A stretch of DNA of 64,000 nt, taken from Bauldia sp. (GTDB taxonomy: Bacteria; Pseudomonadota; Alphaproteobacteria; Rhizobiales; Kaistiaceae). Positions 1 to 64,000 of the stretch are shown here, piece by piece (the first letter of the stretch is position 1; every line of letters begins with the position of its first letter). A program made the position numbers and the translations under genes. The DNA lies in contig JANQRX010000001.1 of NCBI GenBank assembly GCA_028284325.1, positions 310,001 through 374,000 on the forward strand, read 5' to 3'. The notes beneath the pieces are model-generated. The model had not been told where the DNA came from, searched no databases, and was given only the letters and a program-made list of their open reading frames with translations.

Positions 1-594
1 TTCCTGCCGATCCGGTTCCAGCTGATGGCGCCCAAGGGGGCGACGATCAAGGGCCTGAAGACCGTGGCCAGCCATATCCATGCCCTCGGCCAGTGCCGCC
101 GCGTCATTCGCCGCCATCGCTGGAAGGCCATCGTCGAGGGCGACACGGCGGGTGCGGCGCGCGCCGTGGCGGAGGCGGGCGACCCGACCTTCGGCGCCCT
201 GGCGCCGCGGCTTGCCGCCGACATCTACGGTCTCGACATCCTCGCCGAGGACGTCGACGACGAGGAGCACAACACCACCCGCTTTATCATCCTGTCGAAG
301 ACGGCCAAGCCGGCCCGGCGCGGCAAGGGCAAGGTGATCACCACCTTCGTCTTCCGCGTCCGCAACGTGCCGGCCGCGCTCTACAAGGCCATGGGCGGGT
401 TCGCCACCAACGGCGTCAACATGACCAAGCTCGAGTCCTACCAGCTCGACGGCAAGTTCTTCGCCACCCAGTTCTACGCCGATGTCGAGGGTCACCCCGA
501 CGACCGCCCGCTCGCGCTGGCGCTTGAGGAACTGGCGTTCTTCTCCGCCGAGGTGCGCATCCTCGGCGTCTACCCGGCCAGCGACTTCCGCTAG
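1..594 (+). CDS. pheA: Prephenate dehydratase, C-terminal part (5' end outside window)
   Basis: Prephenate dehydratase converts prephenate to phenylpyruvate in phenylalanine synthesis. The reading frame is open from base 1, so the N-terminus lies upstream and the first ATG at 25 is internal. The visible part contains the end of the catalytic domain, including NTTRF (the conserved T-R-F of the active site), followed by an ACT regulatory domain. In that domain VPAALYKAMGGFATNGVNMTK resembles the usual GALYKALGxFAxxxINLTKIES pattern that binds phenylalanine, and ESYQLDGKFFATQFYADVEG is the second ACT strand region. There is no chorismate mutase in the visible part. The stop at 592-594 is followed by palindromic repeats rather than a gene in the same direction. 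Confidence 0.93.
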   Translation, partial: FLPIRFQLMAPKGATIKGLKTVASHIHALGQCRRVIRRHRWKAIVEGDTAGAARAVAEAGDPTFGALAPRLAADIYGLDILAEDVDDEEHNTTRFIILSKTAKPARRGKGKVITTFVFRVRNVPAALYKAMGGFATNGVNMTKLESYQLDGKFFATQFYADVEGHPDDRPLALALEELAFFSAEVRILGVYPASDFR

Positions 595-624
595 GCGTCG
601 GCGAACCTTTCACCGTCCGAGCAT

Positions 625-679
625 GAGGTCCCGCATCTGCGGGGCGTCATCAAGATGCCGCACCGCGTGCGGGACGACG
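625..679 (-). repeat. Palindromic intergenic repeat, family A, copy 1
   Basis: This copy reads in the reverse sense compared with most other A copies. The family consensus on the other strand starts GTCGTCCCGCACGC, continues GGTGCGGCATC, and ends GCAGATGCGGGAC, so each copy folds on itself through the CCCGCA/TGCGGG ends. It lies between pheA and nudC and is followed by family B copy 1. Confidence 0.85.
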
Positions 680-742
680 TGGTTGTGGTCTTAGCGATGG
701 TGCCAGTTGGTCACCGGCGCCGCTTCGGCGGAACCTCTAACC

Positions 743-801
743 TCACCGTCGTCCCGTGCGCGCCGCAGCGCGAAGCGGTGCTGCGCAGACCCGGAATCCT
801 G
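743..801 (+). repeat. Palindromic intergenic repeat, family B, copy 1
   Basis: Family B starts CCGTCGTCCCGTGCGCGC and ends TGCGCAGACCCGGAAT. A 41-nt core of this copy matches copy 2 (6559-6615, opposite strand) with a single mismatch. The inner CGCAGCGCG...GGTGCTGCG arms can form a hairpin. The start resembles family A (GTCGTCCCG), which suggests a common origin. Confidence 0.85.
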
Positions 802-832
802 CCCCAACTCCGCCGGGCAGCGCCAACCGTCG

Positions 833-1756
833 TCAGCCGTCCACCCACCCGTGGATCAGATGGTGGGCGATGGCCATCGGCGGCGGCAGCCGGAAGGCAT
901 GCTCGCCCGCCAGCATCGCCGTCACGTCGGCGCGGCCGAACCAGCGGCAATCCTCCAGTTCGTCGTCGTCGATGTGGATGTCGCGCGACAGCCCCTCGGC
1001 GAGGCAGCCGATCATCAGCGAGGACGGGAAGGGCCAGGGCTGGCTGGCGACATAGCGCACCCGGCCGACGCGGATGCCCGATTCCTCCAGGGTCTCGCGC
1101 CGCACCGCATCCTCGATGGTCTCTCCCGGCTCCATGAAGCCGGCGAGGCAGGAGACGACACCCGGCGCGAACCGCGGCGAGCGCCCGAGAAGCACCTCGT
1201 CGCGCACGGTGTCGATGATCAGCATGATGACCACCGGGTCGGTGCGCGGAAAGTGGAAGGCGCCGCAGGCCGGGCACTCGCGGCGGTAGCCGCCGGCGGC
1301 GATCCGGGTCGTCGCGCCGCAATTGGCGCAGAAGCGATGCCGCTGGTGCCAGTGCGTCAGGCTGCGCGCCAGCGCCAGGTCGCCGAGTGTGGCGCCGTCC
1401 ACGCGCCCCTCGACGGCGAGCGTCCGGAGATCGACATGATGGTCGGGCGGCTCGTCGTGCTCGTCCGCCGGGCCGGCCACCGCCAGCCGTGGCGCACCGC
1501 CCTGCCAGCCGAGCAGGATCGAGGTTGCGACTTCGAAACCTGCCGCCTCGACGGCGGTGCGATCGTGGAGGGCCGTGTCGCCGTTGAACACCGCCCGCCC
1601 GCCGGTGATGAGATACCAGCGCGCGGCCGGGTCGGCCGCCGCTTCTCCGACGACGCCGGGCCCACGCTGCTCCGACAGCCGCTCGAGCCGCCCGCCGACA
1701 TAGCCGATCGCCGTCGCGGCGTCGGGTGCGGGCAGGCCGGCAAAGGGATCGGTCAT
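833..1756 (-). CDS. nudC: NAD(+) diphosphatase (NudC), also RNA NAD-decapping
   Basis: NudC is a Nudix hydrolase that cleaves NAD(H) to NMN(H) and AMP and removes NAD caps from RNA. The 307-residue protein has the family layout: an N-terminal domain, a zinc ribbon with C143-x2-C146 and C161-x2-C164, and a Nudix box from G206 (GFMEPGETIEDAVRRETLEE). The NudC signature SQPWPFPSS at about 239-246 separates it from other Nudix proteins. Length is slightly above the enterobacterial homologue. It is transcribed away from ffs-dnaX, and downstream lie palindromic repeats. Confidence 0.95.
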   Translation of the reverse strand: MTDPFAGLPAPDAATAIGYVGGRLERLSEQRGPGVVGEAAADPAARWYLITGGRAVFNGDTALHDRTAVEAAGFEVATSILLGWQGGAPRLAVAGPADEHDEPPDHHVDLRTLAVEGRVDGATLGDLALARSLTHWHQRHRFCANCGATTRIAAGGYRRECPACGAFHFPRTDPVVIMLIIDTVRDEVLLGRSPRFAPGVVSCLAGFMEPGETIEDAVRRETLEESGIRVGRVRYVASQPWPFPSSLMIGCLAEGLSRDIHIDDDELEDCRWFGRADVTAMLAGEHAFRLPPPMAIAHHLIHGWVDG

Positions 1757-1819
1757 GGCGTGAGGGGCATCCGAGAGGGGAGGGCGCGCGAATCTAGCGC
1801 AATTCCCGCCCGCTACCCA

Positions 1820-1836
1820 CGGGCAATATTTGCCCG
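1820..1836. other. Short perfect inverted repeat upstream of ffs
   Basis: CGGGCAA and TTGCCCG are separated by TAT. The repeat lies between the divergent nudC start and the SRP RNA. It could be a regulator site or a small hairpin. No U-tract follows, so it is not a typical intrinsic terminator. Confidence 0.35.
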
Positions 1837-1881
1837 GCGCAAGCCTTGCGCGGCCCGGTGTCCGGCATGATATGGTGCCTT

Positions 1882-1977
1882 GGGAAGCTGGCGGCGGGCG
1901 CGCCGCTCGCCAACCGGGTCAGGTCCGGAAGGAAGCAGCCCTAACGAGTTATGGCACGGGTCGCGTGCCAGCCTCCC
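1882..1977 (+). ncRNA. ffs: Small bacterial signal recognition particle RNA (4.5S type)
   Basis: The SRP RNA binds Ffh and directs nascent membrane proteins to FtsY. The universally conserved apical region is present: GGTCAGGTCCGGAAGGAAGC, containing the GGAA tetraloop and the asymmetric A-C loop (AGCA on the 3' side) bound by the Ffh M-domain. The ends GGGAAGCTGGC (1882) and GCCAGCCTCCC (to 1977) pair to close a single long hairpin, giving about 96 nt. The RNA directly precedes dnaX, a common alphaproteobacterial arrangement. Exact ends are inferred from the base pairing. Confidence 0.95.
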
Positions 1978-2036
1978 ACCCTGACGCAGCGACCAGAGGA
2001 TCCGGACGGCCCCGGACAGGGCCACCAACCAGTTTC

Positions 2037-3788
2037 ATGGACGGATCCGACGCCGACACCGCCCCGTACCGCGTCCTCGCCCGCCGCTACCGGCCCGATT
2101 CGTTCGCCGGCCTGGTGGGGCAGGAAGCGATGGTGCAGACGCTCACCAACGCCTTCCGTACCGGCCGGATCGCGCAGGCCTACATGCTCACCGGTGTGCG
2201 CGGCGTCGGCAAGACGACCACGGCCCGGATTCTCGCACGCGCGCTGAACTACGAGGTGCCCGGCGAGGTCGATGCCCCCACCATCGACATGCCGGCCTAC
2301 GGCGAGCATTGCGCCGCCATTATGGAAGGCCGCCATGTCGACGTGATCGAGATGGACGCCGCCTCCCATACCGGCATCGACGACATCCGCGAGATCATCG
2401 AGGCGGTGCGCTACAAGCCGGCGGTCGCCCGCTACAAGGTCTACATCATCGACGAAGTGCACATGCTGTCGAAGGCGGCGTTCAACGGCCTGTTGAAGAC
2501 GCTTGAGGAGCCGCCGCCGCATGTGAAGTTCATCTTCGCCACCACCGAAATCCGCAAGGTGCCGGTCACGGTCCTGTCGCGCTGCCAGCGCTTCGACCTG
2601 CGCCGCATCGAATCGGCCCGCCTGGTCGGCCTGATGCGCGACATCACCGACCGGGAGAGGGTCGGGATCGAGGACGAAGCGCTGACCATGCTGGCGCGCG
2701 CCGCCGAAGGCTCGGCCCGCGACGGCCTGTCGTTGCTCGACCAGGCGATCGCCCATGCCGACGGCGAGGTCACCGCTTCCGAGATCGCCGCCATGCTCGG
2801 TCTCGCGGACCGGGCGCTGGTGATCGACCTCTTCGAGGAGGTCATGGGCGGCGATACCAAGGCCGCGCTCACCCGCCTCAAGGACCTCCATGACGTTGGC
2901 GCCGATCCGGCCGTGGTGCTGGAGGATCTGGCGGTCTTCACCCACAACGTGACGCGGCTGAAGGTGGCCCAATCGGTCGTCGACGACGAGGCGCTGACCG
3001 AGGAGGAGCGGCAACGCGGGGCCGCCTTCGCCGAAAAACTCTCGCTCCGCACGCTGGCGCGTGCCTGGCAGATGCTCCTGAAGGGGATCGAGGAGGCGCG
3101 CACCTCCGCCCGGCCGCTCGCGGCCGCCGACATGGTGATTGTGCGCATCGCCCATGCTGCCAACCTGCCCACCCCCGACGAGGCATTGCGCGGCGCGCCC
3201 GCGCCGCAGCCCGCGGCCGACAAGGCCCCGGCATCGACGCCACCCGAGGCACCATCCACGGCACCGTCAGGCGCCGATCACGGTCGTCTTCGTGCGGTCG
3301 GCGACGATGGCCCGCCGCCGGCCCCGGTGCCGCAGGAGGCCCCGCGCGCCGCCGCGCCCGAACCGCAATACGACCTCCGTTCGTTTGACGATCTCGTCGC
3401 TGCGGCCGGCGCGGAACGCGAGCTGAAGCTCAAGAACCTGCTGGAGACAGTGGTCCGGCCCGGCACCTTCGAGGTCGGACGCATCGAGATCGGCCTCACC
3501 GAGCACGCCCCGGCCGACTTCGCCGGTGCGCTCGGCCGCAAGCTCGAGGAATGGACCGGACGCCGATGGATGATCGCCGTCAATCGCGACATCACGACGC
3601 CGACGCTGGCCGAGGCACGGGACGCCGAGCGTACCCAACAGCTCGACGACGCGCGCGCCGATCCGGCGGTGGCCGAGGTGATGGCGATGTTTCCCGGCGC
3701 CGAAATCGTCGACGTGCGCGTGCGCCCCGACGATCCCGGCCTGCCGGACGTGGACGACCCCGACGACGACACCGATGGAGACGACTGA
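2037..3788 (+). CDS. dnaX: DNA polymerase III subunits gamma and tau
   Basis: DnaX is the ATPase core of the clamp loader that places the beta clamp on primed DNA. The ATG at 2037 is chosen because the longer open frame upstream runs through the SRP RNA; the product is then 583 aa. N-terminal motifs are the YRPDSFAGLVGQ entry, Walker A GVRGVGKTTTAR, Walker B DEVHMLS, the SRC sensor 1 motif (LSRCQRF) and EGSARDGLSLLDQA. The usual zinc-module cysteines are mostly replaced; only EHC remains. A proline/alanine-rich linker (about residues 385-445) leads to a tau-type C-terminal domain and a very acidic tail. ybaB follows after two bases and recR next, so they form one operon. Confidence 0.96.
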   Translation: MDGSDADTAPYRVLARRYRPDSFAGLVGQEAMVQTLTNAFRTGRIAQAYMLTGVRGVGKTTTARILARALNYEVPGEVDAPTIDMPAYGEHCAAIMEGRHVDVIEMDAASHTGIDDIREIIEAVRYKPAVARYKVYIIDEVHMLSKAAFNGLLKTLEEPPPHVKFIFATTEIRKVPVTVLSRCQRFDLRRIESARLVGLMRDITDRERVGIEDEALTMLARAAEGSARDGLSLLDQAIAHADGEVTASEIAAMLGLADRALVIDLFEEVMGGDTKAALTRLKDLHDVGADPAVVLEDLAVFTHNVTRLKVAQSVVDDEALTEEERQRGAAFAEKLSLRTLARAWQMLLKGIEEARTSARPLAAADMVIVRIAHAANLPTPDEALRGAPAPQPAADKAPASTPPEAPSTAPSGADHGRLRAVGDDGPPPAPVPQEAPRAAAPEPQYDLRSFDDLVAAAGAERELKLKNLLETVVRPGTFEVGRIEIGLTEHAPADFAGALGRKLEEWTGRRWMIAVNRDITTPTLAEARDAERTQQLDDARADPAVAEVMAMFPGAEIVDVRVRPDDPGLPDVDDPDDDTDGDD

Positions 3789-3790
3789 CG

Positions 3791-4120
3791 ATGGCGATGG
3801 GTGATCTCATGGGCATGATGAACAAGGCCCGCGAACTGCAGGAGAAGATGCAGGAGGTGCAGCAGGAGGTCGCCGCCATGGAGATCGAGGGCGTCGCCGG
3901 CGCCGGACTCGTGAAGGTGGTGATGGACGGCAAGGGCAACATGAAGTCGCTCGCCATCGATCCTTCGCTCATCAAGCCGGACGAGACCGAGATCCTCGAA
4001 GACCTGATCGTTGCCGCCTCCAACGACGCGCGCGCCCGCGCCGAGGCCGCGCTGCAGGAGAAGATGCAGGAGATGGCCGGCGGTCTCGGCCTTCCGCCCG
4101 GTTTCAACCTGCCGATCTGA
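3791..4120 (+). CDS. ybaB: YbaB/EbfC family nucleoid-associated protein
   Basis: This 109-residue DNA-binding protein belongs to the YbaB/EbfC family, small dimers that coat the nucleoid and usually sit between dnaX and recR, as here. The N-terminal [20 protein letters not shown] forms the long coiled helix of the family. The central [21 protein letters not shown] forms the beta-sheet, and [20 protein letters not shown] is the conserved helix. The start is ATG at 3791, two bases after the dnaX stop, and recR begins 11 bases downstream. Confidence 0.94.
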
Positions 4121-4131
4121 CGCTTGTCGCC

Positions 4132-4743
4132 ATGCCCCAGGCGGTCGCCGGTCCGGAAATCGAACGTTTGATCCAGCTTCTGGCGAAGCTGCCGGGGCTG
4201 GGTCCGCGCTCGGCGCGCCGCGCCGCCCTGCATCTGGTCAAGAAGCGCGACGATCTGCTCACCCCGCTGGCCGCGGCCATCGCCACCGCGCGCGACGCGG
4301 TGGTCGAGTGCTCCGTCTGCGGCAACATCGATACCGTCGACCCCTGTTCCATCTGCACCGATCCGCGGCGCGATCCGGCCACCATCATCGTCGTGGAGGA
4401 CGTGTCCGATCTCTGGGCGCTGGAGCGCGCCGACGCCTCGAAGGGGCGCTACCACGTGCTGGGCGGCGCGCTGTCGCCGCTCGACGGCATCGGCCCCGAC
4501 GATCTCGGCATCGACGTGCTGGTGGACCGTGTCGCCGGCGGTGGCGTCGAGGAGGTGATCCTGGCCGTCAACGCCACCGTCGAGGGCCAGACCACCGCCC
4601 ATTTCATCATGGACCGGCTGGGCGATCTGCCGGCGAAGGTCACGCGGCTCGCCCACGGCGTGCCCGTCGGCGGCGAACTCGACTATCTCGACGAGGGCAC
4701 GCTGGCCGCCGCCCTGAAGCGTCGCGCGCCGTTCGAGGGATAG
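4132..4743 (+). CDS. recR: Recombination mediator protein RecR
   Basis: RecR works with RecO (and RecF) to load RecA on gapped DNA. The 203-residue protein shows the full layout: the helix-hairpin-helix [16 protein letters not shown], a four-cysteine zinc module (C-x2-C ... C-x2-C in CSVCGN and CSIC), the Toprim domain opening with [15 protein letters not shown], and the C-terminal [20 protein letters not shown]. It is last in the ffs-dnaX-ybaB-recR group, and the next gene starts 8 bases later. Confidence 0.96.
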
Positions 4744-4751
4744 GGGCCGAC

Positions 4752-5354
4752 ATGGACGCTGCCATTCTTCGCGAAGCCCATCGTTTCTGGTTCGGCGACC
4801 TGACCGGCCCCGACGACTATCCGCACGACAAGTCGGACACATGGTTCAAGGTCACGGAAGCCACCGATCAGGCGATCCGCGACCGCTTCGCCGCCGATCT
4901 CGACGAGGCCCACGTCGCCGACTGGAACCTCGCGGCGCTGGCGCGCGAGGAGCAGATCGGGCTGGCGATCTATCTCGACCAGTTCCCCCGCAATCTGTTC
5001 CGCGATTCCGGCCGCGCCTTCGCCTATGACGAACGGGCCCGCGCGGTCGCACAGGCGCTGATCGACGGCGGGACGGATCGCTTCTATCCGGTCGAGCGTT
5101 CGTTCCTCTTCATGCCCCTGATGCATTCGGAGGACATCCGCGATCAGGACCATTGCGTCGCCCTGTTCGCCCACGAGGCCCTCACCGGCAAGGGCGACGC
5201 GGTCGAGCGCGCGCGCTCCAATCTCGACTACGCGTTCTGGCACCGCGACCTGATCCGCAAGTTCGGCCGCTTCCCCCATCGCAACGCGGCTCTGGGGCGG
5301 GACTCGACCGAAGCCGAGGCGAAGCATCTGGCGGAGAAGGGGCGTGGCTACTGA
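4752..5354 (+). CDS. DUF924 family protein
   Basis: The 200-residue protein opens with HRFWFGD, then WFKVTEATDQAIRDRF, LDQFPRNLFR, FYPVERSFLFMPLMHSED and NLDYAFWHRDLIRKFGRFPHRN, all hallmarks of DUF924. The family is all-helical and tetratricopeptide-like. Its biochemical role is unknown and I assign none. The FPHRN box is the most conserved element. The gene starts eight bases after recR and is probably co-transcribed. Confidence 0.88.
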   Translation: MDAAILREAHRFWFGDLTGPDDYPHDKSDTWFKVTEATDQAIRDRFAADLDEAHVADWNLAALAREEQIGLAIYLDQFPRNLFRDSGRAFAYDERARAVAQALIDGGTDRFYPVERSFLFMPLMHSEDIRDQDHCVALFAHEALTGKGDAVERARSNLDYAFWHRDLIRKFGRFPHRNAALGRDSTEAEAKHLAEKGRGY

Positions 5355-5375
5355 CGCCCGGCCCGGCACGAACCG

Positions 5376-6485
5376 ATGACCCGGCACGGCCTCACGCGGC
5401 GACGATTCCTGAGCTCGGCGGCGGCGATAGTCGGCGCATCGGCGGTGCCCGCCATGGCGGCGGCTAAGCCCGTGGGCGACGGTTTCTACCTGCCCGAGGA
5501 ATCCGCGCCCCACGAGCGCACCTTCATGCAGTGGCCGGTGAGCCGCGCGGTCTACCGCGAGCGCTGGTTCCTGGAGGCCGCCCAGCAGACCATCGCCGAT
5601 CTCGCCAACACCATCGCCGATTTTGAGCCAGTGACGATGCTGATGGCGCCGGACCACGAGGCCGCCGCCCGGCGCCTGCTCGGCGACAGAATCGAGATCT
5701 GGGACATCCCGACGGAGGACTTGTGGTGCCGCGATTCCGGACCGCAATTCGTCGTCGACGGAGAGGGCTGGCTTGCCGTCTGCCAGTTGAACTTCAACGG
5801 CTGGGGCGGCCGGCAGGTGCATGAGCACGACGGTCGCATCGCCGAGCGCGTCGCCCGCCGGCTCGGCGTGCCGCTGCTGGAGTCCGGACTGGCGGGCGAG
5901 GGCGGCGGCGTCGAGGCCGATGGCGACGGGACGCTGATCGCCCACGAAAGCTCGTGGGTGCACCCCAACCGCAACGCCGAAAGCCGCGAGGTGATTGGGG
6001 CCCGTTTGACGGCGGCGCTGGGCGCGGAGCGGATCGTCTGGGCGCCCGGTGTCCGCGACGCCGACATCACCGATTACCACATCGATTCACTGGCGAGGTT
6101 CGTGCGGCCCGGCGTCATCGCCATCCAGATGCCGGAGGCGATCGATCCACGCGATCCGTGGTCGAAGGCCGCGTTCGCGACCTACGACATCCTCGCCGGT
6201 GCCACCGACGCCCGCGGCCGCAACTTCGAGCTCGTGCACCTGCCGGAGCCCATCGAGATTCGCGAGAACGATCCCGACTTCGTTGCCGCCTATCCGAACT
6301 ACTATGTGTGCAACGGGGCGGTGATCATGGCCGCGTTCGGCGACGCGCTGGCCGACGCCGAGGCGGTCGCGACCATGCGGTCTCTGTACCCGGGGCGCGA
6401 GATCGTCACCGTCAACGCCGACATCCTCGGCCTTGTCGGCGGCGGCGTGCACTGCGCCGCCCGCGAGATGCCGGCACTCGGGTAA
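5376..6485 (+). CDS. Agmatine deiminase family protein with Tat signal
   Basis: The family (peptidyl-arginine deiminase type) hydrolyses agmatine to N-carbamoylputrescine and ammonia. Family motifs are PHERTFMQWP at the start of the domain, EDLWCRDSGPQFV (aspartate/arginine substrate pocket), NGWGG, GEGGGVEADGDGTL, TDYHIDSLARF, and the C-terminal catalytic-cysteine stretch GGGVHCAAREMP. The N-terminus TRRRFLSSAAAIVGASAVPA is a twin-arginine signal (R-R-x-F-L) with an Ala-rich cleavage region, so the enzyme is probably exported. It may act on an extracytoplasmic guanidino compound rather than in cytosolic polyamine synthesis. The gene follows DUF924 after 21 bases. Confidence 0.86.
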   Translation: MTRHGLTRRRFLSSAAAIVGASAVPAMAAAKPVGDGFYLPEESAPHERTFMQWPVSRAVYRERWFLEAAQQTIADLANTIADFEPVTMLMAPDHEAAARRLLGDRIEIWDIPTEDLWCRDSGPQFVVDGEGWLAVCQLNFNGWGGRQVHEHDGRIAERVARRLGVPLLESGLAGEGGGVEADGDGTLIAHESSWVHPNRNAESREVIGARLTAALGAERIVWAPGVRDADITDYHIDSLARFVRPGVIAIQMPEAIDPRDPWSKAAFATYDILAGATDARGRNFELVHLPEPIEIRENDPDFVAAYPNYYVCNGAVIMAAFGDALADAEAVATMRSLYPGREIVTVNADILGLVGGGVHCAAREMPALG

Positions 6486-6493
6486 CCTCCCTC

Positions 6494-6548
6494 CGTCGTC
6501 CCGCACGCGGTGCGGCATCCTGATGACGCGCCGCAGATGCGGGACCTC
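6494..6548 (+). repeat. Palindromic intergenic repeat, family A, copy 2
   Basis: The copy begins eight bases after the agmatine deiminase stop. It has the full GTCGTCCCGCACGCGGTGCG start and GCAGATGCGGGAC end and reads in the forward sense. It is followed by family B copy 2. Confidence 0.85.
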
Positions 6549-6558
6549 TCGTTAAGAG

Positions 6559-6615
6559 GGGTCCCGTGTCAGCGCAGCACCGCTACGCGCTGCGGCGCGC
6601 ACGGGACGACGGGGA
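6559..6615 (-). repeat. Palindromic intergenic repeat, family B, copy 2
   Basis: This is the reverse complement of family B copy 1 with one mismatch over 41 nt. It pairs head-to-tail with family A copy 2. A GC-rich spacer separates it from A copy 3. Confidence 0.85.
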
Positions 6616-6679
6616 GGCTGTTGGGCGGTCATCTCTGTCGTCGTCGCGTGCCACGCACCGGCGGGCCTGCACCCCCAAC

Positions 6680-6736
6680 CGTCATTCCGCACGCGGTGCG
6701 GCATCTTCTATGACGCTCCGCAGATGCGGAATCTCA
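6680..6736 (+). repeat. Palindromic intergenic repeat, family A, copy 3
   Basis: The copy starts GTCATTCCGCACGCGGTGCG and ends GCAGATGCGGAATC. The paired end bases changed together (CCCGCA to TTCCGCA and TGCGGG to TGCGGAA). This is a compensatory change, which argues that the folded form matters. Confidence 0.85.
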
Positions 6737-6765
6737 TGCAAGCAAAGATGTCTGGGTCCCGGCGA

Positions 6766-7947
6766 CTACGCCGCGCTGCGGTCCTGTCCGCGGCCGGCAA
6801 CCAGCGCGTCGTGCGTGCGCGTCCGCAGGAGGTCCTTGTCGCCGCGGAAGTGGCTCTTCGGCAGCAGCGACAGGGTGACCCGGTCGCCGTAGACGATCAC
6901 CGCGACGTTGAGACGGATATCGGCCAGGAACGGTGCCACGCCGTAGACCTCGTTCACCGAGGTATCGGCGAAGGTCTTGTGGTTGCGCCCGCCCGGGATG
7001 ATCGTCAGCAGCGCGTCGAACTGGGCATACCATTGCCGCGCCAGGGTCTTGGTGATCGAGCCCGGGAACGGCGACATCCAGTACTGGCGCGCCTCGGTGG
7101 TCTTCTCCTGGTTGAGCGACGGCAGCATGCCGCGCCGGGTCGAGGCCTGCGCGTCATTGGCCGATGCCTGCCGGTCCACCACGGCGACGTGGTTGCCGAG
7201 TTCGCCGACCGCGAGCCGCCTCTTGGTGAGGCGGACGAGCGCGACCTTGCCGGTGCGCGGTTCGCTCTGCTCGAAGATCTCGTCGTCGCCCAGGACCTCG
7301 TCCAGAGCGCCGATGAGCTGGTCGGAGAGGTCGTGCCCCGTCGCGCGGACGGCCTTCAGCCGGTCGAGGCCCACCGACACACAGGCGAGCGGCAGCGGCA
7401 GGATCCGGTCGTCGACGGGCAGGTCGTTGAAAAGCGTCGGCGAGCGCGGCGGTTCCACGCCCTGGTCGCGAAGCTCGTCCACCGCCGCGGCGATCTTCGG
7501 ATCGGCTGGATACCGGGTCACCAGCTCCAGCGCCCGGATGCCGTCGGCGATGGAGTGGTCGAAATGGAACAGGATCGCCGGCATGCCCGTCGGGGTGACG
7601 TTGTCGCGGGTGGCGTTGACGGCGATCATCAGCCACGGCGACCGGTCCATGGGCAGATCGAGCCGGCGCACGCGCTCCAGCAGACCTTCGACGTCTTCCA
7701 TACTGGTGACGGTCGGGTCTTCGAGACTGGCCACATGGCGCTCGATCTCGAACGGCGCCTGGTTGCGCACGTGCCACAACAGGAAGGGCGCGAAGGTTGA
7801 TTGCAGGCGCGGCGTTCGCGCTGCGAGCGCCGCCACCTGGTGGCAAAGCCTGTCGAAATCGGGCCGTCCGTCAGGAATCACCGCACCGGTGATCCGGGTC
7901 GGCCCGATCTTGAGCATGATGTTCTCAGTCGCAGAAACAAAATCCAT
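6766..7947 (-). CDS. WS/DGAT-like acyltransferase
   Basis: The 393-residue protein resembles the wax ester synthase/acyl-CoA:diacylglycerol acyltransferase family, which moves acyl groups from acyl-CoA onto an alcohol or diacylglycerol for storage lipids. The acyl-transfer motif HHxxxDG appears as D130-H131-SIA-D135-G136, with an extra histidine at 128. The second histidine and the aspartate are therefore kept while the first is replaced in register. The C-terminal half has the WS/DGAT C-domain features: SNVPGP is replaced by TIIPGG, and LNVAVIVYGDRVTLSL is the typical core strand. The substrate is unknown. The region downstream of the stop carries family A repeats. Confidence 0.72.
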   Translation of the reverse strand: MDFVSATENIMLKIGPTRITGAVIPDGRPDFDRLCHQVAALAARTPRLQSTFAPFLLWHVRNQAPFEIERHVASLEDPTVTSMEDVEGLLERVRRLDLPMDRSPWLMIAVNATRDNVTPTGMPAILFHFDHSIADGIRALELVTRYPADPKIAAAVDELRDQGVEPPRSPTLFNDLPVDDRILPLPLACVSVGLDRLKAVRATGHDLSDQLIGALDEVLGDDEIFEQSEPRTGKVALVRLTKRRLAVGELGNHVAVVDRQASANDAQASTRRGMLPSLNQEKTTEARQYWMSPFPGSITKTLARQWYAQFDALLTIIPGGRNHKTFADTSVNEVYGVAPFLADIRLNVAVIVYGDRVTLSLLPKSHFRGDKDLLRTRTHDALVAGRGQDRSAA

Positions 7948-8092
7948 AGACGCCTATTATTCGCGTTTCTGTGCGTTTCGTCGACCCCCGGCCGACGATC
8001 GGTTGTGTTCGTCCCGTTGATGCTTAACGCGCGGCCGGCGGGCGTGGTAGGAAGGCCGAACCGCCACGTCCACCAGCGAGACGAGGAAAGCC

Positions 8093-8653
8093 GTGCCCCG
8101 CCATCTCTCTTACGACGAATTGCAGGCAGGCCTGCCGCACATCCTCGATGCCCCGAAAGACAACGGCCGGCTGGAGGGGATCGTCCTTCGTCCGGCCGTC
8201 GACGAGCGCCGCGAACCTGGTGACGCTGAACTCACTGCCGCCGCCGGTACGGTCGGCGACCGCTGGCGCGAGGGCAAGCGCGGCAATCCGCCGGACCCGG
8301 ATGCCCAGATCTGCATCATGAGCGCCCGCGCCATCGCGCTGATCGCGCAGGAGCGCGACAACTGGGCGGCCGCCGGCGACAACCTGTTCATCGATATGGA
8401 TCTGCGGCCTGACAACATGCCGCCCGGCACGCGGTTCACCATCGGCTCGGCGCTGCTCGAGGTGACGCCCAAGCCCCATCTCGGCTGCTACAAGTTCGCC
8501 GATCGCTTCGGCGACGACGCCGAGACCTTCGTCAACGACGAGCAGGGTCGCGCCAACCGGCTGCGCGGCATCTACGCCCGCGTGATCGAGGACGGCCACA
8601 TCGCGGTGGGCGACACGGTGTCGAAGGTCAAGGCCGACGCCGACGCCGCGTAG
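8093..8653 (+). CDS. MOSC domain protein
   Basis: The 186-residue protein matches the small stand-alone MOSC (molybdenum cofactor sulfurase C-terminal) proteins. GIVLRPAVDERREP opens the domain. DRWREGKRGNPPDPDAQICIM, GDNLFIDMDL and LLEVTPKPHLGCYKFADRFG follow, with the cysteine in HLGCYKF that is typical of this group. LRGIYARVIEDGHIAVGD ends it. MOSC domains carry sulfur or bind metal-sulfur groups. The substrate here is not known. The start is GTG at 8093, supported by GAGGAAAG a few bases upstream. Confidence 0.85.
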   Translation: MPRHLSYDELQAGLPHILDAPKDNGRLEGIVLRPAVDERREPGDAELTAAAGTVGDRWREGKRGNPPDPDAQICIMSARAIALIAQERDNWAAAGDNLFIDMDLRPDNMPPGTRFTIGSALLEVTPKPHLGCYKFADRFGDDAETFVNDEQGRANRLRGIYARVIEDGHIAVGDTVSKVKADADAA

Positions 8654-8669
8654 GTCGGGGCGATATTGT

Positions 8670-8750
8670 CCACCGCCGCGCCCCGCATCCCCGTCGTCGT
8701 CCCGCACGCCGCGCAGCATCTTCGATGATGCGCTGCAGATGCGGGACCTT
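8670..8750 (+). repeat. Family A palindrome copy 4 with 24-nt upstream flank (left long direct repeat)
   Basis: The A unit is 8694-8750. Together with its upstream flank, 8670-8749 matches 9420-9499 in about 76 of 80 positions by eye. The two therefore form a direct repeat enclosing A5, the GIY-YIG gene and B4. The centre here is GCAGCATCTTCGATGATGCGC, itself a strong hairpin. Confidence 0.85.
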
Positions 8751-8765
8751 CTGCGAGACGGCCGA

Positions 8766-8822
8766 GAGATCCCGAGTCTGCGGTGCACCACTAACGTGCT
8801 GCACACGCGCCCGGAATGACGG
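8766..8822 (-). repeat. Palindromic intergenic repeat, family B, copy 3 (diverged)
   Basis: The copy begins GAGATCCCGAGTCTGCGGTGC and ends CGCCCGGAATGACGG, reading opposite to B copy 1. It is more diverged than copies 1 and 2. The ends, CCCGAGTCTGCG and CCCGGAATGACG, keep the family B signature. Confidence 0.7.
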
Positions 8823-8887
8823 TGAGGGTGGAGGCTCCGCCGGAGCGCCTCCGGCAACCGGCCGGCGCTTCGTTGCGGAAACCCACG

Positions 8888-8944
8888 ACGTCATCCCGCA
8901 CGCGGTGCGGCATCTTTGATGACGCTCCGCAGATGCGGGATCTC
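8888..8944 (+). repeat. Palindromic intergenic repeat, family A, copy 5
   Basis: The copy starts GTCATCCCGCACGCGGTGCG and ends GCAGATGCGGGATC. The paired ends again changed together (ATCCCGCA with TGCGGGAT). It ends 26 bases from the stop codon of the GIY-YIG gene. Confidence 0.85.
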
Positions 8945-8969
8945 TGGCACGGAGCCATGTCACCGCTAC

Positions 8970-9260
8970 TCATACGATCGTGTCGTAGAGGTCCGACCAG
9001 TCCGGGTTCGCCGCTTCGATCAGATCGATCTTCCAGGCGCGATGCCATGTCTTGAGCTGCTTCTCGCGCGCGATCGCTTCCTCGGCCCGCGGATGCGGCT
9101 CGGCCAGCACAAGCCGGAAGATGCGATACCGCGCGACGTATGTACTGCCGTTACCGGATCGATGCATGGCGACACGGCGCGCCAGGTCGTTGGTCACGCC
9201 GACGTAGAGGGCGCCGTTCTTCCGGTTGGCGAGGATGTAAACCCAGAAGGTGCGCTCCAT
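8970..9260 (-). CDS. GIY-YIG domain nuclease-like protein
   Basis: This 96-residue single-domain protein belongs to the URI/YhbQ-like GIY-YIG superfamily (COG2827 type). The signature strands are WVYILAN and ALYVGVTNDLARRV, with the catalytic tyrosine (YV-G) and the arginine of the metal-site helix. YVARYRIFRLVLAEPHPRAEEAIAREKQLKTW contains the glutamate helix, where AREKQLK is the conserved segment. Enzymes of this superfamily cut DNA with a metal ion, and some are homing or repair nucleases. The function of this subgroup is not established. Palindromes flank it closely: A5 ends 26 nt from the stop, and B4 begins 15 nt from the ATG. Confidence 0.88.
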   Translation of the reverse strand: MERTFWVYILANRKNGALYVGVTNDLARRVAMHRSGNGSTYVARYRIFRLVLAEPHPRAEEAIAREKQLKTWHRAWKIDLIEAANPDWSDLYDTIV

Positions 9261-9274
9261 GCCAGCGAAGATAA

Positions 9275-9330
9275 GGGATTCCGGGTCTGCGAAGCATCAC
9301 TTCGTGCTGCGTCGCGCACGGAATGACGGG
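9275..9330 (-). repeat. Palindromic intergenic repeat, family B, copy 4
   Basis: The copy begins GGGATTCCGGGTCTGCGAAGC and ends GCGCACGGAATGACGGGG, reading opposite to B copy 1. It starts 15 nt upstream of the GIY-YIG ATG, so it overlaps the region where that gene's promoter should be. Confidence 0.8.
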
Positions 9331-9419
9331 GAGAGTGCGGCACTGGCCCACCGATTACCGGGCGCTTGCCATCGCGAGTTCAACTGAAGCGCGTTGTCAT
9401 CCCACACGCGGCCAGAAAT

Positions 9420-9500
9420 CCACCGCCGCACCCCGCATCCCCGCCGTCGTCCCGCACGCCGCGCAGCATCTTCGATGATGCGCCGCAGATGCGGGATCTC
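9420..9500 (+). repeat. Family A palindrome copy 6 with flank (right long direct repeat)
   Basis: The A unit is 9444-9500. The larger block 9420-9499 is the partner of 8670-8749, with four differences in 80. Just upstream, at about 9398-9415, a broken start of another A unit (GTCATCCCACACGCGG) shows repeated insertion or deletion at this place. Confidence 0.85.
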
Positions 9501-9554
9501 TGCCGCAGTCCATCCCGACATCCCCGATGCGAGCAGGATCAGACCGGTCGGACG

Positions 9555-11180
9555 CTACCGCGCCTCGTCGATCTGTTGCGCGCTCAGCACCTCGTAAGCC
9601 CAGTCGGTACCGGCTTCCTCCTTCTGCGCGAAGAACAGCCGCCGCCCGTCGGTCCGCACGTTGATGAGCCCGTAGCGTAGCCCGCGGACGCCGCGCGCGT
9701 TGTCGAGGCGCGGCTTCTCGATCGCCTTGTCGCCCATGAACAGGCGGAAGCGCTGCTTCTCGGCCGGCCGGTCGTGGATGACCTTGGCCCGCGGCACCGG
9801 CTTGCGTTCATAGGCCGGCTGCGGGTCGTCGTACTCCTTCATCTTGTCGAAGTCGGCGATCGACACGCTGCGCGCGATCTCGGTCATGTAGATCAGCGGC
9901 GCGACCAGCGAATCCTTCTCCGCGTCGACCAGCCGCCGGCCGGTGATGGCGCTGGCGGCGACGATGTTCGGCCGCGGGTGGTCGTGGGTCTCCACGTCGC
10001 CCGACGAGATCACTGTCGCCAGCGGCCTGAGCCCTTCCAGGAACCGGTAGGACACGTCGTGGCTGCCGTGATGGCAGCCCTTGGCCACATCGCTCTTGAA
10101 CTCGGTGACGAACGAGGTGCCGAAGTGCGCCATGATGTGGTGCTGCGAATGGGTGTTGAGGTCGCCGGTGAGCAGGATGCAGCGGTCGCGATAGTCGAGA
10201 CGCAGGACGACGCTGTGGCCGTTGGTGTTCTTGGAATCGTCGTCGGGGAACTTCTTGAGTCCGGGATCGCCGTTGACGGCGGTCTCGATCGGGCCGAGCA
10301 CGCGCATCGTGCAGGCGCTCTCGCCGTTGGGTCCGAAGCCCGGGAGATAGGCGTCGGTGGCGGTCGAGAGCCGGGCGATCCCGGACGGCGCGCCCGAGGC
10401 GCGTTTGGTCGCGGTCGCGGCCTTGACGAACTTGCCCCACGAACCGCTCAGCGTATCGAAGTCGGGTTGGTCGAGATGGTCGGTGGCCGCCAGCGCCGAG
10501 CTGCGGTTGGTGAGCAGCTTCACATAGTGGCCGTTGCGGGTGGGCCCGAGGCTCCGCTTCGCCCGGCCGTCGCTGTCGAGCCCGTTCCACCACCACGACA
10601 GGCCGGCGTGGTAGACCGTCTCCACCGTCACGTCCGAAGCGTCGAGCTCGGCGCGGTTCTTCTCGTCCTGGTCGATGAGATCCCACAGGCCGCCGAAATG
10701 GTCGATGTCGTTGTGGGTGGCGATCATGGCGTCGAGCATGATCCGGGTCTTGTCCGGATCGTCGCGATCGGCCCACGAGACGTAGTCCTTGAAGAACTTC
10801 CAGTCGACGAAGTCGGCGGCGTTCTTGCCGCCATTCTGGCGCAGCCGGATGTTGCCGCCGTCGACCATCAGGTTGTGGCCTTCCGGCGTGACGATCATCA
10901 GCCCGTCGCCCTGGCCGACGTCGATCACGTAGACTTCCAGGAGCGGCTCGCCGCCGAGATGGCGGCGGTGCACCCAGTATTCGACGCCACGGCCGCTGAC
11001 CCGCACGGCGTCGCCGTCGACTTTCAGCCGGCGGACGCGATCGCCCCAGATGTAGCTGCCCCGGCGCCCGGAGCGGGCGCTGCCGCTGCCGTCGTCGCGC
11101 TTCGCCTTCGCGGCGCTGGAATAGAACGGCGCGATGTCCGACTTGACGACATCGTCCCACCACTGTGCGCGTGCCGGCAT
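9555..11180 (-). CDS. Stand-alone ComEC/Rec2-like metallo-beta-lactamase fold hydrolase
   Basis: The protein resembles the soluble C-terminal MBL domain of the competence protein ComEC. Motifs are DVGQGD at residues 87-92, NLMVDGGN, the metal-binding ATHNDIDHFGG (154-164), the aspartate in ILLTGD, and KGCHHGSHDVS with the late histidines. There are no membrane segments, so it is not a DNA channel. At 541 residues it is longer than a bare ComEC domain, with an extra N-terminal region and a C-terminal region after residue about 440. ATG at 11180 is chosen because GGAGG lies just upstream. Relatives are usually annotated only as MBL-fold hydrolases. The substrate is unknown; a nucleic acid or nucleotide is plausible. 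Confidence 0.75.
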   Translation of the reverse strand: MPARAQWWDDVVKSDIAPFYSSAAKAKRDDGSGSARSGRRGSYIWGDRVRRLKVDGDAVRVSGRGVEYWVHRRHLGGEPLLEVYVIDVGQGDGLMIVTPEGHNLMVDGGNIRLRQNGGKNAADFVDWKFFKDYVSWADRDDPDKTRIMLDAMIATHNDIDHFGGLWDLIDQDEKNRAELDASDVTVETVYHAGLSWWWNGLDSDGRAKRSLGPTRNGHYVKLLTNRSSALAATDHLDQPDFDTLSGSWGKFVKAATATKRASGAPSGIARLSTATDAYLPGFGPNGESACTMRVLGPIETAVNGDPGLKKFPDDDSKNTNGHSVVLRLDYRDRCILLTGDLNTHSQHHIMAHFGTSFVTEFKSDVAKGCHHGSHDVSYRFLEGLRPLATVISSGDVETHDHPRPNIVAASAITGRRLVDAEKDSLVAPLIYMTEIARSVSIADFDKMKEYDDPQPAYERKPVPRAKVIHDRPAEKQRFRLFMGDKAIEKPRLDNARGVRGLRYGLINVRTDGRRLFFAQKEEAGTDWAYEVLSAQQIDEAR

Positions 11181-11344
11181 GGTGCGTCCTCCGCCTCCGA
11201 CGCTGACCGTCGGAAAGTGGTGGCACACCTATCGCCGTCGTGCAACCTGTGCGGGCATTGTGCGGGCCCTCCGGCGCCCCGCCGTACGAACGGCAACGGC
11301 CCGGCAGGCGCCGGGCCATCTGTTGATGACGTCAGCCTGTTGGC

Positions 11345-11728
11345 TCAGGCGGCCGGGGCCGTCTGGACGTAGGCCCAGACCAGGACCGCGACCATCACCA
11401 CCTCGACCACCAGCGGCGGGATGATCTTGCCGTCGAAGCCGTCGGCGACGATGCCGACCACCCGGCCGATGATCGCCGCACCGAAGATCATCGCCACGGG
11501 CAGCAGCCACAGCGCCTCGCCGGTGGTGAGGCCGACCACCAGCATCGCGACGGATGCCAGGAACGTGCCGCCGATGACGCCGCGGATGGTGTTGAGGCCG
11601 GGGCTGCCGGCCGGCTCGATCGAGAAATTGCTCGCCATGCGTTGCGGGACGAACATCGACATGCCGCCGAGGCCGAGCAGCAGGAGCGCGGCCAGGCCGA
11701 CGAGGATCTGAACGACGGTGTCCATCAT
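11345..11728 (-). CDS. DUF4345-like small membrane protein
   Basis: The 127-residue protein has four hydrophobic segments: about 5-25 (ILVGLAALLLLGLGGMSMF), 48-68, 72-92 and 100-122. The layout and the conserved FVPQRMA near the first helix resemble DUF4345, a family without known biochemical function. The start ATG overlaps the stop of the upstream SDR gene by four bases (ATGA). The two are translationally coupled and probably controlled by the TetR regulator upstream. Confidence 0.6.
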   Translation of the reverse strand: MMDTVVQILVGLAALLLLGLGGMSMFVPQRMASNFSIEPAGSPGLNTIRGVIGGTFLASVAMLVVGLTTGEALWLLPVAMIFGAAIIGRVVGIVADGFDGKIIPPLVVEVVMVAVLVWAYVQTAPAA

Positions 11729-12693
11729 GCCACCTCGGCGATCGGCGGTGCGCGCCGGGCTTCGGGCTCGCCGATGAACCGGTGGATGGCCACGTTGGCA
11801 TTGTCCTGCTGCGCATGGTCGCTGGTCAGGTCGACGTAGAGGGTGGCCTGGTCGATGATCGGGCCGATCGGTCCGCCGAGACCGCTGGCGTAGAAGCGGC
11901 CGGTCTTGAACGTCGCATCGGTCAGCCCGTCGACGAACCGCTTCGCGCCCTTGTCGAGGCTGTGCATCAGGCCGAACAGCGGCATCAGCGTGCTGCCGAC
12001 ATATTTGAACATCACCTTCTTCAGGAACGGCAGGTCGTCCATGCCGTTGGTGCCCGACGTGCCGCCGGGACTCATGGTGACGAAGCGGATGTCCGGACGC
12101 TGCCGCGCCAGCGACGCCATCCACAGGGCGGCGGTCAGCTTGACGGCGCCGTAGTGCACCAGATCGTCGACCTCGGCGCCGTAGGTGCCGTCGGCGATGG
12201 ACACGAACTCATCGACCGAGCCGGATTTGAGCACCGGGCGCGCGATCCCCATCGGCTTGACGCCGCGCGCGGCTTCCGAGCCGGCGTAGAGCACCACCGC
12301 GTTGATCAGGTTCCGCTCCAGCAGCCGGTCGACGAAGGCCGCGTGGCCGAGCACGTTGACGGCGAAGATGTTGGTCACGCCGTCGAGGGTGCGTGCGCCG
12401 GGATTAGCGCCGCCGACGCCGCCGGCATTCAGCACCACGGCGTCGACCGGCGTGTCCAGCCGGTTGGCGGCGGCGCGCACGGAATCGAGATCGGCGACGT
12501 CGATCACCAGGATCTCGAAGACCTGCCGGCCGGTCTGTTGTTCCAGCTTCGCCCTGGCGGCACGCAGCCTGGCTTCGTTGCGGGCGGCGAGGACCACCTT
12601 CTCGACCTCCGGCCGCAGCGCCATCTGGCGCGCGGTCTCGAAGCCGAGGCCGGCATTGGCGCCGGTGATGAGAACGGATTTGATTGCGTTCAT
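11725..12693 (-). CDS. Short-chain dehydrogenase/reductase
   Basis: The 322-residue SDR has the nucleotide-binding TGANAGLG near residue 11, the NAGG motif in AVVLNAGG, and the catalytic Y-x3-K as YGAVK. It is an NAD(P)-dependent oxidoreductase, and the substrate cannot be read from the sequence. It is somewhat longer than classical SDRs of about 250 residues, with a C-terminal extension like those of protochlorophyllide-reductase-type SDRs. It sits directly downstream of the TetR gene. A perfect inverted repeat lies 21 bases upstream of its start, so repression by that TetR protein is likely. Confidence 0.85.
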   Translation of the reverse strand: MNAIKSVLITGANAGLGFETARQMALRPEVEKVVLAARNEARLRAARAKLEQQTGRQVFEILVIDVADLDSVRAAANRLDTPVDAVVLNAGGVGGANPGARTLDGVTNIFAVNVLGHAAFVDRLLERNLINAVVLYAGSEAARGVKPMGIARPVLKSGSVDEFVSIADGTYGAEVDDLVHYGAVKLTAALWMASLARQRPDIRFVTMSPGGTSGTNGMDDLPFLKKVMFKYVGSTLMPLFGLMHSLDKGAKRFVDGLTDATFKTGRFYASGLGGPIGPIIDQATLYVDLTSDHAQQDNANVAIHRFIGEPEARRAPPIAEVA

Positions 12694-12713
12694 CGTTCCA
12701 GTTCCTTGTTCTT

Positions 12714-12737
12714 GTTTTGGACTTGATTGTCCAAAAC
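12714..12737. promoter_or_regulatory. Putative TetR operator in front of the SDR operon
   Basis: This is a perfect inverted repeat, GTTTTGGAC-N6-GTCCAAAAC. Its core TGGAC-N6-GTCCA is identical to that of the repeat in front of the tetR gene (13367-13390). Two sites with the same core and spacing, one before each transcription unit, are strong evidence for one autoregulated repressor. Confidence 0.8.
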
Positions 12738-12775
12738 GGTCAAAAAAAGAGAGCCGCCGAGTGACATCCCTCGGT

Positions 12776-13351
12776 TCACGTCAAGGCCCGCAGGGCCTGA
12801 TGGGCGATCGCCCGGAGATCGTCCTCCGAGGCGCCGTTCTTGGCCATCACCACCATGCCGGCGATCTGGCTGGTCAGGAACGCGGCCAGGTCGGCAACGT
12901 TGGTTGCCGCCGGCACATCGCCGTCGTCGATCGCGCTCTGCAGTGCCGCCGCGAATCCCGCCCGCATGTCGTCGAGGCCGCTCTCCACCTTGGCCGCAGC
13001 CTTGGCGTCGTGCGGGCCGAGCTCCACGGCCGTGTTGATCATCAGGCAGCCGTGGCGCGCGCCGGACGACAGCATCCGCACGCGCCCCTCGAAGAAGGCG
13101 CGGATGCCGTCGAGGCCGACCTCGGCATTGAGGTGCGCAGCGACATCCTCACGATTGCGCCGCACGTAGCGGTCCAGCGCCTCGGCAAAGATCTGCTTCT
13201 TGTCGCCGAAGGTGTCGTAGAGGCTCTGGCGGCCGATCCCCATGGCGCGCCTGAGCGCGGTCATGGTCGTGGCCTCGTAGCCACGCGCCCAGAACACCTC
13301 CATCGCCGCGCCGAGGGCCGTCTGCCGGTCGAATTCCTTGGGTCTTGCCAT
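12776..13351 (-). CDS. TetR/AcrR family transcriptional regulator
   Basis: The 191-residue repressor has the TetR DNA-binding domain at residues 1-50: DRQTALGAAMEVFWARGYEATTM, then ALRRAMGIGRQSLYDTFGDKKQIFAEAL, with the usual turn GIGRQSLYDTFGDK. The C-terminal domain, with a cysteine in GARHGCLMINTAVELG, resembles the TetR group that responds to electrophiles or small organic inducers. The ligand is unknown. It lies upstream of the SDR/DUF4345 operon in the same direction. Matching operators precede both units. Confidence 0.92.
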   Translation of the reverse strand: MARPKEFDRQTALGAAMEVFWARGYEATTMTALRRAMGIGRQSLYDTFGDKKQIFAEALDRYVRRNREDVAAHLNAEVGLDGIRAFFEGRVRMLSSGARHGCLMINTAVELGPHDAKAAAKVESGLDDMRAGFAAALQSAIDDGDVPAATNVADLAAFLTSQIAGMVVMAKNGASEDDLRAIAHQALRALT

Positions 13352-13357
13352 AGACGC

Positions 13358-13390
13358 TACATAGCCATTCTGGACTGATATGTCCAGAAT
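13358..13390 (-). promoter_or_regulatory. tetR promoter with overlapping operator
   Basis: A perfect inverted repeat ATTCTGGAC-N6-GTCCAGAAT occupies 13367-13390. On the minus strand TGGACA (13386-13381) and TATGTA (13363-13358) are 17 bases apart and could be the -35 and -10 boxes. The operator would then cover the -35 box and spacer, a typical repressor position. The -10 box is so near the ATG at 13351 that the message might be nearly leaderless, which makes the promoter assignment less certain than the operator. Confidence 0.65.
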
Positions 13391-13439
13391 AATCGGGCCC
13401 CACGGGTGTGACGCTCGTCACACCTCAAGGGTCTCCTGG

Positions 13440-14027
13440 CTAGGTCGAAACCTGAACGGTCCAGTCGCGAATGAAAGTTCCAAGCCGTGCGACATCTCGC
13501 TTTGTCAAGGTGCCGCTATGCATAATGACGTTTCGAGAGCGATGAACTATCTCGAACACGCCTGACGCCCATTCAATACTGTGAATAAAAGGCTCAAAGT
13601 GTTCATAGTTGTTCTTAATGATGTTCATTAGATTGGGTAACATAGTGTAATTCAACGGATGCTCCCCTCGCGCTGAATGCCACCTTGCTTCTTCATCCTT
13701 CTTCTTAAGCGCCTCAGCTTGCTTCTTCATCCGATCCGAAACACATTGCTCCCACCAGTTGTCGCCAATCGCCTCAATCAACGTATCTTTAATCAACTCC
13801 CTTACGGAATTCTCGAACGCAGCTACCGCAGTATATACTATCGACATATCGCGAGCAGAAAAAACAAGCTGCGCATCCAGAATGTCTATCGACAGGAGCG
13901 AGAAGAACTCATCATATTCTGACGGCGTCGGTTCATCACGTAATCGACCGGCGCGGTCAAGTGCCTCCTCCGTCAACTGACCACGGTATACGAAGTCGTA
14001 AAGCCGACTTCCATCGTCTTCTTTCAC
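13440..14027 (-). CDS. Swt1-type HEPN domain protein (putative RNase effector)
   Basis: The 195-residue protein matches the HEPN_Swt1 family. Its C-terminal RSRNVIMHSG carries the HEPN catalytic pattern R-x4-H (R165, H170), found in metal-independent RNases of toxin-antitoxin and defence systems. The N-terminal helices (SIVYTAVAAFENSVRELI) and the central NWWEQCV region are also typical. The start is GTG at 14027, overlapping the DUF5343 stop by four bases (GTGA), so the two proteins are made together. Base composition is clearly more AT-rich than the flanking genes, a sign of horizontal transfer. RNase activity is an inference from the motif. Confidence 0.82.
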   Translation of the reverse strand: MKEDDGSRLYDFVYRGQLTEEALDRAGRLRDEPTPSEYDEFFSLLSIDILDAQLVFSARDMSIVYTAVAAFENSVRELIKDTLIEAIGDNWWEQCVSDRMKKQAEALKKKDEEARWHSARGEHPLNYTMLPNLMNIIKNNYEHFEPFIHSIEWASGVFEIVHRSRNVIMHSGTLTKRDVARLGTFIRDWTVQVST

Positions 14028-14656
14028 CGTAAATGTTCCCGTAAGCTTCGAAACAGCGCATCATACACTTCAGGGTCGCGAGATTCAGGTAGTATTATTT
14101 GGATGTTATAATGCAGGCCGCCCATCGACAGTGTGTTGAGTTCGGGGCTGTCGCGTTCATCTGCTCCCGATTCCTTTTCTACGCTCGGCTCGCCACCGTC
14201 ACTGGCCGGCGTTGGAATCTGAGCAGGTTTTGATTTGAAGTCGGCTAGCTTCACCAGGGCCACGAATGTCGACGCCATTTTGTCAACCACTGAATCACTA
14301 TACTGCCCCTGTGACAGTGTCTTAAATTTGCCGACAACGTCTGACTTCTGCATCTCGTGCGCATTGATATTAACTTGGAATAGATCGGAGTAAGAACGTC
14401 GAATTGCTTCCGCTAGTACGGCGGCAGATTGAGTTTGATCTAGGAATCGGAAGTAAGTATCCGTCGGTCGCCCATCGTCAGCTAAGAATCCAAGGCCTTT
14501 GAGGACGCCGATGACAAGGCGGTCACTGTTCGATTTAAAGTCCAGAGAAAATAAGAATCGATTAGTGAACCGTTGCGGTGCCTGAGCAGTCTTTAGCGCC
14601 TCAAGTATGGACTCGAGATTTTTCGTACTCGTCAGGTATGACGTCGGAAGTGACAT
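14024..14656 (-). CDS. DUF5343 domain protein, partner of the HEPN gene
   Basis: This 210-residue protein begins SLPTSYLTSTKNLESILEAL. It has KSNSDRLVIGVLKGLGFL, FRFLDQTQS, SYSDLF and FKTLSQGQYSDSVVDKMASTF, all typical of DUF5343, a winged-helix-like family of unknown function. The acidic Ser/Glu-rich linker (about residues 148-170) separates a short C-terminal strand region. It is the first gene of a two-gene operon with the HEPN protein and could be the antitoxin or sensor. The leader carries GGAG nine bases before the ATG. Its promoter (14703-14732) contains a LexA-type box. Confidence 0.8.
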   Translation of the reverse strand: MSLPTSYLTSTKNLESILEALKTAQAPQRFTNRFLFSLDFKSNSDRLVIGVLKGLGFLADDGRPTDTYFRFLDQTQSAAVLAEAIRRSYSDLFQVNINAHEMQKSDVVGKFKTLSQGQYSDSVVDKMASTFVALVKLADFKSKPAQIPTPASDGGEPSVEKESGADERDSPELNTLSMGGLHYNIQIILPESRDPEVYDALFRSLREHLR

Positions 14657-14702
14657 CCCATGTCTCCGGCAAGTTGCGGTCGCAGTAGCCCGAACTTATG
14701 CG

Positions 14703-14732
14703 AGAATAGAACAAAAAGAGAACAAATGTCAA
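14703..14732 (-). promoter_or_regulatory. Sigma-70 promoter with embedded LexA (SOS) box
   Basis: On the minus strand TTGACA (14732-14727) and TATTCT (14708-14703) are separated by 18 bases and would start transcription about 40 bases before the DUF5343 ATG. The spacer contains GTTCTCTTTTTGTTC (14723-14709), a perfect match to the alphaproteobacterial LexA site GTTC-N7-GTTC. LexA bound here would block RNA polymerase, so the module should be switched on by DNA damage. The match is direct sequence evidence; LexA control is an inference. Confidence 0.75.
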
Positions 14733-14737
14733 TATAC

Positions 14738-15946
14738 CTAAACCTCCTCCACCTGCGAGAAGGGGAGTTCGGGAAGGTTCTGGCGCGGCTTGGCGGGTTT
14801 GGGCGGGGTTACGGCCGGTGTGTCCGGGGCCTCGCCGTCGTCGATCTCCACCGCGCCGATCTTCTCCGCCCGGCTGGTCACCTTGCGGGTGGAGATCAGG
14901 ATCTGGTCGACGTCCTTGCCGGTCTGGGCGAAGTGTCCCTGCAGCTTGCGCACCCGGTCGTCGAGGCGGGCGACGTCGTCCATCAGCTTCATCACCTCCT
15001 CCTGGATCACATGCGCCTGCTCGCGCATGCGCGCGTCGCGTAGGAGCGACATGACCACTTGGATGGAGAGCATCAGCAGCGACGGCGAGACGATCACCAC
15101 CCGCGCCCGGTGCGCCTTCTGGATGATGTCCTCGAAGCGCTCGTGGATGTCGGCGAAGATCGATTCCGACGGCACGAACATGAAGGCCGTGTCCTGGGTC
15201 TCGCCGGGCACGAAGTAGCGCGCCTGGATGTCGGTGATGTGCTTGACGGTGTCGCGGCGGAACTGCGCCTCCGCCGTCTTCATCGCCTCCGGCGTCGCCG
15301 CCTCGCGGATCAGGTTCCACGCCTCCAGCGGAAATTTGGCGTCGACCACCAGCGCCGGCAGGCCGTTGGGAAACAGGATCAGGCAGTCCGGCCGCGTGTT
15401 GTTCTTCAAAGTGGGTTGGAAGATGTAGCCGGAGGCCGGCAGCCCGTCGCGGATGATCGCCTCCATCCGCCCCTGGCCGAAGGCGCCGCGGGTCTGCTTG
15501 TTGGCGAGGATGTGCTGCAGCTCCACCACCTGGCTCGACAGCGAGGTGATGTTCTGCTGCGCCTTGTCGATGACGGCGAGCCGCTCGCCGAGGCGCTTGA
15601 GGTTCTCCTGGGTGCGGTTCGCGGTCTCGGCCACGGTCTGGCCGACATTGCGGCCGAGCCCGTCGAGCCGTTCCGACATGTTCTTGACCTGGCCGGTGAT
15701 CTCGCTCTGGACCCGGGTGAGCTCGGCGAGCCGCTGCTGCATCTCCGCCGCGCGCGCCTTCTCCGCCTCCTCGGCCCTGAGCGCGGCGCGGTCGGCGCGG
15801 ATCGCCGCCTCCTCGGCCTGCCGCGAGGCGCGCCGCCAGGCGAGAAACACACCTGCGAGCAGCACAGCCAGCGCCAGCGCGGCGAGCGCGACAAGGGCCG
15901 TCTCTCCGGCGATGGTCGTACCGCCGATGGTGATGACGCCGTTCAT
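14738..15946 (-). CDS. rmuC: DNA recombination protein RmuC
   Basis: RmuC limits inversions and rearrangements between short inverted repeats and has a PD-(D/E)xK nuclease-like fold. The 402-residue protein has an N-terminal membrane segment (residues 15-38), a long alanine/glutamate-rich coiled coil (40-140), and then the RmuC domain with GAFGQGRMEAIIRDGL, RPDCLILFPNG, VVDAKFPLEAW and AFMFVPSESIFADI. The lysine in VDAKFP belongs to the nuclease-like motif. The C-terminal tail is proline-rich. It stands alone, upstream of the SOS-box module in the same direction. Confidence 0.93.
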   Translation of the reverse strand: MNGVITIGGTTIAGETALVALAALALAVLLAGVFLAWRRASRQAEEAAIRADRAALRAEEAEKARAAEMQQRLAELTRVQSEITGQVKNMSERLDGLGRNVGQTVAETANRTQENLKRLGERLAVIDKAQQNITSLSSQVVELQHILANKQTRGAFGQGRMEAIIRDGLPASGYIFQPTLKNNTRPDCLILFPNGLPALVVDAKFPLEAWNLIREAATPEAMKTAEAQFRRDTVKHITDIQARYFVPGETQDTAFMFVPSESIFADIHERFEDIIQKAHRARVVIVSPSLLMLSIQVVMSLLRDARMREQAHVIQEEVMKLMDDVARLDDRVRKLQGHFAQTGKDVDQILISTRKVTSRAEKIGAVEIDDGEAPDTPAVTPPKPAKPRQNLPELPFSQVEEV

Positions 15947-16608
15947 CCGCCGCTTGTAGCTGATTCGCTGGGTGGCGCGGGATCAAACGGGGAACATCGG
16001 GTCGAGCAAATCACATCGATACCAGCGAGAGACTGTACCGCAGTGGCCGCGCCGGACCGTTTGCCACGGCGGAATGAGTATCCCCATTTTGGGAAGTTTC
16101 GTATGGCGTACTGCCGCCGAAGCACGTAAGTATGGCTTACACTCCGCATCTTCACGGAGCGTAAGACTGTCCAAAAAGGGCAGAAAAGGGTCGCCAGCCG
16201 TAGGCCGACGACCCTGGGAAGTAGACGGTGACGACGCGGACAGGGCCGGTGTGGACCCGGCCCTGTGGAAAGGCCACGAGGTCACCGCTAGTCCAGCGAG
16301 GATTGGATCCCTCGCTGCTAATCCGGGCGGTGGGCGTTTCACCGATCCGGGCACCCGCAACTGCGGTGCGCCAGTTGACCAATTCTTTCGGGGGAGCCGT
16401 GCGGGGCTCCTTGGAAACGAATCGGGACGCCGATCAACGGCGGGACTCTAACGTCAATGTCCGATGAGACTAGCGTGTGCAGCCGTTTCGCCCACTTTGC
16501 ACACCTCGACGGGCAAAAAAGAAGCCATATAGGTTGACAGGCGCGACTCAGGCAGGCGGCGCCGCGCTTCGCCAAGCGACTCAACGAGCGCCTTCGGGTT
16601 ACGTCCCA
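15947..16608. other. Hairpin-rich intergenic region without a convincing gene
   Basis: About 660 bp separate rmuC from the small gene at 16609. Open frames exist on both strands but none has a recognisable domain, a good ribosome binding site or typical codon use. Visible structure includes a perfect 10-bp stem with 7-nt loop (ACAGGGCCGG/CCGGCCCTGT, 16240-16266), an AGCGAGG/CCTCGCT stem around 16305, and GGAGCC/GGCTCC at 16393-16410. It could hold an unrecognised structured RNA or the remains of a lost element. Confidence 0.5.
16240..16266. other. Strong perfect stem-loop in the rmuC-def gap
   Basis: ACAGGGCCGG and CCGGCCCTGT flank the loop TGTGGAC. The stem is very stable. There is no following U-run on either strand, so it is not a standard intrinsic terminator. 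Confidence 0.6.
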
Positions 16609-16779
16609 TCATCCATCCCCCTCGTCCTTCCCCCGATGCTTCGGGCGGCGCTTGTAGGCCGTCGCCGTCTTGACCACCCGCTGGCCGTGGCGCTTGTCGG
16701 CGAGCGCGCGGGCGAGCGGATTGCGCGGCGCCGGCGCGCGGCGCGGTTTGGCGGTCGGTCGCTTCCCCTTGCGTGTCAT
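16609..16779 (-). CDS. Small basic protein, possibly ArfA-like ribosome rescue factor
   Basis: The 56-residue, strongly basic protein starts at ATG 16779; GACGGAG upstream can serve as ribosome binding site. The core [17 protein letters not shown] followed by K/R-rich YKRRPKHRG resembles the ArfA pattern ([33 protein letters not shown]), where the protein enters the mRNA channel of stalled ribosomes and recruits a release factor. Sequence similarity is limited to this layout, so the call is tentative. It could instead be a ribosome-associated basic protein of unknown role. Codon use agrees with a real gene. It is divergent from def, 83 bases apart. Confidence 0.5.
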
Positions 16780-16862
16780 GGCTCCGTCGTTCTCCGCGCG
16801 CCCGTCGCTCCGCCCCTCATCCGGCCGTTGACCGGACCGGGGCGCTCCCATATCTGAGGCCC

Positions 16863-17420
16863 GTGGCCAGGATACGCGACATCATCACCATCCCCGACAA
16901 GCTCCTCAAGGAGGCGAGCCTGCCGGTGGAACGCATCGACGACGAGGTGCGGGCGCTCCTCGACGACATGCTGGAGACCATGTACGAGGCGCCCGGCATC
17001 GGGCTCGCCGCCGTGCAGGTCGGCGTGCCGCGCCGCCTGATCACCGTCGACATCGCGCCCCGCGAGGGCGATGAGCCGGAGGAGGGCGAGGAGCCGCCGC
17101 CCCCGCCGGAGCCGGACCCTATGTTCCTCATCAATCCGGAAATCCTGTGGCGCTCCGACGAGGTCAAGACCTACGAGGAAGGCTGCCTGTCGATCCCGGA
17201 ATACTTCGCCGACGTGGAGCGCCCGGCGGCCGTGCGCGTCGCTTATCTCGACCGCGACGGCGAGGCCCGGGAAATCGAGGCCGACGGCGTGCTCGCGGTG
17301 GTGCTGCAGCACGAGATCGACCATCTCGACGGCACCCTGTTCATCGATCATCTGTCGCGGCTGAAACGCGACATGGTGGTCAAGAAGTTCACCAAGCAGG
17401 CGCGGACCAAGGCGCTCTAG
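16863..17420 (+). CDS. def: Peptide deformylase
   Basis: This enzyme removes the N-formyl group from new proteins. The three metal-site motifs are present: [26 protein letters not shown] (cysteine ligand) and [13 protein letters not shown] (two histidine ligands and catalytic glutamate). GTG at 16863 gives 185 residues and places [14 protein letters not shown] at the N-terminus as in other rhizobial enzymes. Unusual is an acidic and proline-rich insert of about 20 residues ([19 protein letters not shown]) between strands before FLINPEI. fmt and truA follow closely, forming one operon for formyl-methionine handling and tRNA modification. Confidence 0.95.
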
Positions 17421-17439
17421 GAGCCTAAGGGGAGGCGGC

Positions 17440-18363
17440 ATGCGGGTCGCGTTCTTCGGTACGCCCGATTTCGCCGTGCCGACCCTGACGGAAATCGTCG
17501 GCCAGGGGCACGAGGTCGTCGCGGTCTACTCGCAACCGCCGCGCGCCGCCGGCCGCGGCATGGCCGAGCGCAAGTCGCCGGTCCATGAGGTTGCCGACGG
17601 CTTCGGCCTGCCGGTCTTCACGCCGGTCACGCTGAAATCCGACCGCGAGGCGGAGCATTTCGCCGGGCTCGAGCCCGACATCGGCGTGGCGGTCGCCTAC
17701 GGGCTGATCCTGCCCGAGCCGATCCTGCGCGCGCCGCCGCTCGGTTGCCTCAACCTCCACGCCTCCCTGCTGCCGCGCTGGCGGGGGGCCGCCCCGGTCG
17801 CCCGCGCCGTCATGGCCGGCGACGCCGAGACCGGCGTCATGGTCATGCAGATGGAGGCGGGGCTCGACACCGGCCCCGTGGCCATGAGCGAGCGGGTGGC
17901 GATCGGCGCGGACGAGACCGCCGGCGAACTCGCCGACCGGCTCGCCCGCCTCGGTGCCGATCTCATGGTCCGGGCGCTCTCCGCCGCTGGGCGCGCCGCC
18001 CTCGATCTCACACCGCAGCCGGAGGAGGGCGTCACCTACGCCCGCAAGATCGACAAGGCCGAGGCGCGGATCGACTGGTCGCGGCCGGGTCGGGATGTCC
18101 ACAACCACATCCGCGGCCTGTCGCCATGGCCCGGCGCCTGGTTCGAAGCCGATCTCGGCAACGGCTCGGAACGGGTGAAGGCGCTGCGGGCCACACTGGC
18201 GGAAAGTTCCGGCGCGCCCGGTGCGCTGGTAGGCGAGGGGCTGACCATCGCCTGCGGCGAGGGGGCGGTGCGGCTGACCAGGGTCCAGCGCGCCGGCAAG
18301 CAGGCGGCCGACGCCGATGAATTCCTGCGCGGGGTGCAGGCCCGCCCCGCCGCCGTCGCCTGA
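17440..18363 (+). CDS. fmt: Methionyl-tRNA formyltransferase
   Basis: Fmt transfers a formyl group from 10-formyl-tetrahydrofolate to initiator Met-tRNA. The 307-residue protein has [14 protein letters not shown] at the N-terminus, [14 protein letters not shown], and the catalytic region [21 protein letters not shown] with the conserved N-x-H and SLLPxx[22 protein letters not shown] completes the formyltransferase domain, and a C-terminal OB-like domain begins near residue 205 ([15 protein letters not shown]). It starts 19 bases after def and ends 8 bases before truA. Confidence 0.96.
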
Positions 18364-18371
18364 GCGCGGCC

Positions 18372-19106
18372 GTGCGGGTCAAGCTCACGATCGAGTATGA
18401 CGGCGGCCCCTATGTGGGCTGGCAGCGGCAGGAGAACGGCCGCTCCGTGCAGGAAGCGCTGGAAGACGCCGCCACGAAGTTCGCGCTTGAAAGCGTGACC
18501 GTGTTCGGCGCCGGCCGCACCGATGCCGGCGTCCACGCCCTGGGGCAGGTGGCCCATATCGACCTCACGCGCGACTGGCCGGCCGACACCGTCCGCGACG
18601 CCCTCAACGCCTTCCTGAAATCCGAGCCGATCGTGGTGCTCGCGGCCGAAGCCGTCGGCGACGATTTCGACGCCCGTTTCTCGGCCACCGCGCGCGTCTA
18701 CCGCTACCGCATCTGCGATCGCCGGCCGCCACTGGCGCTCGACCGCGATCGTCTGTGGTGGGTGTCGGTGCCGCTCGATGCCGACGCCATGCACGAAGCC
18801 GGGCAGGCGCTGGTCGGCCACCACGATTTCACCACCTTCCGCGCCGCCGGCTGCCAGGCGAAGTCGCCGGTCAAGACCGTCGACCGGCTGAGCGTGACCC
18901 GCGAGCGCGACGAGGTGACCATCGAGGTCGCGGCGCGGTCGTTCCTGCACAACCAGGTGCGCTCCTTTGCCGGTTCGCTCAAGCTGGTGGGCGATGGCAA
19001 GTGGACGACGGACGACGTGGCCGCCGCGCTCGCCGCCGCCGACCGCACGCGCTGCGGGCCGGTCGCCCCGGCCCACGGCCTCTACCTCGTCGAGGTGGTG
19101 TACTAG
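18372..19106 (+). CDS. truA: tRNA pseudouridine(38-40) synthase
   Basis: TruA isomerises uridines 38-40 of the tRNA anticodon stem. The 244-residue protein starts with GTG at 18372. [18 protein letters not shown] is the N-terminal strand, and [17 protein letters not shown] contains the catalytic aspartate D51. [12 protein letters not shown] and [17 protein letters not shown] are the other family blocks. The last codons overlap by four bases with the end of the convergent membrane-protein gene. Confidence 0.96.
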
Positions 19107-19702
19107 GCTTCCGCCGGCAGGCCGAACAGCAGGTTCACCGCCGAGCGGATGAACAGGCTCAGGAAGAAATCGAGCGCGACCACGCCGATGGCGAGGCCGA
19201 TCGCGGCTTCCATGATGCGGCGGGCGTTGAGGTAGGCGAGGCGGAGGATGGCCGCGAGGATGAACAGCGAGATCAGCGCCGTGAATGCCAACGACAGGCC
19301 GAGCGCCGCCTGCACGGCGGCCAGCGCCGCCTGGGGCAGGACCATCAGCACCGCGGCCCAGTTCCGCACGACGATGAAGGAGGCGTAGGTGCGGCCGATG
19401 CCGAGCGGACCGGAGAGCGCCGCGAGCACGATCGGCAGACCGATCCAGTCGACCACCAGCGACAGCGTGCGGGCCCAGAAATACGCTTCGCCCCCGATTC
19501 CGGCGCCCACATCCAGGAGACCGAAATTCGAGAAGGTCACGAACTCGATGATGGCGTAGAGCGGCGCGATCAGGATGATCGCCTGGAAGGAGCGCCAGAA
19601 GCCGTCGAGGCTGGTGTCGAAATAGCTGCGCGCGTCCGGGCGATCGAGGAAGAGCTGCCAGGCGCCGTAGACCGACCGCCAGATTTCGTCGCGGGTGATC
19701 AT
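19103..19702 (-). CDS. Hypothetical multi-pass membrane protein
   Basis: The 199-residue protein starts at ATG 19702, which overlaps the dapE stop (ATGA). After an N-terminal [25 protein letters not shown] segment there are about five hydrophobic segments, around residues 37-55, 75-98, 106-130, 132-152 and 162-185. I do not recognise a named family with certainty; similar proteins occur next to dapE in Hyphomicrobiales. It is probably co-transcribed with dapE. No enzyme motif is visible. Confidence 0.75.
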
Positions 19703-20883
19703 GGCCGGCCCCCGAAATAGCGGGCGAGGAAGTCCGCGTAGATGTCGGTCAGGGCGTCGAGGTCGGCCACCGGTACGCGCTCGTCGATCCGGTGCATGGT
19801 GGCCCCGACCAGGCCGAACTCCGCCACCGGACAATAGTCCTTGAAGAAGCGCCCGTCGGACGTGCCGCCCGCGGTGGTGCGCGCCGGCACGGCTCCCGTG
19901 CGCGCCTCGATGGCGTCGGCGAGGGGGCCGAGCAGCCCCTCGTCGCTGGTGTGGAACACCTGGCTCGCCGGTTCGATCCAGGACACCGTCATCGCCTCGC
20001 CGGCCGCGCCGGCCGCCGCAACGACCGCCTCGATCCGCGCCTTCAGCGCCGGCACGTCCCAGCGGTCGTTGAAGCGGATGTTGATGTTGGCGCGGGCGGA
20101 CGCGGGAATGACGTTGACGGCCGTGTTGCCGGTGTCGACGCTGGTGATCTCGAGGTTCGACGGCTGGAAGGCATCGGTCCCCGCGTCGAGTTCCAGCGCG
20201 TCGAGGGCGGCCAGCGCCTTGATGAGGCGCGGCAGCGGATTGTCGGCCAAGTGCGGATAGGCGGCATGCCCTTGCGTCCCGCGCGCCTCGATCACCGCGG
20301 AGATGCTACCGCGACGTCCGATCTTGATGGCGTCGCCCAGCCGGCTCTCCGAGGTCGGTTCGCCGATCAGGGCGGCGCCGAAACGATGGCCCGTGTCGAT
20401 GGCCCAGAGCAGCATCTTGCTGGTGCCGTTGATGGCCGGGCCCTCCTCGTCGCCGGTGATCAGCACCGACAGCGTGCCGGCCGGCGGGCCCGCCTTCAGA
20501 AAACGCTCGGCCGCGGCCAGGAAGCAGGCGATCCCGCCCTTCATGTCCACCGCGCCGCGCCCGATCAGTTCGCCGTCGACGATCTCGGCGGCGAAGGGCG
20601 GCCGGCTCCAGGCTTCGGTCGCGCCGGGCGGCACCACGTCGGTGTGGCCGGCGAACACCAGATGCGGCGCGCCGCTGCCGATGGTCGCGAACAGGTTGTC
20701 GACGTCCGGCGTGTCGCGGTCGGAGAAGGTCTTACGCGTCACCGCGAAGCCCAGGCGCGACAGGCAGTCGGCAACGTGGCCGAGCGCGCCGTCGTCGTCC
20801 GGCGTCACCGAGCGGCAGGTGACCAGCTTGCGCAGATGGTCGAGGGCGGGGCTCTCCACGACGGTGGTCTCGCCGGCCATCAT
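19699..20883 (-). CDS. dapE: Succinyl-diaminopimelate desuccinylase
   Basis: DapE releases succinate from N-succinyl-LL-diaminopimelate in lysine and cell-wall precursor synthesis. The 394-residue M20 peptidase-family enzyme has the zinc ligands in LVFAGHTDVVPPG and GRGAVDMKGGIACFL, the catalytic Glu pair in ITGDEEGPA, IGEPTS, and the dimerisation lid domain TQGHAAYPHLADNP. The C-terminal HRIDERVPV carries the last histidine. The start ATG at 20883 overlaps the DUF805 stop (ATGA), and ATG at 20880 is the next codon. It belongs to a lysine cluster with dapD. Confidence 0.96.
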   Translation of the reverse strand: MMAGETTVVESPALDHLRKLVTCRSVTPDDDGALGHVADCLSRLGFAVTRKTFSDRDTPDVDNLFATIGSGAPHLVFAGHTDVVPPGATEAWSRPPFAAEIVDGELIGRGAVDMKGGIACFLAAAERFLKAGPPAGTLSVLITGDEEGPAINGTSKMLLWAIDTGHRFGAALIGEPTSESRLGDAIKIGRRGSISAVIEARGTQGHAAYPHLADNPLPRLIKALAALDALELDAGTDAFQPSNLEITSVDTGNTAVNVIPASARANINIRFNDRWDVPALKARIEAVVAAAGAAGEAMTVSWIEPASQVFHTSDEGLLGPLADAIEARTGAVPARTTAGGTSDGRFFKDYCPVAEFGLVGATMHRIDERVPVADLDALTDIYADFLARYFGGRP

Positions 20884-21248
20884 TCTGAGCGGTAGCGCAC
20901 GGGCGGACCGTACGGGTTGGCCGCGGCCGATCCGGGGATCAGGGCCAGCGCGATCATCCAGAACAGGCCGACGAACGGCACGATGAACAGGAGCACGAAG
21001 CCGCCGGGCAGGCCGAGGTCGTGACACCGGCGCGCCGCGATCACCAGCTGGCTCGGCATGAACGGCAGCGTCAGCAGCAGGAGCGTCCCGAACGGCACCT
21101 CGCCGGTCGCCTGCCCGATCGCGATGTTGAGGATCGCGGCGTTGAGCGAGAAGATGAAACCGAGACCGAGCAGATATTCCTGTCGCGTGGCCCTGCCACT
21201 GACGTTGAAGAAAAACGCGATCAGCTGGTTCAGATCGGCCGCCGGCAT
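20880..21248 (-). CDS. DUF805 family inner-membrane protein
   Basis: The 122-residue protein begins with an amphipathic LNQLIAFFFNVSGRATRQEYLLG, the DUF805 entry motif (F-x-GRxxRxEYW type). Three membrane segments follow (about 25-45, 52-68, 80-105), with ARRCHDLGLPGGFVLLFIVPFVG between, the family hallmark R-R-x-H-D-x-G. The role is unknown. It sits between dapD and dapE in one operon. Confidence 0.88.
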   Translation of the reverse strand: MPAADLNQLIAFFFNVSGRATRQEYLLGLGFIFSLNAAILNIAIGQATGEVPFGTLLLLTLPFMPSQLVIAARRCHDLGLPGGFVLLFIVPFVGLFWMIALALIPGSAAANPYGPPVRYRSE

Positions 21249-21261
21249 GGGGGTCCTTGCA

Positions 21262-22110
21262 TCAGTCGCGCAACAACTCGTTGATCGACGTCTTGGCGCG
21301 CGTTCTCTCGTCGACCTGCTTCACGATCACCGCACAGTAGAGCGATGGTCCCGGCGATCCGTCGGGCAGCGTCTTGCCCGGCAGCGACCCCGGCACCACC
21401 ACGGAGTAGGGCGGCACCTTGCCCATATGGACAGTGCCGGTGGCGCGATCAACGATCTTGGTCGATGCGCCGATGAAGACGCCCATCGACAGCACCGATC
21501 CCTCGCCCACGATCACGCCCTCGGCGACTTCGGCGCGGGCGCCGATGAAGCAGTTGTCCTCGATCACCACGGGCCCCGCCTGCAGCGGCTCCAGCACCCC
21601 GCCGATGCCGGCGCCGCCGGAGATGTGGCAGTTGGCGCCGACCTGCGCGCACGAGCCGACGGTCGCCCAGGTGTCGACCATGGTGCCCCAGCTCACATGG
21701 GCGCCGAGATTGACGAAGCACGGCATCAGCACCGCGCCGGGCGCCACATAGGCCGAGCGGCGCACGGTACAGTTGGGTACCGCACGAAAGCCGGCTTTGT
21801 TGAAGTCGTCCGCCGACCAGCCGGCGAACTTCGACGGCACCTTGTCCCACCAGGAGGCCCCGCCCGGCCCGCCGCTGATGGCTTCCATGTCGTTCAGGCG
21901 GAAGAACAGGAGCACCGCCTTCTTCAGCCATTGATGGGTGATCCATTCGCCGTCGATCTTCTCCGCCACCCGGGCCTCGCCGGTGTCGAGCAGGTCGAGG
22001 GCTTCGTCCACCGCGTCGCGCACCGCTCCGGTGGTGGCCGGAGACACGCTGTCGCGATCGTCGAAGGCCGCGTCGATGGTGGCGCGCAGGGCGCTGTGGT
22101 GGTCCGTCAT
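21262..22110 (-). CDS. dapD: 2,3,4,5-tetrahydropyridine-2,6-dicarboxylate N-succinyltransferase
   Basis: DapD transfers succinate from succinyl-CoA to tetrahydrodipicolinate, the step committing to the succinylase branch of lysine synthesis. ATG at 22110 gives 282 residues, the usual length. The N-terminal helical domain is followed by a left-handed beta-helix of hexapeptide repeats ([60 protein letters not shown]). [11 protein letters not shown] is the conserved substrate-binding segment. It lies upstream of DUF805 and dapE. Confidence 0.96.
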
Positions 22111-22165
22111 GTCAGTGGTCTCGCCGGTGGGACAGCGCCGGACCATACCCGCCGCGGGGCAGGTG

Positions 22166-22888
22166 TCAAACGTCGCCGACGGCGGCCAGCACCCGCACCA
22201 GAAACGCGGTGAGATCGTCGGTCACGAAGTCGATATGGGTCTCGTCGTGACCCTCCAGCTCCCAGCCCTCGACGAACAGTTCGCGGGTCCCCGACGGCGT
22301 GACCAGGACCGTCGTCATGCCGAGCGCCCGTGGGGCGACGAGGTTACGGGCGAGGTCCTCGAACATGATCGCCCGGCCGGCGTCGATGCCGGTCTCGGCG
22401 ACGAACCGGTCATAAGTGGCGCGGGCCGGCTTCGGCAGGAGGTCGGCGCGCACGATGTCGAAGATATCCTCGAAATGGTCGGTCACCCCGAGGCGTTCGG
22501 CCACCTTCTCGGCGTGGGCGCGCGACCCGTTGGTGAGGATGAACTTGCGCCCCGGCAGCGCCCGGATGCTCCGTGACAGCACCGGGTTGGCCTCCACCGG
22601 CGAGTGGTCGATGTCGTGGACGTATTCCAGGAAGTCGTCGGGCCGGATGTTGTGTTCCTGCATCAGCCCGTAGAGTGTCGTGCCGTAGCGGCGGTAGTAG
22701 TCCTTCTGCAGGCTGCGGGCCGCCGCGTGGTCGACATCGAGGAGCCGCGCCACATACGCGCTGATCCGCTTGTCGACCTGCGCGAACAGGTTCGTGTGCC
22801 GCGGATAGAGGGTGTTGTCGAGGTCGAAGATCCAGGTGGAGATCGCGCGAAAGCGTGCGATCTCGTCACCGCCGAAGACGGCGTTCAT
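22166..22888 (-). CDS. HAD-family pyrimidine 5'-nucleotidase-like phosphatase
   Basis: The 240-residue HAD hydrolase has motif I FDLDNTLY (nucleophile D), motif II in [12 protein letters not shown], the lysine in LLPKP, and motif [19 protein letters not shown]. The DLDNTLYP variant with [20 protein letters not shown] is characteristic of the SDT1/pyrimidine 5'-nucleotidase group, which dephosphorylates UMP/CMP-like nucleotides. The substrate is inferred. The start overlaps the argB stop by four bases (ATGA), and this argB-HAD pairing is common in Hyphomicrobiales. Confidence 0.88.
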
Positions 22889-23811
22889 GGGGTGATCAGC
22901 GTGCCGGCGCCGTGTTCGGTGAAGAGCTCCAGGAGCACCGCGTGCGGCGTCCGGCCGTTGAGGATGACCACGCCCTCCACCCCTTGCCGGATCGCCTTGA
23001 GGCAGGTCTCGACCTTCGGGATCATGCCGCCGAGCACCGTGCCATCGTCGATCAGCGCCTGCGCTTGCGCCGCCGACAGCTCCTTGATCAGCTTGCCGGA
23101 CTTGTCGAGCACGCCGGGCACGTCGGTCAGGAACAGGAGGCGCGTCGCGCCCAGCGATCCCGCGATCGCGCCGGCGAAGAGGTCGGCATTGACGTTGTAG
23201 GTCTCGCCGTCGCGGCCGGGCGCGACCGGGGCGATGACCGGGATCAGTTCGGCGCTCTGGACCATGTCGATCACCGCCGGATTGACCTCCGCCGGCTCGC
23301 CCACATAGCCGAGGTCGACGACCTCTTCGATCCGCGAATCGGGATCGCGGACGGTGCGCGTCGCCCTGGTCGCGAACACCATGTTGCCGTCTTTGCCCGA
23401 CAGGCCGACCGCCTTGCCGCCGGCGGCGTTGATGGCCATCACGATTTCCTTGTTGATGGCCCCGGCGAGCACCATCTCGACCACTTCGACGGTGCGCCGG
23501 TCGGTCACCCGCATGCCGGCCTTGAACTCCGACTTGATGCCGAGCTTGTCGAGCATGCCGCCGATCTGGGGGCCGCCGCCGTGGACGACCACGGGCCGCA
23601 CGCCGGAGGTCTCCAGCAGGGTGATGTCGCGGGCGAAGGCGGCAGAGAGCTCGTCGTCGCCCATGGCGTGGCCGCCATACTTCACCACCACCACCTTGTG
23701 GTCGTAGGCGAGCATGTAGGGCAGCGCGGCCGAAATCAGCCGCGCCCGCTGGATCGCCTCGGTTTCCCGATCGTCGCGATGTTGGTCGTCGTGGTGCTGG
23801 TCGTCGCTCAT
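22885..23811 (-). CDS. argB: Acetylglutamate kinase
   Basis: ArgB phosphorylates N-acetylglutamate in arginine synthesis. The 308-residue protein has [16 protein letters not shown] (phosphate loop with lysine), [16 protein letters not shown] (substrate binding), [26 protein letters not shown] (ATP site) and the lysine in [11 protein letters not shown] histidine/aspartate-rich N-terminus of about 15 residues precedes the fold. It shares an operon with the HAD gene and lies downstream of engB and the broken Nudix gene. Confidence 0.97.
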
Positions 23812-23877
23812 GCCGTCGTCCCCGCGGACCGCTGGCGGTCTATAGCGGCTTTGTTGCAGCGCGACAAACGACGGCGC

Positions 23878-24310
23878 CTACAGCAGCTCGCGCACAAGCT
23901 TAACGATCTCCTCCGGGTAGACGGTCTCCATGGTTGCCGCGAGTTGGTCCACCGACCACCACCGATATCGGGTAATGTGGCGGGCCTCGGGTGCCTCCAG
24001 CCCGGTCACGTCGATGCGGCGATCGCGCACCCTGACAAGGAAGTAACGCTCGTCGGCGCGGACTTTCGTGCCGTCGGGCAGGGGAAACACCACCTCGCGC
24101 TTCGCAACCTCATGTCCCACATCCATGGCGAGGCCGGTCTCCTCCAAGCAATTCGCGCTGGGCTGCCTCGCGGTAGGATTCACCGCCTTCCACCGCGCCG
24201 CCGGGCGTCGCCCAGAACGTGCGCCCGTCTTCGAAAGCAAAGTGAAACAGAAGGACCGCGTTCAACGGGTCGACGAGCAGGAGGCGCGAGGCGGGTCGTT
24301 CACGGTACAT
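23878..24310 (-). pseudogene. Nudix hydrolase gene with a frameshift inside the Nudix box
   Basis: The upstream part (from ATG 24310) reads ...WATPGGAVEGGESYREAAQREL and then leaves the frame. The downstream frame reads EETGLAMDVGHEVAKREVVF to the stop at 23878. Joined, they give the complete Nudix box G-x5-E-x7-REL-x-EETG. One extra base in the AA at 24146-24147 (plus strand) separates the frames, so deleting it would restore a normal protein of about 143 residues. Either the gene is newly inactivated or the base is a sequencing or assembly error. It sits between engB and argB in the same direction. Confidence 0.85.
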
Positions 24311-24325
24311 GGCGCCTAGCCCCCG

Positions 24326-24970
24326 TCACGCGGCAAGCGCCGCGATTTCCGCCCGCAGCGTGTCGATGCCGCGGCCGTCCTCCGCCGACGTTACGATCAC
24401 GTCCGGATGGGCGGCCGGCCGCCGCTTCAGCGCCGCCGCGGTCGCCGTCACCACCTCGTCGAGCGCGGCCCTGGGCGGTTTGTCGCCCTTGGTGAGCACC
24501 ACCTGGTACGACACCGCCGCCCGGTCGAGGAGGTCGAAGGTCTCCAGGTCGATCGGCTTCAGGCCGTGGCGCGCGTCGATGAGCATATAGACCCGGCGGA
24601 GATTGGGCCGGCCGCGCAGATAGTCGAAGATCAGCGCCGTCCAGGCGGCGACCTGCGCCTTGGGCGCCTGAGCGTAGCCGTAGCCGGGCATGTCGACGAT
24701 CCGCAGGCCGGCATCGTTGACGAAGCTGTTGAGCTGCTGGGTGCGCCCTGGCGTATTGGAGGTGCGGGCGAGCGCCGAGCGCCCCGTGAGCGCATTGATC
24801 AGCGACGACTTGCCCACGTTGGACCGCCCGGCGAAGGCGACCTCGACACCCTCGGCCGGCGGCAGGCCGGTCAGCGCGGCAGCACCCGTCTCGAACCGCC
24901 AGGGTCGGGCGAAGCAAAGCCGGCCGGCCTCCAGCCAGGCCGCCTGCGGATCGGTGTCGTCGCTGTCCAT
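24326..24970 (-). CDS. engB: Ribosome biogenesis GTP-binding protein YihA/EngB
   Basis: This essential GTPase acts in late assembly of the 50S subunit. The 214-residue protein has G1 [17 protein letters not shown] (about 46-60), switch I with TPGRTQ, G3 [10 protein letters not shown]4 LTKGDK and G5 TSAED. The N-terminal extension before the P-loop is typical in length. It is downstream of yidC, 39 bases away, a classical rpmH-rnpA-yidC-engB order. Confidence 0.95.
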
Positions 24971-25009
24971 GTCAGGTTCCGCGTGAGGGCGGATCGCCGG
25001 CCCGCGCGG

Positions 25010-27019
25010 TCAGCCCTTGGCCGCACCCTTGGATTTGCCCCGTCCCCGTCGCGCGCCGGCTTTCTTGGGGCGCACCTTGCGCTCCGGGTCCACCGGCTTG
25101 GCGTCATTGGCCGGGGTGGCGGGGCTGGCGGGCTCGGCCGGTTCGGGATCGGCTGCGCCATCACTGGTCTCGGCGGTGACGCTGGCCGTCGTTCCGCCGG
25201 TGCCCGCGGCCGCGGCGGCGGGCGTTCGTCGGAAGGTCGACATGATGTTGCCGAACAGGTCGACCACCACGCCCTCCCGGCGCATGATCACATACTGCTG
25301 CAGCACCGACAGCGCGTTGTTCCAGGCCCAGTAGATCACCAGACCGGCCGGGAACGAGGCCAGCATGAAGGTGAAGATCACCGGCATCCACGTGAAGATC
25401 ATCGCCTGGGTCGGATCGGGCGGCGTCGGATTGAGCTTCATCTGGATGAACATCGTCAGGCCCATGATCAGCGGCCACACACCGACCATGAGCAGGCTCG
25501 GCGGGTCCCACGGAATGAGCCCGAACAGGTTGAACAGCGACGTCGGGTCCGGGGCGGCAAGATCCTGGACCCAGCCGAAGAACGGCGCGTGCCGCATCTC
25601 GATGGTGACGAACAGCACCTTGTAGAGGGCGAAGAAGACCGGGATCTGGATCAGGATCGGCCAGCAGCCGGCCAGAGGATTGATCTTCTCCTCCTTGTAG
25701 AGCTGCATCAGCGCCTTCTGCTGCTTCTCCTTGTCGTCTTTGTACTGGTCGCGGATCTCCGTCATCTTCGGCTGCAATTTCCGCATTGCGCTCATCGAGC
25801 GGTACGACTTGGAGGCCAGCGGGAAGAACGCCGCCTTGATCACGACGGTGACGGCGAGGATGGCGACGCCGAAGTTACCGAACAGGCGGAAGAAGAAATC
25901 GATGACCGAGAACAAGGGCTTGGTGATGAACCAGAACCAGCCCCAGTCGATCAGCCGGTCGAACAGCTTGATCTCGAACTGGTCGCGATAGCCGTCGACG
26001 ATGGCCACCACCTTGGCGCCGGCGAAGGCGCGGGTGGTGACTTCGGTGGTCTCGCCGGGCGCGATCGCGATCGCGGCCTCGAGGTAGTCGGCCTGGTAGA
26101 TCGGCGTCGATTCGGTGCCGGAATGGATGAAGCGGCCGTCGAAGGTTCGCCCCTTCTCCGGGATCAGGGCGGCGGCCCAGTATTTGTCGGTGATGCCGAG
26201 CCATCCGTCGGAGACATTGGTCCACGTCTTGGGGCCGTCCTCCTGGATGGTGCTGTAGTCCTCCTCCTTCAGCCCGTCCTCGCCGAACACGCCGATCAGG
26301 CCTTCGTGCAGGATCCAGAAGCCGTGGACGACCGGCTCGCCGACACGGGTGAACCGGCCGTAGGGCGCAATCGCGACCGGCGCCGCGCCGCTGTTGGTCA
26401 CCGTGTCGGTCACGGTGAACAGGTAGGCGTCGTCGAGCGCGATCGTACGGGTGAACGTGAGCCCTTCGCCGTTGTCGAACGACAGGGTCACCGGCGTGGT
26501 CGGCGTCAGTGTGGCGCCGGTGGCGGCCGTCCACGTGGTCTTGCCGTCGGGCACCGGGCCGACCGCGCCTTCCACCGCCTGCCATCCGAACTCCACGAAG
26601 GCGCTGGTCTCACCGCCGCTCGGCGACAGGAAGATGATGTTGGGGCTCTCGGGATCGACGGTCTCGCGGTACGAGTTGAGGCTGAGATCGTCGAGGCGGG
26701 CGCCGCTCAGATTGATCGAGCCCGTCACGCGGTCCGACACGATGGGGATACGCTGGCTCGCGGTCAGCGAGGCCTCGCGGCTGTCGGCGCCGCCCGCGGT
26801 CTCCGTCGGCAGAGCCGCCCGATCGCCGCTCACCGGCCCGGCGCTGGGGAGCGCGATGCCGTCTTCCGCGGGATCCCCGGATGTCGCCGCCTGCTCCTGC
26901 TGCTGCTCCGCGATCTGTTGCTGGCGCTCCAGTTCAGGGCCGGACACAAAGAACGTCCAGGCGAACAGGACGGCCAGCGACAGCGCGATAGCGAGTATGA
27001 AATTGCGATTGTCCGGCAT
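25010..27019 (-). CDS. yidC: Membrane protein insertase YidC
   Basis: YidC inserts and folds inner-membrane proteins alone or with SecYEG. The 669-residue protein has the Gram-negative layout: a first membrane anchor (residues 5-25), a large periplasmic domain (about 60-370) and the five-helix insertase core from about 385. The core includes MRKLQPKMTEIRDQYKDDKEKQ (cytoplasmic hairpin), INPLAGCWPILIQIPVFFALYKVL and LVIYWAWNNALSVLQQY. The C-terminal tail is long and rich in Lys/Arg/Ala, suiting ribosome contact. Its ATG follows the rnpA stop by one base; the small yidD gene often present between them is absent here. Confidence 0.97.
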   Translation of the reverse strand: MPDNRNFILAIALSLAVLFAWTFFVSGPELERQQQIAEQQQEQAATSGDPAEDGIALPSAGPVSGDRAALPTETAGGADSREASLTASQRIPIVSDRVTGSINLSGARLDDLSLNSYRETVDPESPNIIFLSPSGGETSAFVEFGWQAVEGAVGPVPDGKTTWTAATGATLTPTTPVTLSFDNGEGLTFTRTIALDDAYLFTVTDTVTNSGAAPVAIAPYGRFTRVGEPVVHGFWILHEGLIGVFGEDGLKEEDYSTIQEDGPKTWTNVSDGWLGITDKYWAAALIPEKGRTFDGRFIHSGTESTPIYQADYLEAAIAIAPGETTEVTTRAFAGAKVVAIVDGYRDQFEIKLFDRLIDWGWFWFITKPLFSVIDFFFRLFGNFGVAILAVTVVIKAAFFPLASKSYRSMSAMRKLQPKMTEIRDQYKDDKEKQQKALMQLYKEEKINPLAGCWPILIQIPVFFALYKVLFVTIEMRHAPFFGWVQDLAAPDPTSLFNLFGLIPWDPPSLLMVGVWPLIMGLTMFIQMKLNPTPPDPTQAMIFTWMPVIFTFMLASFPAGLVIYWAWNNALSVLQQYVIMRREGVVVDLFGNIMSTFRRTPAAAAAGTGGTTASVTAETSDGAADPEPAEPASPATPANDAKPVDPERKVRPKKAGARRGRGKSKGAAKG

Positions 27020-27020
27020 G

Positions 27021-27368
27021 TCAGCGAGCCCTGTTCCCGGCGGTCCGGCCGCGCGAAATCTCCTCCAACCCGCTCCTTAGATCGTCGACGAGTCGTCCGA
27101 ATGAAAGGGTCAGGGCAGCACGACGCCCGACCACAACATAGTTCAGAGATGGCTCGGCGCTATCCTCGACCGTACGAACCGCTTCCTTGAGACGACGGCG
27201 AATGCGGTTGCGCACGACGGCTATGCCCGTTTTCTTCGTGACCGTGAACCCGAATCGCGGAGCCGGCGATCCCGGTATGTGGGCGGCTTGCAGGACGAAT
27301 CCGCGGCGCGTGACGCGACGTCCCTTGGCGACCGCACGAAACTCGAAACGACGCTTGAGGGTCTCCAT
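27021..27368 (-). CDS. rnpA: Ribonuclease P protein component
   Basis: RnpA is the protein cofactor of RNase P, which matures the 5' ends of tRNAs. ATG at 27368 gives 115 residues. LKRRFEFRAVAKGRRV starts the fold, and RFGFTVTKKTGIAVVRNRIRRRLKEAVR is the family signature with the conserved R-N-R-x-x-R-R-x-K-E helix. It is the second gene after rpmH and upstream of yidC. Confidence 0.95.
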   Translation of the reverse strand: METLKRRFEFRAVAKGRRVTRRGFVLQAAHIPGSPAPRFGFTVTKKTGIAVVRNRIRRRLKEAVRTVEDSAEPSLNYVVVGRRAALTLSFGRLVDDLRSGLEEISRGRTAGNRAR

Positions 27369-27394
27369 GCCCGCGGAGCCGAACCGGCCCCGCG

Positions 27395-27529
27395 TCAGGC
27401 GCTCAGGCGCTTGCGGCCCCGCGCGCGCCGCGCCGCCAGCACTTTCCGGCCGGAGGCGGTCGCCATCCGCGCGCGAAAACCATGCCGCCGCTTGCGCACC
27501 AGCTTGCTGGGCTGGAAAGTCCGTTTCAC
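27395..27529 (-). CDS. rpmH: Ribosomal protein bL34
   Basis: The 44-residue basic ribosomal protein starts with GTG at 27529 and reads [20 protein letters not shown] and onward to RKRLSA, a complete bL34. It is first in the rpmH-rnpA-yidC-engB operon and has a strong promoter at 27564-27592. Confidence 0.97.
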
Positions 27530-27563
27530 GTTGAGTTCTCCGCGCGTCTTTTTCGCGAGCGGC

Positions 27564-27592
27564 ATATAAAGTAAGGAGCCAAAACAAGTCAA
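27564..27592 (-). promoter_or_regulatory. Sigma-70 promoter of rpmH operon
   Basis: On the minus strand TTGACT (27592-27587) and TTATAT (27569-27564) are 17 bases apart. The site lies 35 bases upstream of the rpmH start, in an AT-rich stretch that contrasts with the GC-rich surroundings. Confidence 0.75.
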
Positions 27593-27643
27593 TGTAACGG
27601 TTGCGTCACCGAAGCTCGTCGCGGCCGATGGGCAGGAGACGCC

Positions 27644-29077
27644 ATGGCTGAGGACCTGACCCCGGATCTGTGCGTCATCGGCGGCGGTCCGGCCGGACTG
27701 GCGGTGGCCACCGGTGCGGCCCGTCTCGGGGTCCCCACGGTCCTGATCGAGAAGGGCAGGCTCGGCGGCGCCCTTCTGAATGCCGGCGGCGTGGCCAATC
27801 TGGCGCTGCAATCCGCCGCCATGACCCGCGACCGCTTGCGGCGCGCCCCCGCGACCGGGGTCACCGGCGCCCCCCTCCAGGTCAACCTGTCGAAGGTCCG
27901 CGATTTCACGGCCACGGTCGAGAGCGAGGTGGCGGCGACCATGTCGATGGACCGCCTGCGGGCGCTCGACGTGAACGTCGTCGAAGGTGACGCGCGGTTT
28001 CTCGATGCCCGCACCGTCGAGGCCGGCGATCGGAGGGTGAGGGCGCGACGCTTTGTCGTCGCCGTGGGCACGCGGGCCGAGCCGTGGACCATCGACGGCC
28101 TCGACGGCATCGACCACCTGACGCCCGAGACCGCGCTCGATCTTGGCCGCAAGCCCAGCCACGTCATTGTCTTGAGCGACGAGCCCTACGGCTTTCCGCT
28201 CGTCCAGGCCTATGCGCGCCTGGGGATCGACGCGACGCTGGTGGGGACGGCGCATCCGCTGCCGGACCACGACCGCGAGCAGGTGGAGATCGTCACCGAA
28301 CACCTGCGCGAGGAAGGCATCCGGCTGCGGTTCGGCATGACCATCGCCTCCGCCGCGAAACGACGGGGCGGTTTCCGCGTGACGCTCGGCGAGGCCCACC
28401 GTGAGGCAACGGGCGGGACGACGGTCGAGGGCAGCGGTCTGGTCGTGGCCGGACGGCGCGCGCCCGATCTCGATCGCCTCGATCTCGCCGCCGCCGGCGT
28501 CGAGCGCACCGCGGACGGCGTGGTGGTCGATCGCTCGCTCCGCACCGCCAACCGCCGCGTCTATGCCATCGGCGACGCCGTGCCGGGGCCGCGCAGCGTC
28601 GCCCGGGCGCGGGCCGAGGCCGCGCGGGTGCTGTACTCCATCGTCCATCGGCTGCCGTCGCGCGGCGCGACCGAGGCCGCGCGGATCGTCCACACCGATC
28701 CGGGGATCGCCGCCGTCGGCGCGACCGAGGACGACGCCCGGGCACGCCACGAGGGGGTGCGCGTGGTGCGCTACCCGGTCAACGCCGTGGTCCGCGCCCA
28801 TATCGAGCGCACCCCCCACGGCGCCGTCAAGGCGGTGGTCTCGCCCCGCGGTCGGGTGATCGGCGCGAGCATCGTCGCCACCGGCGCGGACGAGATGCTG
28901 GCGCCGTGGTCGCTGGCGGTCGCACGCCGCCTGCCGGTCGAGGCGGTGGCGACGATGTCGGTGGGCCACCCGTCGTTGGCCGAAGCGTCGGTGATGGCGG
29001 CGGCGGAGGCGATGAGCCTCGATTTGACGCCCGCCTGGCAGCAGCGCATGATTCGCGCGCTTCGAATCTTCGGCTGA
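27644..29077 (+). CDS. Lipoamide-dehydrogenase-like FAD oxidoreductase lacking the redox disulfide
   Basis: The 477-residue protein has the class I disulfide-oxidoreductase layout: FAD motif [21 protein letters not shown], an NAD domain, the second FAD motif [10 protein letters not shown], and a C-terminal dimerisation domain ending [15 protein letters not shown]. The motif that normally reads GGTCLNxGCIPSK is [13 protein letters not shown] here: both cysteines are replaced (L44 and G49). The C-terminal H-P-x-x-x-E is present as HPSLAEA. It can therefore still bind FAD and perhaps NAD(P)H but cannot do thiol chemistry. The NAD-binding glycine motif is also weak. The histidine kinase gene starts three bases downstream, suggesting a functional link. 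Confidence 0.82.
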
Positions 29078-29080
29078 TCG

Positions 29081-30559
29081 ATGCTCGACCAGACGCGAAA
29101 CCGCGAGCAATCTCAGGAGGATGCGCCCTCGCCCCCGCCGAAGCGGGGCCGCGCGCCCGGGCTCTCGGTGCGCCTTCTGGCCTTCACGATCCTGTTCGTG
29201 ACGGTGGCCGAAGTCCTCCTCTACGTGCCCTCGGTCGCCAATTTCCGCGTGAGCTGGCTCGCCGACCGGGTGACCATGGCCGATGCCGCGAGTGCCGTCC
29301 TCTTGCGGACCGGCGAAACCGAGATCGACCGTGACATCCAGGATGAGCTTCTGAGCGCCGTCGGGGCGACGGCCATCGCCGTTCGCGGCGGCGCCGTCAG
29401 CCGCCTGATCGCGACCGTGGAGCGGCCGCCCGATGTCGACGTGGTCGCCGATCTGCGCAGCATGGACCCGATCGCCGAGATCGTCGACGCCTTCGCCACC
29501 CTAACGGCGGGGGAGGCGCGCACCATGCGCGTGATCGGCCGCACGCGCACCGGCGCCCTGATCGAGATCCTCCTCGACGATCGGGCGCTGCGGGCGGCGA
29601 TGCTGGAATACTCCATCAACGTGCTGTGGCTGTCGGCGTTTCTGTCGGTGATCACCGCCGTACTTCTCTACTTCACCATCAACGTGCTGCTGGTGCGCCC
29701 CATGCGCCGGCTGACGCAGAACATGATCGCCTTCTCCGATGCGCCGGACGCCCGCGACCGCGTCATTACGCCCTCAGGACGACGCGACGAGATCGGCGTT
29801 GCCGAGCGTCATCTGGCGCGCATGCAGGGGGACCTGCAGGAAACGCTGCGCGAGCGCCGCCACCTCGCCGACCTCGGGCTTGCCGTCTCCAAGATCAACC
29901 ACGACCTGCGCAACATGCTGGCCTCGGCGCAGCTCTTTTCCGATCGCATCGGCAGCGTTCCCGACCCGGCCGTCCAGCGCTTCGCCCCGAAGCTCATCGG
30001 CGCGCTCGACCGGGCGATCGCCTACTGCCAGACGACGCTGGCCTATGGCCGCGCCGGCGAGGAGCAGCCGACCCGGCGCCTGATCCGCCTCGGCCGCCTG
30101 GTCGACGACGCGGCCGAGGTGTTGGGGCTGCCGGGCCACGCCGACATCACCTTCGAGAAGCACATCCCCGATGATCTCGAGATCGACGCCGATCCCGACC
30201 AGTTGTTCCGCGTTCTCGTCAATCTCGGCCGCAACGCCGTCCAGGCGCTGGAGCGCGATCCCGGCCCCGCGGTGATCCGCCGTCTGGCGATCTCGGCCGA
30301 GCGGACCGATGGCCGCGTCACCATCGTCGTGCGCGACACGGGTCCGGGCGTGCCGGCCCGCGCCAGGGACAATCTGTTCCAGGCGTTCCACGGCTCGGTG
30401 ACGCCGGGCGGGACGGGCCTGGGTCTCGCTATCGCGGCCGAGCTCGTCGACGCCCATGGCGGCGCGATCCGCCTATTGGATGACGGCGAGCCGGGCGCGG
30501 CCTTCGAGATCGTCATCCCCGACCGGCATGCCGTCGGCGGCAACGGCGACAGCGCGTGA
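29081..30559 (+). CDS. Sensor histidine kinase
   Basis: The 492-residue kinase has two membrane segments (about 30-50 and 181-203) bounding a periplasmic sensor region of about 130 residues, then a HAMP domain (207-262). The phosphoacceptor helix is [14 protein letters not shown] (H274). The ATPase domain has the N box [16 protein letters not shown], the G1 box VRDTGPGVP and the G2 box [10 protein letters not shown]. It follows the flavoprotein by three bases. No response regulator lies in the window, so it is an orphan here. The signal is unknown. Confidence 0.92.
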
Positions 30560-30577
30560 CGCGGCGGCCTGCGGCCC

Positions 30578-30606
30578 TTGCCAAGTCGCCGGGGAGACTT
30601 TAGCTA
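30578..30606 (+). promoter_or_regulatory. Probable promoter of tRNA-Arg
   Basis: TTGCCA (30578-30583) and TAGCTA (30601-30606) are separated by 17 bases and lie 37 bases upstream of the tRNA. The alphaproteobacterial -35 form CTTG is present. Confidence 0.55.
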
Positions 30607-30642
30607 TGCCGGGCTGCGGCGGCGTTGGACGCCGTTGCCCAA

Positions 30643-30719
30643 GCGCTCGTAGCTCAGCTGGATAGAGCACCAGACTACGAATCTGGGGGTCAGGGGTTCG
30701 AATCCTCTCGAGCGCGCCA
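30643..30719 (+). tRNA. tRNA-Arg (anticodon ACG)
   Basis: The 77-nt gene, with CCA encoded, folds into a full cloverleaf: acceptor GCGCTCG/CGAGCGC, D arm GCTC-AGCTGGATA-GAGC, anticodon stem CCAGA/TCTGG with loop CTACGAA (anticodon ACG), and T loop TTCGAAT. ACG is normally edited to ICG by TadA and reads CGU, CGC and CGA. The genes just downstream look foreign, in line with tRNA genes being integration targets, though no duplicated 3' end was found nearby. Confidence 0.97.
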
Positions 30720-30819
30720 GTATTTTCAAGGACTTAGCTGATCGGCGTTCGGACGCGCTGTTCACTCGCCGGCCTTGGGGAGTTCGTGGAACTCCGCGAA
30801 CAGTTCGGCGACTCCTTGG

Positions 30820-31146
30820 TCAGACGTGGGCGAATGTCAGTTGGCCGGTTTCGCTCTCGTTTGCGGGCCCCACGTCGATGGTCACGTTGTGACCGAGCTT
30901 GGTAAGGAAGCCCAGAAGCCGTTCCAGGGAGAAGCCTTCGAAGCGCCCACGGAGCAGTTTCGATACGTCCGGTTGTTTCAGACCGATGAGCTTGGCCGTG
31001 GCGGTTTGCGTGAGCCCGCGCTGATGGATGGTGTCGGCGATCGCGGCAACGACCTGCGCCTTGAGCAGATGGTCCTCGGCATTGGGCAGGCCGAGGTCTG
31101 CGAAGACGTTGCCGCTCCCTCGGATGATCTTTGTCTCGGTGCTCAT
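30820..31146 (-). CDS. HTH-type antitoxin-like transcriptional regulator (no toxin partner)
   Basis: The 108-residue protein begins with SGNVFADLGLPNAEDHLLKA, the typical start of HigA2-like HTH_37 antitoxins. The helix-turn-helix is LTQTATAKLIGLKQPDVSKLLRGRFEGFSLERLLGFL. Such proteins normally follow a RelE/Gp49-type toxin gene on the same strand. Here the 130 bases upstream hold no toxin frame, so the gene is an orphan. It may silence a toxin elsewhere or have become a solitary repressor. Close neighbours are tRNA-Arg on one side and a methyltransferase on the other. Confidence 0.82.
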   Translation of the reverse strand: MSTETKIIRGSGNVFADLGLPNAEDHLLKAQVVAAIADTIHQRGLTQTATAKLIGLKQPDVSKLLRGRFEGFSLERLLGFLTKLGHNVTIDVGPANESETGQLTFAHV

Positions 31147-31157
31147 GGCTCGCCTGT

Positions 31158-31170
31158 AGTGAAATTTACT
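31158..31170. promoter_or_regulatory. Imperfect palindrome before the antitoxin-like gene
   Basis: AGTGAAATTTACT lies 11 bases upstream of the ATG at 31146. Eleven of thirteen positions are symmetric. It is AT-rich in a GC-rich setting and is the natural candidate for an autoregulatory operator. Confidence 0.4.
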
Positions 31171-31275
31171 TCAGCGAGCCTTTCAAGGGCTATCACGAAG
31201 TACGCCGTGGAGGGTCTTCGGTAGGCGACCGGCACGGGGCGGCTGTCGGCACACCGCGCGTCAAAAACTCAGTAG

Positions 31276-31983
31276 CTAGCGTCCGACCCTATGCAGAGAG
31301 TAGTAGATCTTGGCCTTCAACGCGCCGGGCCATTGCTCTCGGTCAAGTGTTTCGACAACCCATGCAAATGGATCGGCGGATTGGAGCCGTGCCGCCAGCG
31401 GGTCGTAACGTGCCTTGTCCGAAAGCAGAATGTGGGCAGCCTGTTGTTGGGTGACACTGAGCTCGACCGGACGTGACGTTGTCGTCAGCGTTGATACCTC
31501 GTCCTGACCGGAGAGATTGGCTGCATGGTCGTAGGGATCGTCCGGCGAGACGTCCTCCAGCGAGAAAAGTTCCACCAGATCTCCAAGGATGACGTCAAAG
31601 TCATACGCGAGGACGAGCGCGCCATTGCGGCAAACACGCCGGAGCTCCACAGCCACGTCCCCGGCGTTCAGATAGGAGAGAACGCCGGCAAATGTGACCA
31701 GATCGATCGAGGCATCATGAACGGGCAGTTCATCGCCGCTGCCGAGTAGATAGGTGATCCTGGGGTGCTCGGTTGCCCGGTCCAGCATCGCCTGACTGTG
31801 GTCGACCGCGATAACGCGTTCGCATCGTTCTGCCAGGGCGATCGCCGAGTAGCCGGTGCCGCAACCGACATCCAATCCGGTCCCGAATTGCCGGCCGTCC
31901 AGAGCTTCGTCCAGTATCAGCTTGTGCAAGGGCGGGCGATAAGCTGCGTAGTGCCGTGCGATCTGCCCATCGTAAATATGCAA
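31276..31983 (-). CDS. Class I SAM-dependent methyltransferase
   Basis: The 235-residue protein carries the SAM-binding motif I GLDVGCGTGYSAIAL (about 37-51), motif II VIAVDHSQAML, and the post-motif LPVHDASIDLVTFAGVLSYL, typical of the Methyltransf_11 type. The substrate is unknown. Its base composition is lower in GC than the flanking core genes. It lies in the accessory stretch after tRNA-Arg, upstream of the orphan regulator in the same direction, with 130 bases between. Confidence 0.85.
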   Translation of the reverse strand: MHIYDGQIARHYAAYRPPLHKLILDEALDGRQFGTGLDVGCGTGYSAIALAERCERVIAVDHSQAMLDRATEHPRITYLLGSGDELPVHDASIDLVTFAGVLSYLNAGDVAVELRRVCRNGALVLAYDFDVILGDLVELFSLEDVSPDDPYDHAANLSGQDEVSTLTTTSRPVELSVTQQQAAHILLSDKARYDPLAARLQSADPFAWVVETLDREQWPGALKAKIYYSLHRVGR

Positions 31984-32017
31984 ATCGGGCTCCCCGTTCT
32001 GGACATCGCTGCGACCC

Positions 32018-33013
32018 TTACGCGGGATCGTAGACCAGCCTGAATCCCTGATGCGTCGTGGTGCTGTCGGGCGAGTTGCCGGTGCGGGCCGCGATCCGAT
32101 AGCGATAGCAGTAGCTCGCGTGACACAGGAACGAGCCGCCCTTCAGCAGCTTGTAGCCCGCCTTGCCGGCGTGTTCCGACCGCGCCGCCTTGTTGGATGC
32201 ACGCACCTTGAAGGCCTGCGAGGTCCACTCCCAGACGTTGCCGACCAGATTGAACAGGCCGTAGCCGTTGGGCGCGAAGGATCGCGCCGGCGCCGTGGCG
32301 ATGTAGCCGTCCAGTCCGCGGTTGGCGCGCGGGAAGTCGCCCTGCCAGATGTTGCAGGGAAAATGATCCGTGTCGTTGGGCTCGCTGTCGCCCCAGGGAA
32401 AGCGCGCGTCGCCAAGCCCGCCGCGCGCCGCGTGCTCCCATTCAGCCTCGGTGGGCAGGCGCCCCGAGGCCCAGGTCGCGAAGGCGTTGGCGTCGTTCCA
32501 GGAGACGTGGACGACCGGATGGTCCGGCCGCCACGCGGCTTCCGAACCGGGGCCGTTGATCAACCGCCAGTTCGCGCCCTTGATCTCGCGCCACCACGGT
32601 GCCGCCGCCACCGCGCGGCTTGGCGGGGCGTCGTCGGGCAGGTTCCCGGCGAACACGAACGAGTCGCCGATCCGCTCGGCCTCGGTGACGTAGCCGGTGT
32701 CGTCCACGAACGCCTTGAAGCGCGCATTGGTCACCGTTGTCCGGTCCATGCGGAACGGTTTCACCCGGACCTTGCGGACCGGGCTTTCGTCGTCGAGATC
32801 GAGGATCGGCCGGTCGGTCCCGACCCGCGCCATCCCGCCGGGGATGTCGGCCGTGTCGTCGACGGCCCGGCTGCCGGAATGCACCACCGGCGCTTCGGTG
32901 GCCGCGACGCCGGTCGGCCGCGATGGCGCACAACAGGTCGATGTCGGCTCCGCCGCCGCGGGGCGCGCGGATTCCGCGCCCGCCGTCGCTTCCTGTCCCA
33001 CGCTGGCGGGCAT
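32018..33013 (-). CDS. Formylglycine-generating enzyme
   Basis: This enzyme oxidises a cysteine in sulfatases to formylglycine, using copper and oxygen. The 331-residue protein has a variable N-terminus (to about 57), then IPGGMARVGTDRP, ARFKAFVDDTGYVTEAERIGDSFVF, HPVVHVSWNDANAFATW, RLPTEAEWEHAARGG and NVWEWTSQAF. The active-site stretch is LLKGGSFLCHASYCYRYR, with both catalytic cysteines (C297 and C302) and the GNSPDS segment of authentic enzymes, unlike many SUMF1-domain relatives. No sulfatase gene is in the window, so its client is elsewhere. It is divergent from the DUF2189 gene. Confidence 0.92.
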   Translation of the reverse strand: MPASVGQEATAGAESARPAAAEPTSTCCAPSRPTGVAATEAPVVHSGSRAVDDTADIPGGMARVGTDRPILDLDDESPVRKVRVKPFRMDRTTVTNARFKAFVDDTGYVTEAERIGDSFVFAGNLPDDAPPSRAVAAAPWWREIKGANWRLINGPGSEAAWRPDHPVVHVSWNDANAFATWASGRLPTEAEWEHAARGGLGDARFPWGDSEPNDTDHFPCNIWQGDFPRANRGLDGYIATAPARSFAPNGYGLFNLVGNVWEWTSQAFKVRASNKAARSEHAGKAGYKLLKGGSFLCHASYCYRYRIAARTGNSPDSTTTHQGFRLVYDPA

Positions 33014-33161
33014 GGTCCCGACCGTCCTTCATCAGATGTCGACCGGGGTGGTTGTCGCACATTTCCTCCGCCCGCGGTATCGGGCCTATGATCTTCCTCA
33101 CGGCGCGTGTCCTGTGTTTTGGGCTATGCTGGCACGACGCTGACCGCTCTTGGGAGGAGAC

Positions 33162-33971
33162 GTGAGCGAGACCGACAACACCATGGGCGCGAACAAGCGG
33201 CCCGCGAGCCCGGTGACCGTCCTCACCGTGACGCCGCTGGAACTCCTCGACCTCCTCGGCGCGGCCCTCCGTGATTTTCGCGTTGCCGCGCTCTACGACC
33301 TGGTGCTCGGCGGCATCTATGCCGTCGGCGGATGGGTCCTGATTGTCCTGCTGGTCTGGCTCGACCTTCCGTTCCTGGTGTATCCGCTGGCCGCCGGCTT
33401 TGCGCTGATCGCGCCCTTCGTTGCGGCGTCGTTTTACGCCGTGAGCCGCATCCTGGAACGCGGCGAGACCCTGACCTGGCCCGGCATCCTCGCCTCGGTG
33501 CGGCGCGCGGCGACGTCGGATCTCGGCTGGATGGCGCTGGTGACCGGCTTCTGCCTGTTCATCTGGGTCGATATCGCCGGAATCCTGTTCCTGACGTTCC
33601 TCGGCACCAGCGTGCTCAATCCGCAAGCGCTGATCGGCGTCATCTTCACCACGCCGACGGGGCTTCTGTTTCTCGCCGTCGGCCACATCATCGGCGCCTT
33701 CATCGCGCTCGCCGTCTTCTCGTTCTCCGTCACCTCGTTCCCGATGCTGTTCGACCGCGATGTCGATTTCGTCACTGCCATGGTCACGAGCGTCAAGGTC
33801 GTGATCGCCAACCCGGTCACCATGATCCTGTGGTGCGTGACCATCGCCGCGCTGATCACGCTGTCGCTGCTGTCGGGTCTGGTCGGCCTGTTCGTGATCC
33901 TTCCCGTCCTCGGGCACGCTTCGTGGCATCTCTATCGCCGTGCGCTGTCGCCGGAAGAGACCGACGACTGA
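33162..33971 (+). CDS. DUF2189 family integral membrane protein
   Basis: GTG at 33162 is chosen because GGAGGAG lies just upstream; the ATG at 33183 is an alternative. After a hydrophilic start, VTVLTVTPLELLDLLGAALRDFR is the conserved entry. Six hydrophobic segments follow, the first in pairs (GGWVLIVLLVWLDLPFLVYPLAAGFALIAPF) and the last near LITLSLLSGLVGLFVILPVLG, with HASWHLYRR at the end as in DUF2189. The function is unknown. The gene stands alone, with the phosphonate genes starting about 100 bases later. Confidence 0.8.
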   Translation: MSETDNTMGANKRPASPVTVLTVTPLELLDLLGAALRDFRVAALYDLVLGGIYAVGGWVLIVLLVWLDLPFLVYPLAAGFALIAPFVAASFYAVSRILERGETLTWPGILASVRRAATSDLGWMALVTGFCLFIWVDIAGILFLTFLGTSVLNPQALIGVIFTTPTGLLFLAVGHIIGAFIALAVFSFSVTSFPMLFDRDVDFVTAMVTSVKVVIANPVTMILWCVTIAALITLSLLSGLVGLFVILPVLGHASWHLYRRALSPEETDD

Positions 33972-34075
33972 ACGCCGTCACGTTCGCGCCGCGCTTCGTA
34001 ACGTTCCGGCGCGCCTCGTTTTCGCAACTTTGTTATGCGAATCGCCTAGAACCCTGCGCTTGGCCAGAGTGAACC

Positions 34076-34783
34076 ATGCCGCGCTACGCTGTCTTTCTGA
34101 CCTCGCTTCCCGGCGACCGCCTGACCAGGGCGGCTGCGTCGTGGCTCGGTCGCGACGCCTTTTCCGGCGCTGCCGTCCCACCGGCGGCCGATCTCGGTCT
34201 GGAGCCCGCCGAGATCGCCGCGCTCACCCACACGGCGCGGCTCTACGGCTTCCATGGCACGCTGAAGGCGCCGTTCCATCTCGCCGAGGGGGTCAGTGAA
34301 GACGATTTCGTGGCCGCGTTCGAGGCGTTCTGCGCCACTGCACCCCGCCTCGCGTTTCCACCGCTGGCGCTCGGCTCGATGTCGGAGTTCCTGGCCCTGC
34401 TCCCGACCGGCCCGGTTCCCGAACTGAACGCCCTCGCTGACACGGTCGTCGAGCACTTCGACCGGTTCCGCCGGCCGCCGTCCCATGCCGAGATCGAGCG
34501 ACGCAACGTTCCCTCGCTCAGCGACGCCGAGCGTCGTAATCTGTGGGATTGGGGGTATCCTTACGTGAAGGACCAGTTCCGCTATCACATGACGTTGACG
34601 CGCCGCGTTCACGAGGGCGAGGCGGAGGCCGTGCGCCGGGCGCTCGATGCCTGCTTCCCGCCCGACATCATCGCCGACGCGTGCGCCGCGCTGGCGGTGT
34701 TCAGGCAGCAGGAGCCGGAGGGGCCGTTTGTCGTCCGTGCGTGGCACCCCATCGACGCCCGCCAGACCCTCCAGATGGCGTAA
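34076..34783 (+). CDS. DUF1045 / 2H-phosphoesterase-like protein linked to phosphonate genes
   Basis: The 235-residue protein has two H-x-T motifs, HGTLKAPF (about residue 60) and HMTLTRRV (about 170), the catalytic pairs of the 2H phosphoesterase superfamily. RYAVFLTSLPGDRLTRAAASWLGRD is the typical DUF1045 start. This family accompanies phnM in many proteobacteria, and a role on a cyclic ribose phosphate produced in C-P lyase metabolism is likely but inferred. phnM starts six bases downstream and phnN overlaps phnM. Confidence 0.85.
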   Translation: MPRYAVFLTSLPGDRLTRAAASWLGRDAFSGAAVPPAADLGLEPAEIAALTHTARLYGFHGTLKAPFHLAEGVSEDDFVAAFEAFCATAPRLAFPPLALGSMSEFLALLPTGPVPELNALADTVVEHFDRFRRPPSHAEIERRNVPSLSDAERRNLWDWGYPYVKDQFRYHMTLTRRVHEGEAEAVRRALDACFPPDIIADACAALAVFRQQEPEGPFVVRAWHPIDARQTLQMA

Positions 34784-34789
34784 CGCAGC

Positions 34790-35932
34790 ATGACCGCCGA
34801 TATCGTCCTTTCCAACGCCCGCATCGTCCTCGACCGTGAGGTGGTCCACGGCTCGCTGTCCGTGGTGGACGGTCGCATCGCCGCCGTCGATCCCGGTCCG
34901 TCCGCGCGCGGTGAAGACCTCGACGGGGACTATGTCATCCCCGGCCTGGTCGAACTGCACACCGATCATCTGGAAGGCCACTACGCGCCGCGCCCGGGCG
35001 TGCGCTGGAACCCCATCGCCGCGGTGCTGGCCCACGACGCCCAGATCACCGCGTCGGGCATCACCACCGTGTTTGACGCGCTTCGGGTCGGCACCGACGA
35101 CGATGACGGCGACATGACCGAAGCGGACATGCAGACGCTGGCCGATGCGATCGACGACAGCGTCGCCAACGACCGTGTCCGCGCCGATCATCTGCTCCAC
35201 GTCCGCTGCGAGGTCTCCGCGGCCAATTGCCTGGAATCGTTTGAGAAATTTCGCTCCCACCACCGGCTGAGACTGGCTTCGCTGATGGACCACGCGCCGG
35301 GGCAACGGCAGTTCGCGAAGATCGAGGCTTACGCGGCCTACTATCAGGGCAAGCTCAAGATGAGCGACGAGGCCTTCGCCCGGTTCTGCGAGGAACGCCT
35401 GACCGCCTCGGAGACCTATGCCGCGCCGAACCGCACCGCGATTGCCGGCATCTGCCGCGACCAGGGGATCATCCTCGCCAGCCACGACGACGCGACCATC
35501 GCCCACGTCGACGAATCGATCGAACAGGGCGCGCGCGTGGCCGAATTCCCGACCACGCTCGAGGCCGCCCGCGCCGCCCATGAGGCGGGGCTTGCCGTGA
35601 TGATGGGCGCGCCCAATCTGGTGCGTGGCGGTTCGCACTCCGGCAACGTCTCCGCCCGCGATCTGGTCGATCGCCATCACCTCGACATCCTGTCGTCGGA
35701 CTACATTCCCTTCAGCCTGATCCAGTCGGCGTTCCATCTCGGCGAAAGCGAAGCCGACGTTTCGCTTCCGGAGGCCATCGCCATGGTCGCGCGCAATCCC
35801 GCGCGCTCCGTCGGCCTCGACGACCGCGGCGACATCGCGCCGGGGCAGCGCGCCGATCTGGTGCGGGTCCGTGTCGACCACGCGCTCCCCATCGTTCGTG
35901 CGGTATGGCGGCAGGGTGAGCGCGTCGGGTGA
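34790..35932 (+). CDS. phnM: Alpha-D-ribose 1-methylphosphonate 5-triphosphate diphosphatase
   Basis: PhnM removes pyrophosphate from the triphosphate made by PhnGHIL to give the C-P lyase substrate. The 380-residue amidohydrolase-fold protein has VIPGLVELHTDHLEGHYAPRPGVRW with the metal-binding histidines and ITASGITTVFDALRVG. MDHAPGQRQF, ILASHDDATIAHV, MGAPNLVRGGSHSGNVSA and DYIPFSL follow, all PhnM hallmarks. The genes for the C-P lyase core (phnG to phnL) are not in the window. Confidence 0.95.
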   Translation: MTADIVLSNARIVLDREVVHGSLSVVDGRIAAVDPGPSARGEDLDGDYVIPGLVELHTDHLEGHYAPRPGVRWNPIAAVLAHDAQITASGITTVFDALRVGTDDDDGDMTEADMQTLADAIDDSVANDRVRADHLLHVRCEVSAANCLESFEKFRSHHRLRLASLMDHAPGQRQFAKIEAYAAYYQGKLKMSDEAFARFCEERLTASETYAAPNRTAIAGICRDQGIILASHDDATIAHVDESIEQGARVAEFPTTLEAARAAHEAGLAVMMGAPNLVRGGSHSGNVSARDLVDRHHLDILSSDYIPFSLIQSAFHLGESEADVSLPEAIAMVARNPARSVGLDDRGDIAPGQRADLVRVRVDHALPIVRAVWRQGERVG

Positions 35933-36584
35933 GCCCGCCGCACCTGCGACCGGGGTCGCGCGGGCGGTCGCGCGCCTGACGCCCGGCCTCGGCGCTCTCG
36001 TCCTCGTCGTGGGACCCAGCGGTTCCGGCAAGGATACGCTGATCCGCTGGGTTCGGGACAACACCGGCGACCGTCGCCTGGTGTTCGTGCGCCGCACCGT
36101 AACGCGCGCCGCCGACAGGGCGTCCGAAGACCACCACTCGTTGCCGCCGGCCGCCTTTGCCGAGGCGGAATCGCAAGGTGCGTTCGCCGTGGCCTGGGAC
36201 GCCCACGGCCTCCGCTACGGTTTGCCGGCGTCGTTGTGCGACGACCTCGATGCCGGCCGCATCGCGATCGCGAACGGTTCGCGTCAGGCCCTGCCGGTGC
36301 TTCGTCGCGCCTTCGGCAATCTGGTGGTCGTTCATCTGGAGGTCGCCGCCGACATCCTCGCCCGCCGTCTTGCCGGGCGTGGCCGCGAAGCCCCGGAGCG
36401 CATCGCAGCCCGACTGGAACGCGGCGCGGCGCCGGTCGATGCCGGCGATGATGTTGTCCGTGTCGACAATTCGCGGGCGATCGAGGCGGCCGGCGGTGCG
36501 GTTCTGGCGCTTGTCGACGCGGCCGCCGCGCAAATCGGCCTCTCCGATCCCGAAGTGCAGGGCGGGCGTCCACGAGTCTTCTAA
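35916..36584 (+). CDS. phnN: Ribose 1,5-bisphosphate phosphokinase
   Basis: PhnN phosphorylates ribose 1,5-bisphosphate to PRPP, recycling the sugar left after C-P bond cleavage. GTG at 35916 gives 222 residues and overlaps phnM by 17 bases. ALVLVVGPSGSGKDTLIRWV is the P-loop. RRTVTRAADRASEDHHSL is the conserved R-x-x-T-R segment, and GLRYGLPASL and RRLAGRGREAPERIAARL are further guanylate-kinase-like features. Confidence 0.93.
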   Translation: MSASGEPAAPATGVARAVARLTPGLGALVLVVGPSGSGKDTLIRWVRDNTGDRRLVFVRRTVTRAADRASEDHHSLPPAAFAEAESQGAFAVAWDAHGLRYGLPASLCDDLDAGRIAIANGSRQALPVLRRAFGNLVVVHLEVAADILARRLAGRGREAPERIAARLERGAAPVDAGDDVVRVDNSRAIEAAGGAVLALVDAAAAQIGLSDPEVQGGRPRVF

Positions 36585-36602
36585 CCGGCAGGCACGAATA
36601 CC

Positions 36603-36630
36603 TTGCTTGCCAAGCCCCGGTGCTTATAAC
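36603..36630 (+). promoter_or_regulatory. Probable promoter of the PqqD-HprK operon
   Basis: TTGCTT (36603-36608) and TATAAC (36625-36630) are 16 bases apart, in an AT-richer stretch 40 bases upstream of the first ATG. AGGGGGAG just before the ATG is the ribosome binding site. Confidence 0.6.
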
Positions 36631-36669
36631 CAACCGGTCGGCAATCAAGAAAAAGTCGCAGGGGGAGCG

Positions 36670-37182
36670 ATGCCGGACCACCTCGTACCGGCCGGGGGCG
36701 AATTACAGGTCGAGAGCGTTTATCGTACCGACGCGGAGGGTGTCCTCGCCGAGGAGTTCGGCGACGAGATCGTCGCGGTCAACATGACCTCGGGCAGGTA
36801 CTTCAGCCTCCGCGGTCTCGGTCGCGCCATCTGGCTGGACCTTGGCGCCGGCCATCCTCCGAGCCGCATCCTTGGGGCCTTCGCGGGCTCCAACAGCGGT
36901 TCGCCCTCCGAAGGCGACGTGGAAGCCTACATCGCCAAACTGGCGACCGAGGGGCTGATCGAACCGCGACCACCGTGCGTTGTCGACGGCGACGACTTGG
37001 CGGTGGTGGCGTCGCTGCAGGCCGGCGACGAGCTCGGCGAGCTCGAAATGTACGACGATATGGCCGACCTCCTCCTGGCCGACCCCATTCACGAGGTCGA
37101 CGAAAAGACGGGCTGGCCGGCGCCGCGTCCCGAGAGCGGCGGCTCCGAAATCAGCGGCCCGGAAAACAGCGACAAGGCGTGA
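36670..37182 (+). CDS. PqqD-like protein (HprK-related system) with acidic C-terminal tail
   Basis: The 170-residue protein has a PqqD-type fold at about 12-100: a strand with VYRTDAEGVLAEEFGDEIVAVNMTSGRYFSL, then LGRAIWLDLGAG and DVEAYIAKLATEGLIEP. PqqD domains bind the leader of modified peptides. After a linker the acidic tail (about 107-170) contains DDMADLLLADPIHEVDEKTGW, followed by a Pro/Ser-rich end. This tail resembles small peptides of modification systems and might itself be the substrate; that is a hypothesis. The gene is first in a five-gene operon: its stop overlaps the kinase start (GTGA). Confidence 0.78.
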   Translation: MPDHLVPAGGELQVESVYRTDAEGVLAEEFGDEIVAVNMTSGRYFSLRGLGRAIWLDLGAGHPPSRILGAFAGSNSGSPSEGDVEAYIAKLATEGLIEPRPPCVVDGDDLAVVASLQAGDELGELEMYDDMADLLLADPIHEVDEKTGWPAPRPESGGSEISGPENSDKA

Positions 37183-38252
37183 CCGCGGCCACGGCCGGCA
37201 CGTTATCCGTCAACGCCGATGACCTTGTCGCCTTCGCGCAGGACGCGATGGCGCGCGCGAGGCGCGTTTCTTCCGAGAGGCTGACCGGGTTCTCCGTCGA
37301 CGTCGCCGGCATGCACGTCCGTGTCGGTGTCAGCGATGCCGGCCTTGCCACCCTCTATCGCGATCGGCTCGGGCGCGGCCCGATTGATGACGGCCGCAAC
37401 GAGCCGGATGTCCGGCTTCTCGCCTTGCGGGCGGCGGACCTCGGCCTCGCACCGCCGGTACTCAGCACCACCGGCAAGGATACCGGCTGGTTTCAGGCGG
37501 AGATGCGCCGTGCCGGGCTCCGCGGCCCGGTCCCGCATGATCTGCGCGTCTGGCGGCTGTTCGACCCGGACGCCCGTTTCGGTCTCCAGCTTCTCGGCGA
37601 CACGGCCGACCTGCCGCCCTGGGATGCCGGCTCGCCGCTCCTGCACCTGATCCGCTATGCGCTCGGCGAGCGCGACCTGCGCGTCTGCCACGCCGCGACC
37701 GTGGCCGACAGGGGGCGGGGGATCGTCATCTTCGGCGACGGCGGCGCCGGCAAGTCCGCCACCACGCTCACCGGTATCTGCGCCGGCCTGTCGACGGTGG
37801 GCGATGATTACATCGCCGTCAGGGCGGGTGAGCCGTTCGTCGCCCGGCCGCTCTATCGCGTCATCAAGCAGGCGCCGGCGTTTCTCCGGCGGCTGGGCGA
37901 TCGCGCCGCAACGGCCGCCGAACGGGGGCGGGTCAACTGGCAGGGCAAGATCGAACTCGACCCGTGTGACCTGCGCGCCGACTGCCTGATCGAGGAGATG
38001 TCGATCGATGCCGTCGCCGTGCCCCGCATCGAGCCGGCGCGACGAAGGCCCGACGCCGTACCGATCTCGCCGGCCGTGGCGCTGCGGGCGGCGATGCGGA
38101 CCAACCTCTACCAGCACCACGCCGAGCCGGACGACGGGCTGGCGTTCTTTTCCCGCTTGACCCGCGTGCCCTGTTTCCGGCTTGACCTCGGCACCGATCT
38201 CACCGCCAATGCGGACCTCCTCACCAGCCTCGTTCGTGGAGACCATCCTTGA
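37179..38252 (+). CDS. HprK-related kinase
   Basis: The 357-residue protein resembles the HprK-related kinase A group. It has an N-terminal alpha/beta domain (to about 150), then HAATVADRGRGIVIFGDGGAGKSATTL with the Walker A loop at 186-193, and VGDDYIAV as the Walker B-like aspartate pair. In classical HPr kinases this fold phosphorylates a serine of HPr. In this group the substrate is unknown, and genes always sit with a PqqD-like protein. The start is GTG overlapping the PqqD stop, and the stop overlaps the next start (TTGA). Chain modification of a peptide or protein is the best guess from context. Confidence 0.8.
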   Translation: MTAATAGTLSVNADDLVAFAQDAMARARRVSSERLTGFSVDVAGMHVRVGVSDAGLATLYRDRLGRGPIDDGRNEPDVRLLALRAADLGLAPPVLSTTGKDTGWFQAEMRRAGLRGPVPHDLRVWRLFDPDARFGLQLLGDTADLPPWDAGSPLLHLIRYALGERDLRVCHAATVADRGRGIVIFGDGGAGKSATTLTGICAGLSTVGDDYIAVRAGEPFVARPLYRVIKQAPAFLRRLGDRAATAAERGRVNWQGKIELDPCDLRADCLIEEMSIDAVAVPRIEPARRRPDAVPISPAVALRAAMRTNLYQHHAEPDDGLAFFSRLTRVPCFRLDLGTDLTANADLLTSLVRGDHP

Positions 38253-38980
38253 GCCTGATCAGCGTGATCATGCCGATCTACAACGGCGAGCGCTTCGTTG
38301 CCGAAGCCCTTGAGTCGGTCCAGCGCCAGGAGGTTGCCGATCTGGAGATCATCGTGGTCGACGACGGGTCCACCGACGGCTCGGCCGCGTACGTCGAGGC
38401 GCTGGCTGCCGTTGACGGGCGCATTCGCCTTCTAAGGGGCGCACGTTCCGGCGTCGCGGCCGCCCGCAACAGGGGGCTGCGGGCCGCGCGGGGTGACCTG
38501 ATCGCCTTCATCGACTGCGACGACGTCATGCCCGAGGGGCGTCTGGCGCGGAACCTGAAGCTCTTCGCGTCGGATCCGACGGTGGACGTGATCCTCGGCG
38601 ACATCGTCTACTTCAGCGAGCTCGGTGCCGACGGGAAACCGGCCGGGGGGACGCCGTACATTCGTCTCCAGACCGTGAATCTGCCGGCGCATGTCTTTCG
38701 CCGCGCCGCTTTCGAGCGCGTCGGTCTGTTCGACGAGAGCTTCGAGCAGGCGGAAGACGGCGATCTCATCCTGCGCATGCGCGAAGCCGGCGTGAAGCTG
38801 GTGAACGACGGTGAGGTCGCCCTCTATTACCGCCGCCACCCCGACAACATGACCAACGATACCGGGACGGCAAAACGGGCGATGGTGCAGATGGTGCACG
38901 CGTCGCTCAAGCGCCGCCGGGCCGCCGGCGCCGTCAGCGACGTGCCGAAAATCGTGCGCGTGGGCGAGGAGGCCCGATGA
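38249..38980 (+). CDS. Glycosyltransferase family 2 (first of a pair)
   Basis: The 243-residue GT-A enzyme begins SLISVIMPIYNGERFVAEAL. It has VVDDGSTDGSAAYV, SGVAAARNRGLRAARGDLIAF and the metal-binding IDCDDVM, where D-C-D replaces the usual D-x-D. The end carries an ED motif, FEQAEDGDLILRM, of the catalytic base. The start codon is TTG at 38249, overlapping the kinase stop by four bases (TTGA). Sugar donor and acceptor are unknown. It is the third gene of the PqqD-HprK operon. Confidence 0.87.
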   Translation: MSLISVIMPIYNGERFVAEALESVQRQEVADLEIIVVDDGSTDGSAAYVEALAAVDGRIRLLRGARSGVAAARNRGLRAARGDLIAFIDCDDVMPEGRLARNLKLFASDPTVDVILGDIVYFSELGADGKPAGGTPYIRLQTVNLPAHVFRRAAFERVGLFDESFEQAEDGDLILRMREAGVKLVNDGEVALYYRRHPDNMTNDTGTAKRAMVQMVHASLKRRRAAGAVSDVPKIVRVGEEAR

Positions 38981-39648
38981 CGTCGGCCTACACGGTGGTC
39001 ATGCCGGCGTTCAACGCGGAACGCTGGCTGCGCGAAGCGCTGGACTCGGTCCTGACGCAATCATGTCCGCCATCGTCGATCATCGTCGTCGATGACGGCT
39101 CGACCGATTCCACGGCCGCGCTCGCGGCCGGTATCGATGCGCGCATTCGCGTCATCCGACAGGACAATCAGGGTTGCGGACCGGCCACCAGCCGCGGTCT
39201 CGAGGAGGTGACCACGGAGATCGTGGCCTTCCTTGACGCCGACGACACGTGGCTTCCCGGCAAGGCGGCGGCGCAGTTGGACAGGCTTGGGAGGAACGCA
39301 GGTCTGGACGGCGTCTTTGCGCACGGCCGCCTGGTCCCGGATGCCGATCTGCCGTCGGACCGGGAAATCGTGCGCCCCATATGGGGCCGCTCCACCCTGA
39401 TGGTACGGACGGCGCGGGTCCGGGAGGTCGGCGCGATCGTCGACCCCGAGGGCGGCCACGGCGATATGGTGGACTGGATCGCGCGCGCTCGCGACCTCGG
39501 CCTGCGGTTCGAGATGCTGGGCGAGGTGTTCGCGATCCGTCGCCTGCACACGCAAAGCCTGACCTTCGGCAAGAGCTCGAAGGATCGCGGCTACCTGGTG
39601 GCGGCCAAGGCCGCGCTTGACCGACGGCGGCAATCGATCGGCCAATGA
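38977..39648 (+). CDS. Glycosyltransferase family 2 (second of a pair)
   Basis: The 223-residue GT-A enzyme has YTVVMPAFNAERWLREALDS, VVDDGSTDSTAALA, GCGPATSRGLEEVTTEIVAFL and DADDTW. The region GGHGDMVDWIARARDLGL holds the late aspartate. It overlaps both neighbours by four bases (ATGA each), so translation of the whole operon is coupled. It is shorter than many relatives, ending soon after the catalytic domain. Confidence 0.87.
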   Translation: MTSAYTVVMPAFNAERWLREALDSVLTQSCPPSSIIVVDDGSTDSTAALAAGIDARIRVIRQDNQGCGPATSRGLEEVTTEIVAFLDADDTWLPGKAAAQLDRLGRNAGLDGVFAHGRLVPDADLPSDREIVRPIWGRSTLMVRTARVREVGAIVDPEGGHGDMVDWIARARDLGLRFEMLGEVFAIRRLHTQSLTFGKSSKDRGYLVAAKAALDRRRQSIGQ

Positions 39649-41054
39649 TACGACCGGCCCGGCCGCGGCCGAGCATCGACCTGCTCCTGAAGGCGGTGCT
39701 TCTTCCGCTCGATGAGGCCCGCAACGCGTGGCGGGCCTGGGTCGCGCTGCGCGATTTCGATGCCGTCACCGCCGACGAGGTCCGCCTGCTGGCCGTCCTG
39801 TCGGCCCGGCTCGGCGACATCGATCCGGACTCGCCGCTCCGGCCCCGGATCAGCGGCGTCGCGCGCGCCGACTGGACCCGCAGCCAGGTGACCCTTACGC
39901 GATCGCTCGACGCCGTCGACAGCCTCGAGCGGGCCGGGGTGCCGTTCATCGTCTTCAAGGGCGCCGCCCACTACGCCGAGGGGCTGGCGCGCCGGCGCGT
40001 CCTGTTCGATATCGACGTGCTGGTGCGCGAAACCGACCTGGCTGCGGCGATCGACGCCCTGTTCGCCGACGGGTGGAAGGGCGCCCGCGGCGAATCCCGG
40101 GCGTTCGTGCGGGCGGTAGCGAGCGCACGCATCAGCATCAACCTCGCCCGCCACCCCTTCGGCGACGTCGATCTCCACCGCAGCCTCTTCCACCGCAGCT
40201 TTCCCGATCGCGACGCCGACGCGGCCGTGTGGGCGACGGCACGCCGGGTCGTGCTCAGCGGACACCGGATCAGCGTGCCGGCGGATGAGGTCGCGACCCT
40301 CGTGTCTCTCGCCCACGGTGCGCACAGCAGCAGCGGCGACTGGGTGCTTGATCTTGCCGCGCGCCTTGGCGAGCGGCCGCCCGACTGGGACGCCTTTCTC
40401 GATCTCGCGGTGCGCTGGCGGTTGGCGGCGCCGGCTTGTGCCGGTCTCGCCTACCTCCGCCAGGACCTCGGGATCGACGTTCCGGGATCGGTGCTGACGG
40501 CGCTCGCAGCCGCGCCGGTCAGCTTCGCGGAGCGGGCGAGCCACTGGTCCCACGGACGGCAGGATCGCCGTCGCTGGTTCCTGGAGCAGCCCGTCGGTCA
40601 GGTTGCCGACAACGTGTTGCGCCGGCGCGGTTACCGGCTGGCGGCGTCCGACCGCACGCATCTGACGATCGCACGGCCGGGCTTCCGCGCCGCCCGTGCC
40701 GTCCGCAAGCTGCCAGCACGGGTCGATCCGGCTTGGGGGTGCCGCCATGCGCTGACTTGGGAGGAGACCGGCGGTCGTGACCTTGCCGCCGAGATCGAGG
40801 TCCGCCTGCCGGGCCCGGTCCGTCAGGTGCGCTTCGACGTCATGCACGGCGACGAACTGGTGGCCGGGCTGCAGATCCGCTTGCCGGCGGACTTCCGCGG
40901 TGGCGTCTGCCGTCGGGCCTTTCTGTTGGCGCTGCCCGATCAGGCCGCGGGCCAGCCGCTGACCGTGAGCCTGCACGAACGCCCGGATCATGGCGCCGCG
41001 GGACGGAGCGGGCCCGGCCCGGCGTTCCGCATCCTGCGTGCGGGGGCGTTCTAA
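39645..41054 (+). CDS. Nucleotidyltransferase-like protein of the PqqD-HprK system
   Basis: The 469-residue protein resembles the uncharacterised nucleotidyltransferase family (PF14907 type). FIVFKGAAHY (about 101-110), LFDIDVLVRETDLAAAI with D122-x-D124, and a following helical domain with VSLAHGAH are the core. The last 150 residues form a beta-rich extension of unknown family. The pair FKGA and D-x-D is the usual nucleotide and metal site. The start overlaps the GT stop (ATGA), and the end overlaps by four bases with the convergent YjeF-like gene. It may nucleotidylate the same target that the kinase phosphorylates. Confidence 0.75.
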   Translation: MIRPARPRPSIDLLLKAVLLPLDEARNAWRAWVALRDFDAVTADEVRLLAVLSARLGDIDPDSPLRPRISGVARADWTRSQVTLTRSLDAVDSLERAGVPFIVFKGAAHYAEGLARRRVLFDIDVLVRETDLAAAIDALFADGWKGARGESRAFVRAVASARISINLARHPFGDVDLHRSLFHRSFPDRDADAAVWATARRVVLSGHRISVPADEVATLVSLAHGAHSSSGDWVLDLAARLGERPPDWDAFLDLAVRWRLAAPACAGLAYLRQDLGIDVPGSVLTALAAAPVSFAERASHWSHGRQDRRRWFLEQPVGQVADNVLRRRGYRLAASDRTHLTIARPGFRAARAVRKLPARVDPAWGCRHALTWEETGGRDLAAEIEVRLPGPVRQVRFDVMHGDELVAGLQIRLPADFRGGVCRRAFLLALPDQAAGQPLTVSLHERPDHGAAGRSGPGPAFRILRAGAF

Positions 41055-41773
41055 ACCAGTCGGGTCAGGTCGGCCGGCGGGGCGAACGGCGCCGCTCCCA
41101 CGCGCGCGAACACGCTGGCCGGCACCGAGATGTCGGCGAGATAGAGCGGCATGTCCGCATAGGCTTCCGGCAGGCCCCGCTTGAGGGCGGCGATGGTCAG
41201 GATGGCGTCCGGCCGCACCGAGACCTCGGCGACCGATCCGCGCGCCGCGTAGAAGCCGCTCGGGACGTCGAGCGAAATGCAGCGGGCGGTCCGGCGCCGG
41301 TTGATGAAGCCCACGGCCTCGGCAGCAACGCCCCGCAGCGCGCCGTTGAGCGCGTAACCGACCAGGCCGTCGAGCAGGACATCGAAGGCGTCGGGGTCGG
41401 CCGGGAGCTGGTCGAGGACGGGCACCGACAGCGCCTCGATTGTCGCCAGCTGGCGGGCGGGGACGCCGGAGAAGGCGGCCGGCGGCGCGCTCACGTAGAC
41501 GCTGACCGGGTAGCCCCAGCCGGCGAGGCGCCGGGCGGCGGTCAGCGCGCCGCCGCCGTTGCCGCCGCGGCCGGCCAGCGCCAGAAACCGGGTCGTCGGC
41601 GTCGCGCCGATCGCGGCCAGACGGGCGAGGCTGCGGCCGGCGTTTTCCATCATCTGGATCAGCCCGATCCCCAGATCCTCCTCCATGATCCGGTCGACCT
41701 CGACCATGGCCGCGCGATCGACCGAAGGCACGCTGGTCCTGGGCAGCGTGGACAGGTCAAAGGTCGTAGGCAC
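41051..41773 (-). CDS. NAD(P)H-hydrate epimerase-like protein (YjeF N-terminal domain)
   Basis: The 240-residue protein has the YjeF_N layout without the kinase domain. IGLIQMMENAGRSLARLA matches the conserved MMENAG helix, FLALAGRGGNGGGALTAARRL the nucleotide loop, and SLDVPSGFYA the late loop. In typical epimerases the loop reads GxGNNGGDGL. Here the aspartate after GG is glycine, so activity on damaged NAD(P)HX is likely but not certain. It is convergent with the nucleotidyltransferase gene and divergent from the first glycan gene. Confidence 0.75.
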   Translation of the reverse strand: MPTTFDLSTLPRTSVPSVDRAAMVEVDRIMEEDLGIGLIQMMENAGRSLARLAAIGATPTTRFLALAGRGGNGGGALTAARRLAGWGYPVSVYVSAPPAAFSGVPARQLATIEALSVPVLDQLPADPDAFDVLLDGLVGYALNGALRGVAAEAVGFINRRRTARCISLDVPSGFYAARGSVAEVSVRPDAILTIAALKRGLPEAYADMPLYLADISVPASVFARVGAAPFAPPADLTRLV

Positions 41774-41868
41774 GGCCGTTCCCCCGATTTCCCGGTAGCC
41801 TTGGGCGGCAACCTCCCGTAGACCACCTGTCGGAAAGACGGAAGCCGGACCGGGGCCGGAGGAGCAGG

Positions 41869-42612
41869 ATGCGGGTGAAGGTGCAGCGTCGAACCAGGCT
41901 GCGTGCCCTCGACGATTTTGTCCGCGACCAGATGTTTCCGGGCTTGTTCGCCCGGCTGGACTACCGGTACCGCGCCCACACCAAGCCGCCGCTCAACGGT
42001 CAGTCGGGCCGCAAGGCGATCATGTCCGCGATCGTCGACCGATGCGGTATCGAACAGTTCGTCGAGACCGGAACGTTTCGTGGCGCCACGACCGCCTGGT
42101 TCGCCGGGTACGGCCTGCCGGTGCACACCGTGGAGCTCAACCATCGTTTCGCGATCCTTGCGCGGCTGCGCTTCGGGGACAATCCGCTGGTGCGCACCGC
42201 GGAATCCGACTCCGCGACGTTCATGGAGGAGATTGCGGCCGATCCCGCGATCACGGCGCGCACGACCCTGTTCTACCTCGACGCCCACTGGGGCGAGATG
42301 TTGCCGCTCGCGGCCGAACTCACCACCCTCCATCGCGCCTTTCCGCGCGCCGTGGTCGTCATCGACGATTTTCGTGTCCCCCACGACGACGGCTACGCCT
42401 TCGACGATTATGGTCCGGGCAAGCGGCTCGACCTCGACTATCTGGCCGGGACGACCGTCCATGCATGGCCGGCGTTCTTTCCGGCGTTGCCGGGGCGGGA
42501 CGAGGACGGCGGCAAGCGCGGTTGCGTCGTGCTGGCGTCCGACGACGAGCTCGCGGGCCGGCTGGACTCGATTGCGCTCCTGCGTCGCTGGACCGCGGCG
42601 GCGGCGGCCTGA
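41869..42612 (+). CDS. Class I methyltransferase-like protein of the glycan cluster
   Basis: The 247-residue protein has FVETGTFRGATTAWFAGYG as a modified SAM motif I, VHTVELNHRFAILA as motif II, and TLFYLDAHWGEMLPLAAEL plus AVVVIDDFRVP further on. This pattern occurs in methyltransferases of polysaccharide and antibiotic clusters. The acidic DAHWG could bind metal. The N-terminal 40 residues are basic. It is the first gene of the glycan cluster on the plus strand. Confidence 0.6.
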   Translation: MRVKVQRRTRLRALDDFVRDQMFPGLFARLDYRYRAHTKPPLNGQSGRKAIMSAIVDRCGIEQFVETGTFRGATTAWFAGYGLPVHTVELNHRFAILARLRFGDNPLVRTAESDSATFMEEIAADPAITARTTLFYLDAHWGEMLPLAAELTTLHRAFPRAVVVIDDFRVPHDDGYAFDDYGPGKRLDLDYLAGTTVHAWPAFFPALPGRDEDGGKRGCVVLASDDELAGRLDSIALLRRWTAAAAA

Positions 42613-42625
42613 GCTACCTTGAGCC

Positions 42626-43426
42626 ATGCCAACCCCCATCCCGGCGTTTCTCATCAATCTCGACCGCAGCACGGCGCGGCTGGCGCACATGATGAGTGCC
42701 TTCGACAGGCTCGGGATCGCCTACGAGCGTGTGCCCGCCGTTGATGGCCAGGGTCTCGCGCCGGCGGAGCTGGCGGCCGCCGGACCGCTTATGACAGCCG
42801 GCGAGGTCGGCTGTTACCTCAGCCATCGCAGCGCCTGGGGCCGGATCGCTGCGTCGGGTGCGTCCTTCGGCGCCGTGTTCGAGGACGACATTCATGTCGC
42901 CGCGTCGCTCGCGACCTTTCTTGCCGCGCCCGACTGGATTCCGGACGATGCCGAAATCGTCAAGATCGATACGATGCTGAACACCGTCTACATGGACCGG
43001 AACGGCGCGCAGGCGCCGGCCGGCTACCGCCTTGCGCGGCTGCGCTCCACCCACTCCGGCGGCGCCGGTTACATTCTGGCATCGGTGGTCGCCGCCCGGT
43101 TGGTCGATGCCGCCGCCACGCCGGACCGCCCGGTGGACGCGGTTCTGTTCGAGGACGGGACCGGGACGCCGGCGGCGCATCGAATCTACCAGCTCGATCC
43201 CGCGCTTTGTATTCAGAACGATCAGGTCGCCGGCGCCGGGCACGACCCGGCGCTCGCCAGCGACATCCACGCGTCGCGCAAGGCCCACCGCCGGCGGCGG
43301 AAGACCCCGCTCACGCGCCTGCGCGACGAAGGCCGTCACGTCGCGGAGAGAATCGCCAGGACCGCCCATGGATGGCGCTCGGGCTACACTGCCCGTCGCA
43401 TCCCGTTTGCCGGAACGCACCAATGA
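42626..43426 (+). CDS. Glycosyltransferase family 25 (LPS type)
   Basis: The 266-residue protein matches GT25: IPAFLINLDRSTARLAHM at the start, RVPAVDGQGL, LTAGEVGCYLSH in the form MTAGEVGCYLSHRSAWGRI, and the GVFEDDI-like GAVFEDDIHVA. THSGGAGYILA is the late motif of the family. Such enzymes add galactose or similar sugars to lipopolysaccharide or glycoproteins. The long basic C-terminus is unusual. Its stop overlaps the GT10 start (ATGA). Confidence 0.85.
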   Translation: MPTPIPAFLINLDRSTARLAHMMSAFDRLGIAYERVPAVDGQGLAPAELAAAGPLMTAGEVGCYLSHRSAWGRIAASGASFGAVFEDDIHVAASLATFLAAPDWIPDDAEIVKIDTMLNTVYMDRNGAQAPAGYRLARLRSTHSGGAGYILASVVAARLVDAAATPDRPVDAVLFEDGTGTPAAHRIYQLDPALCIQNDQVAGAGHDPALASDIHASRKAHRRRRKTPLTRLRDEGRHVAERIARTAHGWRSGYTARRIPFAGTHQ

Positions 43427-44421
43427 CCAACGGCAAGGCGCCGCTGTCGATCAGCTTCCACAACTTTCACGACGCGTTCCGGCCGCGGAAGTCGTTTTTC
43501 GCCAGCGCCTTGTCCCAGGTCTATGACCTCGACATCGTGAGCGCCGGGCGCGACGTGCAGATCTCGAGCGTGTTCGGCCGCGAGCTTCTCCCGGTCGTGC
43601 CGGCCGGCCGGCCGTTGCGCGTGTGGTGGACGGGCGAAGCCCGCGACCCGCAACACCAGAGCTTCGACCTCTATTTCGGGTTCCGGCACGCCATGCCGCT
43701 CCTCGGCGGTGCGTGGCACCGCTACCCGTTGTGGATCACGTATCTCGACTGGTGGGACGAGACGTCGCCTTACCATGTCGGGCATCTGCTCGCGCCGCGG
43801 CAGCCCGGCGAGCGGTCGCGCTTCTGCAATTTCATCTACTCGGCGCCCGCGACGTTGCGAGCGGAGTTCTTCATGCAACTCGACGCCGCGCGCGGCGTCG
43901 ACAGTCTCGGCCGGCTTCTCAACAACACAACCGACAGCCCGCCGCGGGGCCGTCGAAGCAAGCTGGAGATTCTCGAGCAGTCGCTCTTCACCATCGCGTT
44001 CGAGAACCAGATCGCCGAGGGCTATGTGACCGAGAAGCTGCTGGAACCGCTGCTCGCGGGCTCGATCCCTATCTACTGGGGCACGGCGGACGCGGCGCGT
44101 GACTTCAACCCCGACGCCTTCATCGACGCGACCGCCTTCGACACGGTCGATGCGCTGGTAAGGCATGTGCTTGAGATCGCCGACGCACCGGAGCGCTACG
44201 AGGCGCTGGCCACGGCGCCGCCGTTTCGTGACAACGTGATCCCGGAGCGCTTCCGGCCGGACTACTTCGTCGATCGCATCAGCGAGGCGCTGGGCAGTGC
44301 CGGTCCGCGACCGTGGGAGCGGCGCGAATGGGTGCAGCCGTCACGGGCCTTCGGCAAGCGCGTCGAGGATCGGCTCAGGACGATGCGGCGCGCATGGGCG
44401 CGATTGCTGCGGCGGGTGTGA
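43423..44421 (+). CDS. Glycosyltransferase family 10 (alpha-1,3-fucosyltransferase-like)
   Basis: The 332-residue enzyme has the GT10 signature in the second half: FTIAFENQIAEGYVTEKLLE, LLAGSIPIYWG and FNPDAFID, close to the family pattern FxxxFENSxxxxYxTEKL. FCNFIYSAP is the preceding conserved strand. GT10 enzymes use GDP-L-fucose. In this cluster no fucose synthesis genes are seen but a GDP-L-galactose-forming epimerase is the next gene, so GDP-L-galactose is a possible donor. The C-terminus is rich in arginine and probably lies at the membrane. Confidence 0.88.
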   Translation: MTNGKAPLSISFHNFHDAFRPRKSFFASALSQVYDLDIVSAGRDVQISSVFGRELLPVVPAGRPLRVWWTGEARDPQHQSFDLYFGFRHAMPLLGGAWHRYPLWITYLDWWDETSPYHVGHLLAPRQPGERSRFCNFIYSAPATLRAEFFMQLDAARGVDSLGRLLNNTTDSPPRGRRSKLEILEQSLFTIAFENQIAEGYVTEKLLEPLLAGSIPIYWGTADAARDFNPDAFIDATAFDTVDALVRHVLEIADAPERYEALATAPPFRDNVIPERFRPDYFVDRISEALGSAGPRPWERREWVQPSRAFGKRVEDRLRTMRRAWARLLRRV

Positions 44422-44483
44422 ACTCTGTCGTCAGGCGGTGACACCGGGTATATAGCGTCCGTCCGATCAGGGAGAGGCATGTC

Positions 44484-45482
44484 TTGGAGCAGAAACGCGC
44501 ACTTGTTTGTGGGGCCGGGGGTTTTATCGGGCATCACATCGTGAACCGGCTTCGCGACGAGGGTTTCTGGGTCCGCGGCGTGGACCTCAAGCGGCCGCGG
44601 TTCTCCGCCACCCGGGCCAACGACTTCGTCGTCGGCGACCTTCGTGATCCGCTCATGGTCGGACGCCTGTTCGACGGGTCCTATGACGAGATCTACCAGC
44701 TTGCCGCCGACATGGGCGGCGCGGGATACATCTTCACCGGGGAGAACGACGCGGACGTGATGCACAACTCCGCGACGATCAACCTCAACATCCTCGACGC
44801 CTGTGTTCGCGTCCCGCCCGGCCGCGTCTTCTACTCCTCGTCGGCCTGCATCTATCCCGAATACAACCAGCTCGATCCCGATGATCCGAAATGCTGGGAA
44901 GACAGCGCCTATCCCGCCGCGCCCGACAGCGAATACGGTTGGGAGAAGCTCTTCAGCGAGCGCCTCTATCTGGCCTACGCCCGCAACCACGGCCTGACGG
45001 TCCGGATTGCGCGCTACCACAACATCTTCGGCCCCGAGGGAAGCTGGAACGACGGCAAGGAGAAGGCGCCGGCCGCGATCTGCCGCAAGGTGGCCATGGC
45101 GGCGGACGGCGGGACGGTGGAGATTTGGGGCGACGGATCGCAGACACGATCGTTTCTCTTCATCGAAGAGTGCCTCGAAGGCACGCTGCGCCTGACGCGG
45201 TCGGACTTTGAAGGACCCGTCAACATCGGCTCCGACGAGATGATCAGCATCAACGGCCTGGCCGATCTGGTTGCCGATATCGCGGGCAAGGTCATCGTCA
45301 AGACCCACGTTTCAGGACCGACCGGCGTGCGCGGCCGCACCTCCGACAACAGGTTGATCGCCGAGAAGCTTGGCTGGAGGCCGCAGGCGAGCTTGCGCGC
45401 GGGGCTGACCGAGACCTACCGCTGGATCGAAGGGCAGGTCGCCGCCCTCGATCTCAAGGCGCCGGAGGCGGCGCTTCCGTGA
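44484..45482 (+). CDS. GDP-mannose 3,5-epimerase
   Basis: The 332-residue SDR enzyme strongly resembles plant GDP-mannose 3,5-epimerase, which makes GDP-L-galactose (and GDP-L-gulose) from GDP-D-mannose. Key segments are LVCGAGGFIGHHIVNRL, LAADMGGAGYIFTGENDADV, SSSACIYPEYNQ (active-site cysteine 122), YGWEK (Y151 and K155), RYHNIFGPEGSWNDGKEKAP and GDGSQTRSFLFIEECLEG. The start is TTG at 44484 with GGAGAGG upstream; an ATG at 44479 leads to a short wrong frame. It overlaps the next gene by GTGA. Confidence 0.92.
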   Translation: MEQKRALVCGAGGFIGHHIVNRLRDEGFWVRGVDLKRPRFSATRANDFVVGDLRDPLMVGRLFDGSYDEIYQLAADMGGAGYIFTGENDADVMHNSATINLNILDACVRVPPGRVFYSSSACIYPEYNQLDPDDPKCWEDSAYPAAPDSEYGWEKLFSERLYLAYARNHGLTVRIARYHNIFGPEGSWNDGKEKAPAAICRKVAMAADGGTVEIWGDGSQTRSFLFIEECLEGTLRLTRSDFEGPVNIGSDEMISINGLADLVADIAGKVIVKTHVSGPTGVRGRTSDNRLIAEKLGWRPQASLRAGLTETYRWIEGQVAALDLKAPEAALP

Positions 45483-46513
45483 ATGCAGTCCTGATCACGA
45501 CCACGATCTATGTACCGTCGGTCCTGCGCCTCTATCGTCGCCTGGGACCGGATGTGCCCTTCATCGTCATCGGTGACCGGAAGACGCCCGAAGACGAGGT
45601 CCGCAGTTTTCTCGCCGAGCTTGGCAACGCCACGTTTCTGGGCGTCGAAGACCAGATCGGTCTGGATTACGCCTGTTCGGAAGCGATCGGCTGGAACACG
45701 ATCATGCGGCGGAACATCGGCATCCTCGAAGCCGCCAAACGGAATCCCGATATCATCATTACGATCGACGACGACAACATCCCGGTCGACCGTGCCTATT
45801 TCAGTGATTTCGCCGACATCTTCGCGAGCGACTTTGCGGGTCTTTGCGCGGACCAGCCGTCGGGCTGGTTCAATGCGGCCGCGTTCCTGGAGCCGCCGAC
45901 GTACCATCGCGGTTTTCCCTATTCGCAGCGGTCGACTGCCGACGCCGAGGTGACGCTGAAGGGCGTGACGGATCAGCGCGTGGGTGTGGCGGCCGGACTG
46001 TGGGCCGGTGATCCCGACATCGACGCCATGACGCGGATTGCCCTGCCCACCCAGGTGCGGACATGGTCGCGGTCCATCGATGGCGGGCTCGTCGTGTCGC
46101 CGGACAACTACGGGCCCTACAACACGCAGAACACTGCCATCAGAGCCGAGCTCGCGGCGCTGCTGCACGTGTGGGTCGATGTCGGCCGCTACGACGACAT
46201 ATGGGCCTCCTACGTCGCCGAGCGCATCATGCGCGACCTCGGCTACGTGGTCCATTTCGGCAAGCCGCTGGTGTGGCAGCAGCGCAATGTGCAGAACCTT
46301 TGGAAGAACCTCGGCGACGAGATGCTGGGCATGCAGTCGACAGACGCCTTCATCGATTGCCTCGAGGGCCTCGTCTTTGCGTCGACCGATGTCCTGGATC
46401 GCTTGCGGCAGGTCTACGAGGCGGTCGCGAAACTGACGTTCATGCCCGAGCGGACGGTGCGGGCAGGGCTGGCGTTCTGTGATGACTACGAGCGCGTGGC
46501 GCGCGCTGCGTAA
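45479..46513 (+). CDS. STELLO/reversibly-glycosylated-protein-like glycosyltransferase
   Basis: The 344-residue protein begins (GTG start) AVLITTTIYVPSVLRLYRRLGP, then FIVIGDRKTPEDEV. DYACSEAIGWNTIMRRNIGILEA and IIITIDDDNIP (a D-D-D metal motif) follow, as do YGPYNTQNTAIRAELAALL and FGKPLVWQQRNVQNLWKNL. This pattern resembles the RGP/STELLO group of GT-A proteins known from plants and some bacteria, whose members act on arabinose or cellulose-type glycans. The precise activity is open. It overlaps the epimerase gene and closes the first plus-strand glycan block. Confidence 0.55.
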   Translation: MNAVLITTTIYVPSVLRLYRRLGPDVPFIVIGDRKTPEDEVRSFLAELGNATFLGVEDQIGLDYACSEAIGWNTIMRRNIGILEAAKRNPDIIITIDDDNIPVDRAYFSDFADIFASDFAGLCADQPSGWFNAAAFLEPPTYHRGFPYSQRSTADAEVTLKGVTDQRVGVAAGLWAGDPDIDAMTRIALPTQVRTWSRSIDGGLVVSPDNYGPYNTQNTAIRAELAALLHVWVDVGRYDDIWASYVAERIMRDLGYVVHFGKPLVWQQRNVQNLWKNLGDEMLGMQSTDAFIDCLEGLVFASTDVLDRLRQVYEAVAKLTFMPERTVRAGLAFCDDYERVARAA

Positions 46514-46531
46514 GACCGGCCGCGATGCCGT

Positions 46532-47473
46532 TCAGCGGAACGGATCGATGAGGTACCTGTTCGCGAAGGCCTCGGTGGTGTAGCTGCGCATGGCCCTGTC
46601 GAACGCCCGGTCGACCACGTCCCGGTAGGCGTCGTAATTGCCGAGCACCTCCGCCAGGGTCTCTTCGAGGCGGTCAGGCTCGTAGTAGATGAACTCCTTC
46701 TGCGGCTGGAAGTATCGCTCGATGACGTTCCAGCGATCCTTGCGGCACAGGATCAGGCTCCGGCAGAAGGCAGCCTCGAACGTTCGGGATTTGAGCTGCG
46801 GCGCGAGATAGACCTTCTCCTTGCGCAGGAACAGGCCCTCGGCCATGTCGTCGAAGGCGGCGTTCTCGCGGTAGCGCGGCAGCCGGCGGACGTATCGGGC
46901 ATGGTATCTGTTGAGGAACAAGACGTTGTGGACCAGCGTCACCTTGGCGCCGGCGATAATTTGGAGCTTCTCCTGGTAGCCGACATCGTGATGGGTCACC
47001 ATCTCGTGTTTGCTGCCCGACACGAACGCGTATCTGTAACGCGAGAGCGTTCTGACCGCGTCGACAAGCTCGGCGGAATGGACGTGCCCGGTATAGACGA
47101 CATCATGGGTCTTGGCCGTTTCCGCCGGGACGTGGCGCTCGTTGAAGGGGAAGAAGACCGCCCGACGAATGGCGCGCTCGTTGCCCGGCGCCTCGCGCCA
47201 TTCGGTCGTGTAGGGGCATATGGACAGGATGACGTCGAACAGGTCGCCGTCTTCGTACCTGTTGAGGCCGTTGTCCTTCACGACGAAGCGATTCGGTTCC
47301 TCCAACTCGAGGTAGACCACCCGATCCGTGCCCTTGCGCTGCCGCAGGGCGGCGATATCGGAGTGTCCCGCGACAAGCAGATAGTCGGCGCAACGGTCGC
47401 TGAACCGGCCGAAATCGAAGAATCGCGCCGGATCCCACGGGTATGTCGCTTCGATGCCGGTGACTACGCGCAT
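46532..47473 (-). CDS. Glycosyltransferase with GT-B C-terminal domain
   Basis: The 313-residue protein has no strong N-terminal motif. The C-terminal part LKSRTFEAAFCRSLILCRKD, EFIYYEPDRLEETLAEVLGN and AMRSYTTEAFANRYL follows the Glyco_trans_1_2 pattern, where an arginine/glutamate pair (SRTFE) marks the donor site. The middle part has HDVVYTGHVHS. It probably transfers a sugar in the surface glycan. It is encoded opposite to the block at 41.8-46.5 kb. Confidence 0.6.
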   Translation of the reverse strand: MRVVTGIEATYPWDPARFFDFGRFSDRCADYLLVAGHSDIAALRQRKGTDRVVYLELEEPNRFVVKDNGLNRYEDGDLFDVILSICPYTTEWREAPGNERAIRRAVFFPFNERHVPAETAKTHDVVYTGHVHSAELVDAVRTLSRYRYAFVSGSKHEMVTHHDVGYQEKLQIIAGAKVTLVHNVLFLNRYHARYVRRLPRYRENAAFDDMAEGLFLRKEKVYLAPQLKSRTFEAAFCRSLILCRKDRWNVIERYFQPQKEFIYYEPDRLEETLAEVLGNYDAYRDVVDRAFDRAMRSYTTEAFANRYLIDPFR

Positions 47474-47610
47474 GGATCCGCTTGTCGCAAATCCACAGGA
47501 CCGACGCCAGTACTCCAGCGAACGGATCGGAGATTAACGCCGGCGATCGGGCGACCCCTTCCGTGCCGCGTCGAATGGACGCCGGACGGTGCCGACGTCG
47601 TCAAAGGTCA

Positions 47611-48320
47611 TCAACCTTGGGTGTAGACATCGCCCCAACCGTCCGGCCCGAGATCGCCAATGGCCGAGATCACCGCGTCGCCGTCGGTCCAGTCGTCGAA
47701 CAGAAGCTCCGCCGACTCGCCCAACGACAGGTTGAACCCGCGGTAGCCGAGCTCCGCCAGGCGTTCGAGGCAAGCCTGCGCATGGTCGACGAACTCGCGG
47801 GTGAACTCGAACGACAGGAAAGCGACACGTTGCGTGAGCCCGGCCAGCACCTCGCGCTCGTGTCCCTCGACGTCGATCTTGCAGAAGCGCGGCAGGCCGT
47901 AGTCTTCGATGAGCTGATCCAGCGTTGTGACCGGGCAGCTCAGCGTTTTGGACGCTTACCCCCTCCAGTCTTGACGAGAGCCAATGCGGCGAGAACGTCG
48001 AGAGAATATCGTGCTCGGCGACATGCATGTCCATCGTGCCCGGCTCCGAGGACACCCCTTTCTCGACGATGACGGCATCCTTGCCGGTCGCCCACGCGCG
48101 CAGTCCGTCCGCCAGCCACGGCTGCGGTTCCACCGCGATTACCCGGGCGCCGAGCTTGAGCATCGTTTTTCGATCGGCTGCCCTGGTTGGTGCCGACGTC
48201 AAAGGCCAGGTCCGACGCGCCAAGGAAGCGCCCGTAAAGACGCAGCCACGCTCGTCTCCGGGCGACACGCTGCGGGCGCGTCAGGAGCTTGTGCAGGAGT
48301 TTTCGCGACCAATGTCCCAT
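47611..48320 (-). pseudogene. FkbM-family methyltransferase gene with two frameshifts
   Basis: Three pieces in three frames join into one FkbM protein. From ATG 48320: WSRKLLHKLLTRPQRVARRR to LAFDVGTNQGS. Then in the next frame DRKTMLKLGARVIAVEPQPW to LEGVSVQNAELP. Then in the third frame VTTLDQLIEDYGLPRFCKID and VEGHEREVLAGLTQRV, ending DVYTQG. Each break can be repaired by dropping one C: one near 48166 (in the GGC on the plus strand) and one near 47932 (in the GGG/CCC). Two breaks in 700 bases suggest decay, unless this is a low-quality stretch of sequence. It lies between a glycosyltransferase and another FkbM gene. Confidence 0.85.
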
Positions 48321-48330
48321 CCTTGCCCGT

Positions 48331-50151
48331 CTACCGTTCGCGGATCCTCTCGTGCCGCTGGGTGAAGGACCGGAAAAACCGCCAACGCGGCAGAGCCGGC
48401 GCCTTTCCCTCGCTGCGCAGGGCGGACCAGTAGCTGTCGATGGCGGCTTCGAGTTTGCCGTAGGTTTCAGCGCTCGGGAAGTCGTGGCGGTACTTGCGTG
48501 GCAGGTACTTCCGCCAGCGCCTGGCGGCGCGATAGAGCGCGAATGCGACGTCGACCTCGCGTCGAAGCCGAAGGCGGTGCTTGCGCATCCAGGCCCGGTC
48601 GGCCCCGTTGACCATCGCCTGGACGCTGTCTTCGGCCGCGCCATCGTCGATGGTGGGCACCGGCGCCCCTCCGAAGCGACGCCAGAAGCCATCCAGCGCC
48701 CACGGTGCGAAATCCTCGAAGTCGCGCGTGGCCGGCCGGACGATACGCGCATCCTGGCCGTCGTCGGCCAGCAGCGCGGCCATGAGCGAATAGCTGGAGT
48801 TGCAGTAGAGCGCGACGTCGGCGTGCATCAGCGCCAGGAAGTCCAGGAGGTGCGGCGGCACCTGCGCGGGCGGGGCCGGCCCGGCCGACCGGCCGACGGC
48901 CTCAAGCAGCGCGGCCCCGGCCGCAGGCTCGTTGGTGGCGATGTGAACGGCGTCGCCGGGCCGCAGGATCTTGACCAGTTCATCGGTGTACCAGGCGCTC
49001 GGCGCCTGTGACAGGATTCCGAACGGTTCGCCGTCGCCCAGCGGAAAGTAGTCGCCCCGTCGCACATGGGCCGCCACCAGCCTTTGCCGGCCGCCCTCGG
49101 TCACGTCGTCGAGCCACGCCCTGAAAGCCTCCATGACCGGCGCCTGCGGCCGGAACAGGCGACGAAAGAGATCACGGTGCCGGAGCAGCGTTTTCGGCAG
49201 CTCCTGATAGAACCCGGCAGCGAAACCTAGGTCGACGGGTGCCCGCCTTACCTGCCAGAGATTGAGAGGATCGAGGCTGCCGTCGTCAAACACCACCACG
49301 GGATAGCCGCGCGGCCTGCTCCATGACGGCAGGTCAAGGCCGTCGAACTCGCGCGTCCATTCGGGCAGGGCAGGACGCGCGCCCGTTCGCAGGCAGTAGA
49401 AATAGAGAAACGCGAGCTGAAAGAGCTGGTTGGCGAACCGGCCATTGGCGCCGAAGTCCGGAATCTCGACGATGCCGCGGCGCACCGCCTCCGGCCCGAG
49501 CAGGTCATAGGGATCGGTGACGAAATGGCTGCGCACATAGACCGCGTCGCCCCAGTAGCGCGAGAACGCCATGTCGACGTGCACGCGGACGAATCCCGCA
49601 TCGAACAGGAAAGCGTCGATATCCTCGATGTCCGGCTGTCCGTCGTAGAGTTCCGCGAAGCTGATCTCGCATTGGATGACGTCGCAGTGGCGCAGATAGT
49701 CACGCGCACCCGACAGCGCCCGCAATTCGGCGCCCTGGATGTCGAGGATCAGCACATTGTACGCAGCCGGGTCGAGATTCGCCTCGGCGAGATGGGTGTC
49801 GAGCCTGCGCGTCGTCACGGCGATCGTGGGTTCCTGTGTGATCTCGGAATAGAGGTCGCGGTGGTGCTTGAGCGGCAGGAGCGATGCCGACATGTCGGCG
49901 CTGGTCAGCCACAAGTCGGCTTCGCCGTCCTCGTCGCCGATGGCGACGTTGGCCATGGTGACGCTGTCGCGTCCGGCGACGTGGTCGCGGAGCTTCTGAA
50001 AGACGGCGGGCTGCGCTTCGATGAGGTGGAGTTCCGAACATCCGGCCGCCAGCAGGTCCCTGACCTCGCCGCCGATGTGGGCGCCGATCTGGATCGCGCC
50101 GCGCGGGGTGATCCCGAACGTCCGCATCGCCGGGCCGATATGGGCCGTCAT
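48331..50151 (-). CDS. FkbM methyltransferase fused to GT11-like fucosyltransferase
   Basis: ATG at 50151 gives a 606-residue two-domain protein. Residues 1-210 are an FkbM-type methyltransferase: ITPRGAIQIGAHIGGEVRDL, LHLIEAQPAVFQKLRDHV and YNVLILDIQGAELRALSGA (a variant of the KIDVEGxE motif). From about 235 a GT11-like domain follows: FGANGRFANQLFQLAFLYFY, RLVAAHVRRGDYFPLG (the H-x-R-R-x-D-Y motif that binds the GDP part of GDP-fucose), and a late CNSSYSLMAALLA. The tail is basic. One polypeptide could thus add a sugar and O-methylate it. The neighbouring FkbM gene is broken. Confidence 0.82.
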   Translation of the reverse strand: MTAHIGPAMRTFGITPRGAIQIGAHIGGEVRDLLAAGCSELHLIEAQPAVFQKLRDHVAGRDSVTMANVAIGDEDGEADLWLTSADMSASLLPLKHHRDLYSEITQEPTIAVTTRRLDTHLAEANLDPAAYNVLILDIQGAELRALSGARDYLRHCDVIQCEISFAELYDGQPDIEDIDAFLFDAGFVRVHVDMAFSRYWGDAVYVRSHFVTDPYDLLGPEAVRRGIVEIPDFGANGRFANQLFQLAFLYFYCLRTGARPALPEWTREFDGLDLPSWSRPRGYPVVVFDDGSLDPLNLWQVRRAPVDLGFAAGFYQELPKTLLRHRDLFRRLFRPQAPVMEAFRAWLDDVTEGGRQRLVAAHVRRGDYFPLGDGEPFGILSQAPSAWYTDELVKILRPGDAVHIATNEPAAGAALLEAVGRSAGPAPPAQVPPHLLDFLALMHADVALYCNSSYSLMAALLADDGQDARIVRPATRDFEDFAPWALDGFWRRFGGAPVPTIDDGAAEDSVQAMVNGADRAWMRKHRLRLRREVDVAFALYRAARRWRKYLPRKYRHDFPSAETYGKLEAAIDSYWSALRSEGKAPALPRWRFFRSFTQRHERIRER

Positions 50152-50324
50152 GGAATGTCCCTGGCTTGCGGGTGGGTACTGCCGGCGCTCGTCCCGTCGT
50201 CCATCGCGCCTGATGCGACGAATCCGGTGCACCGGCGGGCAACGCGAGACATCAGGACAGGCATACGGTAGAGGTAACCCATACGCTGTCTAATGGCGAT
50301 CAGTAACCGGATTGCGCGCAGGCA

Positions 50325-50783
50325 ATGAGCGACCGAAGCGATTCAGTTGAGCACGTGCGTTTCCGCGATCGGCTGCTCGCGATCATTGTGCGCGACCGCC
50401 ACAGCGTTTCGGGCGTGCACTTCTTCACCGACGGCGACCTGTCGCAGCAATTGGCGCAGATGTCCCACCGGGCCGGCAAGACGATCGAACCGCATGTCCA
50501 CAATCGCGTCTCCCGTGAGGTCCATTTCACCCAGGAAGTGTTGTTCATCAAGCGTGGCAAGCTGCAGGTCGATTTCTATCCGGAGGACGACGTCTACCGC
50601 GAGAGCCGGGTTCTGAACGCCGGCGACGTCATCCTGCTGATCGACGGCGGACACGGTTTCAGGGTTCTCGAAGACGTCGACATGATCGAAGTAAAACAGG
50701 GTCCGTATCTCGGCGACGACGACAAGCGCTGTTTCCCGGCCGTCGCGTTCGAGAAAACCAGGATCGGAAGCCCGACCGCGTGA
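50325..50783 (+). CDS. Cupin-fold protein near the aminotransferase
   Basis: The 152-residue protein has a cupin pattern: IEPHVHNRVSREVHFTQEVLFIKRGKLQVDFY with metal-type histidines, then GDVILLIDGGHGFRVLEDVDMIEVKQGPY. It resembles WxcM/FdtA-like proteins and other cupins that tune nucleotide-sugar pathways, but no specific family is certain. The stop overlaps the DegT-like start (GTGA), so it belongs to sugar biosynthesis. Confidence 0.72.
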   Translation: MSDRSDSVEHVRFRDRLLAIIVRDRHSVSGVHFFTDGDLSQQLAQMSHRAGKTIEPHVHNRVSREVHFTQEVLFIKRGKLQVDFYPEDDVYRESRVLNAGDVILLIDGGHGFRVLEDVDMIEVKQGPYLGDDDKRCFPAVAFEKTRIGSPTA

Positions 50784-51898
50784 TCAGGGTCAGCGAGCCT
50801 TTCGTCCCGCCTGAGAGCGAAGCGCTCGTTAGCGAATGCGTACGGTCCGGCTGGATATCCTCGGCCGGCACGTTCGTCGATCGGTTCGAGACGGAGTGGG
50901 CCGCCTATTGCGGGGCAGAACACGGCGTCGCGGTCAGCAGCGGCACCGCGGCCCTGCACGTTGCCATGGAAGCGCTGGACCTGGCGCCGGGCGACGAGGT
51001 CGTCATGCCTTCCTTCACGATCATCTCGTGCGCCACGGCCATTCTTGCCGCCGGCGCCGTCCCCGTGCTGGTCGACAGCGATCCCGCGACCTGGTGCATG
51101 GATCTCGACGAGGTCGAGGCGAAGTTGTCGCCCCGCACCCGTGCCGTCATGCCGGTACACGCCTTCGGTCATCCGGTCGACCTGCGCCGCCTGCGCGGGA
51201 TCACCGACCGTCACGACCTGGTCATCGTCGAAGATGCCGCCGAGGCCCACGGCGCCGAAGTGAACGGCGAGCGCGTGGGCGGTCTCGGTGACCTCGGTTG
51301 CTTCAGCTTCTACGCCAACAAGATTGTGACGACGGGTGAGGGCGGCATGGTCGTCACCGACGACGCGAGGTTCGCGGACCGCATGCGAAGCCTGCGCAAC
51401 CTTTGTTTCGGCGCCGAGCAGCGCTTCCGTCATGAGCGGCTTGGCAACAACTATCGGATCACCAATCTGCAGGCGGCGCTGGGCGTCGCCCAACTGCCGC
51501 ACATCGAAGCGAACATCACGCGCAAGCGCCGGATTACAGCGGCCTACAACAGGCTTCTCGGCGACGTGCCGGGCCTGACCCTTCCGATTGAGAAAAGTTG
51601 GGCACGCAGCGTCTACTGGATGTACGGGATCGTGCTCGATGACGGTCTTCCGCTGGACGGCGACGACCTGGCGGCGCGGCTGCGCGCCCGCGGTGTCGAC
51701 ACGCGTCCGCTGTTTCTCGGCATGCACGAACAGCCCGCTCTGCTGAAGCGCGGCCTGTTCGCGGGCGAACGTTATCCGGTGGCGGAGCGACTCGCGCGCC
51801 GCGGGCTTTATCTCCCGTCGGGGCTGACGATCACCGAAGACGAGATCGAGACCGTCGCGCGGGCCGTAGCCGACATCGTCAGCGAGGTCAGCCGGTGA
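50780..51898 (+). CDS. DegT/DnrJ/EryC1 aminotransferase, perosamine-synthase-like
   Basis: These PLP enzymes aminate keto-sugars. The 372-residue protein (GTG start) has VSSGTAALHVAMEAL, PSFTIISCATAILAAGAVPV, MPVHAFGHPVDL, VIVEDAAEAHGAE and FSFYANKIVTTGEGGMVV with the PLP lysine K181. Late features are LGNNYRITNLQAALG and ARSVYWMYGIVLDD. The sequence resembles GDP-perosamine synthase (acting on GDP-4-keto-6-deoxymannose). The GDP-mannose dehydratase it would need is not in the window. It overlaps the cupin gene before and the methyltransferase gene after. Confidence 0.86.
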   Translation: MIRVSEPFVPPESEALVSECVRSGWISSAGTFVDRFETEWAAYCGAEHGVAVSSGTAALHVAMEALDLAPGDEVVMPSFTIISCATAILAAGAVPVLVDSDPATWCMDLDEVEAKLSPRTRAVMPVHAFGHPVDLRRLRGITDRHDLVIVEDAAEAHGAEVNGERVGGLGDLGCFSFYANKIVTTGEGGMVVTDDARFADRMRSLRNLCFGAEQRFRHERLGNNYRITNLQAALGVAQLPHIEANITRKRRITAAYNRLLGDVPGLTLPIEKSWARSVYWMYGIVLDDGLPLDGDDLAARLRARGVDTRPLFLGMHEQPALLKRGLFAGERYPVAERLARRGLYLPSGLTITEDEIETVARAVADIVSEVSR

Positions 51899-52644
51899 GC
51901 TTCGGTACGCTCTACGCCCGCGCCTACGATCTCCTGTACCGCGAGAAGGATTACGCCGCCGAGGCCGCCTATGTGGATGCTGAAATCCGCAGGGTCGCGC
52001 CCGAAGCCCGCTCCATCCTCGATCTCGGCTCGGGCACAGGCCGGCATGCGGTCTGCTTCGCAGAACTCGGCCACACCGTCCACGGCGTCGAGCGGAGCGC
52101 CGACATGCTCGCCCTGTCGACGGCGGGCGCGCCGGACCGGGTGTCGTTCGCGCACGGTGATCTCCGCGACTATCGCGCGGACCGGCAGTACGACGCCGTC
52201 GTGTCGTTGTTCCACGTGTTCAGCTATCTTCCGACGGACGACGACGTATGGCGCGGGCTTGAGACCGCGCGCGCCCACCTGCCGGCCGGCGGCGTATTGG
52301 CGTTCGATTACTGGTACGGGCCGGCGGTGTTGCGGGATAAGCCGTCGCGGCGCGCACGACGCGTGAACGGCGACACACTGCGGATCGAGCGGGTCTCGGC
52401 GCCGACGCTCCTGCCGGAGGAGAACACGGTGCGGATCGACTATCGGTTGACGCTTGAGGACCGCGAGACCGCCACGGTGGAGGAGGCGAACGAGACGCAC
52501 AGCATGCGCTACTTCTTCACCCCCGAGATCGATGGTTTTCTGCAGGCGGCAGGTTTTCGGCCGGCGGCGCACCTCGAATGGATGACGACGAACCGGCCGG
52601 ACGCCGATAGCTGGTACGCCTTCACCGTCGCTCAGGCGGTCTGA
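51895..52644 (+). CDS. SAM-dependent methyltransferase of nucleotide sugar or glycan
   Basis: The 249-residue enzyme (GTG start, GTGA overlap with the aminotransferase) has SILDLGSGTGRHAVCFAELG as motif I, VHGVERSADMLAL as motif II and YDAVVSLFHVFSYLPTDDD. This is the pattern of class I methyltransferases that act on amino sugars, such as N-methyl or N,N-dimethyl transferases next to DegT-type aminotransferases. A role in methylating the amino group made by the neighbour is likely but inferred. Confidence 0.82.
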   Translation: MSFGTLYARAYDLLYREKDYAAEAAYVDAEIRRVAPEARSILDLGSGTGRHAVCFAELGHTVHGVERSADMLALSTAGAPDRVSFAHGDLRDYRADRQYDAVVSLFHVFSYLPTDDDVWRGLETARAHLPAGGVLAFDYWYGPAVLRDKPSRRARRVNGDTLRIERVSAPTLLPEENTVRIDYRLTLEDRETATVEEANETHSMRYFFTPEIDGFLQAAGFRPAAHLEWMTTNRPDADSWYAFTVAQAV

Positions 52645-52670
52645 GCGACGCCTCCCACGAGCAACACGCG

Positions 52671-53813
52671 ATGAAAGTCGGCATCTACCTGGGCGATCAA
52701 GAACCGACGATCGGCGGCGGCTTCAGCTTCAGCGATCGCCTCGCCCGCGGCCTGCGCGATCATGATCTCGGCGTCCCATACACCATCTTCACACGGTCGG
52801 CGCGCAGCTCGGACCCGGACCGGATCGTGGCGACGCGCAGCCCGGAGAACCGGCTTCGCAAGGCGCGGCACCTGTTGGCCCGGGGCTTCGGTCAGGCACG
52901 CGGCCACTATCTGAACCGCATCCTTGCCGACAGCGGTATCGACTTCCTGTGGCTGGCGTCGCCGGCCTACTTCGAGGAGCTGTCGGTGCCCTACGCGGTC
53001 ACGGTCTGGGATCTGGCGCACCGTCAGGTTCCATTCTTCCCCGAGGTGGCCGCCGGTGACTGGACCCAGCGCGAGAGCGTTTACGCTCACATGCTGCCGC
53101 GGGCGGCCATCGTCGTCGTCGGCACGTCGGAGGGGCGCGATCAGGTCTGTACCCATTACGGCGTCGCGCCGTCGCGGGTAGCGATCATCCCGCTTCCCGC
53201 CACGCCCGTACGGTCGCCTCGTGAGCAGCCGGTGGAGCCCGCTCAACCGCCGTACCTGATCTATCCGGCGCAATTCTGGGCGCACAAGAACCACGTCAAC
53301 GCTCTCCATGCGCTGAAGCTGGTGCGCGAGCGCGACGGGATCGACCTGGAACTTCGGCTCACCGGCGCCGACCAGGGCAATCTCGCGCACGTTATTCGGG
53401 TCACCGCCAATCTGGGTCTCGAAGGCGCCGTTCACGTCCACGGCTTCGTTTCGAACGAGGAGCTGTCCGATCTTTATGCCGGCGCGCTCGCGCTCCTGTT
53501 CCCGTCATTCTTCGGGCCTGACAATCTCCCGCCGCTTGAGGCTTTCGCCCACCGTTGCCCCGTCATCGCCTCTGACATTCCCGGCCATGCCGAACAGCTC
53601 GGCGACGCCGCGCTGCTCTTCGACCCCACCTCCCCGGAGGCGATCGCCGACCGGATCGTCGAGGTGTACCGGTCGGAGGAGCTGCGCCGGTCGCTTGTCG
53701 AGCGCGGCCTGGCCCTCGTCGCCGACCGCGGGATCGACACCTACGTCGCCCTGATGCGGGACAATTTGCGCACGTTCGAGCGGATACGGCGCACTTGGCC
53801 TTCCGTGAAATGA
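52671..53813 (+). CDS. Glycosyltransferase family 4
   Basis: The 380-residue GT-B enzyme has a glycine-rich GGGFSFSDRLARGL near the start and PYLIYPAQFWAHKNHVNALHALKLV at the domain hinge. VHVHGFVSNEELSDLYAGALALLFPSFFG and the donor motif GPDNLPPLEAFAHRCPVIASDIPG follow, with the E-x7-E form replaced by LEAFAHRCP. It is a retaining mannosyl- or rhamnosyl-type transferase judging by the family. It ends the plus-strand block starting at 50.3 kb. Confidence 0.88.
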   Translation: MKVGIYLGDQEPTIGGGFSFSDRLARGLRDHDLGVPYTIFTRSARSSDPDRIVATRSPENRLRKARHLLARGFGQARGHYLNRILADSGIDFLWLASPAYFEELSVPYAVTVWDLAHRQVPFFPEVAAGDWTQRESVYAHMLPRAAIVVVGTSEGRDQVCTHYGVAPSRVAIIPLPATPVRSPREQPVEPAQPPYLIYPAQFWAHKNHVNALHALKLVRERDGIDLELRLTGADQGNLAHVIRVTANLGLEGAVHVHGFVSNEELSDLYAGALALLFPSFFGPDNLPPLEAFAHRCPVIASDIPGHAEQLGDAALLFDPTSPEAIADRIVEVYRSEELRRSLVERGLALVADRGIDTYVALMRDNLRTFERIRRTWPSVK

Positions 53814-53902
53814 AGCAATCTTGAGACGACAATGCCAATTCCTGCGACCACCTAGCGGGTCAGTACGGCGTTGACGGGCGCTGGTTTGTTCTTTCGCAGG
53901 AG

Positions 53903-54577
53903 TTACCGAGGAAGCAACAACATCCCCGAGTAATAAAACCGCTTACCGCGTACCTTCGCGGAATCTGTGCGACCTTCCCACTCCCACGCGATCCTCCAAG
54001 GTGATGACAAAAACTCCTTCCGCCACTTAGCTGCCGAAAAGAACCAGGCAGGAATTCGGACACCTGGGTAAGCGTTCTGTACGGTGACGAAATCGTCGTC
54101 GCTGTGCTCGCACAAGGGCAAACGCGTAATCAGAACTCCGCAACGCGCAACCGAACAAATGGCAGCTAAAGTATCCATCGGATCCCGGACATACTGTAAC
54201 GCGCCAGAAGTGATTACGGCGTCAAACTGAGTTTTCGTAGGGATGTCCTCAACATACGTGACACCATCTATAACGGCGTGGCGTTCCGGCACCTCCACGA
54301 TCGTCCACGCGGGCGGTCGCGGAAGCACGTTGGCGGCGGCGAGGTAATGATCGCCGGCACCACCTCCGAAATCGAGAACCGACCGGGCACCGATATGCGC
54401 TAAGGCGGTGCATATCTCGAAATCGATCAAGCCAGGAGAAAAATCGCCTTCACGAGAGTTGAATGGATGAGCGGCCCACCCACCGAGCGACGCCGAGGCG
54501 GCCGCGTCGAAGTCATCGTAGCCCTCCTCGAACTGAGGGGGTTCAAGTCGTCTGCGCATACTCCCAAGAAGTGACAT
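53903..54577 (-). CDS. TIGR04325-like methyltransferase
   Basis: The 224-residue protein resembles the TIGR04325 methyltransferase family of polysaccharide clusters. EEGYDDFDAAASASLGGWAA is the N-terminal part, SVLDFGGGAGDHYLAAANVL the SAM loop, and FDAVITSGALQYVRDPMDTL and VLITRLPL follow. The reading frame has a clearly lower GC content and different codon use from neighbours (for example more AAA, CAA and AAT). It also points the opposite way, which together suggests a recent arrival. The substrate is unknown. Confidence 0.72.
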   Translation of the reverse strand: MSLLGSMRRRLEPPQFEEGYDDFDAAASASLGGWAAHPFNSREGDFSPGLIDFEICTALAHIGARSVLDFGGGAGDHYLAAANVLPRPPAWTIVEVPERHAVIDGVTYVEDIPTKTQFDAVITSGALQYVRDPMDTLAAICSVARCGVLITRLPLCEHSDDDFVTVQNAYPGVRIPAWFFSAAKWRKEFLSSPWRIAWEWEGRTDSAKVRGKRFYYSGMLLLPR

Positions 54578-54687
54578 TCGCTCACCCCCATCGCTACAAT
54601 CTGCTAGTTGATTGTTGGCAGCCCGTAAAGATAGAGGAACGCGGTGGGGACCTGCTTGCCGTCCGTCTCCGAAGGTGAGCGACTACT

Positions 54688-55668
54688 GTGCCTGACACCC
54701 CGCCGATCCTTCTTCTCGTCTACAACCGGCCGGACGAAACTCGGAAGGTGCTGGAGCGGCTGAGCCGGGCGCCGGTGGAGCGGCTTTATGTTGCCGCCGA
54801 CGGCCCGCGCGATAAGCCGGGCGACCGCGAGCGCACCGACGAGGTCAGGGAGGCGGTCGTCAGCCAGAAGATTCCCGCGCAGGTCATCACGCTGTTTCGC
54901 GAGCGGAACCTCGGTTGCCGGCATGGCGTCAACGCGGCCCTCGACTGGTTCTTCGAGCACGAGGAAGAGGGGATCGTCCTTGAGGACGATTGTGTTCCCT
55001 CCGAGTCGTTCTTTCCTTACTGCGCCGAGCTCCTTGAGCGCTACCGCCACGATCAGCGCATCGGCCTGATCTCCGGCAGCAACTTCCAGCGCGGCCGCTG
55101 GATCGGCGACGGCAGCTATTACTTCTCCCGCTACCCGCACCTGTGGGGGTGGGCGGGCTGGCGCCGCGCCTGGAAAGTCAACGATCGCACCATGCAGCGT
55201 TGGCCGACGTTTGCGGCGACCGGCGATCTGTCGGCGTGGTCCGACGGCAGCCAAGCCTTCGAGGAGCACTGGAGCAGCTTCTTCGACGAGATCGGCCTTG
55301 ATAGGGTCGACACTTGGGACTGGAGCTGGGTTTACTCCCTCTGGTCGCAGAGCATGCTCACCTGTGTGGCGAACCGCAATCTCGTCTCCAACATCGGCTT
55401 CTCGCCGACCGCCACCCACACCACAGGTGAAGCCTGGTACAGCAACCTGCCGGCGGAGGACCTCGACCTGCCGCTGACCCACCCGGATTTCGTGGTGCGA
55501 TCGGTGGACGCCGACCGCTACATGGACAAGCATGTCTACGGCTTGGACGATCGTGTGAGCCTGAAGTCGCTCATGCGGCGCTATTGGCCGTCGAAGCGCC
55601 GGCGCGAACGACAACGGCAGTTGGCGGCTTACCGTCAGACAGGTTCAACGACAACGTCCGACCAATAG
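54688..55668 (+). CDS. Glycosyltransferase (GT-A, GnT-I-like)
   Basis: The 326-residue protein (GTG start) opens with PILLLVYNRPDETRKVLERL. It continues LYVAADGPRDKPGD, GCRHGVNAALDWFFEHEEEG and IVLEDDCVPSESFFPYCAEL (a D-D metal motif). HLWGWAGWRRAW and DTWDWSWVYSLW mark the acceptor part. This pattern is common in glycan clusters and similar to GnT-I-like or HlpA-type transferases. The sugar is unknown. The last residues of the protein are basic. Confidence 0.7.
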   Translation: MPDTPPILLLVYNRPDETRKVLERLSRAPVERLYVAADGPRDKPGDRERTDEVREAVVSQKIPAQVITLFRERNLGCRHGVNAALDWFFEHEEEGIVLEDDCVPSESFFPYCAELLERYRHDQRIGLISGSNFQRGRWIGDGSYYFSRYPHLWGWAGWRRAWKVNDRTMQRWPTFAATGDLSAWSDGSQAFEEHWSSFFDEIGLDRVDTWDWSWVYSLWSQSMLTCVANRNLVSNIGFSPTATHTTGEAWYSNLPAEDLDLPLTHPDFVVRSVDADRYMDKHVYGLDDRVSLKSLMRRYWPSKRRRERQRQLAAYRQTGSTTTSDQ

Positions 55669-55683
55669 GGGTCGAGGCTCTTC

Positions 55684-56610
55684 TCAGCCGGTCCGCCGGG
55701 CGATGACGTCCACGACCTTCAGGCCGAAGGCGAGGTCGGAGATGTCAAACCCGCCCGCGCGCACCCCCTCACCGAACATCCGCACGGCGCGCGTCAGGGG
55801 CGCTTCGGCGTCAACCTCGACCACCTGCGCCTGGCCATCCACGACGCGAACGAAACGATCGTCGGCGACGTCGTCGAACACCAGCTCCGCGCCGGAGCGC
55901 AGCGTCACGGTGAAGCGGCGTACCTTGGCGGCAAAGCCGTTGCCGAGCGTGAGGTTCGCCGTCCGTCCGCCCGCGAACGACAGGTCGATGTCGAACAGTT
56001 CCCCTGGCGACACGCCCTCTCGCTCCCGGCACGTCACATCTTGCGGCGCGTCACCGAACAGCGCGAGGCACATGGCGACATCGTGCGGCGCCCAGTCCCA
56101 CAACGTCGGAAAGTCGTCGCGAAACGGTCCGTGCGCGCCGCCTTCGGCGCGGACGCCGACGACATCGTCCACCGCGCCGACGGCCGACAGCAACGCCTGG
56201 AAGGCGGGATTGAACAGGTAGACGTGGTCGACCATCCCCGCCGTCCCTGTCGCGCGACTGCGATCGACGATGCGTCGGGCATCGGCGGTGGAGAGCGCCA
56301 TGGGCTTTTCCAGAAGCACCGGCACGCCGCGCCCCAGAGCCGCAAGCGCGATCTCCACCTGCGCTGCCGGTGGCGTCGCGATGATGAGCCCCTCGATGCC
56401 GTCGTCCTCGAGCAGTCGGGCCCAGTTCCCGACGACGCGGCAGGTCGGACCGACGAGCGACCGGGTCTGCGGATTGCCGCTGGCGACGCCGACCAGGTCC
56501 ACCGTGTCGAGGCTTCGCGCCGTCTTGATGTAGTTGCGCCCCCAGCGGCCGGCGCCGACAAGACCGATGCGGACCGAAGCTTGAGAATCGGCCTTAGGAT
56601 TCGCCGGCAT
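55684..56610 (-). CDS. Gfo/Idh/MocA family sugar oxidoreductase
   Basis: The 308-residue protein (ATG 56610) has VRIGLVGAGRWGRNYIKTA, the Rossmann loop, and VLLEKPMALSTADARRIVD with the family E-K-P motif. GMVDHVYLFNPAFQALL and WDWAPHDVAMCLALFG, with the H-D-x-x catalytic pair, follow. Such enzymes dehydrogenate nucleotide sugars, for example at C3. It overlaps the upstream SDR gene by 17 bases. The start 21 codons further upstream is excluded because it would lie far inside the SDR gene. Confidence 0.85.
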   Translation of the reverse strand: MPANPKADSQASVRIGLVGAGRWGRNYIKTARSLDTVDLVGVASGNPQTRSLVGPTCRVVGNWARLLEDDGIEGLIIATPPAAQVEIALAALGRGVPVLLEKPMALSTADARRIVDRSRATGTAGMVDHVYLFNPAFQALLSAVGAVDDVVGVRAEGGAHGPFRDDFPTLWDWAPHDVAMCLALFGDAPQDVTCREREGVSPGELFDIDLSFAGGRTANLTLGNGFAAKVRRFTVTLRSGAELVFDDVADDRFVRVVDGQAQVVEVDAEAPLTRAVRMFGEGVRAGGFDISDLAFGLKVVDVIARRTG

Positions 56611-57673
56611 AGTGGGCTTCGGTCCAGGTGAAGAAGCGCCGTAGTCCGTCATCGAACGACACGACAGGCTCATAGCCGAGCTGCTCGCGGGCCTTGCCGA
56701 TGTCGGGACAGCGTCGCGTCGGTTCGTCGGCGGGATAGCTGTCGGGATAGGCCACGAGCTCGTAGGGCAGCGGCCGTCCCAGCGCCCGCTCGCAGCGCTC
56801 GCGGAGCTCGAGCGTGCTCACCTCCGGCGTCGGATTGCCGATGTTGTACGGCTCGCCCGCGACGCCCTTCAGCGCCACCAGCAGAAAGCCGACGATGGCG
56901 TCGGACACGTAGCAGTAGGTCCGTGTGTGTATGCCGCCGCCATAGATGCTGACCGGCCGTCCGGCCTTGGCGCGGCTCGCGAAGTTGGGCAGCACCCGGT
57001 AGTCGGCTTCCTGCATCCCCGGGCCGTAGACGTTGAACGGCCTGATGATGTTGGTGTGGACGCCATGGGTATGGTGGAAGATGTAGCAGAGCGTCTCGCC
57101 GACCCGCTTCGATTCATCGTAACAGGCGCGCGGCCCCAGGCAGGCGACATTGCCGCGATACGTCTCCCGGGTCGGCACGTGCGCAGGGTCGGGATCGCCG
57201 TAGATCTCGCTGGAACTGAAGAAGGCCAGCCGGGCGCCGTGCTCGCCTGCGAGTTCCAGCATCCGCCGGCTGCCCCGGATCGCAGAGTCGAGCGTCGCCA
57301 GCGGATGGGCCCGGTAGTGCTGAGGGCTCGCGATCCCCGCCGCATGGATCACCACGTCGAGTGGTCCGTCCCACGCGATCGGCTGCGTGACGTCGGCGTT
57401 GACGAACTCGATCCCGGGAAGGTCGGCGACGGCCGCGCCGGCTTTGCCCGCCGTGATCATATTGTCGTAGGCCACGAGCCGCGCCGGCTCGTTCAGGGCG
57501 GCGTTGGTGCGGACGAGGGCGTCGATCAGGTAGCGCCCGACGAATCCGGCGGCACCGGTGATCAGGATCGTCCGTCCCGCGATCAGATCGTGCAGGCCGT
57601 GTATTCGCTCCTCGATCTCGGGCGTGTCGGGAAACAGGGTCGCGGCTTGGCGGTTGGACGATGGATCGGACAT
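56594..57673 (-). CDS. NAD-dependent epimerase/dehydratase, UDP-glucuronate decarboxylase-like
   Basis: ATG at 57673 gives 359 residues; TTG at 57706, overlapping the next gene's stop, is an alternative start. The motifs are RTILITGAAGFVGRYLIDAL, LAFFSSSEIYGDPDPAHV, a Y-x3-K as YDESK (in ACYDESKRVGETL), RPFNVYGPGMQEADYRVL and GGGIHTRTYCYVSDAI. The pattern is that of extended SDRs such as dTDP-glucose 4,6-dehydratase or UDP-xylose synthase. The last part, LELRERCERALGRPLPYELV, is typical. The exact sugar is not clear. Confidence 0.8.
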   Translation of the reverse strand: MSDPSSNRQAATLFPDTPEIEERIHGLHDLIAGRTILITGAAGFVGRYLIDALVRTNAALNEPARLVAYDNMITAGKAGAAVADLPGIEFVNADVTQPIAWDGPLDVVIHAAGIASPQHYRAHPLATLDSAIRGSRRMLELAGEHGARLAFFSSSEIYGDPDPAHVPTRETYRGNVACLGPRACYDESKRVGETLCYIFHHTHGVHTNIIRPFNVYGPGMQEADYRVLPNFASRAKAGRPVSIYGGGIHTRTYCYVSDAIVGFLLVALKGVAGEPYNIGNPTPEVSTLELRERCERALGRPLPYELVAYPDSYPADEPTRRCPDIGKAREQLGYEPVVSFDDGLRRFFTWTEAHYAGES

Positions 57674-57702
57674 GATCTTGCGGAGCGATCGCGCGCTCGA
57701 CC

Positions 57703-58947
57703 TCAACTCAGAGTGACTTCGGGAAGCGGCACCAGGACCGTTCCGCCCGCCTCGCGGAAAGCCGCCAGGCGTTCCTTGATGGCGTCTGCGAAGTTCCAGG
57801 CCAGGATGACGACCGTGTCGATGCCGCGGGCGGCGATCTGGTCGGACGGCAACACCGGCACATGCAGGCCGGGGGAGAACAGCCCCTGTTTCAGCGGGCT
57901 GTCGTCGACAATGAAGTCCAGGACGTCGGTGCCGAAACCGAAATGGTACATCAGCGTCGTCGCCTTGGCGGGCGCACCGTAGCCGGCGATCCGCGCCCCG
58001 GACGATTTCAGCGACCGCAGGGTGCGGGTGAGGTCGGCCTTGATCCCTCCCACCCGCGCGGCGAAGGCCAGGAACGTCGCCGCCCGCTGCAGGCCGGCAG
58101 CGTCCTCGCGCGCGACGGCCGCGGCGACCGAAGGGTCGGTCGAATACGGTCCGTCGGCATGCTGCACGAAGCAGCGCAGGCTGCCGCCATGGGTGTCGAT
58201 CCGCTCCACGTGAAACAGCGTCAGGCCGTGCGCGCCGAAGAACCGCGTGAGCGGCGCGACGGCGTGATAGGACAGATGCTCATGGTAGATCGTGTCGAAC
58301 AGGCTCTTCTCGATCACGTCGGCCAGATACGACACTTCGAAGACGAACATGCCGTCATCGGCGAGCAGGTCGCGCACGCCGTGGGTGAACGCGGACAGGT
58401 CGTCGGCATGGGCATAGACGTTGTTGGCGGTGATGACGGCCGCGCGTCCGCGCTCGGCCGCGATGGACCGGGCGAGGTCGGGCGTGAAGAAGCCGGCCAG
58501 GGTCTCGCGGCCGGCGGCGTTGGCGGCTTTCGCGATCTCCACCGCCGGATCGATCCCCAGCGCGCGGGCGCCCTGTTCCTGGAAGAAGCCGAGCAGCGTT
58601 CCGTCGTTGGAGCCGATATCGATCGCCAGCTTCTCCGACAGTCCGCCGGCGCGATCGGCGAGGGCCGCCGCGTAGCGCTCGAAGTGGCGGACGAAGGTCG
58701 GCGACGTTCCGGACACGTAGACGTAGTCGCGGAACAGGACGGCCGGGTCGACCACCACCCCGAGCTGAACGTGCCCGCATCCTTCGCAGAGGTTCAGATC
58801 GAGCGGATAGGTCGCCTGCGGCGATGTCGTGGCTTCTGCGGTCACGAACGCATTGGCCGGCGGCGTCGGTGTCAGCTCCATCACCGTCGCCAGCGCCGCG
58901 CCGCCGCACAGGCGGCAGGTCTCCCGCCTCACATATGCGTCGTTCAC
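57703..58947 (-). CDS. Sugar C-methyltransferase (NDP-hexose C-methyltransferase type)
   Basis: The 414-residue enzyme has the three-part layout of sugar C-methyltransferases such as TylC3-type proteins. A zinc-binding N-terminal region (TCRLCGGA and LCEGCGHVQLG) is followed by the SAM domain with LAIDIGSNDGTLLGFFQEQG, DPAVEIAKAANAAG and FEVSYLADVIEKSLFDTIYH. The C-terminal Rossmann domain has RIAGYGAPAKATTLMYHFG. It would add a methyl branch at C3 of a keto sugar. It belongs to the SDR-oxidoreductase-cupin operon. Confidence 0.87.
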   Translation of the reverse strand: MNDAYVRRETCRLCGGAALATVMELTPTPPANAFVTAEATTSPQATYPLDLNLCEGCGHVQLGVVVDPAVLFRDYVYVSGTSPTFVRHFERYAAALADRAGGLSEKLAIDIGSNDGTLLGFFQEQGARALGIDPAVEIAKAANAAGRETLAGFFTPDLARSIAAERGRAAVITANNVYAHADDLSAFTHGVRDLLADDGMFVFEVSYLADVIEKSLFDTIYHEHLSYHAVAPLTRFFGAHGLTLFHVERIDTHGGSLRCFVQHADGPYSTDPSVAAAVAREDAAGLQRAATFLAFAARVGGIKADLTRTLRSLKSSGARIAGYGAPAKATTLMYHFGFGTDVLDFIVDDSPLKQGLFSPGLHVPVLPSDQIAARGIDTVVILAWNFADAIKERLAAFREAGGTVLVPLPEVTLS

Positions 58948-59378
58948 GCGTCGGAGGTCGGCTGGAGGGGAGGGATTCTGACCACGTCGGCTTCGTAGAC
59001 CTCCTGCGCCCGCGAGTTCCTGCCGAAAGCGAGGAACGTGGTCTCGACCGGAAACACCATGACGTGGTCCACCATCTCGGGCGTGAAGAACAACTGCCCG
59101 GCCTCCACAACCACCTTGTCGGGCGCGGCCTCGCTGCCATGCGGTCGGTGGTAGTACTCGATGCGGCCGTCGAGGACGTAGCAGTAGTGCCAGTCCGTCT
59201 TGTGATAGTGGTTGGCGCGCACCGTTCCCGGCGCCGACTTGATCAGCACGCAGCTCTTCACCGCCACGTCGACCAGCGGCTGGATTTCGCCGCGTTCGTC
59301 CTTGAAGGCCGGTTCCAGCGGAACGATGACCGTATCGGGATGGGCGGCATCGTCGCCGTTCGAAGTCTCGTCGCTCAT
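58944..59378 (-). CDS. Cupin-domain protein of the sugar operon
   Basis: The 144-residue protein has VRANHYHKTDWHYCYVLDGRIEYYHR, a cupin with three histidines in metal positions, and GQLFFTPEMVDHVMVFPVETTFLAF as second motif. This resembles dTDP-sugar isomerase- or epimerase-like cupins. Its stop overlaps the start of the C-methyltransferase gene by four bases (ATGA). It is the first gene of this minus-strand operon. Confidence 0.75.
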   Translation of the reverse strand: MSDETSNGDDAAHPDTVIVPLEPAFKDERGEIQPLVDVAVKSCVLIKSAPGTVRANHYHKTDWHYCYVLDGRIEYYHRPHGSEAAPDKVVVEAGQLFFTPEMVDHVMVFPVETTFLAFGRNSRAQEVYEADVVRIPPLQPTSDA

Positions 59379-59491
59379 ACGTTGTCCCGCCTCTCGAAAG
59401 TCGGCCTCAGCTAGCATCGGTCTATGGGGCACACAAGCGTGGATTGGGCGGGGCTGTCGGTGTCGGACTGAAAGGCAAACAGGGGCGCTGG

Positions 59492-60313
59492 TCAGGCGGT
59501 GTCCTTCGCCACCATCCGGCGCAAGGCCCGCCGCGCGGACCACAGGCCGACGGCCCAGTTCTTCTTGCGATGGACGTCGAAGATCTGCCCGTAAGGCGCC
59601 GCCGGCCGCCGGAAGCCGTCCGCGCCGCGGCCCTCGTCCTTGCGCGGCGCGCCGGGACCCCATTGGGACGGATCGGGAAACACCGGCGCGTCGTGCTGGC
59701 GCGCCACGATGGTCAGGATCGACTGGTCGTGCCGATGGGCGACGAACTCGGGCAGGTTCGGCAACCCGCGGGTGTTGGGCGCGTCGCTGATGAGGCCGGG
59801 TAGGGCGCTTGCCTCGCAGAGTGCCTCGACGAAGGCCCGCGCCTCCGGGCCCGCGCGATAGATCTGGAAGCCGCCCAGCACCTGGGACAGATCCCAGAAC
59901 GCCGGCGTGTCGGCGTCAAGCGCCACGAAGCAGTCGCGTTTGGTCCATGCGCGCATGGCCTGCTTCGGCATCATCTCGAAGAGGACGATCGGATGGCGGG
60001 TCGTGAGGTCGAACAGCGGTCCGGGGTCGGCGACGTAGATCACCGCCGCGTCGGTGTAGAGGACGATCGTACCGTCGCTGGCGCGGTCGAGGGCGTCGCG
60101 GAGGATGAACGGCTTCCACAGCCAATATCCGGCGCCCCGCTTGGCGTCCATGACGTCGGGGTAGCGGTCCGCAAGCCCAGTGATGACGGTGTCGTGCGGC
60201 GTGTAGACTCGCGGCTTCGGCACCCCGAACCGTTCCGCCGAGCGCGCCAGCAGGCGTGCGGCCTGGCGGTAGCGGTCGGTCGCGAAGGAGATGTGGTGGA
60301 CCGACGGTGTCAT
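59492..60313 (-). CDS. Glycosyltransferase-like protein
   Basis: The 273-residue protein shows ISFATDRYRQAARLLARSAERFG at the start, then RGAGYWLWKPFILRDAL, IVLYTDAAVIYVADPGPLFDL with the D-x-A/D-type strand, GFQIYRAGPEARAFVEAL and RHDQSILTIVARQH. The GYWLWKP and HDQS motifs are seen in GT-A-fold sugar transferases of glycan clusters, often annotated only as hypothetical. The C-terminus is basic. Confidence 0.5.
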   Translation of the reverse strand: MTPSVHHISFATDRYRQAARLLARSAERFGVPKPRVYTPHDTVITGLADRYPDVMDAKRGAGYWLWKPFILRDALDRASDGTIVLYTDAAVIYVADPGPLFDLTTRHPIVLFEMMPKQAMRAWTKRDCFVALDADTPAFWDLSQVLGGFQIYRAGPEARAFVEALCEASALPGLISDAPNTRGLPNLPEFVAHRHDQSILTIVARQHDAPVFPDPSQWGPGAPRKDEGRGADGFRRPAAPYGQIFDVHRKKNWAVGLWSARRALRRMVAKDTA

Positions 60314-60336
60314 GATCCCCGCCTAGCACACTTGGC

Positions 60337-60350
60337 GTGACCGCGGTCAC
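60337..60350. promoter_or_regulatory. Perfect 14-bp palindrome between divergent glycan genes
   Basis: GTGACCGCGGTCAC lies 24 bases upstream of the glycosyltransferase-like gene start (60313) and 112 bases upstream of manC (60463). Its position and symmetry fit a regulator site for one or both genes. The regulator is not known. Confidence 0.45.
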
Positions 60351-60462
60351 CGGCGATGCACGTGGGCGCCCCGCGACACGCCGGATAGCGTCTCCCCGTC
60401 CCGCGCGCTATAGGAGCGGACCCGTTCGACAAGGGCCGAACCTCGTTGGTGCGCCGATTTCC

Positions 60463-61851
60463 ATGATTGTACCCGTCATCCTGTGCGGTGGAGCCGGCGC
60501 CCGGCTGTGGCCGCTGTCCCGCCCGGACGCACCGAAGCCGGTTCTGCCTCTGGTCGAGGGCCGCTCCACGCTGGCCATGACGCTGGAGCGCGTCGACCAG
60601 TCCGACCTGTTCGCGCCGCCGGTCATCGTGACCGGCGCGGCGCATCGTGGTCCGGTCGGCGCCGTCGTCGACGTCTGGGGCAAGCCGGCGCGGTTCGTGC
60701 TGGAGCCCATGGGCCGCAACACCGCGCCCGCGGTCGCCGCCGCAGCGGCGCTCCTTGGCGGTGACGACCTGATGATGGTCCTGGCCGCCGACCATCTGAT
60801 CCGCGATGTCGAGGGTTTCCGCGCCACGGTGAAGGCCGCCGCGCCCGTTGCCGAGGCCGGCCACATCGTGGTCTTCGGGATCGCGCCCACGGGTCCGGCG
60901 ACCGGCTACGGCTACATCGCGCCGGGCGCTGCCCTCGCCGAGGGCGTCGGCCGCAAGGTCGGCCGTTTCACCGAAAAGCCGGATGCCGCGACCACCGCGA
61001 CCATGATCGCGGACGGTTATCTGTGGAACAGCGGCATGTTCCTCGTGCGCGCCGACGTGATGACGGCGGAGCTCGCCGCCCACGCCGCCGAGGTTGCGCG
61101 TCACGCGGCCGCGGCACTTCCCGAGACACCCGGCGACGAGGTGCTGCTGGACGAGGGTGCTTTCGCCAGGTGCCCCGACATCTCGCTGGACTACGCGGTC
61201 ATGGAGAAGACCGATCGCGCCGCGGTGGTCGAGGCCGCGTTCGACTGGTCGGATCTCGGCACCTGGCCCACCGTGCTCGACGCGGGCGAGGCCGACGCTG
61301 CCGGCAATGTCCTGCAGGGCGACGTGACGGCGGTCGACGTCGCCGGATCGCTGGTCGTTTCCACCCGGCCCAGGGTCGGGGTGCTCGGCGTCCGGGGCGT
61401 CGTGGTGGTGGCCTCCGACGATGCCGTGCTGGTGACCGACCGCGCGGGCGCCGAACGCGTCAAGGACCTCTCGAAAGCGATTCAAGCCGCCCCGGAGAAG
61501 GTGATCGGCGATTTCGCCCGCCACTACCGCCCCTGGGGCAACTACCAGGCGCTCGATCTCGGCGCGACCTATCAGGTCAAGCGCCTGGTGGTGAATCCCG
61601 GCAAGCGGCTGTCGCTGCAGCGGCACCGCCACCGCGCCGAACACTGGACGGTGGTGGAGGGCCGCGCCGAGGTGACCATCGACGATCAGATCCTCGATCT
61701 CGGGCCCGACGAGTCCGCCTACATTCCCCGGGGCGCGGTGCATCGCCTCGCCAATCGCGGCGCGGTCCCGCTGACGGTGATCGAGGTCCAGAACGGCAGT
61801 TATCTGGGCGAGGACGACATCGAGCGCCTCGAGGACGATTTCGGGCGTTAG
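60463..61851 (+). CDS. manC: Mannose-1-phosphate guanylyltransferase / mannose-6-phosphate isomerase
   Basis: This bifunctional enzyme makes GDP-mannose. The N-terminal part has PVILCGGAGARLWPLSRPDAPKP (nucleotide loop), LEPMGRNTAPAVAAAA, VLAADHLI, FTEKPD and YLWNSGMFLVRADV. The C-terminal cupin has RPWGNYQALDLGATYQVKRL, NPGKRLSLQRHRHRAEHWTVV and YIPRGAVHRLANRG, the phosphomannose isomerase domain. ATG at 60463 gives 462 residues. It feeds GDP-mannose to the 3,5-epimerase and the perosamine-type genes in the cluster. Confidence 0.95.
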   Translation: MIVPVILCGGAGARLWPLSRPDAPKPVLPLVEGRSTLAMTLERVDQSDLFAPPVIVTGAAHRGPVGAVVDVWGKPARFVLEPMGRNTAPAVAAAAALLGGDDLMMVLAADHLIRDVEGFRATVKAAAPVAEAGHIVVFGIAPTGPATGYGYIAPGAALAEGVGRKVGRFTEKPDAATTATMIADGYLWNSGMFLVRADVMTAELAAHAAEVARHAAAALPETPGDEVLLDEGAFARCPDISLDYAVMEKTDRAAVVEAAFDWSDLGTWPTVLDAGEADAAGNVLQGDVTAVDVAGSLVVSTRPRVGVLGVRGVVVVASDDAVLVTDRAGAERVKDLSKAIQAAPEKVIGDFARHYRPWGNYQALDLGATYQVKRLVVNPGKRLSLQRHRHRAEHWTVVEGRAEVTIDDQILDLGPDESAYIPRGAVHRLANRGAVPLTVIEVQNGSYLGEDDIERLEDDFGR

Positions 61852-61862
61852 CGCGGTTCGCC

Positions 61863-61876
61863 TTGACGGCGGTCAA
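61863..61876. promoter_or_regulatory. TTGAC-N4-GTCAA palindrome upstream of preT
   Basis: The site lies 36 bases upstream of the preT start, in the short AT-rich region between manC and preT. Its half-sites resemble those bound by pyrimidine-catabolism regulators (RutR has TTGACCA-N2-TGGTCAA), but the spacing differs by two bases. Confidence 0.4.
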
Positions 61877-61912
61877 AAACTTTGTCCAGATGATAAAAAA
61901 TGGAGTCGATCC

Positions 61913-63253
61913 ATGGATGGCTCACGCCCGCGCGATGTTGCGACCCACCGGCTGCCGGCGCGCGACTACGACGAAAACTTCACGGATCTGCACCCGCCGC
62001 TCGACCGGCACCAGGCGTTCGTCGAGGCCGATCGCTGCTATTTCTGTCACGACGCGCCTTGCGTGACGGCGTGCCCGACCGGGATCGATATCCCGATGTT
62101 CATCCGCCAGATCGCCGCCGACAACCCCGAGGGCGCGGCGACCACGATCTTCCGTGAGAACATCCTCGGCGGCATGTGCGCCCGCGTCTGTCCGACGGAG
62201 ACGCTGTGCGAGGAAGCCTGCGTGCGCGAGATCGCCGAAGGCAAGCCGGTGAAGATCGGCGAGCTGCAGCGCTACGCGACCGACGTGCTGATGGACCAGG
62301 GCCGGCAGCCGTTCGAACGGGCGCCATCGACCGGCAAGCGGATTGCCGTGGTCGGCGCCGGTCCTGCCGGCCTCTCCTGCGCCCACCGCTTGGCCGTCCA
62401 CGGCCACGACGTGACGATCTTCGACGCCCGTCCCAAGGCCGGCGGGCTCAACGAATACGGGATCGCCGCCTACAAGGTCGTCGACGATTTCGCCGCCCGC
62501 GAGGTCGCCTACATCCTCTCGATCGGCGGCATCGAGGTCCGTAACGATTGCCGGCTCGGCCGCGACATCACGCTCGACGATCTGCGGCGCGACCATGACG
62601 CCGTGTTTCTGGGCATCGGCCTCGGCGGCGTGAACGCGCTCGGCCTCGACGGCGAGACGACGGAGGGCGTCGATGACGCGGTCGCCTATATCGCCGATCT
62701 CCGCCAGGCCGACGACCTCGCGGCGCTTCCCGTCGGGCGCAATGTGGTCGTCATCGGCGGCGGCATGACGGCGATCGACATCGCCAGCCAGTCCCGCCGC
62801 CTCGGGGCCGAGAACGTCACCATCGTCTATCGCCGCGGTCCGGACCGCATGGGCGCCAGTCAGTACGAGCGCGAACTCGCCCAGACGGACGGGGTGAAGA
62901 TCAAGTTTGATGCTATCCTGAAGCAGCTCGAAACGGCCGACGGCGCGTTGACCGGCGCGACCTTCGCGTATGTCGAGGCCGGCGAGGGCGGGCTCAAGGA
63001 GACCGGCGAGACCTTCCATCTCGCCGCCGACAGCGTCTTCAAGGCTATCGGCCAGACGTTTGTCGCCGACGGGGTCGAGAGCCTCGCGCTCGACGGCAAC
63101 CGCATCCGCGTCGATGATGACCGGTCGACGAGCGCCGCCGGAATCTGGGCCGGTGGCGATTGCGCGGCAGGTGGCGAAGACCTGACCGTGGTCGCCGTGG
63201 AGGACGGTAAGATCGCGGCGGAATCCATCCACCGCACGCTGAGCGGTAGCTAG
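61913..63253 (+). CDS. preT: NAD-dependent dihydropyrimidine dehydrogenase subunit PreT
   Basis: PreT transfers electrons from NADH through FAD and iron-sulfur clusters to PreA, reducing uracil and thymine to dihydropyrimidines. The 446-residue protein has an N-terminal iron-sulfur part: CYFCHDAPCVTACPTGIDIP and GGMCARVCPTETLCEEACV, eight cysteines for two 4Fe-4S clusters. It is followed by FAD motif IAVVGAGPAGLSCAHRLAVH and NAD motif VVVIGGGMTAIDIASQSRRLG. The end AAGIWAGGDCAAGGEDLTVVAVEDG is the second FAD site. preA follows after 16 bases. Confidence 0.94.
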   Translation: MDGSRPRDVATHRLPARDYDENFTDLHPPLDRHQAFVEADRCYFCHDAPCVTACPTGIDIPMFIRQIAADNPEGAATTIFRENILGGMCARVCPTETLCEEACVREIAEGKPVKIGELQRYATDVLMDQGRQPFERAPSTGKRIAVVGAGPAGLSCAHRLAVHGHDVTIFDARPKAGGLNEYGIAAYKVVDDFAAREVAYILSIGGIEVRNDCRLGRDITLDDLRRDHDAVFLGIGLGGVNALGLDGETTEGVDDAVAYIADLRQADDLAALPVGRNVVVIGGGMTAIDIASQSRRLGAENVTIVYRRGPDRMGASQYERELAQTDGVKIKFDAILKQLETADGALTGATFAYVEAGEGGLKETGETFHLAADSVFKAIGQTFVADGVESLALDGNRIRVDDDRSTSAAGIWAGGDCAAGGEDLTVVAVEDGKIAAESIHRTLSGS

Positions 63254-63269
63254 GCCGCAGGGAGGCAAG

Positions 63270-64000
63270 ATGGCAGACCTTCGCAGCGAATTCATCGGGA
63301 TCAAGTCGCCCAATCCGTTCTGGCTCGCCTCGGCGCCGCCGACCGACAAGGCCTACAACGTCGAGCGCGCGTTCCGCGCCGGCTGGGGCGGGGTGGTGTG
63401 GAAGACGCTGGGCGAGGACCCCGCCGTGGTGAACGTCGCCGGGCCGCGCTATGGCGCGATTCACGCCGGCGACCGGCGGCTCTACGGGCTCAACAACATC
63501 GAGCTCATCACCGACCGCCCGCTGGACGTGAACCTCCGGGAAATCAAGCAGGTGAAGCGCGACTGGCCGGACCGCGCACTCGTAGTGTCGCTGATGGTGC
63601 CGTGCGAGGAGGCCAACTGGACGGCGATCCTGAAGGCCGTCGAGGAGACCGGCGCCGACGGCGTCGAACTGAACTTCGGCTGTCCCCACGGCATGAGCGA
63701 GCGCGGCATGGGCTCGGCCGTCGGCCAGGTGCCGGAATACATCGAGATGGTCGCCCGCTGGTGCAAGGCGGCGACCCGCATGCCGGTGATCGTCAAGCTG
63801 ACCCCCAACATCACCGACATCCGCTACCCGGCCCGTGCCGCCCACAAGGGCGGCGCCGACGCCGTGTCGCTGATCAACACCATCAACTCGATCACCAACG
63901 TCGATCTGGAGAGCTTCGCACCCGTGCCGACCATCGACGGCAAGGGCAGCCACGGCGGCTATTGCGGCCCGGCGGTGAAGCCAATCGCGCTGTCGATGGT
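63270..64000 (+). CDS. preA: NAD-dependent dihydropyrimidine dehydrogenase subunit PreA (3' end outside window)
   Basis: PreA carries the FMN site that reduces the pyrimidine ring and, in the missing C-terminus, two more iron-sulfur clusters. Starting at ATG 63270 with GGAGG upstream, the visible 243 residues include NPFWLASAPPTDKAYNVERAF, GGVVWKTLGEDPAVVN, GLNNIELITDRPLDV, VELNFGCPHGMSERGMG and VIVKLTPNITDIRYPA. The serine/cysteine loop at CPHGMSERGMG is the active-site loop. The reading frame remains open at the last base. Confidence 0.93.
   Translation, partial: MADLRSEFIGIKSPNPFWLASAPPTDKAYNVERAFRAGWGGVVWKTLGEDPAVVNVAGPRYGAIHAGDRRLYGLNNIELITDRPLDVNLREIKQVKRDWPDRALVVSLMVPCEEANWTAILKAVEETGADGVELNFGCPHGMSERGMGSAVGQVPEYIEMVARWCKAATRMPVIVKLTPNITDIRYPARAAHKGGADAVSLINTINSITNVDLESFAPVPTIDGKGSHGGYCGPAVKPIALSM

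Follow-up and report, generated by a model that had tools for sequence, protein, structure and literature searches.

The DUF5343-HEPN gene pair in the window (the whole stretch of 64,000 nucleotides of Bauldia sp. DNA that was analysed) is preceded by a promoter overlapping a GTTC-N7-GTTC operator, as in the LexA (SOS) regulon of Alphaproteobacteria, and the sequence comparisons give good support for a LexA-controlled module. The favoured reading, with a probability of roughly 0.7, is that the pair is inducible by SOS and acts as a HEPN RNase toxin or abortive-infection module, laterally acquired, with a LexA-blocked promoter and with DUF5343 as the partner of the HEPN protein.

Read base by base on the minus strand, the order is the rmuC stop codon (14740-14738), TTGACA, TTT, GTTCTCTTTTTGTTC, TATTCT and the DUF5343 ATG at 14656. 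The 18 nt between the two promoter elements consist of TTT and GTTCTCTTTTTGTTC, so that an intact alphaproteobacterial LexA box, with the consensus GTTC-N7-GTTC as given in PMC8565304, lies inside the spacer. The first-pass annotation had described an exact GTTC-N7-GTTC between TTGACA and TATTCT elements 18 bases apart, which agrees with every base read, and a promoter leading into DUF5343 and HEPN genes, which the Pfam matches of the two products (PF17278 and PF18731, table) bear out. The box and promoter are found about 50 nt ahead of the DUF5343 start and just past the rmuC stop, and the site at 14723-14709 is the sole exact GTTC-N7-GTTC of the window. The gap from the rmuC stop to the -35 element is too short to hold a terminator, and read-through from rmuC could therefore give LexA-independent expression of the module.

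Table. Features of the module and its surroundings, in positions of the window
Feature	Position	Strand	Remarks
Low-GC acquired stretch, module and promoter	13400..14740	.	about 48% G+C versus about 68% in the flanks; boundaries approximate
Swt1-like HEPN protein, 195 aa (PADLOC PDC-M34B)	13440..14027	-	PF18731 HEPN_Swt1 E=7e-8; PDC-M34B E=8e-68
DUF5343 protein, 210 aa (PADLOC PDC-M34A)	14024..14656	-	PF17278 E=3e-42; PDC-M34A E=1e-78
-10 element TATTCT	14703..14708	-	from sequence; 18-nt spacer to the -35 element
LexA box GTTCTCTTTTTGTTC (GTTC-N7-GTTC)	14709..14723	-	occupies most of the -35/-10 spacer
-35 element TTGACA	14732-14727	-	from sequence; perfect sigma-70 consensus; a few nt past the rmuC stop
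rmuC, flanking host gene outside the module, reading toward it	14738..15946	-	PF02646 E=3e-56

The two genes share 4 nt (GTGA), in which the DUF5343 stop and the GTG start of HEPN overlap, and they are adjacent in nearly all loci examined. In the alignment of HEPN homologues R165-x4-H170 is invariant (24 of 24 sequences) and satisfies the R-x4-6-H catalytic motif of HEPN ribonuclease toxins. The predicted structure of this protein is all-helical and confident (pLDDT 87). In DUF5343, according to the model (pLDDT 84) and the alignments, residues 1-140 form a confidently predicted, mostly helical domain, which is followed by a disordered linker and by a C-terminal segment, LHYNIQIILPESRDPEVYDALFRSLREHL, that is conserved; the modelled layout suggests a tail that would suit partner binding. 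A sequence search of the PDB gave no significant match. The fold search gave no significant PDB match for either predicted structure, so that the grounds for the predicted nuclease activity are the Pfam match and the R-x4-H motif. In Devosia sp. YR412 the HEPN gene is frameshifted (L043:4624-5192), with the DUF5343 gene and the LexA-like box intact.

None of the 27 other family genomes has the module and this, together with the low GC content of the module, shows a lateral acquisition that by its sequence included the promoter. No useful plasmid relatives were found, the HEPN query giving one distant cyanobacterial match. The search among phages and viral contigs also gave no useful relatives, and there is therefore no sign of the close clade being phage-borne. 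Two gammaproteobacterial copies of the pair (L074 and L075) have an integron attC-like sequence just upstream, so that the module may be a mobile gene cassette. The window also encodes, at 9555-11228 on the minus strand, an MBL-fold protein of 557 aa that weakly resembles ComEC as well as the MBL effectors of the defence systems LmuA, Avs1a and PDC-M48B.

The genome has one LexA and one RecA. Its recA gene carries the box GTACATGTTTTGTTC, lexA the boxes GTTCCAGTTGTGTTC and GTTCGTGTTTTGTGC, dinB GTTCATGTTATGTTC, and imuA and dnaE GTTCATGTTTTGTTC; ssb, uvrA and comM/YifB, with gene identities checked, also have a LexA box. One mismatch in the GTTC half-sites is found in two of nine SOS boxes. 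The nine sites from the genome's SOS genes, with the window site excluded, were used for a matrix of 15 positions, which gave leave-one-out scores of 7.1 to 22.7 bits for these boxes. The matrix, built on a single genome, was also used to score other species; the thresholds were chosen during the analysis, the 13-bit cut being fixed before the matches were seen.

Significance of the bare eight-base motif in itself was considered and rejected, as shuffles of the window expect 1.86 matches per 64 kb and one is found. The count in 64 kb is thus within what chance gives, and the case for LexA therefore rests on other evidence. Genome-wide statistics, which are pattern counts only, gave 112 matches to GTTC-N7-GTTC and 44 to the reversed control pattern, a difference that reveals a genuine excess of the motif in some part of the genome. 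Scored with the matrix, the window site reaches 16.2 bits and is the only one in the window at or above 13 bits. Shuffles of the 150 bp upstream of DUF5343 reach this score at P about 0.001. The site is 12th among 100 listed GTTC-N7-GTTC sites (of the 112 in the genome), amid SOS promoters, in a ranking that includes the matrix sites themselves, and its A/T core resembles that of the genome's SOS boxes.

The 15-mer GTTCTCTTTTTGTTC recurs identically in the same genome upstream of an MT-A70 methylase gene. The shared stretch covers 18 nt, TTGTTCTCTTTTTGTTCT, about 35 bp upstream of the methyltransferase gene (L042:1501-1515 and 1551-2941; G000:C12:229054), and a gene for a BglII-type restriction endonuclease faces the latter in convergent orientation, the two forming a restriction-modification locus. 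This locus looks SOS-controlled too and, because it carries the identical box, the genome may wire other defences to SOS in the same way. A strong box, GTTCATGAAATGTTC (L037:1501-1515; G000:C9:468562), is found upstream of two opposite-strand ORFs, of which one has an HD domain and the other no Pfam match, possibly another SOS-controlled module. A possible further SOS gene, for a radical SAM protein of the PA0069 family (L029:337-1515; G000:C2:220748), has the box GTTCTTGCTTTGTTC immediately upstream.

Four close homologues of DUF5343, with 60-63% identity, belong to Devosia sp. YR412 (L043), an uncultured alphaproteobacterium (L044), a Hyphomicrobiales MAG (L045, the same locus as L012) and Brevundimonas (L046). 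Upstream of DUF5343 the first three have GTACCTCTTTTGTTC at -48, GTTCTGCATTCGTTC at -74 and GTTCATGTTTTGTGC at -53, respectively, while Brevundimonas, a member of the closest clade, has no box there. The half-sites of L044 are perfect, with a GC-rich core that lacks matrix score. The one-mismatch forms in the relatives (GTAC...GTTC and GTTC...GTGC) match the kinds seen at recA and lexA of the host genome. The neighbouring genes differ in all four homologues, and the shared motif is therefore not simple conservation of a longer block.

Only five matrix matches of at least 13 bits occur in the 179,108 bases of the window and the first-gathered DUF5343 loci. All five are immediately upstream of DUF5343 genes, namely those of the window, L043, L045, L066 (38% identity) and L068 (29% identity), and shuffles of the 150-bp upstream regions gave P values of 0.001, 0.0005, 0.0005, 0.0085 and 0.0035, in that order. 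Scores are strong in L043, L045, L066 and L068 and weaker in L044, L017 and L067. Ten locus stretches added later (about 32 kb) gave one further match that reached 13 bits, the box GTTCACATATTGTTC at L091:3260-3274 (14.8 bits), which is unlinked to the DUF5343 gene of that locus. In a count without the matrix, 4 of 27 alphaproteobacterial upstream regions have a perfect GTTC-N7-GTTC and 11 have the motif with at most one mismatch. Control spacings gave 0-1 perfect and 2-8 within one mismatch in the same regions, and control letter orders of GTTC 0-1 and 0-6.

No recognisable box was found in the upstream regions examined of most distant alphaproteobacterial homologues, nor in any of the seven gammaproteobacterial homologues. 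In the latter the gammaproteobacterial LexA box CTGT-N8-ACAG and GAAC-N4-GTTC were also sought, with one-mismatch chance matches at most, and SOS control of the module is therefore not claimed outside Alphaproteobacteria. In the DUF5343 tree the boxed modules occupy three separated places and L066, which is boxed, groups with gammaproteobacterial copies without a box. Since this scatter needs a minimum of four changes, LexA control looks to have been gained repeatedly and not inherited throughout. Among the loci compared, a partial census collected by protein similarity, the box is strongly enriched and recurrent at DUF5343 modules, judged by sequence, and is not universal. The comparison of homologous promoters which the first-pass annotation had proposed thus turned out in two ways: the box recurs at the same place in other Alphaproteobacteria, and it is missing in Brevundimonas and in most of the distant homologues. 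LexA control as such, also proposed there, gains support from a box common to the genome's SOS promoters and to homologous alphaproteobacterial modules.

These comparisons bear on what the box is. A constitutive promoter whose AT-rich DNA happens to match the LexA consensus would be in keeping with the abundance of the pattern (112 in the genome, 1.86 expected per 64 kb) and with the unboxed L046 of the closest clade. This is nevertheless very improbable, as the matrix matches cluster at homologous promoters, with the shuffle P of about 0.001 at the window site, the enrichment is specific to spacing and word, and the A/T core is as at the genome's SOS boxes. Slightly less probable again is a direct repeat that has the likeness of a LexA box only and serves a different repressor as operator, such as DUF5343 acting on its own promoter. 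Antitoxins often autoregulate, and DUF5343, predicted to be mostly helical, has a few non-significant structure matches to winged-helix regulators of the IclR type; the motif, however, matches the LexA boxes of the host including the recA and lexA variants, and the gammaproteobacterial homologues of DUF5343 lack the repeat, as expected if the repeat follows the LexA of the host rather than DUF5343.

The role of the module leaves somewhat more room. LexA control could be real and the module an accessory of the damage response or of repair, processing RNA or DNA, perhaps with rmuC, and be neither toxin nor anti-phage system. The box groups the module with repair genes, the module is placed directly behind rmuC, and no paper in the literature covered was found to describe the function of DUF5343. 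The sporadic distribution, low GC content and unrelated neighbours in relatives, however, are more in line with a mobile defence or toxin module than with a repair gene, rmuC is not a neighbour in the other loci read, the pair is listed as a phage-defence candidate and two gammaproteobacterial copies look integron-borne. A repair accessory is accordingly judged unlikely, although clearly less so than either of the two preceding explanations.

Under the favoured reading of an SOS-inducible toxin or abortive-infection module, the two genes behind rmuC would be driven by their own strong promoter, and host LexA bound to the box between the -35 and -10 elements would block initiation by RNA polymerase. 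DNA damage or phage attack would yield single-stranded DNA, on which RecA filaments would form and bring about self-cleavage of LexA. Loss of LexA would turn on both translationally coupled genes alongside the repair regulon. The HEPN protein would then most likely act as an RNase on RNA, resulting in slower growth or aborted infection, while DUF5343 would be its partner, either an antitoxin or a sensor and activator, which restrains or directs the RNase.

A wider proposal, plausible but tentative, is that host LexA has taken control of DUF5343-HEPN pairs repeatedly among Alphaproteobacteria, on three or more occasions in the tree, with SOS serving as the sensor of infection or damage that licenses an abortive HEPN RNase, and that the same genome may wire other defences likewise. 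The box makes the regulation of a candidate defence system that is still uncharacterised accessible to experiment. If the module is gated by LexA, SOS induction would be the trigger and mitomycin C a means of inducing the putative toxin for study; the usual view of such modules as constitutive or self-regulated would also need amending. Repeated gain of a host operator by a mobile module would show how moving toxins join the stress network of a new host.

The DUF5343-HEPN pair is already catalogued as the candidate phage-defence system PDC-M34 of PADLOC. The module has adjacent M34A and M34B genes as PDC-M34 defines, in the same order and with the E values given in the table; the PADLOC entry is defined by proteins only, and its listing is as a phage-defence candidate. 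In the literature covered, without subscription papers and most preprints, no paper was found on DUF5343, PDC-M34 or its LexA promoter. MntA-HepT (MNT-HEPN) likewise has two genes and a HEPN protein with R-x4-6-H, but the partner in the present module is DUF5343 and not an MNT nucleotidyltransferase, and HepT was at rank 44 (E=2.7, not significant) in the fold search with the HEPN model. TisB, SymE and YafO of E. coli are LexA-repressed toxins released on DNA damage; these are other proteins, with the box CTGT-N8-ACAG and some with antisense RNA control.

AbpAB is a two-gene phage defence activated by phage or by DNA damage, and its activation by damage is reported to be independent of RecA and LexA (PMC10732053). 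Damage can therefore trigger defence without LexA, whereas the link proposed for DUF5343-HEPN is transcription via LexA. The nearest documented parallel is higBA of Caulobacter crescentus, a LexA-repressed toxin-antitoxin operon whose LexA-dependent promoter arrived with the operon at an intergenic site (PMC13384398). HigB and HigA belong to another toxin-antitoxin family and their operon has its own antitoxin as an additional repressor, but both cases involve an alphaproteobacterial two-gene module that brought its promoter along, the module being toxic and the promoter LexA-dependent in Caulobacter and both probably so here.
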